Positions 1-42,585 of a stretch of DNA of 42,585 nt are shown one piece after another (the stretch's first letter is position 1; the number at the start of each line of letters is the position of its first letter). The notes beneath the pieces were generated by a model. That model was not told the DNA's origin. It was given only the letters and a program-made list of their open reading frames with translations, and did no database searches. The position numbers and the translations under genes are program-made. Source of the stretch: Bacteroidetes bacterium MED-G13 (GTDB taxonomy: Bacteria; Bacteroidota; Bacteroidia; Flavobacteriales; Flavobacteriaceae); contig NTKO01000007.1 of assembly GCA_002457735.1 (NCBI GenBank), positions 1-42,585 of the forward strand. Reading direction: 5' to 3'.

Positions 1-3000
1 TGTCCTTGTAGTACCTCCCCAATGCTGTCTTCTAAAGTAAATCCTTCTACTTCATCTCCACTGTTATTGTAATCACATAGATTTAATGGAGTAGGCTGTG
101 TAAGCACAGGTAGTTCGTTTATAATTAACTCAATGCTTCCCACATTGTAACAAGCTGTTGTATTATTCTCAATACGAACCCAAACAAACTGGTTAAATGC
201 TGTTGCATTGGTGTAATTATAAGGGGTTACAATCGCATTTAATGCGTTTTGCGCATCGTCCTGTGCTTCATAGTAAGTAATTGTAAAATCACTAGGATCT
301 AACCCATTTAGTAGTTCTTCATTACTTGTACTTAAATCAAATATTCCAAATCCATCTGTATTCTCATCACAAAGGAAGAGAGAAGAAGGTTCTGTATTGA
401 TCTGAGGAATATCATTTACGATCAAATTCATAGATAAAATTGTTCCACAGTCGGTAGCTACAGAGGAACTTTCAACTCGAATATATACAGTTTGCTCGTA
501 AGCAACAATATTATTATACTCGCCAACAATCTCGTTGACATTATTCTCAGCATCTGCCTCTGTCTCGTGGTAAGAGATTGTCAGCCCAGATTGACCTTGT
601 GAAATAATATCATTATATGAGGTAAGATCAAAGACACCAAATCCATCTGCATCAGGATCACAATATTCTAAATTAGGGGGTGAAGTAGCTGATGGTGCAT
701 AAATAACACTAAGCAAAAGACTTGTTGTTGCCGAACAATTAGATATTAAATCATAAACCCTAACATATATTGTTTGAGGATTAGAAATATTTGTATAGTT
801 ATTTGGCAGAGGATTAACATTATTTATAGCATCATTTTCATTGAAAAAATAGGAAACACTATAATTGGGATTCCCGTTAGTAATTTCACTGTTTTTGAGA
901 GATAAATCAATCTCAACTAGTCCATCAGGTATATTATCATCGCATACTTCTAAAGGACTTGGATCAGTAATTTCTAATGGGGAATCTTCGGACAAACTAG
1001 TAACTTCTACTACTGAAGAGGAAGGGCAAGCATCATTTGTAGTATATAAAACACTATATGTCGTCTCATATGAACCCCCTGAAATAATACCCGAATCGGG
1101 GTTAATAATTGCACCATCATTCGGAGTTATATTGAATGAAAAAGATCCACCTGGAACCCCTAAAATATTAGCAATACCTCCGTCACATGTCCCTGCCATC
1201 TCAAATAAAGAATTGTCGGGATTTCCAAAATTTATAATAACTTCATCTGAAACTTGACATTCATCATCCTCTACAACTAACCGGTATTCACCACTGGTTG
1301 AAGATGTTATTGTTAATTGAGAATTTTGATTATCTATTTGGCTATTATTCAAAAACCATTGATAAGTAGCGGTTTCTGATTCGTATTGAGCATCTAAAAT
1401 TAAGGGTAAAGAATCATCACATAAATCGACAATATCTGAGTTAAAAACTTCTTCTGAATTCACCACTTCAGTAATAATATCAACCACATATGGGGGTTCT
1501 TCAACGGTAATTGTAATATCGTCTTCAACTACTATTGGATTACCCGTACAGGTTGTATAAGTTACTTTTGCTATGTAAGTTTGAGTTTCATCAATTGCAA
1601 TATCAATTTCTGATTCAGTTGAAATTACTTCACCAAAGGAATTTAACCACTCAAAAGTTAGAATAGGTTCACCAGCTGGAGTAAATCTCCAAGCCTCCTC
1701 TTGAGTAGTCCATGGGCTATCTGAACTATTTCTTCCAGGTGGAACAAATCCCTGATTACCGGCATCATTTTGTATTCCTACAGCTGCAACTCCACCCTGC
1801 CAACTATTACAACTAGGCTTATTTTGGATATAGATATCAATTACGTTAGTTGTTTCATATAATACAATCATATGTGTTGCAAATAAATCGGAACAACTGT
1901 ACATTTCTACATTATAAAAACTTACCGCTAAAACACGGTTGGGAAATTCCCCGAGTATTTCCCATCTTATTTCTTCTGCATTAGAAGCTGCAGGATCTAT
2001 ATCATGAACAGGGGAAAATATATTACCCTCACCAATCGCATCTGGACTATTAGTTGGAATATTATTCGCACTAGAAAAACTGTAAGCATTACTACCTGAA
2101 CCTGTATCACTCGAGTTTACGTCAAATCTAACAAGACCATTTGATCCAACTTGAAATTGCTGTTCTAAATTTCCAAAAAAACAAAAATCAAATGGAAGAG
2201 CTTGAGGACTATCCCATGCATCATCAATATTTGTATTTACAGAGTTTGATAATCCATTGAAAGGAAAAGGAGGAACAAACGGAATTTCAACAATATTGTA
2301 GGTGTTTGTTTCTCCAATTTCTAAGAAATCTGCACTCAATGAAATATTTGTTTCACAAACAATAGAAAAATCATCTCCAGCACTTACATATGGGTTTCCT
2401 GGTGTTGTTGCACCAACAATAACCTGAATTTCTGAATTGTTAGACGAACAATCATTATAATCTGTTACCACAAGAGAAACATCATATATACCAGCATTAG
2501 AATAAGAAATATTAACCGTTTCACCTGTTGCTGTAGATCCATTACCAAAATCCCAATCATATGATGCATTTTCACTAATTCCATTTGAAAATTCTCCCAA
2601 ACCTGTAAAGATTATATTTTCATCCACTTCCACTTCCACAGAGCCATTTGTATTTGCAGTAGGATTTGAGGATATCTCTGAGAAAACATCTTGACATGGT
2701 TCAAAGCAACTAATTACTGCTTCCCAACCACCTGCTTGAGCCGCATTGTTACTAAAAAATCTAAAGGTTAAACAACCAGTATCGTTACTCGCCGTTATAA
2801 ACCCAGGACCAGAATTAGAATTGGTTCCAGAATACATATTAATTAAGGGGGCGGAAGTATTAGCTCCATCATAAATCTCTAACCCATCCCCATTACCATT
2901 TTGAACTGGTTGACTGGTAAAGGAAGTAAAATCTAATTCTATTAATTGTAAATCGTTTTCAGGGCAAATCGTTATTGTGTAATCCTCATTTGCCGAGTAA

Positions 3001-3140
3001 ACCCCGTTAGGACCACCAGAATCATAAAAATTTCCACTACATGTATTGATTGTTTGGCCATCGTAATCATCTATATTATAATCCTGTGAATAGGAGTAAA
3101 AAAAAAGAAAAAAAAATACTATGTAATTTATTCTTAACAT
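1..3140 (-). CDS. Large secreted CUB/PKD repeat surface protein, 5' part (runs off left edge)
   Basis: The frame is open from an ATG at 3140 to the window edge, about 1046 codons, with no stop; the C-terminus is missing. Residues 1-19 are a signal peptide (MLRINYIVFFFLFFYSYSQ). About 20-140 resembles a CUB domain (CSGNFYDSGG, GDGLEIYDG, GCLTFRFFS). About 150-235 is PKD-like (YDWDFGNGS, NAGIYDVSLVVTD). About 240-480 contains a block recurring in flavobacterial adhesins (LPFDFCFFG, VGSNGLVRFD), followed by Ig-like stretches. From about residue 727 there are at least four units of 94-98 residues, each opening with a CD-x-N/D motif (Cys 733, 827, 924, 1022) and containing an (I/V)(Y/W)VR(V/I) motif. 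Such proteins are usually exported by the type IX system through a C-terminal sorting domain, which would lie outside the window. A role in adhesion or gliding is inference. It is divergent from folE. Confidence 0.85.
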   Translation of the reverse strand, partial: MLRINYIVFFFLFFYSYSQDYNIDDYDGQTINTCSGNFYDSGGPNGVYSANEDYTITICPENDLQLIELDFTSFTSQPVQNGNGDGLEIYDGANTSAPLINMYSGTNSNSGPGFITASNDTGCLTFRFFSNNAAQAGGWEAVISCFEPCQDVFSEISSNPTANTNGSVEVEVDENIIFTGLGEFSNGISENASYDWDFGNGSTATGETVNISYSNAGIYDVSLVVTDYNDCSSNNSEIQVIVGATTPGNPYVSAGDDFSIVCETNISLSADFLEIGETNTYNIVEIPFVPPFPFNGLSNSVNTNIDDAWDSPQALPFDFCFFGNLEQQFQVGSNGLVRFDVNSSDTGSGSNAYSFSSANNIPTNSPDAIGEGNIFSPVHDIDPAASNAEEIRWEILGEFPNRVLAVSFYNVEMYSCSDLFATHMIVLYETTNVIDIYIQNKPSCNSWQGGVAAVGIQNDAGNQGFVPPGRNSSDSPWTTQEEAWRFTPAGEPILTFEWLNSFGEVISTESEIDIAIDETQTYIAKVTYTTCTGNPIVVEDDITITVEEPPYVVDIITEVVNSEEVFNSDIVDLCDDSLPLILDAQYESETATYQWFLNNSQIDNQNSQLTITSSTSGEYRLVVEDDECQVSDEVIINFGNPDNSLFEMAGTCDGGIANILGVPGGSFSFNITPNDGAIINPDSGIISGGSYETTYSVLYTTNDACPSSSVVEVTSLSEDSPLEITDPSPLEVCDDNIPDGLVEIDLSLKNSEITNGNPNYSVSYFFNENDAINNVNPLPNNYTNISNPQTIYVRVYDLISNCSATTSLLLSVIYAPSATSPPNLEYCDPDADGFGVFDLTSYNDIISQGQSGLTISYHETEADAENNVNEIVGEYNNIVAYEQTVYIRVESSSVATDCGTILSMNLIVNDIPQINTEPSSLFLCDENTDGFGIFDLSTSNEELLNGLDPSDFTITYYEAQDDAQNALNAIVTPYNYTNATAFNQFVWVRIENNTTACYNVGSIELIINELPVLTQPTPLNLCDYNNSGDEVEGFTLEDSIGEVLQG
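75..944 (-). repeat. Four diverged ~95-residue protein repeats in the surface protein
   Basis: The repeat-opening Cys codons lie at about 942-944, 660-662, 369-371 and 75-77, spaced 94, 97 and 98 codons apart. Each unit reads roughly L-x-x-C-D-x-N/D, then D-G-x-x-x-(F/I)-D-L in the first three, a (S/T)-(V/I)-(S/T)-Y strand, D-A-x-N-x-(V/L)-N, Q-x-(V/I)-(Y/W)-V-R-(V/I) and a second Cys. The fourth unit is cut by the window edge. The repeats have diverged at the DNA level, so this is an old array and not a recent expansion. Confidence 0.8.
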
Positions 3141-3182
3141 TTTTCAAACAAAGGCAACTAATTTAATTTATTTTTTTTTAAA

Positions 3183-3196
3183 ATAAGAATTCTTAT
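3183..3196. promoter_or_regulatory. 14-bp perfect palindrome between divergent genes
   Basis: ATAAGAATTCTTAT is perfectly self-complementary and lies in the 138-bp gap between the surface-protein gene (minus) and folE (plus). It could be an operator for either gene. It could also be chance in AT-rich DNA, and nothing else supports a regulator site. Confidence 0.25.
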
Positions 3197-3253
3197 CAGA
3201 GAAACGATTTTTTTAAATTGAAAAAGTTATTTAGTTTAGGCATGATAATTGTT

Positions 3254-3261
3254 TATATTTG
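3254..3261 (+). promoter_or_regulatory. Bacteroidota -7 box upstream of folE
   Basis: TATATTTG matches the Bacteroidota -7 consensus TAnnTTTG and lies 17 nt before the folE ATG, so the mRNA leader would be very short. No convincing -33 TTTG is seen at the expected distance. Confidence 0.6.
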
Positions 3262-3278
3262 CACAATAAAAATTTTGT

Positions 3279-3971
3279 ATGAAATTAGATGATAAAATTC
3301 AAATTAAGAATGATGAAATTGCTGATGACCATATTTACACAGGTGATTTTACGCCATTAAGAAAAGACGCCTTTAACAAGTCTGACGATGAAAAGATTAC
3401 AATAATTCAAAAACACGTGAAAGGAATTATGGAAACATTAGGTCTGGATCTTTCTGATGATAGTCTAATGGGTACTCCAAAAAGAGTGGCAAAAGCATAT
3501 GTCAAGGAGATATTTGGCGGATTAAATCCCAAACTAAAACCTAAATCTTCAACTTTTGAAAATAAATATAATTATGAAGAAATGCTTGTGGAAAAAGATA
3601 TTACATTATATTCCACTTGTGAACATCACTTTTTACCTATTGTTGGTAAAGCTCATGTTGCCTACATTTCTAATGGTAATGTGATTGGTTTATCAAAAAT
3701 CAATAGAGTTGTTGAGTACTACTCCAAGCGCCCTCAAGTGCAAGAACGTCTAACCAAACAAATTGTAAAAGAACTACAAAGTGTTCTCAACACTAATGAT
3801 GTTGCCTGTGTAATCGATGCAAGACATTTATGTGTTAATTCTAGAGGAATTAAAGATATATCCTCCAGTACAGTAACTAGTGAATTTGGAGGCAAATTTA
3901 AATTTGACTCATCAATCAAAGATGAATTTCTAAAATATATTCAGTTAGATACTTCTTTTAATGGTCTATAA
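3279..3971 (+). CDS. folE: GTP cyclohydrolase I
   Basis: Converts GTP to 7,8-dihydroneopterin triphosphate, the first step of folate and pterin synthesis and the entry to queuosine. The 230-residue length fits the family, with a somewhat long N-terminus of about 40 residues. Zinc ligands are visible as Cys114 and His117 in STCEHHFLP and Cys185 in ARHLCVNSRG. The active-site segment IGLSKINRVVEYYSKRPQVQE is intact. The ATG at 3279 follows a -7 box by 17 nt, and cysS starts 16 nt downstream, so they are probably cotranscribed. QueE at 15202-15834 acts later in a pathway fed by this enzyme. Confidence 0.96.
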   Translation: MKLDDKIQIKNDEIADDHIYTGDFTPLRKDAFNKSDDEKITIIQKHVKGIMETLGLDLSDDSLMGTPKRVAKAYVKEIFGGLNPKLKPKSSTFENKYNYEEMLVEKDITLYSTCEHHFLPIVGKAHVAYISNGNVIGLSKINRVVEYYSKRPQVQERLTKQIVKELQSVLNTNDVACVIDARHLCVNSRGIKDISSSTVTSEFGGKFKFDSSIKDEFLKYIQLDTSFNGL

Positions 3972-3987
3972 AATGTAATTTTATTAC

Positions 3988-5475
3988 ATGCAATCCATTG
4001 GCAGTAATAAATTAAAAATCTACAACAGTCTTACCGGGACAAAAGAGTTATTCAAGCCAGTTTCCAATAATAATTTTGTGGGCATGTATGTTTGTGGGCC
4101 TACTGTCTACAGTAATGTTCACCTAGGAAATCTGAGAACGTTTACTTCATTTGATGTAATTTTCAGATATTTAATTCACCTGGGTTATAAAGTCAGATAT
4201 GTAAGGAATATCACAGACGTTGGTCATCTCGAAAATGATGATGATAATGGTGAAGATAGAATTAGTAAAAAGGCACGCAGCGAAAACCTTGTGCCCATGG
4301 AGATAGTGCAAAAATATACTGTTGATTTTCACACTGTTTTAAGAAACTTTAATATCCTACCACCAAGTATTGAACCACAAGCCACTGGTCATATCATGGA
4401 ACAAATTGGCCTAATTGAATTGATTATAGAAAAAGGCATGGCTTATATAGTAAATGGTTCAGTTTACTTTGATGTAATCAAGTACAACGAATCTAATAAT
4501 TACGGAATTTTAAGTAATAGAAATATTGAGGACCTTGCTCACAACACAAGAGAATTAGATGGTCAGAGTGACAAGAAAAACCCACAAGATTTTGCACTCT
4601 GGAAAAAGGCAGAACCTAAACATATCATGAAATGGAGCTCCCCATGGAGTAAAGGCTTTCCTGGCTGGCATATTGAGTGTACAGCTATGAGTAATAAATA
4701 TTTGGGTGATCTTTTTGATATTCATGGAGGAGGTATTGATTTGAAATTTCCTCATCACGAATGTGAAATTGCGCAGGCAAATATTTGTTTTGGCACTAAT
4801 GCAGCAAATTATTGGGTGCATGCAAATATGCTTACATTAAATGGAGCAAAAATGTCTAAATCATCCGGAAATAATATACTTCCTAATGAGATATTTTGTT
4901 CTGGTTCTCCCCTACTCTCAAAAACTTTTTCAGAGCCAGCTGTTAAATTCTTTATGCTTCAAGCTCATTACAGAAGTGTTTTAGATATTAGTAATGAGGC
5001 ACTTCTAGCATCAGAAAAAGGATTTTCAAAAATTCTTGATGCAATTAGTGTATTAGAAGTCTTTGAAAAATACAATGATCAAACAGATTTTAATATCGAA
5101 AAATGGAGAGAGAAATGTTATGAAGCCATGAATGATGATTTCAATACTCCCATATTGATTGCTAATTTATTTGATGCCGTTAAATTTATAAATCAGCTTA
5201 ATAATGGAAAAGCTAAAATATCAAAATCGGATTGTAATAATCTTCTACAAATATTAAATTCTTTTGTTTTCGAAATTTTAGGTTTAGAAAAAAATATTAA
5301 ATCCAAAAAAGTCAATGATAAAACGAATGATGTTATTGAAATACTAATAGCGTTGAGGGATGAAGCTAGATTAAATAAGAATTATGAACTTAGTGATAAA
5401 ATAAGAGATATGTTGAATAACAAAGGAATTGTAATTAATGACTCAGACACAAATTCTTCATTTTCAATTAAATAA
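3988..5475 (+). CDS. cysS: Cysteinyl-tRNA synthetase
   Basis: Class I aminoacyl-tRNA synthetase that charges tRNA-Cys. The HIGH-type signature is HLGN at residues 45-48, just after CGPTVY with zinc ligand Cys36. The other zinc-site segments [10 protein letters not shown] and [10 protein letters not shown] are present, and the KMSKS loop is at 288-292. Length 495 is typical. An ATG at 3972 is followed at once by a stop, so 3988 is the first usable start. The C-terminal region ([18 protein letters not shown]) is the usual anticodon-recognition helix. Confidence 0.96.
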
Positions 5476-5482
5476 CTTTTTA

Positions 5483-5719
5483 ATGAAATTTTTAACCTTT
5501 CCATTTATCCTTTTAATCAAATTTTATCAAAGTTCTATATCACCCTATTTACCTGCAACTTGTAGATATCATCCCACTTGCTCGCAATATTCAATTGAAG
5601 CACTTGAAAAGTATGGATTATTTTTTGGTTCTTATTTAGCTGTAAGAAGAATATTAAGTTGTCACCCTTGGGGAAAATCAGGTCATGATCCAGTGCCTGA
5701 AAAATTTAAAAGAAAGTAA
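5483..5719 (+). CDS. yidD: Membrane protein insertion efficiency factor YidD
   Basis: Small 78-residue protein of the YidD family, thought to help YidC-dependent membrane insertion. The hallmark segments are [32 protein letters not shown] and GHDPVP, with conserved cysteines and an amphipathic N-terminal helix. The frame is open further upstream inside cysS, but the ATG at 5483, 7 nt after the cysS stop, gives the normal family N-terminus. lgt starts 1 nt after its stop, so cysS, yidD and lgt look translationally coupled. Confidence 0.92.
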
Positions 5720-5720
5720 T

Positions 5721-6539
5721 ATGGAAATTTTACAATTCGTATGGGACCCAACATCAGAGGGAATTTCAATTTTTGGGAAATTTACGATATATTATTACAG
5801 CCTGATGTGGATGCTTGCCTTTGTTCTTGGTTTTTATATCATGCAGATTATTTATAAAAAAGAAGGACTTTCTATGCAAAAGCTTGATTCTTTATTTGTT
5901 TATACGATAGTAGGGACAATGATTGGTGCCAGATTGGGTCATGTAATATTTTATCAGTTTGAGCTATTTGAACAAGATTTCTTTAGTGTATTTTTACCCT
6001 TTAGATTTAAGCCAAATTTTGAATTTACTGGATTTAGAGGTTTAGCTAGCCATGGAGCTGCTATAGGTATTATTACTGCCATGTATATCTACAACACACG
6101 TATTCTCAAAAAATCAGTATTATGGATTTTGGATCGAATTCTCATTCCCGTTGCTATTGGCGGAGCATTTATAAGATTTGGTAATTTTTTCAATTCAGAA
6201 ATTGTTGGGAAAAAAACTGACAGTGTTTTTGGAATAGTTTTCAGCAAATTAGGCGAAAATTTTGCAAGACATCCAGCTCAATTATATGAAGCATTTAGTT
6301 ATATCATAATCTTTTTGATTGTTGCTCACATATATTGGAGAACAGAGAAAGTTAAAAAAACTGGTTATTTATTTGGTCTATTTTTTATCCTTTTGTGGAG
6401 TAGTCGATTTGTTGTTGAATTTTTTAAACAAGCTCAAGTTGAAGGAAGGGAGGATTGGATTTTTGGAATGAATACCGGTCAAACACTTAGTATTCCATTT
6501 ATTTTAATAGGCTTTTATTTAATGTTTAGAGGCAAATAA
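5721..6539 (+). CDS. lgt: Prolipoprotein diacylglyceryl transferase
   Basis: Inner-membrane enzyme that transfers diacylglycerol from phosphatidylglycerol to the lipobox cysteine of prolipoproteins. Family signatures are in order: GARLGHVIFYQ, RGLASHGAAIG, IRFGNFFNSEIVG (the Lgt signature), ARHPAQLYEA and RFVVEFFKQ. There are about seven hydrophobic segments. Length is 272 from the ATG at 5721, the start that follows yidD and matches the family; a longer frame inside yidD is not needed. The DUF3817 gene follows 5 nt later. Confidence 0.95.
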   Translation: MEILQFVWDPTSEGISIFGKFTIYYYSLMWMLAFVLGFYIMQIIYKKEGLSMQKLDSLFVYTIVGTMIGARLGHVIFYQFELFEQDFFSVFLPFRFKPNFEFTGFRGLASHGAAIGIITAMYIYNTRILKKSVLWILDRILIPVAIGGAFIRFGNFFNSEIVGKKTDSVFGIVFSKLGENFARHPAQLYEAFSYIIIFLIVAHIYWRTEKVKKTGYLFGLFFILLWSSRFVVEFFKQAQVEGREDWIFGMNTGQTLSIPFILIGFYLMFRGK

Positions 6540-6544
6540 CCCAT

Positions 6545-6832
6545 ATGATTAATATATACAGATTAACCGCTTTTTTGGAAGGCGTTTCTTATATCTTCTT
6601 ACTCTTTATTGCTGTTCCTATTAAATACTTACTAAATGAAGCTTTATATGTAAAAATATTGGGAATGCCTCATGGTATACTTTTTATCTTATATGTTTTA
6701 TTATCAATAATTGCAAAAATTAAATATAACTGGAATTTTAGAAAATTTTTATTTATCTCAATAGCCTCCTTAGTTCCATTTGGAACTTTTTATATTGATA
6801 AAAAATACTTGAAGAAACTATACTCTAATTAA
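6545..6832 (+). CDS. DUF3817-type small membrane protein
   Basis: A 95-residue protein with three hydrophobic segments. The motif GMPHGILFILY is typical of DUF3817 membrane proteins, which have no established function. It closes the folE-cysS-yidD-lgt run. Its TAA overlaps the convergent secDF stop within a shared TTAA at 6829-6832, leaving no room for a terminator between the two. Confidence 0.82.
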   Translation: MINIYRLTAFLEGVSYIFLLFIAVPIKYLLNEALYVKILGMPHGILFILYVLLSIIAKIKYNWNFRKFLFISIASLVPFGTFYIDKKYLKKLYSN

Positions 6833-9783
6833 CTTGTATATTTTTTGAGAGTATCCTTCATTATTGGTGTAGCTACAAAAACAGACGAATATGTTCCAAC
6901 TAATACTCCAATAATTAATGCAAACAATAATCCCCTTAAAGAGTCAGCACCAAAAATGAACATTGCTAATAATACAACTAATGTTGTAAATGATGTATTT
7001 AAAGTTCTAGATAAAGTACTGTTCAATGCTGAATTAACTGTTTTTTCAAAATCCCAAGTTGAAGAGTGTTCTTTTAAAAATTCTCTAATTCTGTCAAATA
7101 CAACTACTGTATCATTTAGAGAGTATCCAATTACAGTAAGTATTGCAGCAATAAATGCCTGATCAATTTCCATACTGAATGGCATATATTTATAGGTCAA
7201 TGAGAAAATTCCCAATACAATTAAAACATCGTGAAATACAGCAGCAACAGCACCTAAAGAAAACTGCCACTTTTTAAATCTAAATAAGATGTATAAAAAT
7301 ACTACAATCAAAGATCCTAAAATAGCCCAAAAGGATGACTGCTTAATATCATCAGCTATTGTTGGGCTAACCTTTCCAGACATCATTTTGCCAATATTAT
7401 TCTCAGCAGACAAAAACTGTTGATATGAATATGACTCAGGAAGAAAGTTTTCAAGAGATTCATAAAGCTTTCTTTGAACTTCCTCATCAGCGGCAGCTGA
7501 ATTATCATTAACATTGAATTTTGTTGAAATTTTTAACTGATTTGGAGAGCCAATGGTTTTAATTTCGGAACTTCCAAACATCAAATCTGTTGATTTTTTT
7601 ACCTCCTCAGAATTAATGTCTTTATCAAACCTAACAGTATATGTTCTACCCCCTACAAAATCAATTCCTTCATCTAGGCCCGTAGTAAATAATGAAAAAA
7701 TACCAGAAACTATCAAAATACCTGAAATTACGTATGTGAATTTCCTTTGAGATAAGAAATTAAATTTTAAACTACTAAATAAACCATTTGTAAGTGGTGT
7801 TGAAAAATTTAACCTTGAACCACGATTTACATCCCAATTAATTAATAATCTTGAGATAAAAATTGCAGTAAATAATGAAGTAATTATACCAATTAATAGA
7901 GTTGTAGCAAAGCCTTTTATAGGTCCTGTACCAAAAGTGTATAATATTAACGCTGTCAATCCTGTAGTTATATTCGCATCAAGAATTGAAGACAATGCAT
8001 TTTGATAACCATCTACAATTGAGGGTTTTAGTTTCTTTCCTTTATATAATTCCTCCCTGACTCTTTCGTATATTAAAACATTAGCATCAACCGCAATACC
8101 AATAGTCAGAACTATACCAGCTATACCTGGTAATGTTAATACAGCACCTAAGCCAGATAATATTCCAAATATTAATAATATATTTAGCAATAGGGCTAAA
8201 TTGGAATAAACTCCAGCCTTTCCATAATAAAAAATCATCCACATTAAAACAAGTATAAGTGCAATGGCAAAAGATGCCGTACCAGATTCAATAGCTTCTT
8301 GTCCAAGAGAGGGTCCAACTTCATCAGCTTGTACAATGTCTGCTGATGCAGGAAGTTTACCAGCCCTTAGGACATTTGCTAAATCAATTGCTTCATTCAA
8401 AGTAAATGATCCAGAAATTTCACTGTTACCACCAGAAATAGGGCCACTATTAACACCAGGAGCTGAGTAAACTACATCATCCAAAACGATTGCAATTTGA
8501 GAGTTTTGATTAAAAGCCTCTCCGGTCATTTCCTCCCATATTTTTGCTCCCTTAGTATTCATTTGCATACTTACCGTTGGGGTAATTCCATCAACAGAGT
8601 AAGCTTGTCTAGCATCTGTTACAACAGATCCACTAAGTCTTGGGTTATTTTCTCTATTTCCTTTAATCGCATACAATTCAACTCTTTTATCACCATTTTC
8701 TAAAACTTGGGGAATTCCCCATAAAAATTTAGCTGACCTCTGATTTGCAGGAAGCAAAGATCTTATTTCTGGATCAGAGAGGAATTCATTGATAATATCA
8801 ATATTTTTTGGATCAAATATCGCTATCACAGGGCCACCCACATATCCTTGTCCAGTAATTAATTCAAGTAATGGATCTTTTTCAATTGCTAAAGAATCAA
8901 TTTCAGAACCTAATAATTTCTCTACTTCGCTAACCTCAGAATCATCTGTTGAAATATCTTGATTTTTAGTTTTAGATTTAATTAATTCATTAGCATTTCT
9001 AATAAAAGGGAAAAATTCTTCACCTCTAAAAGTTTCCCAAAATTCTAACTGGGCAGTACTTTGAAGTAAACTTTTAACTCTTTCAATATCCTTTGCTCCA
9101 GGAAGTTCCACTAAGATTCTTCCTGAGCTACCTAATCTTTGAATGTTAGGCTGAGTTACACCAAATTTGTCAATTCTTTTTCGAAGAACTTCAAAAGCAG
9201 AGGTGATTGATTCATCAATTTTTACTTTTATAATAGATTTTACCTCATCATCAGACATATCAAAATTAATGTCTTCACTCAAAGACCTATTTGCAAATAT
9301 ATCAGGGGATGCAAGTTTCGTTTCTCCCTTTATCTGATCGAAGGAAATGAAAAAATCTTCCAAATATGAATTTTGACTATTTTTTTGCAATTCTTCAGCA
9401 TCATCTAAAGCTTTATTAAATATTGGATTAGTACTATTGTTAGATAAGTTTTGTAGTATATCTTTTACTGAAATTTGTAAAATTACATTGATTCCACCTT
9501 TTAAATCTAACCCCAAATTCATTGCCCTGTCTTTTACCTCAGCATATGAGTATTTTGCTATACCAATATCAAAAACATTTTCAGATGAAATTGAATCAAG
9601 GTAGGAATTCTTAAAATCATTCCTTTTTTTATCAAAATCTAATTCAGAATTTGGAATAGAGCTAATAGCTATCTGATCAACCTTATTCTCTATTTGATTG
9701 GATTTCAAGGTAAAAGAAAGCTGAAAGATGCTTACTAATCCAAATAAAAGAGCAAATAGTTTAACCAATCCTTTGTTTTGCAT
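6829..9783 (-). CDS. secDF: Fused protein translocase SecDF
   Basis: Uses the proton motive force to complete Sec-dependent export across the inner membrane. At 984 residues it joins SecD and SecF, the usual Bacteroidota form. After an N-terminal membrane helix comes GLDLKGG (91-97) of the SecD half; the SecD membrane core has VDANVLIYERVREEL. The SecF half, from about residue 640, begins with GIDFVGGRTYTVRF and has YSLNDTVVVFDRIRE. The proton-relay Asp and Arg in these motifs are present. It is transcribed alone from a consensus promoter (9807-9837) and may serve the export demand of secreted proteins such as the one at 1-3140. Confidence 0.96.
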   Translation of the reverse strand: MQNKGLVKLFALLFGLVSIFQLSFTLKSNQIENKVDQIAISSIPNSELDFDKKRNDFKNSYLDSISSENVFDIGIAKYSYAEVKDRAMNLGLDLKGGINVILQISVKDILQNLSNNSTNPIFNKALDDAEELQKNSQNSYLEDFFISFDQIKGETKLASPDIFANRSLSEDINFDMSDDEVKSIIKVKIDESITSAFEVLRKRIDKFGVTQPNIQRLGSSGRILVELPGAKDIERVKSLLQSTAQLEFWETFRGEEFFPFIRNANELIKSKTKNQDISTDDSEVSEVEKLLGSEIDSLAIEKDPLLELITGQGYVGGPVIAIFDPKNIDIINEFLSDPEIRSLLPANQRSAKFLWGIPQVLENGDKRVELYAIKGNRENNPRLSGSVVTDARQAYSVDGITPTVSMQMNTKGAKIWEEMTGEAFNQNSQIAIVLDDVVYSAPGVNSGPISGGNSEISGSFTLNEAIDLANVLRAGKLPASADIVQADEVGPSLGQEAIESGTASFAIALILVLMWMIFYYGKAGVYSNLALLLNILLIFGILSGLGAVLTLPGIAGIVLTIGIAVDANVLIYERVREELYKGKKLKPSIVDGYQNALSSILDANITTGLTALILYTFGTGPIKGFATTLLIGIITSLFTAIFISRLLINWDVNRGSRLNFSTPLTNGLFSSLKFNFLSQRKFTYVISGILIVSGIFSLFTTGLDEGIDFVGGRTYTVRFDKDINSEEVKKSTDLMFGSSEIKTIGSPNQLKISTKFNVNDNSAAADEEVQRKLYESLENFLPESYSYQQFLSAENNIGKMMSGKVSPTIADDIKQSSFWAILGSLIVVFLYILFRFKKWQFSLGAVAAVFHDVLIVLGIFSLTYKYMPFSMEIDQAFIAAILTVIGYSLNDTVVVFDRIREFLKEHSSTWDFEKTVNSALNSTLSRTLNTSFTTLVVLLAMFIFGADSLRGLLFALIIGVLVGTYSSVFVATPIMKDTLKKYTS

Positions 9784-9806
9784 GAGTGTTAGATTTAAAA
9801 GTGGAG

Positions 9807-9837
9807 CAAATATATAATTAAGTTGACGATTTTCAAA
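9807..9837 (-). promoter_or_regulatory. Consensus Bacteroidota promoter of secDF
   Basis: On the minus strand TTTG (9837-9834), a 19-nt spacer and TATATTTG (9814-9807) match the -33/-7 consensus TTTG-N19-TAnnTTTG. It lies 23 nt before the secDF ATG and is the best promoter in the window. Confidence 0.75.
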
Positions 9838-9905
9838 TTAAAATAATTATCTTATTTGTAATAGTATTTATTAGAGAATTTTGATCTTAACTTAATTTTA
9901 GTCTT

Positions 9906-10376
9906 ATGCACATTATAGGTATTGGTCTTCCAAGAACTGGAACTACTAGTCTCGCAAAATTCTTAAGAAATCTTGGTTTTTTAGGTGAAAACTACTGTGT
10001 AATACATGAAAATAAAATAAATGATTCAATTAAAATTTTAAAGAAGAGCTTTCTAATAGATAATTCAGCATATAGAAATTACAAACATAAACTTATTTAT
10101 AGTAAGCCTGAAACTAAATTTATACTTACAACTCGTGATAAAAAATCATGGAAAAAATCTATTAATAGTATGAAAACTAAAAAATTGAATATTCCTAAAG
10201 ACTTACCAGAAATTAGTCTGTATCATAAAGAAGTAATTGAGTTTTTTAAAACTAAAAAATCGATTAATCGATTGCTAGTAATAGACTTATACAATATAAG
10301 CCAGCAAGAAATATTTAGTTTTTTAGAAATAGAAAATCAATTGAAAATAGAATATCCGAAAGAACTAATCAAGTAG
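9906..10376 (+). CDS. Short sulfotransferase-like P-loop protein
   Basis: A 156-residue protein beginning IIGIGLPRTGTTSLAKFL, the 5'-phosphosulfate-binding loop of the sulfotransferase fold. FILTTRDKKSWKKSI in the middle matches the 3'-phosphate-binding strand and helix. Sulfotransferases move sulfuryl groups from PAPS to alcohols or amines. This one is short for the family (usually 200 residues or more), so it may be a compact or reduced form; the acceptor is unknown. It stands alone on the plus strand, very AT- and Lys-rich, and its 3' end overlaps the convergent mdh by 12 bp. I see no clear promoter box. Confidence 0.72.
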   Translation: MHIIGIGLPRTGTTSLAKFLRNLGFLGENYCVIHENKINDSIKILKKSFLIDNSAYRNYKHKLIYSKPETKFILTTRDKKSWKKSINSMKTKKLNIPKDLPEISLYHKEVIEFFKTKKSINRLLVIDLYNISQQEIFSFLEIENQLKIEYPKELIK

Positions 10377-11288
10377 ATTATTGGTTTTTTTAACAGATTC
10401 AGCACTCTGTTTTAAATGGTCATACTCACTATCATCAAGCTCCAATTCAATTATTTTTTCAATACCATTTCTCCCCAGAATAACAGGGACACCAATGCAC
10501 AAGTTAGACAACCCATATTCATTTTCTAACAAAGCTGAGCAGGGGAACATTTTATGTTGATTACAAGCTATGGACTGAACAATCGAACCAACAGCAGCTC
10601 CAGGAGCATACCACGCTGAAGTTCCTAATAGTTTTGTTAGGGTTGCTCCCCCAATTTTGGTTTCTTGTTTTATGTTTTCTAAAGTTTCATCAGAAAGAAA
10701 ATTTGAAATACGAATACTATTTCTAGTTGCTTTTGAAATCAATGGCACCATACCTTTATCACTATGACCACCAATGACAATACCGTCAACATCGCTAATA
10801 GGACATTGCAAGGCTTCAGCTATTCTATATTTAAATCTTGCTGAATCTAATGCTCCACCCATACCAATAATTCTGTTTTTTGATAAACCTGTTTTTTTAT
10901 GAACAAGGTAAGTCATTGAATCCATTGGATTACTAACAACAATTAAAATAGTATCAGGTGAAAAGTGTATCAAATTACTACTTACTTCACTTACAATTTT
11001 TGCATTAATTCCAATTAATTCCTCTCTAGTCATTCCAGGCTTTCGGGGTATACCAGATGTAATTACACAAATATCGCTACCTGACGTTTTGGAGTAATCG
11101 TTGGTTGTCCCAGTGATTTTAGTGTCAAAATTATTTAGAGATGCAGTTTGCATCAAATCCATGGCTTTACCCTCAGCAAAGCCATCTTTTATGTCTAGAA
11201 TTACAACCTCTGAAGCAAAATTTTTAAGTGCTATATACTCAGCGCAACTAGCTCCTACAGCACCAGCGCCAACAACTGATATTTTCAT
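10365..11288 (-). CDS. mdh: Malate dehydrogenase
   Basis: NAD-dependent interconversion of malate and oxaloacetate in the TCA cycle, a partner to the citrate synthase encoded at 23383. The LDH-like type is shown by the dinucleotide fold GAGAVGAS (7-14), NAD-selecting Asp32, substrate arginines in PRKPGMTR (Arg82, Arg88), VVSNPMDSMTYLV, Arg151 in LDSARF and catalytic His175 in GGHSDKGM. Length 307 is normal. It begins 9 nt after gyrB and probably shares its transcript. Confidence 0.95.
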   Translation of the reverse strand: MKISVVGAGAVGASCAEYIALKNFASEVVILDIKDGFAEGKAMDLMQTASLNNFDTKITGTTNDYSKTSGSDICVITSGIPRKPGMTREELIGINAKIVSEVSSNLIHFSPDTILIVVSNPMDSMTYLVHKKTGLSKNRIIGMGGALDSARFKYRIAEALQCPISDVDGIVIGGHSDKGMVPLISKATRNSIRISNFLSDETLENIKQETKIGGATLTKLLGTSAWYAPGAAVGSIVQSIACNQHKMFPCSALLENEYGLSNLCIGVPVILGRNGIEKIIELELDDSEYDHLKQSAESVKKTNNLLD

Positions 11289-11297
11289 ATATTACTT

Positions 11298-13235
<1,938 letters not shown>

Positions 13236-13304
13236 TTATTGAAAAGTTGTTAGTTTGATAGTTGCGTTAATAAAAAAATTAAACAATCATTTTTTACAAC
13301 AAAA

Positions 13305-13312
13305 CAAATATA
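13305..13312 (-). promoter_or_regulatory. -7 box upstream of gyrB
   Basis: TATATTTG on the minus strand lies in the 148-bp gap between asnB and gyrB and predicts a leader of about 65 nt. No good -33 element is seen at 19-21 nt. The rest of the gap is AT-rich with no ORF I can support. Confidence 0.55.
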
Positions 13313-13380
13313 CAAAAAACGAATCCCAACAGGTTAAAAGCAGTTGATTTTTATAGTATAAGTTATTAACAATTTTAAAG

Positions 13381-15051
13381 TTAATTACTACTGTCATAAG
13401 CATCCTCATGAACCTTAGAAATTGCCCTTCCTGAGGGCTCATTTAATGACTTAAAAGCCTCATCCCATTCAAGCGCAATTTTTGTACTACAAGCTACTGA
13501 CGGTTCTTGCGGAACACAGGACGCAGCAGTCTCTGATGGAAAATGCTGAGAGAATAAAGATCTGTAGTAATATTCTTCTTTAGTTGTTGGAGTTTGAAAA
13601 GGAAATCTTGATGAAGCTTCTTTCATATTTTTATCAGAAATTTGATCCTCAACTACTTTTTTTAGGGTATCTATCCAATTGTAACCTACCCCATCACTAA
13701 ATTGCTCCTTCTGTCTCCACACAATTGATTCCGGTAAATAGTCTTCAAAAGCTTTTCTCAAAATCCATTTTTCAATTCTCTCTCCTTTGATCATTTTATC
13801 TTTTGGATTCAAGGACATAGCTACATCCATAAATTCTTTGTCTAAAAAAGGTACTCTTCCTTCAATACCCCAAGCTGCAAGGCTTTTATTTGCACGTAAA
13901 CAATCATACATATGAAGCTTATCTAGTTTTCTAACTGTTTCTTCGTGAAATTCCCTTGGGTTTGGTGCTTTATGAAAATATAAGTAACCTCCAAATATTT
14001 CATCAGCTCCTTCTCCAGATAAAACCATTTTAATTCCCATTGACTTAATTACCCGAGCCATTAAATACATAGGAGTTGAAGCTCTTACGGTAGTTATATC
14101 ATATGTCTCCAGATTATAAACAACATCTTTTATTGCATCCAAACCCTCTTGGATTGTAAATATTATTTCGTGATGAATTGTTCCGATATGATCAGCAACA
14201 AGTTTAGCGGCAGCTAGATCTGGAGATCCCTCAAGGCCAACAGAAAATGAGTGCAACTGAGGCCACCATGCAGGCTGCTTATCATTGGATTCTATTCTCA
14301 TTTCCGAATATTTTTTTGCAACCGCTGATGTAATTGACGAGTCTAGTCCACCAGAAAGTAAAACTCCGTATGGAACATCACTCATTAATTGTCTTCTGAC
14401 TGCTTGTTCCAATGAATCTCTTAATATTTTGATTTCTGATTTTACATTTTTTACTTCATCATATTCTCTCCAATTTCTATCATACCATTTTACATAATCA
14501 TCATTAGAACTTAAAAAATAATGCCCCGGTGGAAATAACTCTATCTTATTACAAACTCCTTCTAACGCTTTGAGCTCTGAGGAAACATAAAAAATTTTGT
14601 CAGAATCCCAACCTATGTACAGTGGAATAATCCCCATATGATCTCGAGCAACAAAATACTCATCATTTGTAGAATCGTAAATGACAAATGCAAATATTCC
14701 ATTCATTTTATCAATAAAATCAGGACCATATTTAGTATACAAGGCTAGTATGACCTCACAATCACTCTTCGTTGAGAATTCATAGTTTGGAAATTCTTTC
14801 CTTAGTTCCTGATGGTTATATATTTCTCCATTAGCAGCTAAAACATATCTATTGTCTTCGCTGTAAAGGGGCTGTTTTCCAGATGATGGATCAACAATTG
14901 ACAACCTCTCGTGAGACAATATTGCATTATCATTTGAAAATATTCCACTCCAATCAGGACCTCTATGTCTTATTTTTTTTGACATTTCCAAGACTTTAGA
15001 TCTTATGTTTTTCTTTGCCTTGGTTTCAAAGGCACATACAATTCCACACAT
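13381..15051 (-). CDS. asnB: Asparagine synthase (glutamine-hydrolysing)
   Basis: Makes asparagine from aspartate, ATP and glutamine. The N-terminal class II glutaminase domain begins MCGIVCAFE with nucleophile Cys2, and has RHRGPDWSGIF and ANGEIYNHQELR. The synthetase domain has the PPi loop LLSGGLDSS at about residue 235 and the SGEGADEIFGGY segment. Length 556 fits AsnB. It is preceded by a 150-bp, almost purely A+T gap and so appears to be transcribed independently of queE. Confidence 0.95.
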   Translation of the reverse strand: MCGIVCAFETKAKKNIRSKVLEMSKKIRHRGPDWSGIFSNDNAILSHERLSIVDPSSGKQPLYSEDNRYVLAANGEIYNHQELRKEFPNYEFSTKSDCEVILALYTKYGPDFIDKMNGIFAFVIYDSTNDEYFVARDHMGIIPLYIGWDSDKIFYVSSELKALEGVCNKIELFPPGHYFLSSNDDYVKWYDRNWREYDEVKNVKSEIKILRDSLEQAVRRQLMSDVPYGVLLSGGLDSSITSAVAKKYSEMRIESNDKQPAWWPQLHSFSVGLEGSPDLAAAKLVADHIGTIHHEIIFTIQEGLDAIKDVVYNLETYDITTVRASTPMYLMARVIKSMGIKMVLSGEGADEIFGGYLYFHKAPNPREFHEETVRKLDKLHMYDCLRANKSLAAWGIEGRVPFLDKEFMDVAMSLNPKDKMIKGERIEKWILRKAFEDYLPESIVWRQKEQFSDGVGYNWIDTLKKVVEDQISDKNMKEASSRFPFQTPTTKEEYYYRSLFSQHFPSETAASCVPQEPSVACSTKIALEWDEAFKSLNEPSGRAISKVHEDAYDSSN

Positions 15052-15201
15052 AGTTTAAATTTTATGTAAAAAAAGTAATATTTATTTAAAATTTAAATAT
15101 AAATTAGTAAATCTATTAATAAAAATAACTTATATATAAATTTTAATACTATATTATAACTTATTTAATATATATATTGTAAAATAATTAAAATTTGTAA
15201 G
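15052..15201. other. Extremely AT-rich spacer before asnB
   Basis: In 15061-15180 I count only eight G or C among 120 bases. There is no ORF. A near-consensus box (TATATTTA on the minus strand, 15094-15101) could serve asnB. The rest looks like an AT-rich promoter or DNA-bending region. Confidence 0.5.
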
Positions 15202-15834
15202 CTATGGAATATCAAGATATTTATGAGTTTGAAGCGATAACTTCCATTTTGGATTCTTTTTTACAAAATCAACCATCAAAGGCATCATTTTTTCTTTTTT
15301 TCCCCACTCAGGCTGCAAATATAAAATTGCTTTTTTATTTACTTTTTTTGCCTCTTCCTCTGCAAAAACAAAATCATGATTATTATAAATTATTATTTTT
15401 AGCTCATCTGCATACTTGTAAGCATCATCAATTGGTAGTTTAGCTTTTTTTGGTGATAAACAAATCCAATCCCAATCTCCGGTTAATGGATGTGATCCTG
15501 AGGTTTCTATATGTATTTTTTTGTTATATTTTTTTAACTCTTTTGTTAGTGGACCCATATTCCACATCAGCGGTTCACCACCGGTAACTATTACACAATC
15601 AGAAAAATCCAAGGATTTTTTTACTATCTCTTTGACTGTAATAATTGGGTGTGCTTTTTCATCCCAACTTTCCTTTACATCACACCAATGACAACCAACA
15701 TCACAACCTCCGGTTCTAATAAAATAAGATGCAGTACCCTTATGATATCCCTCTCCTTGAATGGTATAAAACGCCTCCATAATGGGAAGTGCCTCCCCTT
15801 TATCTAAAAGCAAGTGTGTTTTTTTATCTATCAC
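15202..15834 (-). CDS. queE: 7-carboxy-7-deazaguanine synthase (radical SAM)
   Basis: Radical SAM enzyme that contracts 6-carboxytetrahydropterin to 7-carboxy-7-deazaguanine on the way to preQ0 and queuosine. The cluster motif is CDVGCHWC (Cys44, 48, 51; CX3CX2C), preceded by FYTIQGEGYH and followed by VTGGEPLMW and ETSGSHPL. Length is 210 from GTG at 15834. An ATG at 15780 behind AAAGGGGAGG would give 192 residues, but the residues before it (DKGEALPIM) look like conserved family sequence as I recall it, so I keep the longer form. A -7 box lies only 4 nt before the GTG. Confidence 0.93.
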   Translation of the reverse strand: MIDKKTHLLLDKGEALPIMEAFYTIQGEGYHKGTASYFIRTGGCDVGCHWCDVKESWDEKAHPIITVKEIVKKSLDFSDCVIVTGGEPLMWNMGPLTKELKKYNKKIHIETSGSHPLTGDWDWICLSPKKAKLPIDDAYKYADELKIIIYNNHDFVFAEEEAKKVNKKAILYLQPEWGKKEKMMPLMVDFVKKNPKWKLSLQTHKYLDIP

Positions 15835-15838
15835 AGAA

Positions 15839-15846
15839 CAAATATA
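15839..15846 (-). promoter_or_regulatory. -7 box abutting the queE start
   Basis: TATATTTG on the minus strand ends 4 nt before the proposed GTG start. If it is the real promoter, transcription begins at or next to the start codon, implying a leaderless mRNA or use of the internal ATG at 15780. Confidence 0.5.
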
Positions 15847-15860
15847 AAAATCTTAATATC

Positions 15861-15868
15861 TATATTTA
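15861..15868 (+). promoter_or_regulatory. Near-consensus -7 box upstream of rluF
   Basis: TATATTTA differs from TAnnTTTG at one base and lies 22 nt before the rluF ATG in the 56-bp divergent gap with queE. Confidence 0.35.
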
Positions 15869-15890
15869 CCGACGCAAATAAATATTTCTA

Positions 15891-16589
15891 ATGGCTGTTG
15901 AATTAACTAGAATAAATAAATTTTTGAGTGAAATTGGTTACTGTTCTAGACGTCAAGCAGATGCGCTTATTGAACAAGGCAGAGTTTATGTAAATCGAAA
16001 GTCTGCCAAAATGGGAATGAAAGTTTCAGAGGATGATTTAATCGAAGTTGATGGTGAAAAAATTAATCAATCCAAAAAGAAAAAAATATTTATTGCATTA
16101 AATAAACCCAGGGGTGTTGTGTGTACGACTAATGCTGGAGTTGAGGAAAATAATATTATTGATTTTATAAACTTCTCTGAAAGAGTATTTCCAATCGGAA
16201 GACTTGATAAATCAACCACTGGACTAATACTACTAACAAATGACGGTGAAACCGCAAATAAAATTCTAAAAACTGCTAATAACAATGAAAAAGAATATTT
16301 AGTTAAAGTCAATAGACCAATTCCTGAGTCAATACTAAAAAAAATGAGTGAGGGAGTTCCAATGCTGGGAAAAATCACAAGAAAATGCTCCGTAAAAAAA
16401 GTTAAAACCAATCAATTTAAAATCATATTAACCCAAGGGCTAAATAGACAGATTAGAAGAATGTGCGATCACTTTGGATACAAAGTTGTATCGCTACAAA
16501 GAATTAGAATTATGAATATTAAGCTCGATTTACCGGAGGGTAAATATAGACTTTTAAACGACCAAGAAATCAAAGGATTAAAAAAATAA
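15891..16589 (+). CDS. rluF: 23S rRNA pseudouridine synthase, RluF type
   Basis: An N-terminal S4 RNA-binding domain (about 1-60, INKFLSEIGYCSRRQADALI) is followed by a RsuA/RluB/E/F-class catalytic domain. The catalytic motif is GRLDKSTTG with Asp106, and LNKPRGVVCTT, TLTQG-like ILTQGLNRQIRRM and KVVSLQRIRIMNI are present. The last segments favour RluF (position 2604 of 23S rRNA in E. coli numbering) over RluB or RluE. Length 232 is compact. It leads a three-gene plus-strand run with only 3 nt before the next gene. Confidence 0.85.
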   Translation: MAVELTRINKFLSEIGYCSRRQADALIEQGRVYVNRKSAKMGMKVSEDDLIEVDGEKINQSKKKKIFIALNKPRGVVCTTNAGVEENNIIDFINFSERVFPIGRLDKSTTGLILLTNDGETANKILKTANNNEKEYLVKVNRPIPESILKKMSEGVPMLGKITRKCSVKKVKTNQFKIILTQGLNRQIRRMCDHFGYKVVSLQRIRIMNIKLDLPEGKYRLLNDQEIKGLKK

Positions 16590-16592
16590 ACT

Positions 16593-16889
16593 ATGGCTGA
16601 ATTAATTGAAAAACAAAATTTAAAAAATCAACTAAATAAACTGTCAAATAAATGGAGCATAAATGATAAGTTTTTAATTTGTAAGTATGAATTTAAAAAC
16701 TTCAACGAAGCCCTTTCATTTATGAATAAAGTTGGAGTAAGATGTGAAGAAATGGATCATCATCCGAAGTGGACAAATGTGTACAATAGATTAGATATTG
16801 AGCTTTTCACTCATGACAAAGATGGACTCACAATCAAAGATTTTGATTTAGCCATATTCATGGATGAAGAATTTAAAAAATATGAATAA
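16593..16889 (+). CDS. 4a-hydroxytetrahydrobiopterin (pterin carbinolamine) dehydratase
   Basis: A 98-residue PCD/DCoH-family protein that dehydrates 4a-hydroxytetrahydropterin in pterin recycling. The family pattern is intact: His56-His57-Pro58, Trp60, His74 and Asp83, with the spacing of the catalytic histidines and aspartate of known enzymes. No aromatic amino acid hydroxylase is in the window, so its partner lies elsewhere or it has another pterin-related role. Its last codons overlap the start of the VOC gene by 8 nt. Confidence 0.9.
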
Positions 16890-17304
16890 ACTTACACCAT
16901 TTCATTTAGCGATTCCAGTTGATGACATTCCTGTTTGTAGAAAATTCTATCGCGAAGTACTTGGATGTGAAGAAGGCAGAAGCAGTGACCATTGGGTAGA
17001 CTTTAATCTTTTTGGTCATCAGCTTGTTATTCATTACAAAGAAAAACCTCATGATGAAACACATACAAATTCAGTTGATGGTAAAAACGTACCAGTACCT
17101 CATTTTGGAGTTGTTTTAGAATGGGATACATTTCACAAATTTTCTGATGAATTAACAAAGAAAGGAGTAGATTTTATAATTGAACCCTACATACGTTTCA
17201 AGGGAAAAGCAGGAGAGCAGGCAACCATGTTTTTTATGGATCCCTCAAGAAATGCTCTTGAATTTAAATCTTTCAAAAACTTTGATCAAATCTTTGCAAA
17301 ATAA
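16882..17304 (+). CDS. VOC-superfamily (glyoxalase/dioxygenase-like) protein
   Basis: A 140-residue protein with the paired beta-alpha-beta-beta-beta modules of the vicinal oxygen chelate fold. It begins [20 protein letters not shown]. Candidate metal ligands are His8 (FHLAIPV), the His of PHFGVV and the Glu of [22 protein letters not shown] and [15 protein letters not shown] are typical of extradiol-dioxygenase-like members. The substrate is unknown. The ATG at 16882 overlaps the preceding stop; an in-frame ATG at 16864 would overlap more and adds residues the family lacks. Confidence 0.8.
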
Positions 17305-17409
17305 TTAATCCCATCCACCAGGTTCTTGTGGCATAGATTGAGCTTGTGCTTTTTTTGGGTTTAAAATTGTAAAAGTACCAATGGCTGTTAATGCAGCATA
17401 TTTCCCCAT
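17305..17409 (-). CDS. Tiny secreted peptide with Tat-like leader; start uncertain
   Basis: From the ATG at 17409 this reads 34 residues: a hydrophobic stretch (YAALTAIGTFTIL), NPKKAQAQ, and the tail SMPQEPGGWD. The frame stays open upstream to 17457 and adds ILNKIGITRKQAIKK, which makes a twin-arginine-like leader (T-R-K-Q-A-I-K) with a possible AQA cleavage site. After cleavage only about 11 residues would remain. No ATG, GTG or TTG opens the longer frame; an ATG at 17461, 2 nt after the folD stop, is out of frame by one base. I do not know a function. It is probably cotranscribed with folD. Confidence 0.5.
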   Translation of the reverse strand: MGKYAALTAIGTFTILNPKKAQAQSMPQEPGGWD

Positions 17410-17463
17410 CTTCTTTATGGCCTGTTTTCTAGTAATTCCAATTTTATTAAGAATAATTCATTG

Positions 17464-18330
17464 TTAACCCCTATATGCTAATAATGTATTTTTTAAAAGC
17501 ATTGCAATTGTCATGGGTCCAACACCACCTGGGACTGGAGTGATATAGCTAGATTTTTTTGAGACATTCTCAAAGTCAACATCACCCACAATTTTATAGC
17601 CTTTTACAGAGCTATCAACTACCCTAGTTATTCCAACATCGATGATCACTGCACCATCTTTAACCATGTCTTCCTTTAGAAAATTTGGAACCCCCAATGC
17701 TGAAATAATGATGTCAGCTTGCCTTGTTAACTCATCAATATTTCTTGTTCTACTATGAGCAAGTGTAACTGTAGAATTCCCAGGATCAGATTTTTGACTC
17801 ATCAAAATACTTATTGGCCTGCCAACAATATCAGAGCGACCAATAACGACTGTATGTTTTCCTGAAGTTTTGACTTTATATCTTTTAAGAAGCTCCATAA
17901 TTCCAAAAGGTGTTGCAGAAATAAAGGTAGGGAGGCTAAGAGACATTTTTCCAAAATTTGTAGGATGAAAACCATCTACATCTTTATCAGCATCAACCGC
18001 CATTAATATTTTTTGGGAATCTATGTGTTTTGGTAAAGGAAGCTGGACAATATAACCATCAATATTCTTATCATTGTTCAACTCATCAACCTTATCCAAA
18101 AGTTCATTTTGAGAAATTGATTCAGGAAGTTTTATTAAAGTAGATTCAAAACCAACTCTTTTACAAGCCCGAACTTTACTGCCAACATATGTCAAACTAG
18201 CTCCATCATCACCAACAATAACCGCCGCTAAATGTGGAGGTCTTAAGCCCTTTGCAACAATATCCTTTACAGATTCTGCAATTTCAGCTTTAATGTCGCT
18301 ACTTGTTTTTTTTCCGTCTAAAATTATCAT
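17464..18330 (-). CDS. folD: Methylenetetrahydrofolate dehydrogenase / cyclohydrolase
   Basis: Bifunctional one-carbon enzyme interconverting 5,10-methylene- and 10-formyl-tetrahydrofolate with NADP. The active-site Tyr48 and Lys52 occur in YVGSK. The signatures [21 protein letters not shown] and [15 protein letters not shown] are intact. Length 288 is normal. Its ATG overlaps the ffh stop as ATGA, indicating translational coupling, and the small-peptide ORF follows its stop. Confidence 0.96.
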
Positions 18331-19667
18331 CTACCTTTCATGTTTTGCATCATTTGCATCATTCTATCTTTACCCATCCCCTGCATCATCTTCATCATTT
18401 TACTCATTTGGTTAAATTGTTTAATTAACTGATTTATTTCTTCAACTGATCTTCCTGATCCTTTACTAATTCTAGTTTTTCTGGAGTGATCAAGTAAAGA
18501 TGGTAATGCTCTCTCTTTTGGGGTCATAGAATTGATAATTGCCTCAATGGGAATAAAAGAATCATTATTAATTTCTTCATTTGAATTTTTCATCATTTTA
18601 TTTGCCCCTGGGATCATTCCAACCAAATCTTTCATGTCACCCATTTTTTTAATTTGCTGAATTTGACTCATAAAATCATCCAAACCAAACTTATTTTTTG
18701 CAATCTTTTTCTGAATCTTTCTAGCCTGTTCTTGATCAAATTGCTGTTGTGCTCTTTCAACAAGTGAGACAACATCACCCATCCCTAATATTCTGTCTGC
18801 CATCCTACTTGGGTGAAAAACATCCAAAGCATCCATTTTCTCACCGGTTCCAATAAACTTGATTGGCTTATCTACTACACTTTTAATAGATAATGCTGCA
18901 CCACCTCTTGCATCTCCGTCCAATTTTGTTAATACTACTCCGTCAAAATCCAAAACATCATTAAATGTTTTAGCACTATTCACCGCATCTTGACCAGTCA
19001 TTGAATCAACAACAAATAAAATTTCACTTGGTTTGACAGCCTTTTTAATATTTGAAATTTCTTTCATCATTTCATCATCAATTGCCAGTCTACCTGCCGT
19101 ATCTATTATGATTAAATTATATCCTTTTGATTTTCCATGCTTAATACCAGCTTTTGCGATTGCCACTGGGTCTTTATTACCTTCCTCAGAGTATACTTCA
19201 ACATCTAGATCTTTGCCTAAAACATGTAATTGCTCAATGGCAGCAGGCCTGTAAACATCACACGCAACTAGTAGTGGTTTTAAAGATTTTTTCTTTCTCA
19301 GGAGTTTTGCAAGTTTTGCTGAAAAAGTAGTCTTTCCAGAACCCTGCAGCCCAGACATTAAAATTATTGCTGGTTTATGTTTTAAATTTATTTCTGAGGA
19401 TTCTCCACCCATTAATTCTGCCAATTCGTCTTTGACAATTTTTATCATCAATTGACCAGGTTTCAAGTTTGTTAAAACATTTTGACCAATTGCTTTTTCT
19501 TTGACTCGTTGGGTAAAATCCTTTGCGGTTTTAAAGTTAACATCAGCATCAAGAAGTGCTCGTCTGACCTCTTTTAAAGTCTCGGCAACATTAATTTCAG
19601 TAATACTTCCGTGCCCTTTAAGTATTTGTAAGGCTTTTTCTAACTTTTCTCCTAAATTGCTAAACAT
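18327..19667 (-). CDS. ffh: Signal recognition particle protein Ffh (SRP54)
   Basis: GTPase that binds signal sequences of nascent membrane proteins together with the SRP RNA. The NG domain has G1 GLQGSGKT (106-113), [12 protein letters not shown], the DTAGR G3 loop and [10 protein letters not shown]. The methionine-rich M domain ends [17 protein letters not shown]. Length 446 is typical. It lies between argS (36-nt gap) and folD (4-nt overlap). Confidence 0.97.
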
Positions 19668-19702
19668 ATTGTAAAATAAAGAATTTAAAGATCATATTAA
19701 AA

Positions 19703-21475
19703 TTACATTCTATCAACAACACCAATCCCTAACATGGATAATGCATTTTTAATGGTAATACCAACTAATTTTGAAAGTTCCACTCTAAATGATTTCTTGT
19801 CGTCAAATGCAGATTTTAAAATCGGTAATGACTGATAAAATGAGTTAAATGACTTTACTAAATCGTAAACATAATTAGCAACCAATGCTGGATTATGTGA
19901 GCTTGCGGCTCCACTTATAACAGAAGGGAATAAATCAATTTGTTTAATTAAATCTTTTTCTTTTACCTCCAATTGTCTTTCATATTTATTTGTTACCAAT
20001 TCAAAATTAACTCCATTTAGAATAGATTGAATTCTTGCATAAGAATATTGAATAAAAGAGGCTGTATTTCCCTGAAAATCTACTGATTCTTTTGGGTCAA
20101 AAAGAATTCTCTTTTTAGGATCTACCTTAAGTATGTAATACTTTAAAGCACCCAGTCCAACTGTCTTAAATACATTATTTTTTTCATCTTCAGAAAGACC
20201 ATCTAATTTTCCTAACTTTTGAGAAACATCTTTTGCTGTTCGGGTCATCTCTTCCATTAAGTCATCAGCATCCACTACTGTGCCTTCTCTACTTTTCATT
20301 TTACCACTTGGTAAATCCACCATACCATAGCTTAAATGAAATAAATTTTCAGACCAAGAAAATCCAAGCTTTTTTAATATTAAAAAAAGAACTTTAAAAT
20401 GATAGTCTTGTTCATTACCAACAGTGTAAACCATTGAGTTAATATCAGGGAAATCTTTCACTCTCTGCACAGCAGTTCCAATATCTTGAGTCATATAAAC
20501 AGCAGTCCCATCAGCGCGAAGGACAATTTTTTCATCGAGTCCTTCATTCGTTAAATCACACCAAACTGATCCATCATCTTTTTTATAAAAAACACTAGAC
20601 TTTAAGCCAGATAAAATAAATTCTTTTCCTAGTAAGTATGTGTCACTCTCATAATAGTAACTATCAAAGTCTACCCCTAAATTTTTATAAGTTTCTTCAA
20701 AACCTTCGTATACCCAACTGTTCATTTTTTTCCAAAGCTCTACTACTTCTTTATCAACAGACTCCCATTTAATAAGCATTTCTTTTGCTCTTAGAAGAAT
20801 GGGTGCATTTTGCATCGCTTCTTTTTCGTTAGATCCACTTTTAATGAGCTCTTCAACTTCTTTTTTATATAGCTTATCAAATTTAATATAGTAATCTCCA
20901 ACAAACTTATCACCTTTTGTATTTGTGCTTTCCGGAGTATCGCCATTGCTATAATCTAACCATGCGATCATACTCTTACAAATATGAATACCCCTATCAT
21001 TTATTATTTGTGTTTTATATACTTTTTTGCCCGACGCTTTATATATTTCAGACATACTGTATCCAAGAAGATTGTTTCTTATATGACCGAGATGTAATGG
21101 CTTATTAGTATTTGGAGAAGAATATTCAACCATTACGACATCTTCTGAATTAATATTAGAATATCCATACTCTAAATTATCTTTTATGGAATTAAATAAA
21201 TCTAAATAGTATTCATCTGAGATTGAAAGATTCAAAAATCCCGAGACAACATTATAGGAAACAATTGAATTAGTTTGAACCAAATAATTACCAAGCTTTT
21301 CGGCAATTTCTTTGGGATTCATTTTTAATTCTTTTACTAGCGGAAAAACTACAAGAGTGATATCACCATCGAATTCTTTTTTAGTTTGCTGAAGTTCAAT
21401 ATTCTTAGTTTTAAGCTTAAATATCTCATTTAAGGCAGTTTTAATATTTTCTCTAATGATTTTTTGAATATGCAT
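19703..21475 (-). CDS. argS: Arginyl-tRNA synthetase
   Basis: Class I synthetase charging tRNA-Arg. The HIGH motif is HLGH in NTNKPLHLGHIRNN. GVDFDSYYYESDTY, RADGTAVYMTQDIG and the anticodon-binding SYARIQSIL segment are present. KMKSREGTVV stands in place of KMSKS, as is common in ArgRS. I choose ATG at 21475 (590 residues); an in-frame TTG at 21481 would add two residues. A near-consensus TATATTTA at 21492-21499 leaves only a very short leader. It is the first translation gene of the argS-ffh-folD run. Confidence 0.96.
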   Translation of the reverse strand: MHIQKIIRENIKTALNEIFKLKTKNIELQQTKKEFDGDITLVVFPLVKELKMNPKEIAEKLGNYLVQTNSIVSYNVVSGFLNLSISDEYYLDLFNSIKDNLEYGYSNINSEDVVMVEYSSPNTNKPLHLGHIRNNLLGYSMSEIYKASGKKVYKTQIINDRGIHICKSMIAWLDYSNGDTPESTNTKGDKFVGDYYIKFDKLYKKEVEELIKSGSNEKEAMQNAPILLRAKEMLIKWESVDKEVVELWKKMNSWVYEGFEETYKNLGVDFDSYYYESDTYLLGKEFILSGLKSSVFYKKDDGSVWCDLTNEGLDEKIVLRADGTAVYMTQDIGTAVQRVKDFPDINSMVYTVGNEQDYHFKVLFLILKKLGFSWSENLFHLSYGMVDLPSGKMKSREGTVVDADDLMEEMTRTAKDVSQKLGKLDGLSEDEKNNVFKTVGLGALKYYILKVDPKKRILFDPKESVDFQGNTASFIQYSYARIQSILNGVNFELVTNKYERQLEVKEKDLIKQIDLFPSVISGAASSHNPALVANYVYDLVKSFNSFYQSLPILKSAFDDKKSFRVELSKLVGITIKNALSMLGIGVVDRM

Positions 21476-21512
21476 TCTCAATTATCTGTTGTAAATATAC
21501 TGTTTAATAATA

Positions 21513-22436
21513 TTACTTTTTTGGTAAAAATATTTCAGCCATCATACATCTAGTACTTCCTCCACCACAAACTTCAATTATATTTATTTCCGAGGAAATA
21601 ATTCTTGAATATTTAGTAATTATATTTTTCTGAATTTCGTTTAAAGAATTTTCAGCTGACTTACTCATTACCAACAAACTTTCCTTTTTATCATTTATAA
21701 GCTCTAGCATATTTCCTGCAAACTTTTCCACTTGATTTTCAGAAATTTCTATTAGCTCTTTTTCTGAATTTTCAAGGAAACTAATAACATTAATTCTCTC
21801 CTCTTGATCATCTATAGAATCTAAGCATATTATACAATAAGATTCAGCCAAGCACATCATAACATTGGTATGATAAATTGGCAGTCTTTTTTTTGCTACA
21901 TCTTGAAATGAATGGAAACTTACTGGAATATATTTAAAATCTTTACAAAATTTTATAAACAGCTCTTTATTAGATCTTTCAGAAATTGAACAGTAAGCAA
22001 TTTTATTTTTTCTATCTAATATCATACTACCTGTACCCTCTAAAAATTGACTATCCTGTTCAGCAAATGAATAATCAATTACATTATTTATTATAAAGCC
22101 TTGATTTTTTATAAAATCTAAAATTTCTGGGCGTCGCTCCATGCGCCTACTTTTTGCAGACATGGGATACAAAACAATATCTCCATTTTGATGTGTCGAT
22201 ATCCAATTATTTGGAAAGACTGAGTCTGGTGTTCTGTACTTATTGTCATCTTGAAACACATGTATATCAATATTATTTTTTTTTAACTTCTTAACTAATT
22301 TTTCAAACTCTTCAATTGCTAACTGCGCTATATTTTTTTTATTTATTTTTTTTTGATAATGATTATCCTTTGAAGTCTCATCATTAAAACCAAAATCAAA
22401 AGGCCGAATCATTAGTATACTTTTTGCTGTGCTCAA
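21513..22436 (-). CDS. ctlX: Citrulline hydrolase CtlX-like (amidinotransferase fold)
   Basis: A 307-residue member of the guanidino-group-modifying superfamily, close to the family annotated as citrulline utilization hydrolase CtlX, which releases ornithine, ammonia and CO2. Motifs are PDSVFPNNW (70-78), LEGTGS with Glu133, YHTNVMM with His189, and nucleophile Cys297 in GGGSTRCM. The second amidinotransferase-fold gene lies 2 nt upstream, which suggests coupled expression and linked substrates. The fold is secure; the exact substrate is inferred from family resemblance. Confidence 0.82.
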   Translation of the reverse strand: MSTAKSILMIRPFDFGFNDETSKDNHYQKKINKKNIAQLAIEEFEKLVKKLKKNNIDIHVFQDDNKYRTPDSVFPNNWISTHQNGDIVLYPMSAKSRRMERRPEILDFIKNQGFIINNVIDYSFAEQDSQFLEGTGSMILDRKNKIAYCSISERSNKELFIKFCKDFKYIPVSFHSFQDVAKKRLPIYHTNVMMCLAESYCIICLDSIDDQEERINVISFLENSEKELIEISENQVEKFAGNMLELINDKKESLLVMSKSAENSLNEIQKNIITKYSRIISSEINIIEVCGGGSTRCMMAEIFLPKK

Positions 22437-22438
22437 AA

Positions 22439-23353
22439 TTATTCTCGGATTAACGGTAAAGTACTACATCTAAATAAACCACCTTGCTTTGAAATTTCAT
22501 TATAGTTAATTTCCTCAACTGTAATTCCATTTGATCTTAACCAATTATTAAGTCTTGAAAAACTTATTTCGCTGACTACAGTATTTTGTGATATTGAAAA
22601 AAAATTACATTTTAGTTCATTAATTTCTAATAAAGAAATTTCAAAAATATTTTCTTTTTTAAAATTATTCAAAATCCAATTGTAATCATCCTTGCATAAA
22701 AAAGCCTCAGGACATACAACCAATTTATTTATTCCAACTGGCTGGAAACAACAATCTAAATGTAAAGCTAACTTTTGGTAATCAGTATCTGACTTGATCA
22801 GGGGAAATGAAATGATTTTTTTTTCAGGAAAATATTGTTTTATAAAATCAATTCCATCTTGATTTGTTCTTGCGGTTTTAAAATCATCAAACTTATTCTT
22901 TTTACATGTACCAATAAAAATGTATCCATCATGTAAAATAATATCACCACCTTCAATACTACAATTTTTTGGCAGGTAGACTAAATCATCAGGATTAATT
23001 TTTTTAAATAAATTATTCAAACCCTCAATTTCTTTTGATCTTTCTTTTATCGTGTTCGAAATAAAAAATTTGTTTTCAATAACAAACCCTATATCTCGAC
23101 TAAAAATCTGATTAATATTTTTTAAAATTGATGGTCTAAAAACTTTAATATCGTATTTCAAAAATATCTTATTAAAATAATCCAATTGAGAAATAATATC
23201 AATCTCCGTTGGATATGTTCCATTCAAAACATGAAATCTACTTTTTGGATCATAACATTCATTTGCTGATGGAACTGAACCCAAACTATTTCCAATTCCT
23301 AACACTACAGCCTTAAGCCTTGATGTTTCATTATTTACATTAAGCCTTAGCAT
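22439..23353 (-). CDS. Arginine deiminase / dimethylargininase-family hydrolase
   Basis: A 304-residue protein with the five-bladed amidinotransferase-fold signature: SRDIGF (Asp87), IEGGDIIL (Glu134), LHLDCCF (His198) and nucleophile Cys296 in GGLFRCSTLPL. This Cys-His-Glu set hydrolyses guanidino groups. Relatives are arginine deiminase and dimethylarginine dimethylaminohydrolase, both of which release citrulline. It is 2 nt upstream of ctlX, whose expected substrate is citrulline. Which guanidino compound is used cannot be read from the sequence. Confidence 0.75.
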   Translation of the reverse strand: MLRLNVNNETSRLKAVVLGIGNSLGSVPSANECYDPKSRFHVLNGTYPTEIDIISQLDYFNKIFLKYDIKVFRPSILKNINQIFSRDIGFVIENKFFISNTIKERSKEIEGLNNLFKKINPDDLVYLPKNCSIEGGDIILHDGYIFIGTCKKNKFDDFKTARTNQDGIDFIKQYFPEKKIISFPLIKSDTDYQKLALHLDCCFQPVGINKLVVCPEAFLCKDDYNWILNNFKKENIFEISLLEINELKCNFFSISQNTVVSEISFSRLNNWLRSNGITVEEINYNEISKQGGLFRCSTLPLIRE

Positions 23354-23382
23354 TTAAAAAATATAAATGATTATTTTTTAGA

Positions 23383-24663
23383 TTAAAAACTTCTTGGAGC
23401 AGATCCAGTGAAAAGTTGTCTTGGTCTTCCAATTGGTTCTTTCATTAATCTCATTTCTCTCCATTGGGCAATCCAACCAGGTAATCTTCCAAGTACAAAC
23501 ATAACTGTGTACATATCTGAAGGAATTCCCATGGCTCTGTAAATCACACCAGAGTAGAAATCTACATTAGGAAATAATTTACGATCAATAAAATACTTAT
23601 CTTTCAAAGCATTTTCTTCCAATTCAGCAGCGATATGAAGTAAAGGGTCGTCAACACCAAGAGATTTTAAATATTTATGTGCTGCTTCTTTAATGATTCT
23701 AGCTCTAGGATCATAATTTTTATAAACTCTATGTCCAAATCCCATTAATCTAAATGGATCAGATTTATCTTTAGCCTTTCTAATATATTTTTTTGTATTT
23801 CCTCCATCCTCTTTGATAGATTTTAACATCTCGAGAACAGCCTGATTAGCACCTCCATGAAGTGGTCCCCACAAGGCCGAAATACCTGCAGAAATTGATG
23901 GGAATAGGCCTGCATGTGATGATCCAACAATCCTTACGGTTGAAGTAGAACAATTTTGTTCATGATCAGCATGTAGAATCAAGAGTTTATTAAAAACATC
24001 AATTAACTTTTTATCCGGTCTATAAATATCGTTAGGTTTTTTAAACAATAGATGCAATATCATTTCTGGATACCCAAGGTTTCTCAATTTCATTGAGTAT
24101 TGAAGAGGGAACCCATTTTTTTTCCTGAATGACCAACCTACAAGAATCGGTATCTTTCCCATTACTTTGACTATGGTATCATACATCCCTTCTTTACTTC
24201 TGACATAATCTAGAGAAACATCATCGGGATTAAAGGCAGTTAGAGAACTTGTTAAAGATGATAAAACTCCCATCGGATGTGCAGAGCTTGGAAATGCATC
24301 AACAATTTTTTTTACATCATCATTTACAATACTATTATCAACGATATCATCATGAAATTTTTTAATTTCATCTTTTGTGGGTAACTCCCCAAAAATCAAT
24401 AGGAAAGCTACCTCTAAAAAAGATGCTTTTTTTGCCAAATCATCAACATCATACCCACGATATCTTAAAATTCCTTTTTCACCATCTAGGTACGTAATTT
24501 TGCTTTCACATGAAGCCGTATTTTTAAAACCTCTATCAATAGTTGTAGCGCCAGATTCTGCTCTTAGAGATTTTATGTCAATGCATACATCTCCTTCAAC
24601 TCCTCTGTAAACAGGGAAATCATAGCTTGAACCATTAATATTTATAGTTGCTTTTTCGGACAC
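23383..24663 (-). CDS. gltA: Citrate synthase
   Basis: Condenses acetyl-CoA and oxaloacetate, the entry step of the TCA cycle. Catalytic-site segments are LHADHEQNCSTSTVR, GFGHRVYKNYDPRA and PNVDFYSG (the catalytic Asp). SCESKITYLDGEKGILRYRGY is the usual N-terminal signature of the type II (hexameric, NADH-sensitive) form. I choose GTG at 24663 (MSEKATINING, 426 residues), which matches family starts. An in-frame TTG at 24672 would add three residues. The -7 box at 24696 fits the GTG with a leader of about 27 nt. Confidence 0.95.
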   Translation of the reverse strand: MSEKATININGSSYDFPVYRGVEGDVCIDIKSLRAESGATTIDRGFKNTASCESKITYLDGEKGILRYRGYDVDDLAKKASFLEVAFLLIFGELPTKDEIKKFHDDIVDNSIVNDDVKKIVDAFPSSAHPMGVLSSLTSSLTAFNPDDVSLDYVRSKEGMYDTIVKVMGKIPILVGWSFRKKNGFPLQYSMKLRNLGYPEMILHLLFKKPNDIYRPDKKLIDVFNKLLILHADHEQNCSTSTVRIVGSSHAGLFPSISAGISALWGPLHGGANQAVLEMLKSIKEDGGNTKKYIRKAKDKSDPFRLMGFGHRVYKNYDPRARIIKEAAHKYLKSLGVDDPLLHIAAELEENALKDKYFIDRKLFPNVDFYSGVIYRAMGIPSDMYTVMFVLGRLPGWIAQWREMRLMKEPIGRPRQLFTGSAPRSF

Positions 24664-24695
24664 AATGAGCAAATGAAAGTTAGTCTACTATTTTG

Positions 24696-24703
24696 CAAAA
24701 ATA
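24696..24703 (-). promoter_or_regulatory. -7 box upstream of gltA
   Basis: TATTTTTG on the minus strand fits TAnnTTTG and lies in the 80-bp eno-gltA gap. No -33 match is seen. It suggests gltA, and perhaps the genes behind it, have their own promoter. Confidence 0.5.
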
Positions 24704-24743
24704 CAAAATATCTTCAATAAATTAAAGTTATTTTGTGAATGAT

Positions 24744-26042
24744 TTATTTTTGAAAAGGAGATACTTTAAAAGTAGAGATCTGAGGATAAACAGCTTTATT
24801 TCCAAGCTCCTCTTCAATTCTTAACAGTTGGTTGTATTTTGCAATCCTATCACTCCTAGAGAGAGAACCTGTTTTAATCTGACCACAGTCTAATGCAACA
24901 GAAAGATCAGAGATTGTACAATCTTCAGTCTCTCCAGACCTATGAGACATAACAGTTGTATAACCTGCATTATGAGCCATATCGACAGCTTCAATAGTTT
25001 CGGTTAAAGTTCCAATTTGATTTACCTTAATCAAAATAGAATTTGCAATATTTTTTGTTATTCCTTTTTCTAATCTTTTTGTATTTGTAACAAATAAATC
25101 ATCCCCAACTAATTGGACATGCTCACCACATATACTTGTCAAATATTTCCATCCCTCCCAATCATTTTCATCCATTCCATCTTCAATAGAAATAATAGGA
25201 TATTTTTTACATAACTCAGCAAGATAATTTGCCTGTTCAATGCTAGTTCTAACTAAACCATTTTTTCCTTCAAAAATTGAATAATCGTATTTTTCATTAC
25301 TGTAAAACTCAGATGATGCACAATCTAATGCAATCATGACGTCCTTACCAAATTCATACCCCGAATCAAGAGTGGCTTCCTTAATTGTTTGTAATGCATC
25401 TTCAGTACCATTAAGTTCTGGGGCGAATCCACCCTCATCGCCAACACTTGTGGTTAAATTTCTTTTCTTTAAAACTTTTTTCAGCGAATGAAAAATCTCA
25501 CTCCCAATTTGCATAGCATGAGTAAAATTCTTTGCAGAAATAGGTACTATCATAAATTCCTGAAATGCAATAGGGGCATCACTATGTGAGCCACCATTAA
25601 TTATATTCATCATTGGAACAGGCAAAATTTTAGGGTCATTACCTAAATATTGGAAAAGAGAAATGTTTTTTTCTTTTGCAGCTGCTTTTGCTACAGCCAA
25701 TGAAACTCCTAGCGTGGCATTAGCACCTAAATTAGATTTATTAGAAGTTCCATCAATTGAGATCATTAACTTATCTATTTCATTTTGTTTAAAAACCGAT
25801 AACCCAATAATTTCTTTAGAGATAATATTATTTACATTATTCACAGCATTACTTACTCCTTTACCATGATATTTTTTACCTCCATCTCTTAACTCTACTG
25901 CCTCATGTTCCCCTGTAGATGCTCCTGATGGAACTGCTGCTCTTCCAACTAAACCATTTTGTGTTGTTACATCAACTTCTACTGTAGGATTACCTCTTGA
26001 ATCAAAAATTTGACGCGCAATGATTTTTTTTATTTTAGACAT
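24744..26042 (-). CDS. eno: Enolase
   Basis: Glycolytic interconversion of 2-phosphoglycerate and phosphoenolpyruvate. N-terminal [17 protein letters not shown], the [15 protein letters not shown] loop, GDEGGFAP, the magnesium ligands in [20 protein letters not shown] and [10 protein letters not shown], and the C-terminal [10 protein letters not shown] are all intact. Length 432 is typical. It starts 6 nt after carA and is probably on the same transcript. Confidence 0.97.
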
Positions 26043-26048
26043 TTTATT

Positions 26049-27149
26049 CTACTTTGAAATATTGTTAATGAATTGATCAAAAAGATAAGATGCATCATGA
26101 GGCCCAGGGCTAGCTTCAGGATGATATTGAACTGAAAAGCAATTTTTATTTTTCATAGAGATACCTGCTACAGTATCATCATTCAAATGAATATGTGTTA
26201 TTTCGATTTCCTTATTAGACTCTGTCTGTTCTCTGCTAATAGCAAATCCATGATTTTGAGAGGTAACTTCACCTTTTCCTGTAATCAAATTTTTTACTGG
26301 GTGATTAATCCCCCTGTGTCCGTTATGCATTTTATATGTTGAAATACCATTTGCTAAAGCAATTATTTGGTGACCCAAACAAATTCCAAATAATGGAATA
26401 TTTCTTTTGATTACTTCTTTAGCAATATTCTGCGCATCAATTAACGGTTTGGGGTCACCAGGACCGTTAGAGATAAAAAAAGCATCAGGAGACCAATCAT
26501 TCATTTCGTTAAAAGTTGAATTGAAAGGAAAAACTTTTATGTAACAATCTCTCTTTTCTAGATTTCTCAAAATATTTTTTTTAATTCCTAAATCCAGAGC
26601 AGATATTTTATATTTTGCAGATTTATTTCCAAAATAATAAATTTCCTTGGTAGAAACCTGAGATGCAAGCTCAAGACCATCCATAGTGGGTATTTTAGAT
26701 AACTCACCCTTCAATTTATCAACTTCATCAACTTTAGTTGAAATAACCGCGTTCATTGCACCATTATCTCTTATATATGAAACTAGCGCTCTAGTGTCAA
26801 CATCAGAAATTGCAACAATATTGTTAGATTTTAAAAAATCAAATAGGGATTTCGTTTCACCATATCTTGAATAATTATATGTAAAGTTTCTACATATAAG
26901 ACCAGCAATTTTAACAGAATCAGATTCCACCTCTTCAACTCTAACTCCATAATTTCCTATGTAGGCATTTGTGGTAACCATTAATTGTCCGTAATAAGAA
27001 GGATCAGTAAAAATTTCTTGGTAACCAGTCATTCCTGTATTAAAACAAACTTCTCCAAATGCTGTGCCGTCAATTCCAATGGATTTACCAAAAAATATGG
27101 TTCCATCCTCCAATATTATTATAGCATTTTTCCTTTTACTGTATTGCAT
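26049..27149 (-). CDS. carA: Carbamoyl-phosphate synthase small subunit
   Basis: Glutaminase subunit that supplies ammonia to CarB for carbamoyl phosphate, used for pyrimidines and arginine. The N-terminal domain has FGEVCFNTGMTGYQEIFTDP. The class I glutaminase domain has NGPGDPK, nucleophile Cys in FGICLGHQI and the His-Glu pair in VQYHPEASPGPHD. Length 366 is normal. carB is not in the window. A -7 box lies 17 nt before the ATG, downstream of the ribosomal-operon terminator. Confidence 0.96.
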   Translation of the reverse strand: MQYSKRKNAIIILEDGTIFFGKSIGIDGTAFGEVCFNTGMTGYQEIFTDPSYYGQLMVTTNAYIGNYGVRVEEVESDSVKIAGLICRNFTYNYSRYGETKSLFDFLKSNNIVAISDVDTRALVSYIRDNGAMNAVISTKVDEVDKLKGELSKIPTMDGLELASQVSTKEIYYFGNKSAKYKISALDLGIKKNILRNLEKRDCYIKVFPFNSTFNEMNDWSPDAFFISNGPGDPKPLIDAQNIAKEVIKRNIPLFGICLGHQIIALANGISTYKMHNGHRGINHPVKNLITGKGEVTSQNHGFAISREQTESNKEIEITHIHLNDDTVAGISMKNKNCFSVQYHPEASPGPHDASYLFDQFINNISK

Positions 27150-27165
27150 TATGAAACTAGTTAAA

Positions 27166-27173
27166 CAAAAGTA
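27166..27173 (-). promoter_or_regulatory. -7 box upstream of carA
   Basis: TACTTTTG on the minus strand matches TAnnTTTG, about 17 nt before the carA ATG and just past the upstream terminator, so carA-eno likely start a new transcript here. Confidence 0.55.
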
Positions 27174-27210
27174 ATTTATATAAATTAAAAATATTAATTA
27201 TACTTTAAAA

Positions 27211-27234
27211 AAAAAGGGATAAACATCCCTTTTT
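27211..27234 (-). terminator. Rho-independent terminator of the ribosomal-protein operon
   Basis: A 10-bp stem (AAAAAGGGAT with ATCCCTTTTT) and a 4-nt loop lie 6 nt past the stop of the last gene. On the minus strand the stem continues into a run of nine T. It ends the S10-spc-alpha transcript before carA. Confidence 0.85.
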
Positions 27235-27239
27235 AAATT

Positions 27240-27923
27240 TTACTTTTCAAAAATATAGTCCAGCAACTTAGATATATCTTCCTCATTCTTAAATGACAAT
27301 TGATTTTCAGAAACAAAACTGTCAACTTCTGTTTGTGTTTTATTTTTATTTGTAAAAAGCTTACTAATAGATCTTCTGTTAAGTTTAAAATATTTAATTG
27401 TTTTACTCTTTTTGTTTCTTAAAAAATATTTTTTCTTTCTGACATATCTATCATTTTCTCTATTTATCATTGGGTTCCCAGATCTTGAAACTAGTTTTAC
27501 TGAAAAACCTTTTAGCAACGAAAAAGAATCATTTTCATATATTACTTGATATACTTTATTGTCTTCATTGTAGTAATAATTTTTAAATACCTTATCATTA
27601 ATTATAACTTTATCAATGTTATTAAAATTAAATGAGAATATTGAGTCATTTTCACCCTTTGCCTCAAAGGCATTTCTACTCATATTTAAATTTATTTTTT
27701 TAACCAGAAATCTCTCTCCAGAAATTGTTTCAATTATTCCGTTATTATTCCATTCATCAAATAGATAATATGAGCCCAAAATAACTTTGTTTGGAGGATT
27801 ATAAAAAAAGGAAGAACCATAGCTTGACGGTTGACCAGAAACTTTAGATGAAATATCAGCTTGTAAATTTGTTTGAGTGAAACCTAAAAGTGGTAGGATA
27901 AGAATAAAAAAATAAACTCTCAT
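27240..27923 (-). CDS. Secreted protein of unknown function at the end of the ribosomal operon
   Basis: A 227-residue protein I do not recognise. It has a signal peptide (MRVYFFILILPLLGFTQ) and so should be periplasmic or outer-membrane associated. Visible segments are NKVILGSYYLFDEWNNNG, beta-rich stretches, and a Lys/Arg-rich region near 165-192 (VRKKKYFLRNKKSKT). The C-terminal 30 residues are acidic and may form a helix. It lies 24 nt after rplQ and directly before the terminator, so it is almost certainly cotranscribed with rpoA-rplQ. No catalytic motif is evident. Confidence 0.8.
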   Translation of the reverse strand: MRVYFFILILPLLGFTQTNLQADISSKVSGQPSSYGSSFFYNPPNKVILGSYYLFDEWNNNGIIETISGERFLVKKINLNMSRNAFEAKGENDSIFSFNFNNIDKVIINDKVFKNYYYNEDNKVYQVIYENDSFSLLKGFSVKLVSRSGNPMINRENDRYVRKKKYFLRNKKSKTIKYFKLNRRSISKLFTNKNKTQTEVDSFVSENQLSFKNEEDISKLLDYIFEK

Positions 27924-27947
27924 TGCAATTCAGTATATCAATATTAA

Positions 27948-28505
27948 TTATTTTGAAGAAGGTTTTTCTTTTTTAGATGAACTGTCCTTAACTGCGCGTG
28001 CCTCCTCAGCAGCAGGTGCCTCTTTAGCGGCAGAAGTCTCCTCTGCATTAGATGCTAACTCATTAGAAGATTTAGATTCATTAGTATTTTTACTACCCCT
28101 TCTACTTCTTCTTGTCGATTTTTGCTTTTTTTCATGTGAAAATACATCATTATAATCAACAAGTTCAATCATAGCCATTTCTGCATTATCACCAAGTCTA
28201 TTCCCAAGTCTTACCACTCTTGTGTAACCTCCCGGTCTGTCAGCTACCTTAACAGAAATCTCTCTAAAAAGCTCAGAAATTGCATTTTTTTGTTTAATTC
28301 TTGAAAAAACAATCCTTCTATTATGGGTGGTGTCAGATTTAGATTTTGTAATTAGTGGCTCAATGAACCTTTTTAAGGCTTTAGCCTTAGCAACAGTTGT
28401 ATTTATTCTTTTATGGTAAATTAAAGAACAAGCCATATTTGCCAACATAGAACTTCTGTGACCTTTTTTTCTTCCTAAATGATTAAACTTTTTTCTGTGC
28501 CTCAT
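27948..28505 (-). CDS. rplQ: 50S ribosomal protein L17 with C-terminal extension
   Basis: Large-subunit protein near the exit tunnel. The core ([21 protein letters not shown], then [23 protein letters not shown]) ends near residue 122. Residues 123-185 form an extension: a basic patch ([11 protein letters not shown]), then an Ala/Glu-rich stretch with EAPAAEEA at 162-169, and a Lys/Ser end. Bacteroidota L17 proteins often carry such tails. The motif resembles the repeat in this genome's L5 tail. It follows rpoA by 19 nt. Confidence 0.95.
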
Positions 28506-28524
28506 CTGTAAAATTTTTTACTTT

Positions 28525-29517
28525 TTATTCTTTATCTAATTTATACTTTGACAAATCCATTCCAAAACTTAAACCTTTGAGAAGTACTAATTCTTCCAGC
28601 TCAGTTAATGATTTTTTACCAAAATTTCTAAACTTCATTAAATCATTCTTATTAAAGGAAACAAGATCTCCCAATGTATCAACCTCAGCAGCTTTCAAAC
28701 AATTTAGCGCTCTAACAGAAAGGTCCATGTCAATTAATTTTGTTTTTAACAGCTGACGCATATGAAGTGACTCCTCATCATATGTTTCAGTTTTAGCTAT
28801 TTCATCAGCTTCAAGGGTTATTCTTTCGTCTGAAAATAACATAAAATGATGTATAAGAATTCTTGCAGCATCAGTTAATGCATCTTGAGGAGAAATAGAT
28901 CCGTCGGTCACTATGTCAAATACTAGTTTTTCGTAGTCAGTTTTTTGTTCTACACGAAAGTCCTCCACATTGTATTTTACGTTTTTTATCGGTGTAAAAA
29001 TAGAATCTACGAAGATTGTACCCAATTGAGCAGATTGTCTTTTATTTTCTTCTGATGTTACGTATCCTCTTCCTTTGTCAATTGTAATTTCTAGTTTTAA
29101 CTCGACCTTAGGATCCAATGAACAAATCACTTGGTCAGAGTTTAAAACCTGAAAACCAGAAATAAATCTTTGAAAATCACCAGCTGTAATTTTATCCTGT
29201 CCTGAAATTGATATTGAAACAAGTTCATTGTCAACTTCGTCAATTTGCCTTTTAAATCTAATTTGTTTTAGATTTAGAATTATCTCTGTAACGTCTTCAA
29301 CAACTCCAGGAATTGTTGTAAATTCATGTTCAATACCCTCAATCTTTGCAGATGTGATAGCAAAACCTTCAAGAGAAGATAATAAAACTCTTCTCAGGGC
29401 ATTTCCTACTGTTAATCCATATCCAGGCTCCAGGGGTCTAAACTCAAATCTTCCTTCAAAATCAGAAGATTCAATCATAATTACTTTATCAGGTTTTTGA
29501 AAATTTAATATTGCCAT
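28525..29517 (-). CDS. rpoA: RNA polymerase alpha subunit
   Basis: Assembles RNA polymerase and contacts upstream promoter DNA. The N-terminal dimerization domain has [28 protein letters not shown] and the C-terminal domain (about 250-320) has [20 protein letters not shown] and [14 protein letters not shown]. Length 330 is typical. Placed between rpsD and rplQ as in the standard alpha operon. Confidence 0.97.
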
Positions 29518-29534
29518 AATTTGTTTTATAAATG

Positions 29535-30140
29535 TTATTTTGAATATAATTCAACTATATATTGTTCGTTAATTTTTTCTGGTATTTGTAACCTTTCAGG
29601 GATGGAAACAAATACGCCTTCCATTTTTTCTTCATTCCAAGTAATCCACTCATAAACTGTTAAAGAATTTTTCAGTGAACTAGTAATAGATTCAACTGAT
29701 TTAGATTTTTCTCTAACAGCAATTAAATCACCAGGCTTTAATGTAAAAGACGGGATATTAACTATCTCTCCATTTACAGTAATGTGCCTGTGCGAAACTA
29801 ATTGTCTTGCACCTCTTCTTGAATTAGAAATACCCATTCTAAAAACTACATTATCAAGCCTAGATTCACAAAGCTGAAGTAAAACCTCTCCAGTGATTCC
29901 TTTGGAAGCAGTAGCTTTTTTAAATAAATTTCTAAATTGTCTTTCAAGGACACCATAAGTATATTTAGCTTTTTGTTTTTCCATAAGCTGAACAGCATAC
30001 TCAGATTTTTTTCCTCTCCTTTTATTATTGCCGTGTTGACCAGGAGGATAATTTCTTTTCTCAAAAGACTTATCATCACCAAAAATTGGCTCTCCAAATT
30101 TTCTTGCAATTTTTGTTTTTGGACCAGTATATCTTGCCAT
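29535..30140 (-). CDS. rpsD: 30S ribosomal protein S4
   Basis: Primary 16S rRNA binder and, in several bacteria, a translational repressor of its own operon. It has [20 protein letters not shown] at the N-terminus and the S4 fold [15 protein letters not shown]...[21 protein letters not shown]. The four-Cys zinc site of some S4 proteins is absent. Length 201. It is preceded by an unusually long, structured 77-nt spacer. Confidence 0.97.
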
Positions 30141-30156
30141 AATTATTTAATTTTAT

Positions 30157-30205
30157 TTGAGTGATTATGAATTAAGGTCAATCCTTCGATAATCAAATTT
30201 CTCAA
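30157..30205 (-). promoter_or_regulatory. Structured RNA upstream of rpsD, candidate S4 leader
   Basis: On the minus-strand RNA three nested stems form: UUGAG/CUCAA (30205-30201 with 30161-30157), GAUUAU/AUAAUC (30194-30189 with 30168-30163) and AAGG/CCUU (30186-30183 with 30177-30174), separated by internal loops, with a 5-nt terminal loop. All 15 pairs are Watson-Crick. It fills the 77-nt rpsK-rpsD gap in an operon whose gaps are otherwise mostly under 25 nt. S4 autoregulation by such leaders is known in other bacteria; its use here is inference. Confidence 0.5.
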
Positions 30206-30217
30206 TTATACTTTCTT

Positions 30218-30601
30218 TTAAACTCTTCTTCTTTTAGGTGGTCTACATCCGTTGTGTGGTGTTGGAGTAACATCAATAATTTCTGTTACCTCTATACCAC
30301 CGTTATGTATTGACCTAATTGCAGACTCTCTGCCATTACCAGGACCCTTAACATAAACCTTAACTCTTTTAAGCCCTGCCTCTCTAGCTACAGTAACAGC
30401 ATCTTCAGCAGCCATTTGTGCAGCATAAGGAGTATTTTTCTTAGTCCCTCTGAATCCCATTTTACCAGCTGAAGACCATGAAATAACATCTCCATTTTTG
30501 TTTGTAAGAGATATTATAATATTATTAAATGATGCTACAATATGGGCTTTACCAATTGAATCAACAACAACTTTTCTTTTTTTAGCTCCCGATTTTGTCA
30601 T
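30218..30601 (-). CDS. rpsK: 30S ribosomal protein S11
   Basis: Platform protein of the small subunit contacting mRNA near the E site. It shows [45 protein letters not shown] and the C-terminal [18 protein letters not shown] signature. Length 127 is typical. It starts 5 nt after rpsM. Confidence 0.97.
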
Positions 30602-30606
30602 AATAA

Positions 30607-30981
30607 TTATTTAGTTACTTTCTTTTTGTTCGCAACAGTTTTCCTTTTACCTTTTCTTGTTCTAGAATTATTTTTAGTTCTTTGTCCCCTAAGTGGTAAA
30701 CCAGACCTGTGTCTAATACCCCTATTAGAACCAATGTCCATCAATCTTTTAATATTTAATTGAGTCTCTGACCGAAGTTCTCCTTCAATTGTGTAAGAGC
30801 CTATAGCTTCCCTAATTTTACTTATTTCAGAGTCATTCCATTCGTTAACTTTTTTATTCTGATCAACTCCAGCTTTTTCAAGTATTTTCAACGCTCTACT
30901 TTTTCCAACTCCAAATATATAAGTAAGAGAAATTACTCCACGTTTATTTTTTGGTATATCAATTCCTGCTATTCTTGCCAT
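30607..30981 (-). CDS. rpsM: 30S ribosomal protein S13
   Basis: Small-subunit head protein bridging to the 50S subunit. [26 protein letters not shown], the helix-hairpin-helix region and C-terminal [22 protein letters not shown] are intact. Length 124. It starts 2 nt after rpmJ. Confidence 0.97.
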
Positions 30982-30983
30982 AA

Positions 30984-31100
30984 TTATCCTTGTCTTTGTT
31001 TAAATCTTGGGTTCTTCTTGTTAATGACATAAAGTCTACCTTTTCTTCTAACGATTATACAATCTGAACTTCTTTTTTTTACTGATGCTCTAACTTTCAT
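30984..31100 (-). CDS. rpmJ: 50S ribosomal protein L36, zinc-free type
   Basis: A 38-residue gene between infA and rpsM, starting [14 protein letters not shown] and ending [10 protein letters not shown]. In the zinc-binding form the ligands are Cys11, Cys14, Cys27 and His at about 33. Here only Cys14 remains; the others are Ser11, Asn27 and Phe33. This is the zinc-independent version, which avoids dependence on zinc supply. Spacing of 3 nt to infA and 2 nt to rpsM confirms a real gene. Confidence 0.95.
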
Positions 31101-31103
31101 AAT

Positions 31104-31319
31104 TTAAAATCTATATGTTATTCTAGCCTTAGATAAATCATAAGGACTCATTTCTAATTTTACTTTATCTCCAGGCAATAGCTTTATGTAATGTAATCTC
31201 ATTTTTCCAGAAATATGAGCGGTAACAACATGACCATTTTCTAGCTCAACTCTAAACATTGCATTAGATAATGATTCAATTATCGTTCCTTCTTGTTCTA
31301 TCGGTGCCTGTTTTGCCAT
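31104..31319 (-). CDS. infA: Translation initiation factor IF-1
   Basis: A 71-residue S1-like OB-fold protein that occupies the A site during initiation. The signature runs [39 protein letters not shown] and ends ITYRF. It sits between secY and rpmJ as in many spc operons. Confidence 0.97.
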
Positions 31320-31330
31320 TAATTTAAATT

Positions 31331-32680
31331 TTATATTGCGGGTTTTCTATCATTACCAGATTTCATCAAACCGTCGTAATGTTTATTTAACAAATAGGAA
31401 TTAACCTGCTGCATTGTATCTATAGCAACTCCAACCATAATCAATAAGGAAGTACCTCCAAAAAACAAAGCCCAACCCGCTTGAACATCCATAAATTTTA
31501 CAACAACTGCTGGAAATACAGCAACCATTGCAAGGAATATTGAACCAGGTAGAGTAATTTGGGACATAATTGAATCTAAAGTATTAGATGTATCTGTTCC
31601 TGGTCTAATTCCCGGGATAAAACCTCCGCTTCTTTTTAAGTCATCAGCAATTTTGTTAGTTGGAACAGTAATCGCAGTATAGAAATATGTAAATACAATA
31701 ATTAATAATCCAAATACTATATTGTACCATAGTCCAAAAATATCAGAGAACTGAATTACCATCCATTGACCAAAATTAGTGTCTTTCATTATGCTAAGTC
31801 CACCAATCAGACTTGGAACAAACATTAATGCTTGTGCAAAAATAATTGGCATTACACCAGAAGCATTTAATCTAAGAGGTATATACTGTCTTTTTCCAAC
31901 GACATTTCTATCAAAACCACCAGAGGAATTTCTTCTAGCATACTGGACAGCAATTTTCCTTACAGCCATAACAAGCATGACTGATGCTAAAATTATTGCA
32001 ACCCAAATAACTAACTCTATAGAAATCATTATCAATCCACCATTTGACTCAGTAACCCTAGAAACCCATTCCTGAACAAAAGATTGAGGCATAGTTGCAA
32101 TAATACCAACCATAATTAATAGAGAAATACCATTCCCTATTCCTTTGTCAGTAATTTTTTCGCCTAACCACATCGCAAAAATACATCCGGTAACCAAAAT
32201 AATTACAGATGAAAAATAGAACATACCACCTTGTCCTAATAAAAAGGCATCTTGTGGTATTCCAAGGGCAGGTAAAGCAGTTAAATATGCTGGAGCTTGC
32301 ACTACGCAAATAGCGATGGTTAACCATCTAGTAATTTGTGTGATTTTTTTCTGACCACTTGCACCTTCCTTCTGTAACTTTTGTAAGTATGGGATAGCGA
32401 TTCCCATTAACTGAACTACAATGGATGCAGAAATATATGGCATGATTCCCAATGCAAATACTGAAGCATTTGCAAATGCACCCCCCGTGAAAGCATTAAG
32501 TAAACCTAAAATACCTTGTTCCGTATTTTCTGCAATTAGGCCTAATTTTGTAGAATCAATTCCAGGAAGAACAACCTGAGCACCAAACCTGTAAACAAGC
32601 AACATACTCATAGTTAAAATTATTCTGTCTTTTAATTCAGAAATTTTCCAGATATTTTTTAATGTTTCAAGAAATTTCAT
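31331..32680 (-). CDS. secY: Protein translocase subunit SecY
   Basis: Core channel of the Sec translocon. It has ten predicted membrane segments and 449 residues. Visible signatures are [49 protein letters not shown] near the centre and the cytoplasmic loop [16 protein letters not shown] needed for SecA or ribosome contact. It starts 5 nt after rplO. It works with the SecDF encoded at 6829. Confidence 0.97.
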
Positions 32681-32685
32681 AATTA

Positions 32686-33138
32686 TTAAATTTGAATTGC
32701 CTCCCCACCATTATTTTCAATTGAAGATTTTGCAGCAGCTGAAAATTTATGTGCTGAAATTTTTAATTTTGCTTTTAGCTCTCCTCTTCCTAATACTTTT
32801 ACAAGATCATTTTTTCCAATAATCCCCAAATTGACCAATAACTTGTGGTCAATTACAGTCTTAATCTTCTTTTCATCGACAAGGGATTGAATTTTGTCTA
32901 AATTGATAGGTTTATATTCAACACGATTAAAGTTTTTAAACCCAAACTTTGGAATTCTTCTCTGTAGAGGCATTTGTCCTCCTTCAAAACCAAGTTTTTT
33001 TGAATAACCCGATCTAGACTTTGCGCCCTTGTGACCTCTTGTAGCAGTCCCTCCTTTTCCAGAGCCTTGCCCCCTTCCAATTCTTTTTGAGTTTTTATTA
33101 ATTGACCCTTTGGCAGGTTTTAAATTACTTAAATCCAT
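32686..33138 (-). CDS. rplO: 50S ribosomal protein L15
   Basis: Large-subunit assembly protein. The N-terminal glycine/arginine-rich tail RIGRGQGSGKGGTATRGHKG and GFEGGQMPLQRRIPKFGF are typical; the C-terminus is the globular domain. Length 150. It follows rpmD by 4 nt. Confidence 0.96.
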   Translation of the reverse strand: MDLSNLKPAKGSINKNSKRIGRGQGSGKGGTATRGHKGAKSRSGYSKKLGFEGGQMPLQRRIPKFGFKNFNRVEYKPINLDKIQSLVDEKKIKTVIDHKLLVNLGIIGKNDLVKVLGRGELKAKLKISAHKFSAAAKSSIENNGGEAIQI

Positions 33139-33142
33139 TTGT

Positions 33143-33319
33143 TTAATTTTCTACAGTTATTAAATGGTTAACCTTTTTAATCATTCCTAAAATATTTGGG
33201 GTTCTGTCATGTTCAACTGACATACCAATCTTTCGAAGACCAAGAGCAAGCAATGTAAGCTTTTGTTTCTTGGTTCTATTTATAGGACTTTTAATTTGTT
33301 TAATCTTAATTTTTTCCAT
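33143..33319 (-). CDS. rpmD: 50S ribosomal protein L30
   Basis: A 58-residue protein with MEKIKIKQIKSPINRTKKQK, LGLRKIGMSVEHDRTPNILGMI and VNHLITVEN, the bacterial L30 pattern. I choose the ATG at 33319, 1 nt after the rpsE stop, because MxKIKxxQ is the usual start. An ATG at 33328, overlapping rpsE by 8 nt, would add Met-Ala-Asn. Confidence 0.92.
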   Translation of the reverse strand: MEKIKIKQIKSPINRTKKQKLTLLALGLRKIGMSVEHDRTPNILGMIKKVNHLITVEN

Positions 33320-33320
33320 A

Positions 33321-33845
33321 TTAGCCATTGTATAATTTTTCAAGTGAAATTCCTCTATTCTTAGCAATAGTTGCAGCATTTTTCAATCGTAGGAGAGCAT
33401 CAAATGTAGCTTTAACAACATTATGTGGATTTGATGAACCTTGTGACTTTGATAAAACATCATTGACCCCAACTGCTTCTAAAACTGTTCTAACAGCCCC
33501 ACCTGCAATGACTCCAGTACCAGGTGCTGCAGGAATTAGATTTACCCTTGCTCCACCAAACTTTCCTTTTTGCTGGTGAGGAAGAGTTCCTTTAACGATA
33601 GGAATTCTAACTAAATTTTTCTTAGCATCTTCAACAGCTTTGGCAATTGCACTAGAAACATCTTTAGACTTTCCAAGTCCCTGACCAACAACCCCATTTT
33701 CGTCACCAACAACAACAATAGCAGAAAATCCAAACGTTCTACCACCTTTGGTAACCTTAGTTACCCTTTGAACTCCAACCAAGCTGTCTTTTAATTCTAA
33801 ACCGCCTGGTTTAATTCTTTCAATTGTTTTATAGTTTTGATACAT
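33321..33845 (-). CDS. rpsE: 30S ribosomal protein S5
   Basis: Small-subunit protein near the mRNA entry, important for decoding accuracy. [27 protein letters not shown], the [15 protein letters not shown] segment, and [23 protein letters not shown] are all typical. Length 174. It follows rplR by 3 nt. Confidence 0.97.
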
Positions 33846-33848
33846 ATT

Positions 33849-34205
33849 TTAAAATTTTAATCCTCCTTCTCTTGCACCATCAGCCAATGACTTTACTCTT
33901 CCATGATATAAATATCCAGATCGATCAAAAGAAACATTTTTAACTCCTATCTTAACTGCCTTTTCTGCTAAATTTTTACCAACAGAAGCAGCCATTTTTA
34001 TTTTATCCAATTTTGATTTAGCAAACTCTTTTTCAATTGATGATGAAGAAGTTAATATACTTCCCGAGACATCATCTACTAGCTGGGCATAAATTTCTTT
34101 ATTGCTTCTAAAAACAGAAAGCCTTGGATGATCCTTAGTACCAGAAATTAATTTTCTAATTCTATTTTTTATTCTACTTCTTCTCTTATTTTTGGTTAAT
34201 CTCAT
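33849..34205 (-). CDS. rplR: 50S ribosomal protein L18
   Basis: 5S rRNA-binding protein, working with L5 in the central protuberance. It has [37 protein letters not shown] and the C-terminal [24 protein letters not shown]. Length 118. Confidence 0.96.
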
Positions 34206-34216
34206 ATTAATAATTA

Positions 34217-34759
34217 TTAAGCTTGTTTACCGGCTTTTCTTCTAATTTGCTCACCCACAAATCTCACTCCCTTTCCTTTATATGGTTCAGGTTTTCTAAA
34301 TGATCTAATTTTAGCAGCAACCTGCCCCACTAATTGTTTGTCATATGAGGTAAGTTTAATGATTGGATTTGACCCTTTTTCATTAACAGCTTCAACTTTA
34401 ACCTCATTGGCAATTTGCATAACAATTCCATGAGAAAAACCCAAAGCAAGATCTAATTTTTGTCCTTGAACAGAGGCTCTATATCCAACTCCTACTAACT
34501 CTAACTCTTTGGTCCATCCGGTTGATACACCAATTATCATATTGTTAATTAGTGCTCTGTATAGTCCATGTTTAGATTTGTGTTCTTTAGACTCACTTTT
34601 TCTAACTAAACTTAAAACTCCTTCATTTTCTGAAATTTCAATATTGGAATATTCTTGAGAAATCTCACCAAGCTTACCATTAACGGTAATGATATTTTCA
34701 GAAATTTGAACTGAAACTCCCTCTGGGATAATTATTGGATTTTTTCCTATTCTTGACAT
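34217..34759 (-). CDS. rplF: 50S ribosomal protein L6
   Basis: Large-subunit protein near the factor-binding site. [15 protein letters not shown], two L6 repeats, and the signature [12 protein letters not shown] near the C-terminus are present. Length 180. It starts 12 nt after rpsH. Confidence 0.97.
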
Positions 34760-34771
34760 TTATATTATTTT

Positions 34772-35170
34772 CTAATTAACATAACAAATTATTTCTCCTC
34801 CAACATTTTCTCTTTTTGCCTGCTTTGCTGTCATGACTCCTTTAGAAGTCGAAATAATTGCAATTCCCAATCCATTCAAAACTCTAGGTAAGTCAATTGA
34901 ATTAGAATATTTTCTAAGACCTGGCTTACTTATTCTTGAAATATTTGTGATTACAGATTCATTATTTTCCTTGGTATATTTCAAGGCAATTTTAATATTT
35001 CCTTGAACTAAGTTATCTTCAAATTTGTAACTTAAAATATATCCTTGGTCAAATAATATTTTAGTTATTTCTTTTTTTAAGTTGGAGGCAGGAATAGAAA
35101 CAACCTTGTGGTTGGCTCTAATTGCGTTCCTTACTCTTGTCAAATAATCTGCTATTGGATCTGTATTCAT
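34772..35170 (-). CDS. rpsH: 30S ribosomal protein S8
   Basis: 16S rRNA central-domain binder and, in E. coli, the repressor of the spc operon. [45 protein letters not shown] and GGEIICYVN are intact. Length 132. Confidence 0.97.
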
Positions 35171-35180
35171 AATATTTTAT

Positions 35181-35450
35181 TTACCAGCTTGCTTTCTTAA
35201 CTCCTGGGATTAAACCTTTATTTGCCATTTCACGAAATAAAACTCTAGAAATACCAAAATTTCTCATGTAACCTTTTGGTCTTCCAGTTAATTTACACCT
35301 ATTATGCATTCTAGTAGGTGATGCATTTCTAGGCAACTTCTGTAAACCTTCATAATCACCAGCCTCTTTTAATACCTTTCTCTTTTCAGCATACTTTTTA
35401 ACTGTCTTTGCTCTCTTAACCTCACGGGCTTTCATTGATTCTTTTGCCAT
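35181..35450 (-). CDS. rpsN: 30S ribosomal protein S14, zinc-free type
   Basis: An 89-residue S14 with [17 protein letters not shown] at the N-terminus and the signature [20 protein letters not shown]. Only one cysteine is present, so it lacks the CxxC...CxxC zinc ribbon of the short S14 form. The frame is open upstream into the L5 repeat tail, but the ATG at 35450, 7 nt after the rplE stop, gives the normal protein. Confidence 0.96.
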
Positions 35451-35457
35451 ATTTGTT

Positions 35458-36270
35458 TTATTCTTTCTTGTTATCATTTTCGGATTCAGACTCTTCCTCT
35501 TGTTTAGCCTCTTCAGGAACAGGTGCTTGCTCAACTGCTGGAGCCTCTTCAGAAACAGGTGCTTCCTCATCTGCCGGAGCCTCTTCAGAAACAGGTGCTT
35601 CCTCATCTGCCGGAGCCTCTTCAGAAACAGGTGCTTCCTCATCTGCCGGAGCCTCTTCAGAAGAAGTTGGTTTATTAGAAACTACTTTGCTTTCTGTTTT
35701 TTCTATAATAACTTCATTACTTCTTCTTTTAAATGGCAAACCTAACTCACTTAAAAGCTGCAAAGCCTCTTTATCAGATTTAGCGGAAGTAACAAAAGTT
35801 ATATCCATACCAGAAATCTTATTAATTTTATCAATATTTATTTCTGGAAATATGATCTGTTCTGTTATACCTAAGTTATAATTGCCACGACCATCAAAAC
35901 CAGAACTCTTTACTCCGTTAAAATCTCTAACGCGAGGAAGAGCAGTGGTAACTAATCTGTCTAAAAACTCATACATATTTTCCCCTCTCAAGGTAACTTT
36001 AACTCCAATTGGCATTCCCTTTCTTAATTTGAAAGATGCAACATCTTTTTTGGAAATAGTAGCAATTGCCCTTTGTCCAGAAATTTCAGAAATTTCATTA
36101 ATAGCATGATCAATTAATTTTTTATCATTAACAGCAGCACCTACTCCTTTTGAAATAACTATTTTCTCAAGTTTTGGTACTTGCATTACATTATCATAGC
36201 TAAACTCTTTGACTAGCTTATCAACTATGCTTGTTTTGTATTCGTTTTTTAATCTTGGTATATAACTCAT
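35458..36270 (-). CDS. rplE: 50S ribosomal protein L5 with long acidic repeat tail
   Basis: Binds 5S rRNA and contacts the P-site tRNA. Residues 1-183 are a complete L5 ([59 protein letters not shown], ending LPFKRR). Residues 184-270 are an extra acidic tail rich in Glu, Ala and Pro, in which the 12-residue unit [12 protein letters not shown] occurs three times, followed by a diverged copy ([12 protein letters not shown]) and an acidic end. The tail is read in frame and ends 7 nt before rpsN, so the extension is real unless the repeat was misassembled. Its role is unknown. Confidence 0.95.
35507..35650. repeat. 36-bp tandem repeat inside rplE (3 perfect copies plus 1 diverged)
   Basis: Units at 35543-35578, 35579-35614 and 35615-35650 are identical. 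The copy at 35507-35542 differs at four positions. A partial fifth unit begins at 35651. Each unit encodes 12 residues on the minus strand, so copy number can change without breaking the frame. Identity at third codon positions points to recent expansion or ongoing homogenisation. Confidence 0.95.
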
Positions 36271-36272
36271 AA

Positions 36273-36587
36273 TTAAATTTCTTCTCCAGATTTTTTTGAA
36301 AATCTTATCTTTTTATCCTTTTCTGTTCTGTAACCAATTCTTGTTGGTTTTCCGTCAGAAGTTAACAATGAAATATTTGACACATGAATTGGTAATTCTT
36401 TTTCAGTTATTCCACCCTTCGGGTTATTTGCATCGGGTTTATTATGCTTTTTTACAATATTTACACCTTCAACAATAACTTTATTTTTGACAGAAAAAAC
36501 TTTCAATACTTTTCCCTGAGAACCTTTTTGATTACCAGAAATTACCTTAACTAAATCTCCTGTTCTAATTTTTAATTTATTTCTCAT
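36273..36587 (-). CDS. rplX: 50S ribosomal protein L24
   Basis: Early assembly protein of the large subunit. The KOW motif [21 protein letters not shown] is at the N-terminus, followed by [15 protein letters not shown]. Length 104. It lies 2 nt upstream of rplE. Confidence 0.96.
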
Positions 36588-36594
36588 AGAATAA

Positions 36595-36963
36595 TTATAA
36601 AACCTCAGGGGCTAATGAAACAATTTTCATAAATTTTTTATCTCTTAATTCTCGAGCAACTGGGCCAAAAACCCTAGTACCCTTCATTTCTCCAGCTGCA
36701 TCTAGTAAAACACATGCATTATCATCAAATCTTATGTAAGATCCATCTTTTCTCCTAACTTCTTTGGTAGTTCTTACTACAACAGCAGATGAAACTGATC
36801 CTTTTTTTACCATTCCATTAGGCGTAGCAGCTTTGACAGAAACAACAATTTTATCACCAATTGATGCATATCTTCTTTTTGTGCCTCCTAATACCCTAAT
36901 TGTTAAAACCTCTTTAGCACCGGTATTATCTGCAACTTTTAATCTTGATTCTTGTTGTAACAT
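36595..36963 (-). CDS. rplN: 50S ribosomal protein L14
   Basis: Subunit-interface protein of 122 residues. [34 protein letters not shown] and [28 protein letters not shown] give a full match to the family. Confidence 0.97.
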
Positions 36964-36965
36964 AA

Positions 36966-37223
36966 TTATTTAGCTCTTTCAATTATTTCTACTAACCTCC
37001 AGCATTTTGACTTGCTTATGGGTCTAGTTTCCATTATTTTAACTCGATCTCCTATTTTACAATCATTTTGCTCATCATGGGCAACATACTTCTTAGTTTT
37101 CAAAACAAACTTTCCGTACATTGGATGCTTAACTTTTTTAACTTCAGAAACTACAATAGACTTCTGCATTTTGTCACTGGTTACAACTCCAATTCTTTCT
37201 TTTCTTAAATTTCTTTTTTCCAT
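36966..37223 (-). CDS. rpsQ: 30S ribosomal protein S17
   Basis: OB-fold 16S rRNA binder of 85 residues. [40 protein letters not shown] and [22 protein letters not shown] are the family signatures. It ends 2 nt before rplN. Confidence 0.97.
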
Positions 37224-37239
37224 ATTAAAATAGGGTCAA

Positions 37240-37431
37240 TTACTTATTATCTCTTTTAGATATTTCAGTTAAAATTCTTGCTATTGTTCGCCTAATAGAT
37301 TTAATCGATATTGGATTTTCCAAAGGGGAAACAGCATGAGCCATTTTGAGCTCATTATATTTTTTTTTGTTCTCAACAAGTTGCTCTTTCAACTCGTCAT
37401 CTTTTAATTTTATAACTTCTTGTTGCTTCAT
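37240..37431 (-). CDS. rpmC: 50S ribosomal protein L29
   Basis: A 63-residue two-helix protein near the tunnel exit. KLKDDELKEQLVENKKKYNELKMAHAVSPLENP and RRTIARILTEI match the family. It lies 9 nt after rplP and 16 nt before rpsQ. Confidence 0.95.
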   Translation of the reverse strand: MKQQEVIKLKDDELKEQLVENKKKYNELKMAHAVSPLENPISIKSIRRTIARILTEISKRDNK

Positions 37432-37440
37432 AGTTTAAAA

Positions 37441-37860
37441 TTATGCTTCATAATCTCTTGCAATTATGAACCTTGTTTTCACTGGCAGTTTCTGTGCTGC
37501 CAATCTAAGTGCTTCTTTTGCAATATCAATTGGAACGCCACCAACTTCAAATAAAATTCTTCCTGGCTTTACAACAGCAGCCCAATATTCAACAGCACCC
37601 TTTCCTTTCCCCATTCTAACCTCAAGAGGTTTTTTCGTTATGGGTTTATCAGGAAAAATCTTTATCCAAAGTTGCCCCTCTCTTTTCATAAATCTTGTTG
37701 CAGCTATTCTTGCAGCCTCAATTTGTCTTGAGGTAAGAAAATTAGAATCTAAGGATTTGATACCAAACATTCCATTTGAAAGTCTGTGACCTCTTCCAGA
37801 GTTTCCTTTCATTCTGCCCTTTTGAGCTTTTCTATATTTTGTCTTTTTTGGCTGTAACAT
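37441..37860 (-). CDS. rplP: 50S ribosomal protein L16
   Basis: Large-subunit protein near the A-site tRNA elbow. [61 protein letters not shown] and the C-terminal KLPVKTRFI are typical. Length 139. Confidence 0.97.
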
Positions 37861-37863
37861 CTG

Positions 37864-38559
37864 TTAGTTTCTTTTTCGTCTGTTATTTTTTCCTTGTTTT
37901 TTTGCTAACCCAACAAGAGGGTTAAGATCTCTTTTACCAAAAACTTCACCTTTCATAATCCATACCTTCACTCCAATTCTTCCATAGGTGGTATGAGCTT
38001 CAACCATAGCATAATCAATATCAGCTCTGAACGTTGACAATGGAATTCTACCCTCTTTATAATGTTCGCTTCTAGCCATTTCTGCACCATTCAGCCTACC
38101 ACTAATTTGAATTTTAATTCCTTCAGCATTCATTCTCATTGATGCAGCAATTGCCATCTTAATTGCCCTTTTATAAGAGATTCTATTTTCAATTTGTCTA
38201 GCAACACTTGATGCAACTATAAATGCATCTAGCTCAGGTCTTTTAATTTCATAAATATTTAATTGAATATCTTTTGAGGTTATTTTTTTAAGTTCCTCTT
38301 TTAATTTATCTACTTCTTGCCCACCCTTACCAATAATAATTCCAGGTCTCGCAGTGGTAATTGTAATTGTTACAATTTTAAGAGTCCTTTCAATTATAAC
38401 CCTTGAAATACTAGCTTTGGCAAGCCTGACATAAACATACTTTCTGATTTTTTGATCCTCAGCAAGCTTATCACCATAGTCTTTACCACCATACCAGTTT
38501 GACTCCCAGCCTCTAATGATACCTATTCTATTACCAATTGGATTAGTTTTCTGTCCCAT
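37864..38559 (-). CDS. rpsC: 30S ribosomal protein S3
   Basis: Forms the mRNA entry site. [13 protein letters not shown], the KH domain with [17 protein letters not shown], and the C-terminal [32 protein letters not shown] are present. Length 231. Its ATG directly abuts the rplV stop. Confidence 0.97.
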
Positions 38560-38970
38560 TTATGATTTATTTTTAATTTCTTTTGAGTTCAAAACAATAG
38601 TTACATGATTAGATCTTTTTCTAATTCTATGAGCTCTTCCTTGAGGAGCAGTTCTAATTCTTTTTAACATAGTCGCACTATCAACTCTAATTTCTGAAAT
38701 ATACAAGTTAGCATCATCAACATTCTGGTCTTTGTTTTTTGATTGCCAATTTGATAATGCAGACAACAATAATTTTTCTAGCTTTCTAGATGCATCTTTA
38801 CTTGAAAATTTAAAAATGTCTAGAGCTTTGTCTACATCCTTTCCACGAACAAGATCAGCAACAATCCTCATCTTTCTAGGAGATGTTGGGCAATTATTAA
38901 GTTTAGCTGTTACAAGCCCCTTATTTTTATTTTTTAAATTTTCCGCCATTTTATTTTTTCTACTTCCCAT
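38560..38970 (-). CDS. rplV: 50S ribosomal protein L22
   Basis: Lines the exit tunnel. AKLNNCPTSPRKMRIVADLVRGK and the long beta-hairpin segment RIRTAPQGRAHRIRKRSNHVTIVL are typical. The protein has 136 residues from the ATG at 38970, with a basic N-terminal stretch of about 22 residues; a start at Met8 is possible. Confidence 0.95.
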   Translation of the reverse strand: MGSRKNKMAENLKNKNKGLVTAKLNNCPTSPRKMRIVADLVRGKDVDKALDIFKFSSKDASRKLEKLLLSALSNWQSKNKDQNVDDANLYISEIRVDSATMLKRIRTAPQGRAHRIRKRSNHVTIVLNSKEIKNKS

Positions 38971-38976
38971 TTAATG

Positions 38977-39255
38977 CTACTTTTTTCCCTTGTTTTTAGC
39001 ACCAGCATGACCTCTAAAGGATCTTGTTGGAGAAAATTCACCTAATTTGTGACCCACCATGTTTTCAGTAATGTATACCGGAATAAATTGTCTACCATTA
39101 TGGACAGCAATAGTTTGACCAACAAAATCTGGGGTTATCATACTAGCACGTGACCATGTTTTAATAACCGTTTTTTTATTTTCTTGGACATTCTTTTCAA
39201 CTTTTTTATTCAACTTAAAGTGAACATATGGCCCTTTTTTTAATGATCTTGACAT
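38977..39255 (-). CDS. rpsS: 30S ribosomal protein S19
   Basis: Small-subunit head protein of 92 residues, with [37 protein letters not shown] and [18 protein letters not shown]. It lies 1 nt after rplB. Confidence 0.97.
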
Positions 39256-39256
39256 A

Positions 39257-40081
39257 TTATTTCTTTCTTCGTTCTACAATAAATTTATTACTAGCCTTTG
39301 ACTTAGATCTTGTTCTAAATCCTTTTGCTGGGATACCTTTTCTGGATCTTGGATGACCTCCCGAAGCTCTTCCTTCACCACCGCCCATTGGGTGATCAAC
39401 AGGGTTCATGGCTACAGGTCTTGTTCTAGGTCGTCTACCAAGCCATCTACTTCTGCCTGCTTTCCCTGAAACAGTTAACTGATGGTCTGAATTGGAAACT
39501 ACACCAATAGTTGCATAACAATTACTTAAAATTAATCTGGTTTCACCAGATGGCATTTTTATCGTTGCAAATTTTCCATCTCTTGCCATTAGTTGAGCAT
39601 AAGAACCAGCACTTCTCACAAGTGCAGCACCTTTACCTGGCGTAATTTCAATACATGAAATCATAGTTCCTAAAGGAATATTAGATAAAGGCATAGAATT
39701 ACCAATATTTGGAGAAACTGAATTACCAGAAACAATTTTTTGACCAACCTTTAACCCTTTTAAAGCTACTATATATCTTTTTTCAGAATCATCATAATTT
39801 AAGAGAGCAATAAATGCAGATCTATTAGGGTCATATTCAATAGATTTTACCTCTGCGTGAACATCATGTTTGTCCCTTTTAAAATCAATAACTCTATATC
39901 TTCTTTTGTGCCCACCACCTTTATAACGCATAGTCATTCTTCCGTCGTTATTTCTTCCACCAGATTTTTTAATTGTTTTAATTAATGATTTTTCAGGATT
40001 AGAGGTAGTTAATTCAGAAAATTCATTAACGATTCTAAATCTTTGTCCTGGGGTAACTGGTTTTAATTTTCTTACTGGCAT
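39257..40081 (-). CDS. rplB: 50S ribosomal protein L2
   Basis: Essential for subunit association and peptidyl transfer. [16 protein letters not shown] at the N-terminus, [29 protein letters not shown], and the C-terminal [22 protein letters not shown] with the conserved histidine are intact. Length 274 from the ATG at 40081. The frame is open further upstream inside rplW but that is not the start. Confidence 0.97.
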
Positions 40082-40091
40082 CTTATATTTT

Positions 40092-40385
40092 TTACTGAGA
40101 ATTAGCATATAGATCAATTGTTTCACCATCATGCAATTGTACAATGGCTTTCTTGAAAGAATTAGTGTTGCCAAACTGGATCCCAGATTTGGTGTATCTA
40201 ATCTTACTATTTGATCTAACATTTATAGTTCTCACCTTTTTAACTTTTACTCCGTAAAAAGATTCAACATTATTTTTAATCTGAACCTTATTTGCATTTT
40301 TTTCTACTTGAAAAGTGAAGCAATTCTTTAATTCACTATCATTTGTAGCCTTTTCTGTAATAATAGGTTTGATCAGTATAGACAT
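40092..40385 (-). CDS. rplW: 50S ribosomal protein L23
   Basis: Tunnel-exit protein and docking site for SRP and trigger factor. [47 protein letters not shown] match the family. Length 97, with a slightly shortened extended loop region relative to E. coli. It lies 2 nt after rplD. Confidence 0.96.
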
Positions 40386-40387
40386 AA

Positions 40388-41017
40388 CTATTTGGCTAAA
40401 TTTTTATTTATAATATCTAAGGAACTTTCCGAAATAACTAATTGCTTTGCATTAAGTATTTTATAAGTACTTAGTTCTGAACATGTTATAACCTCTGGTC
40501 CCTCCAAATTTCGCGATGACAAATATACATTTTTATTCGAAGCTGCAAATACAAACAGAGACTTTTTAATATCAAGATTTAAGGAGTTTATCACTTTTAT
40601 AAAATCCTTAGTTTTTGGTAACTTAAACTCAAAATCTTCAACAACAGTGATTGCCTTTTCTTTTGCTTTTAATGAAAGTGCAGATTTTCTAGCAAGTTTC
40701 TTTAATTTTTTATTTAACTTCAAATTGTAATCTCTCGGCTGAGGACCAAAAATTCTTCCTCCTCCTCTAAAAACTCCAGACTTAATACTACCTGCTCTAG
40801 CAGTTCCTGTCCCTTTTTGTTTTTTAATCTTTCTTGTACTACCTACTATATCAGCTCTTTCTTTTGCTTTATGAGTACCTTGCCTTTGATGAGATAAAAA
40901 TTGCTTAACATCAAGATACAGAGCATGCTCATTTGGCTCAATAGAATAAATATCTTTGGGGAGTTGAATCTCTCTTCCCGTCTCTTTACCTTTTGAATTT
41001 TTAACCTTAAGCTTCAT
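40388..41017 (-). CDS. rplD: 50S ribosomal protein L4
   Basis: Tunnel-lining protein and, in E. coli, the autogenous regulator of the S10 operon. The tunnel loop is seen as RQGTHKAKERADIVGSTRKIKKQKGTGTARAG and GGGRIFGPQPRDY. Length 209. Its ATG shares one base with the rplC stop. Confidence 0.97.
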   Translation of the reverse strand: MKLKVKNSKGKETGREIQLPKDIYSIEPNEHALYLDVKQFLSHQRQGTHKAKERADIVGSTRKIKKQKGTGTARAGSIKSGVFRGGGRIFGPQPRDYNLKLNKKLKKLARKSALSLKAKEKAITVVEDFEFKLPKTKDFIKVINSLNLDIKKSLFVFAASNKNVYLSSRNLEGPEVITCSELSTYKILNAKQLVISESSLDIINKNLAK

Positions 41018-41634
41018 TATTTTTGTATTATTAAATAAGAATTATTATGACCAGGAACAGCGCCCTTAACAAGTAAAATATTTTTTTCAGGCATTACTTT
41101 CAACACTCTTAAGTTCATAACTTTTACTTTCTCTGCACCCATTCTGCCAGCCATTTTCATTCCTTTGAAAACTCTCGCAGGGTATGATGCCGCACCGATA
41201 GAACCGGGTGCCCTTAACCTATTGTGTTGTCCATGAGTAGCTTGACCAACGCCAGCAAAACCATGTCTTTTAACTACACCTTGAAAACCTTTTCCCTTAG
41301 AAATACCTGAAATATCAACATACTCACCCACTTCAAAATGGTCAACGCTAACACCATCACCTAATTTTAAATCTTCAGTAAAACCCTTGAATTCTGCAAA
41401 TTTTATTTTTGGATGAGTTCCAGCTTTTTTAGCATGACCAATAATAGCTTTGGATGAATTCTTTTCAGATTTGTCATCAAATCCAAGTTGATGTGCTGAA
41501 TAACCGTCATTCTGCTCTGTTCTTATCTGAGTAACAACACAAGGTCCTGCTTCAATAACAGTACAAGGTATGTTATTTCCACTTTCGTCGAAAACACTAG
41601 TCATTCCAATTTTTTTACCAATTAAACCAGACAT
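41017..41634 (-). CDS. rplC: 50S ribosomal protein L3
   Basis: Early assembly protein reaching the peptidyl transferase centre. [46 protein letters not shown] and [35 protein letters not shown] are all intact. Length 205. It follows the longest spacer of the cluster (125 nt after rpsJ). Confidence 0.97.
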
Positions 41635-41661
41635 ATTTTATTTTTTCATTTTAAATAAATA

Positions 41662-41683
41662 AGGGTCAAAATAATTTAACCCT
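41662..41683 (-). promoter_or_regulatory. Small inverted repeat before rplC
   Basis: AGGGT (41662-41666) and ACCCT (41679-41683) can pair around a 12-nt A+T loop, 28 nt before the rplC start. On its own it is weak, but it lies in a long structured spacer. Confidence 0.3.
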
Positions 41684-41686
41684 AAA

Positions 41687-41713
41687 CTATTTTTTCCATT
41701 TTTCCATCGCCAT
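41687..41713 (-). CDS. Possible 8-residue leader ORF before rplC
   Basis: In the rpsJ-rplC spacer, an ATG at 41713 opens MAMEKWKK followed by TAG. The G+C content of the codons around the two ATGs (GCGATGGCGATGG) stands out in an otherwise A+T spacer. It could be a regulatory leader peptide or chance; only comparison among relatives can tell. Confidence 0.25.
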   Translation of the reverse strand: MAMEKWKK

Positions 41714-41731
41714 CGCTCAGGACATTTTAAT

Positions 41732-41751
41732 ATCAGAAACAAATTTCTGAT
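41732..41751 (-). promoter_or_regulatory. 8-bp hairpin just after rpsJ
   Basis: ATCAGAAA and TTTCTGAT form a perfect 8-bp stem with a 4-nt loop, starting 8 nt past the rpsJ stop. On the minus strand it has no T-run after it, so it is not a standard terminator for this operon; it may act in attenuation, RNA processing or mRNA end protection. On the plus strand it is followed by AATTTTTTT and could stop antisense transcription. Confidence 0.5.
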
Positions 41752-41759
41752 AATTTTTT

Positions 41760-42065
41760 TTAAACTTTAATCTCAACTTCAACTCCGCTCGGTAATTCTA
41801 ATTTCATGAGAGCATCAATAGTCTTAGAAGATGTACTATAAATATCAAGTAATCTCTTGTAAGAACTTAATTGAAACTGTTCTCTTGATTTTTTGTTAAC
41901 GTGTGGAGACCTTAGCACAGTAAAAAGCTTCTTGTGAGTTGGCAAAGGAATAGGTCCTGTAACAACCGCACCAGTACTTTTTACAGTCTTAACAATTTTT
42001 TCAGCTGAATTATCAACTAAACTGTGATCATACGATTTTAACTTTATTCTTATTTTTTGGCTCAT
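41760..42065 (-). CDS. rpsJ: 30S ribosomal protein S10
   Basis: Small-subunit protein also used in transcription antitermination with Nus[23 protein letters not shown] and [30 protein letters not shown] are the signatures. Length 101. It follows fusA by 11 nt, so it is cotranscribed with the str-operon genes beyond the right edge. Confidence 0.97.
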
Positions 42066-42076
42066 ATTATTATCAA

Positions 42077-42585
42077 TTAAGAATCAACTGTTCCATTAGC
42101 TTTTTTTATAACTTCTTCAGAAATATTTGAAGGTGTTGATGCATAATGCGAAAACTCCATAGTAGATGTTGCTCTACCAGAGGATAATGTTCTAAGAGAT
42201 GTTACATATCCAAACATTTCTGAAAGAGGAACATTTGCCTTAACAACTTTTGAACCAGCTCGGTCCCCCATATCATTTACTTGTCCTCTTCTTCTATTTA
42301 AATCACCAACAATATCACCCATATTTTCTTCGGGTGTAATTACTTCTAGCTTCATGATAGGCTCCATAATTACAAATTTTGCAAGTTTTGCCGCATTTTT
42401 AAATCCAATTTTAGCTGCAAGTTCAAAAGACAACTGATCAGAATCAACATCGTGATAAGAACCGTCCTTTAAAGTAACCTTCAAAGAATCAACCTCATAA
42501 CCAGCAAGCGGACCATTTTGCATTGCCATTTTAAACCCTTTTTCTACAGAGGGAATAAATTCTTTTGGAACATTACCTCCTTTGA
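42077..42585 (-). CDS. fusA: Elongation factor G, C-terminal part (runs off right edge)
   Basis: The frame stays open to the right edge, so this is the last ~170 residues of EF-G. Visible are [17 protein letters not shown], domain IV segments [26 protein letters not shown], and domain V with [31 protein letters not shown] and the C-terminal [17 protein letters not shown] is the GTPase that drives ribosomal translocation. The GTPase domain lies outside the window. Confidence 0.96.

Follow-up and report, generated by a model that had tools for sequence, protein, structure and literature searches.

Two adjacent genes in the window, by which we mean the whole stretch of 42,585 nucleotides analysed here, are predicted to provide a hydrolytic route from arginine to ornithine in place of arginase, a reading, with both reactions predicted, to which we assign a probability of about 0.8. 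The first-transcribed gene of the pair, upstream of CtlX, is referred to by the working name UP. In the proposed route UP would hydrolyse arginine to citrulline and ammonia via Cys296 and a thiouronium intermediate, with His198 and Glu134 acting as base and the guanidino group held by Asp87 and Asp200; the paralogue CtlX, which has Asn for those Asp residues, would hydrolyse citrulline to ornithine, CO2 and ammonia; and RocD, encoded elsewhere in the genome, would pass ornithine on toward glutamate semialdehyde. Such a route would yield no ATP and form no carbamoyl phosphate. Both reactions, the order in which they occur and what becomes of ornithine are inferred from what the genomes display directly: the intact genes and their residues, their linkage, the constant company of CtlX, the swaps of UP with arginase and a longer deiminase, and the presence of rocD.

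The gene pair and its locus

The window corresponds to contig C30 of an 82%-complete genome of 1.06 Mb, whose nearest named relatives are uncultured marine Bacteroidetes single-cell genomes. On the minus strand, with neighbour names assigned by family resemblance, the genes run rplQ, a gene without known role, carA, eno, gltA, UP, CtlX, argS, ffh and folD. An earlier reading of this DNA from its letters alone (the sequence-only reading) had described two genes 2 nt apart, with intact Cys-His-Glu sites, argS immediately downstream and carA in the same neighbourhood. Both open reading frames were confirmed as complete at the coordinates listed below, with the 2 nt gap between them and UP transcribed first; argS adjoins CtlX, and carA does lie near, though two genes off UP. 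The catalytic sites are likewise intact, with C296, H198 and E134 invariant in 47 homologues of UP and C297, H189 and E133 invariant in 113 homologues of CtlX. A functional coupling through carA was dropped, since eno and gltA intervene and carA belongs to a conserved general block.

23383..24672, minus strand: gltA, citrate synthase, directly upstream of UP; conserved next to UP and next to the arginase when this substitutes for UP
22439..23353, minus strand: UP, compact arginine-deiminase-like hydrolase, proposed to convert arginine to citrulline and NH3 (304 aa, ATG start)
23093..23104, minus strand: FSRD motif of UP (F84-D87) with the guanidino-type Asp87; D87 invariant in 47 sequences
22943..22954, minus strand: EGGD motif of UP (E134-D137) with the catalytic Glu; E134 and D137 invariant in 47 homologues
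22754..22762, minus strand: HLD motif of UP (H198-D200), general base and guanidino-binding Asp; H198 and D200 invariant in 47 sequences
22466..22471, minus strand: R295-C296 of UP, with nucleophile Cys296; C296 invariant in 47 sequences
21513..22436, minus strand: CtlX, citrulline hydrolase, proposed to convert citrulline to ornithine, CO2 and NH3 (307 aa, TTG start, NF046062)
22206..22217, minus strand: FPNN motif of CtlX (F74-N77), amide-type Asn replacing Asp; N76 and N77 invariant in 113 sequences
21864..21872, minus strand: HTN motif of CtlX (H189-N191); invariant in 113 sequences
21546..21548, minus strand: nucleophile Cys297 of CtlX; invariant in 113 sequences
19703..21481, minus strand: argS, arginyl-tRNA synthetase, directly downstream of CtlX

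The start codons of CtlX and argS, listed as TTG, are uncertain. Both genes of the pair are under purifying selection, with dN/dS of about 0.12 for UP and 0.21 for CtlX when compared with a 90%-identical relative (L019). Promoter and terminator scans at the locus gave matches at chance level only, and no transcription unit is therefore defined for the pair. Elsewhere in the window (35458-36270), ribosomal protein L5 carries a long acidic C-terminal tail of about 80 residues made up of repeated 12-letter units, and the rpsN ORF overlaps it in a different frame.

The resemblance of the second enzyme to CtlX proposed by the sequence-only reading is borne out by the curated NCBI model NF046062, which it matches with 417.6 bits against a cut-off of 334, and by its FPNN and HTN motifs. 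These two motifs mark CtlX, and guanidino-acting enzymes carry FTRD and HLD in their stead (Price 2022, PMC9007349). The activity of CtlX rests on mutant fitness data, and the authors of that work ask for biochemical proof (PMC9007349). A phmmer search of CtlX against the PDB returned no solved relative.

Linkage, exchange with arginase and metabolic setting

To place the pair in context, we surveyed 216 genomes of the order, all at least 90% complete except the window's own. UP is found in 126 and CtlX in 139 of them, and all 126 genomes with UP also carry CtlX. CtlX lies directly 3' of UP on the same strand for 97 of 128 UP genes, with gaps of 14-159 bp as measured between matched regions; 21 further UP genes are 0.4-2.7 kb from CtlX, bringing the total within 2.7 kb to 118, and the other ten are far from CtlX or on another contig, in genomes that still contain it. 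The pair is therefore adjacent in most relatives, which answers a check that the sequence-only reading had proposed. This arrangement is far beyond chance; the block gltA-UP-CtlX-argS recurs in relatives and has been inherited largely vertically. At 80 UP loci taken from GTDB species genomes, CtlX is downstream within 4 kb in 57 and gltA is present in 72. UP is nearly confined to the order, with a strong match in only four outside genomes (G055, G076, G098 and G230) of a class sample of 197, and in each of the four it stands beside CtlX. Two genomes, G133 and G315, have two complete UP-CtlX pairs each, at separate places.

One genome points to joint transfer. The other surveyed members of the genus of G380 carry arginase and neither UP nor CtlX, while G380 itself lacks arginase and has a pair in which UP and CtlX each group, in their respective trees, with sequences from the genus of the window (supports 100/99 and 98/96). 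On the same contig, glyS shares 68-73% identity with its own genus and 62-66% with that of the window. The pair in G380 was thus apparently transferred as a unit, as judged from these trees and identities. Two serine recombinase-like genes adjoin it (loci L333 and L334 on contig C24) and are a possible vehicle of the transfer.

Arginase was defined as a match to TIGR01229 of at least 190 bits, which a gap separates from the next, agmatinase-like group at 114 bits or less; only six of the matches pass the strict curated cut-off, and for three arginase matches compared with agmatinase models the agmatinase scores are about three times lower. On this definition arginase occurs in 45 of the 216 order genomes. 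Once 45 tiny endosymbiont-type genomes (0.3-0.6 Mb) were left out, the 171 genomes compared comprised 121 with UP only, 41 with arginase only, four with both and five with neither, a near mutual exclusion with a Fisher p of 3e-29 that ignores shared ancestry. CtlX is present in 121 of the 121 UP-only genomes as against 12 of the 41 arginase-only genomes, counts that likewise ignore shared ancestry. Five genera (g21, g22, g152, g166 and g172) include switches between UP and arginase among their members.

The exchange extends to the locus itself. Arginase fills the exact slot of UP between gltA and CtlX in G370 and G213 (L190, L194), follows gltA one gene before CtlX in G163 (L189), and in G226, a genome of another order, stands in the arrangement arginase-CtlX-argS (L206). 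A decayed UP, present as C-terminal remnants, stands beside CtlX in G309, with arginase on another contig (L329, L330). In G246, G293, G428, G321, G308 and G278 arginase alone adjoins argS, at the position that the end of UP-CtlX takes in the window (L235, L237, L238, L335-L337); taken with L206, arginase or arginase-CtlX directly upstream of argS recurs in several families.

In genomes of other orders, the gene before CtlX is often a deiminase of 480-490 residues with FTRD, EGGD, HID and GGTHC. Strong deiminase matches (E below 1e-20, with counts made by hand from coordinates) occur in 23 genomes of the class sample, 22 of which have CtlX, adjacent in 16, and none of which has UP. Since UP, the longer deiminase and arginase are each found next to CtlX, three arginine-consuming enzymes share one position, and the swap of UP for arginase in its slot, together with the longer deiminase beside CtlX, makes arginine the likely substrate of UP. 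CtlX is also present in many class genomes that lack both UP and a strong deiminase match. Its use is therefore not restricted to a series with UP, as it occurs in such genomes and beside arginase as well; next to arginase it must serve a separate purpose, probably the salvage of outside citrulline. At three loci outside the order (L195, L197, L208) CtlX is followed by a shortened arginine-decarboxylase-like protein, which scores 169.8 bits against a cut-off of 369 for the arginine decarboxylase model.

The sequence-only reading had also asked whether the genome lacks arcB and arcC. No carbamate kinase (arcC) scores over the curated cut-off in any of the 216 order genomes, and the only carbamoyltransferase-like match in the window's own genome, at 82% completeness, resembles pyrB. 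Neither an ornithine carbamoyltransferase nor an arginase nor arginine biosynthesis is recognisable in this genome, and E. coli queries did not find argB, argC, argE, argG, argH, proA, proB, proC or speA in it; matches to E. coli argI and argH were discarded, as by eye they resemble pyrB and fumC, respectively. At this completeness the missing genes are no more than suggestive of an arginine-importing organism, possibly a scavenger of arginine and proline. RocD is encoded at C15:14907-16130 of the own genome (667.8 bits, cut-off 378.4) and exceeds the cut-off in 164 of the 216 order genomes. The own genome also has a proline dehydrogenase-like match, and in a search for P5C dehydrogenase the three aldehyde dehydrogenases found there score far below the glutamate-semialdehyde models. 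In G253 (L192) proC and proB genes adjoin CtlX, in keeping with a use of ornithine for proline.

The proposed reaction of UP and its alternatives

UP passes no curated NCBI model, and its weak matches are to arginine dihydrolase, arginine deiminase and dimethylargininase. The best named match is the ArgZ domain model (41.9 bits, cut-off 450), with the arcA equivalog TIGR01078 at 24.8 bits (cut-off 489.1) and the NCBI DDAH equivalogs at 13.4-14.8 bits (cut-offs 300-340). The broad Pfam family PF02274 is passed with 27.9 bits against 22.8, although a PF02274 search of the own genome gave no match at genome-level E-values because UP is too divergent. Distant relatives of UP include PHROG 25854, a phage family without known function, and Enterococcus phage genes in PQ520363 and OR846605, at 26% identity.

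An AF2 model of UP (pLDDT 94, pTM 0.91) has as its best VIA match the streptococcal arginine deiminase 4bof (Z 30.3, rmsd 2.6 over 280 residues). Amidinotransferases and ArgZ (Z 29.7) tie with arginine deiminase within about one Z unit, the ArgZ N71S structure 6juz is among the structural matches, and DDAH structures score Z 27 and below. Given these tied scores, the modelled fold fixes the superfamily of UP and not its reaction. UP lacks the length of about 400 residues and the helical insert of ordinary deiminases, having 304 residues and aligning with 280 of the 409 residues of 4bof.

UP carries the full ArcA set of triad, two guanidino-type Asp and Arg residues, namely D87, E134, H198, D200, C296, R105 and R162, a pattern that the longer deiminases share, and its C-terminus, RC..LPLIRE, resembles the RCMSMPFERE of deiminases. 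R105 and R162 are invariant in 47 sequences and are candidate carboxylate-binding residues: R105-x-x-E108 and R162 match the pattern of the longer deiminases (R187/R189-E190; S-x-R262-T), and it is with Arg residues at those positions that known deiminases bind the carboxylate of their substrate. Both this role and the equivalence of the Arg residues are predicted from sequence. The sequence-only reading had likened the first enzyme to either arginine deiminase or dimethylargininase; its FSRD, EGGD, HLD and RC motifs favour the former over the latter.

The constant pairing of UP with CtlX and its interchange with arginase are well supported. An ambitious extension would make UP the founder of a distinct compact arginine-deiminase family obligately paired with CtlX, a split arginine dihydrolase, possibly a channelling complex, that trades places with arginase; as a whole we regard this as rather unlikely.

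UP might instead be a complete one-enzyme dihydrolase like ArgZ or AgrE, with CtlX merely salvaging outside citrulline. The ArgZ domain is, as noted, the best named profile match and close to the best structural one, and a one-step arginase can replace UP beside CtlX. Asn71, however, is reportedly the residue that sets ArgZ apart in function. Where AgrE and ArgZ have FTAN in the alignment UP has FSRD, so that the position of Asn71 is held by Asp87, invariant in 47 sequences, and UP should on this comparison stop at citrulline. A one-step enzyme, moreover, would need no CtlX, and UP never occurs without it in 126 genomes. We therefore consider a one-enzyme dihydrolase distinctly improbable; the presence of Asp87 and the constant company of CtlX favour citrulline as the product of UP and CtlX as the next step.

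Still less probable is a role for UP as a dimethylargininase (DDAH), removing methylated arginines and handing citrulline to CtlX, as might be supposed from its 53.5 bits with Pfam PF19420 (DDAH_eukar) and from distant relatives annotated as dimethylarginine dimethylaminohydrolase family proteins. PF19420 fits CtlX far better, with 364 bits, which renders the DDAH name uninformative on substrate, and the NCBI DDAH models stay at 13-15 bits. Substitution by arginase and the longer deiminase points to arginine, and FSRD together with HLD makes a deiminase pattern; to our knowledge, DDAH lacks the Asp of the HxD motif. That UP is an amidinotransferase moving the amidino group of arginine to some amine and releasing ornithine is barely credible: AGAT, SxtG, HsvA and StrB1 head its Foldseek ranking and amidinotransferases tie with deiminases in VIA, but UP keeps the Glu of EGGD, its C-terminus is deiminase-like, no dedicated acceptor pathway is linked to it, and its constant CtlX would go unexplained.

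The two-step route by way of citrulline is consequently the reading we prefer. Arginine to citrulline to ornithine in series, free of arcB and arcC, had been envisaged by the sequence-only reading, and it gains support from the adjacency of the genes, the absent carbamate kinase and the slot swaps, with citrulline as the predicted product of the first step.

Significance and comparison with known systems

In the sea, flavobacteria rank among the main degraders of algal protein. With most of the surveyed flavobacteria lacking arginase and none having a recognisable carbamate kinase, their arginine catabolism looked incomplete, and the pair offers a concrete answer. It would also correct the misleading database label of DDAH or deiminase family protein that hundreds of genomes bear. 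The locus constitutes a natural experiment in which one slot is filled either by arginase, releasing urea, or by two cysteine hydrolases that would release ammonia and CO2, and the Asp/Asn position provides a residue-level test of UP against ArgZ and of two-enzyme against one-enzyme chemistry. The literature searched contains no description of the UP-CtlX pair, of swapping between UP and arginase, of a dependence of UP on CtlX or of a compact deiminase family. Four elements are new here: arginase and UP trade places in one slot, UP apparently depends on CtlX, a second deiminase also partners CtlX, and the Asp/Asn position argues against a one-step enzyme.

Among known systems, the second gene is by score and residues a full member of CtlX (NF046062; Price 2022, PMC9007349) and shares its proposed reaction. 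There, however, CtlX serves proteobacteria in using citrulline and has ocd or aruG as its neighbour (PMC9007349), whereas here it is coupled to an upstream deiminase-like enzyme that would feed an arginine route. The Francisella citrulline ureidase Ctu is another case of bacterial hydrolysis of citrulline to ornithine, but it belongs to the PF00795 nitrilase family and is not homologous to CtlX (PMC9007349). ArcA (TIGR01078/PF02274) has its fold, active-site residues and proposed reaction in common with UP, which is about 100 residues shorter, has no helical insert and is paired with CtlX instead of arcB and arcC. Cyanobacterial ArgZ/AgrE achieves the same net conversion of arginine to ornithine, CO2 and two ammonia with a catalytic domain alike in fold and size; it carries out both steps in one enzyme through Asn71, and here an Asp-type enzyme would take one step and an Asn-type enzyme the other. 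Arginase (RocF), finally, performs the same net arginine-to-ornithine step and occupies the same genomic slot in relatives, but it is an unrelated metalloenzyme that releases urea, in place of which the pair would release ammonia and CO2.

Follow-up and report, generated by a model that had tools for sequence, protein, structure and literature searches.

The ribosomal protein uL5 of Bacteroidetes bacterium MED-G13 carries a repeat-built and highly negative C-terminal tail, 87 residues in size, and tails of the same kind are kept in all sampled members of one Flavobacteriaceae clade. Our preferred reading, which is tentative and to which we give a probability of about 0.4, is that the tail serves as a disordered in-cis polyanion; it would shield the basic face of free uL5 and limit its non-specific RNA binding. 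The window, a stretch of 42,585 nucleotides from contig NTKO01000007.1, is a long ribosomal-protein operon that runs from uS10 to bL17 according to its translations; its G+C content is 32%. The genome (G000) is 1.06 Mb in size, 82% complete and divided into 32 contigs. It gave one uL5 match, indicating a single-copy gene, which is located between uL24 and uS14. The gene occupies 35458-36270 on the minus strand, starts with ATG and encodes 270 residues. The first-pass annotation had placed it at 35458-36015, which covers just the 3′ two-thirds of the gene; its description of a complete core of about 183 residues is correct. The features of the window are as follows.

35722..36270, minus strand: uL5 core, residues 1-183 (NCBIfam NF000585, Pfam L5 N and C domains)
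35458..35721, minus strand: C-terminal acidic tail, residues 184-270, and stop codon (in-frame translation; charge; tails similar in kind in relatives)
35506..35662, minus strand: 36-bp tandem repeat, 4.4 copies, 96% matches, encoding 12-residue units (Tandem Repeats Finder)
35181..35450, minus strand: uS14, the next operon gene, beginning just past the uL5 stop (translation)
27948..28505, minus strand: bL17 with a short KEAPAAEEA tail of the same class (translation; 18-bp repeat at 27998-28033)

The uL5 core is matched by the NCBIfam L5 equivalog model NF000585 over residues 4-182 with 280.5 bits (cut-off 186). Both the N and C domains of Pfam L5 are above their cut-offs, and Ribosomal_L5_C stops at residue 180. 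The tail follows in frame after LPFKRR; as the first-pass annotation had described, translation gives 87 residues with three exact copies of one 12-residue unit and one diverged unit. The net charge is +8 for the core and -24 for the tail, which bears out the earlier description of the latter as highly negative. Among the open frames of at least 100 codons, the tail contains the most negative 60-residue stretch of the window (-24; the next one is -16), and uL5 is the only net-negative one of the 24 ribosomal proteins of the window whose charge was calculated, a set without uL30 and bL36. Ala and Glu together account for 39 of the 87 residues (45%); the tail is also rich in Pro and Val and poor in Lys and Arg. 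AlphaFold predicted no secondary structure for the tail, with pLDDT of ∼33, from a shallow alignment of 16 sequences; stretches of the core, too, scored no higher than 40-75. The tail is probably disordered, as had been proposed before, and its composition is a stronger argument for this than the predicted model.

Two further observations concern the DNA around the end of the gene. The uS14 frame is open upstream through the uL5 repeat (35451-35642, minus strand), where it reads as basic 12-residue repeats; this is probably a by-product of the 36-bp unit being free of stops in that frame. The last residues of the genus tails are alike (ENNKE or NDNKKE type), and the DNA right before the uS14 start is A-rich (window 35461-35500). 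The similar tail ends may reflect the initiation region of uS14 and not the protein.

To the genus of the window belong 21 sampled genomes. uL5 was detectable in 10 of them and was not found in the other 11, all of which are less than 90% complete. In all 10, uL5 reads past its normal end. Seven tails are complete, being 66, 68, 86, 87, 92, 96 and 107 residues in length; in the other three, the contig stops 4, 28 and 44 residues into the tail. These contigs also occur under the names MED649, AG-390-P14, AG-390-J14 and AG-461-G08 (complete tails), AH-321-C13 and AG-461-C17 (cut tails). In one genome (G199, 6% contamination), two uL5 copies are present on contigs C16 and C8 (L038 and L040), with identical tails and different cores; the second copy is possibly an assembly duplicate. 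The family sample of Flavobacteriaceae covers 199 genomes, about one per genus; uL5 was found in 187, and all 187 open-frame lengths were inspected. Four of the 187 are tailed, namely G000, G055, G136 (116 residues) and G004 (46 residues up to the contig end), the last two representing two neighbouring genera. In the remaining 183, the frames are at most 204 residues long including upstream codons, and those that were read have no tail. The tail is thus lineage-specific, as the first-pass annotation had supposed, and the uL5 of relatives in the genus and in two neighbouring genera is tailed, contrary to the refuting case named there, in which every relative would lack it. As to presence, the tail is confirmed as genuine.

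Outside this family, acidic uL5 tails were seen in one more place. The order sample (Flavobacteriales) has uL5 in 135 of 148 genomes, and in a second family of this order (f11) acidic tails of 39-96 residues are present in 10 of the 18 uL5-bearing genomes and absent in the other 8. Different from the tail of the window, the f11 tails consist of charged helix-like stretches or VVKEEP repeats. The class sample has uL5 in 145 of 149 genomes, and none of its 19 loci with longer frames carries a long acidic tail. The phylum sample has uL5 in 143 of 148 genomes; 21 long-frame loci have only 1-12 residues past the core. A third kind of uL5 extension was observed in family f31 of Bacteroidia (loci L198-L201), where lysine-rich ends are 26-31 residues in length; with a net charge of +1 to +3, they are not acidic tails. 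Open-frame lengths include upstream codons, therefore the long-frame loci were read individually. In this way several candidates were rejected: G226 has a frame of 248 residues and no tail, 15 phylum loci have 1-12 residues after the core, 19 further loci have at most 10, G311 is a broken partial match in which no tail was seen, and the RS_4_25 match over query residues 1-210 (L078) is a tail-less uL5.

The history of the tail was followed in two trees. Tree 1 was a rapid LG+G4 reconstruction for 118 loci that used seven neighbouring ribosomal proteins and excluded the uL5 tail; its f11 rows comprise 10 tailed genomes and one tail-less genome. All 12 rows of tailed Flavobacteriaceae group in a single clade with SH-aLRT of 94 (99 for the 11 rows without G004), of which no tail-less member was sampled. 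In tree 2, which includes all 18 f11 rows, tailed and tail-less f11 genomes are interleaved, giving 8 changes of tail state in total, 7 of which are forced by well-supported branches. The tail is stable in the clade of the window and, as the interleaving indicates, labile in f11; gains and losses in f11 are not separable.

Tails of the same class are present on other ribosomal proteins. A search of G000 with the uL5 tail gave one other match, bS16; this search is not exhaustive, as it missed the weaker bL17 tail. At its end, the bS16 of G000 (G000:C23:35982-36149; loci L162 and L177) has a long series of EEAPAA units, as do its relatives in the genus. Of the 21 genus genomes, 15 gave a bS16: 7 copies are truncated by a contig end, and each of the 8 uncut copies carries an EEAP-type tail. 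For bL17, the EEAP tail is long in G210 and G055 and short in the window. The pattern EEAP[AV] matched 17 times in G000, 24 times in G213, 9 times in G055, 11 times in G210 and 17 times in G136, compared to 0 in each reversed control. The matches of G000 fall in bS16 (8), uL5 (7) and, singly, elsewhere (2), so that its only multi-match clusters are in bS16 and uL5, both RNA-binding ribosomal proteins. In G136, three EEAP clusters lie at contig ends. bL25, which also binds 5S rRNA, has an acidic tail of another style (Glu/Gly/Ser type) in all 14 genomes examined (loci L244-L257), whether or not their uL5 is tailed; the bL25 tail of G136 contains SSGDDKQKDGK repeats.

The sequence of the tail changes quickly. 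For G000 and G213, the closest informative pair, dN/dS is 0.03 in the core and 0.72 in the tail, and both tails have a net charge of -24. In six pairs, the tail dN/dS lay between 0.27 and 1.23; for repeats, such values are sensitive to the alignment. The repeat units vary between species, and G211 and G210 have zero amino-acid differences in the uL5 core and tails of 96 and 68 residues, respectively. The bulk properties persist. The net charge of the tails across the clade is about -22 to -32; Phe, Trp, Tyr, His and Cys are absent from eight complete tails (718 residues), and both charge and lack of aromatics hold at saturating synonymous divergence. In an AT-biased neutral simulation started from the G000 tail (-24), the mean charge became -18 at 0.1 and -14 at 0.2 changes per site; started from five complete tails, charge was lost and aromatics and the like were gained, in a simulation that ignores slippage, which could restore composition. 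Taken together, fast sequence turnover with persistent charge and no aromatics supports, and does not prove, a constraint on tail composition, because slippage was omitted and the dN/dS values are alignment-dependent.

A shielding role of the tail is favoured by several of these results: the tail is kept in all 12 clade members, the core is conserved while the tail sequence turns over fast with its charge kept, the tails lack Phe, Trp, Tyr, His and Cys in a composition that neutral simulation loses, and the EEAP clusters of G000 sit only in RNA-binding bS16 and uL5. On the other hand, 183 of 187 Flavobacteriaceae manage without a tail, which counts against this role, as do the range of tail dN/dS and the neglect of slippage in the simulation. 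The tailed cores are no more basic than the tail-less ones (+5 to +11 compared to a mean of +8.0); therefore nothing points to a greater demand for shielding, and compensation for a more basic core is not supported as the reason for the tail.

Nearly as likely is near-neutral repeat growth, in which in-frame slippage lengthened an exposed and tolerant C-terminus and the tail is merely harmless. The composition would then result from re-copying of an initial acidic unit, combined with selection against sticky residues. Such growth agrees with the near-identical 36-bp copies, with repeat units that differ between species, with the unequal G211 and G210 tails behind the same core and with the upper end of the tail dN/dS range. 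Because tail-less f11 genomes stand beside tailed ones, the acidic tail looks dispensable in f11, and this patchiness strengthens near-neutral growth and weakens the shielding role. However, harmless growth does not readily account for the retention of the tail throughout the Flavobacteriaceae clade (12 of 12 members sampled), for charge and lack of aromatics kept at saturating synonymous divergence, or for a repeat class that is concentrated in ribosomal proteins and not in random genes.

Among known structures, 7jil, which we take to be the Flavobacterium johnsoniae ribosome, has a uL5 of 183 residues with no tail, different from that of the window. Its bS16 (188 residues, the same length class) and its bL17 (163 residues, with a low-complexity end) are like those of the genus of the window, and bS16 chain 9zcd_u, near-identical in length to the bS16 of 7jil, ends in EEAPAAEENN. 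Another comparison is offered by Cutibacterium acnes, which belongs to Actinobacteria and not to Bacteroidota. According to PMC10085706, its uL5 also has a C-terminal extension, of 31 residues compared to 87 in the window; the 70S map shows this extension as disordered, its path was followed between H84 and H38 (the A-site finger), and an effect on RelA binding is suggested by the authors. PMC6821194 describes 822 low-complexity regions in the ribosomal proteins of bacteria, most of them at the C-terminus and with Ala and Glu prominent, and regards Ala/Glu tails as frequent and costly features that call for a functional explanation. Its carriers are most often S2, S16 and L25, followed by S3, S6, L3, L10, L17, L19, L21 and L31. 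The window tail is likewise C-terminal, low in complexity, acidic and rich in Ala and Glu, and bS16, bL17 and bL25 of its genus are carriers as well. However, L5 is not named among the carriers listed in the section consulted, and at least 70% Ala+Glu, reached in 402 of the 822 cases (about half, hence typical and not defining), is not approached by the 45% of the Pro- and Val-rich window tail. In the open-licence literature, searched by title or start of abstract, no paper was found to describe a long acidic tail on uL5. The window tail is a larger, repeat-built acidic tail of a known kind on an unusual carrier; the first-pass annotation called it unexpected, which holds for carrier, length and charge and less so for the kind of tail, given the published Ala/Glu tails (PMC6821194), the shorter C. 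acnes extension (PMC10085706) and the bS16 and bL17 tails of the genus.

The shielding role also has models outside the ribosome. According to PMC5606850 and PMC10250230, the acidic C-terminal tip of Hfq and the D/E repeats of eukaryotic proteins are autoinhibitory nucleic-acid mimics, which is a further reason to favour shielding. Like the C-terminal domain of Hfq and D/E repeats of HMGB1 type, uL5 combines an acidic tail (-24) with a basic nucleic-acid-binding core (+8); unlike uL5, those proteins are not ribosomal, and autoinhibition was measured there and is proposed here by analogy. The tail would have arisen in a small-genome Flavobacteriaceae clade, changing in length by in-frame repeat turnover and being kept for length, flexibility, net charge and lack of aromatics, not for its sequence. 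In free uL5, it may mimic a nucleic acid and fold back onto the basic face that binds RNA, which would keep the protein soluble and suppress non-specific RNA binding. 5S rRNA and H84 of 23S rRNA would then displace the tail, which in the finished ribosome would hang free near the central protuberance.

An unlikely alternative is that the tail docks a basic factor involved in the stringent response, hibernation or assembly, recruiting or tuning it near the A-site finger or the central protuberance; the first-pass annotation, too, had suggested that the tail could recruit a factor or act in assembly. The position of the C. acnes extension and its suggested effect on RelA (PMC10085706) give it a possible precedent. 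On the other hand, the repeats share no conserved linear motif across species, and rRNA should repel an acidic tail. A wider extension of the shielding role, in which small-genome marine Flavobacteriaceae have a polyanionic ribosome coat of long, disordered uL5, bS16, bL17 and bL25 tails kept for charge and not for sequence, and the uL5 tail is a built-in RNA-mimicking chaperone gating 5S RNP assembly, which in eukaryotes is entrusted to separate, dedicated chaperones, seems to us quite improbable. An artefact, be it a faulty assembly, a faulty annotation or a tail that the cell does not produce, is largely refuted. An assembly error is ruled out as the source of the tail, because tails of this kind recur in other genomes: G136 and seven genomes of the genus, among them that of the window, have in-frame, stop-ended tails with species-specific sequences. 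What speaks for an artefact concerns copy number, as four tail loci (G217, G214, G201 and G004) are cut by contig ends, repeats disturb assembly, and the exact number of repeats in the window may be wrong, since such tails are a frequent place for short contigs to stop. Contigs of several genomes start or end inside acidic tail repeats (loci L035, L036, L037 and L043; contigs C1, C9 and C13 of G136), so that these tails break short-read assemblies and may hide genes from surveys.

For a protein that binds 5S rRNA, the tails amount to a natural experiment, with a new carrier in one clade and another acidic tail coming and going in f11. The tail-less sister genera provide the controls, and the function of such tails thereby becomes testable.
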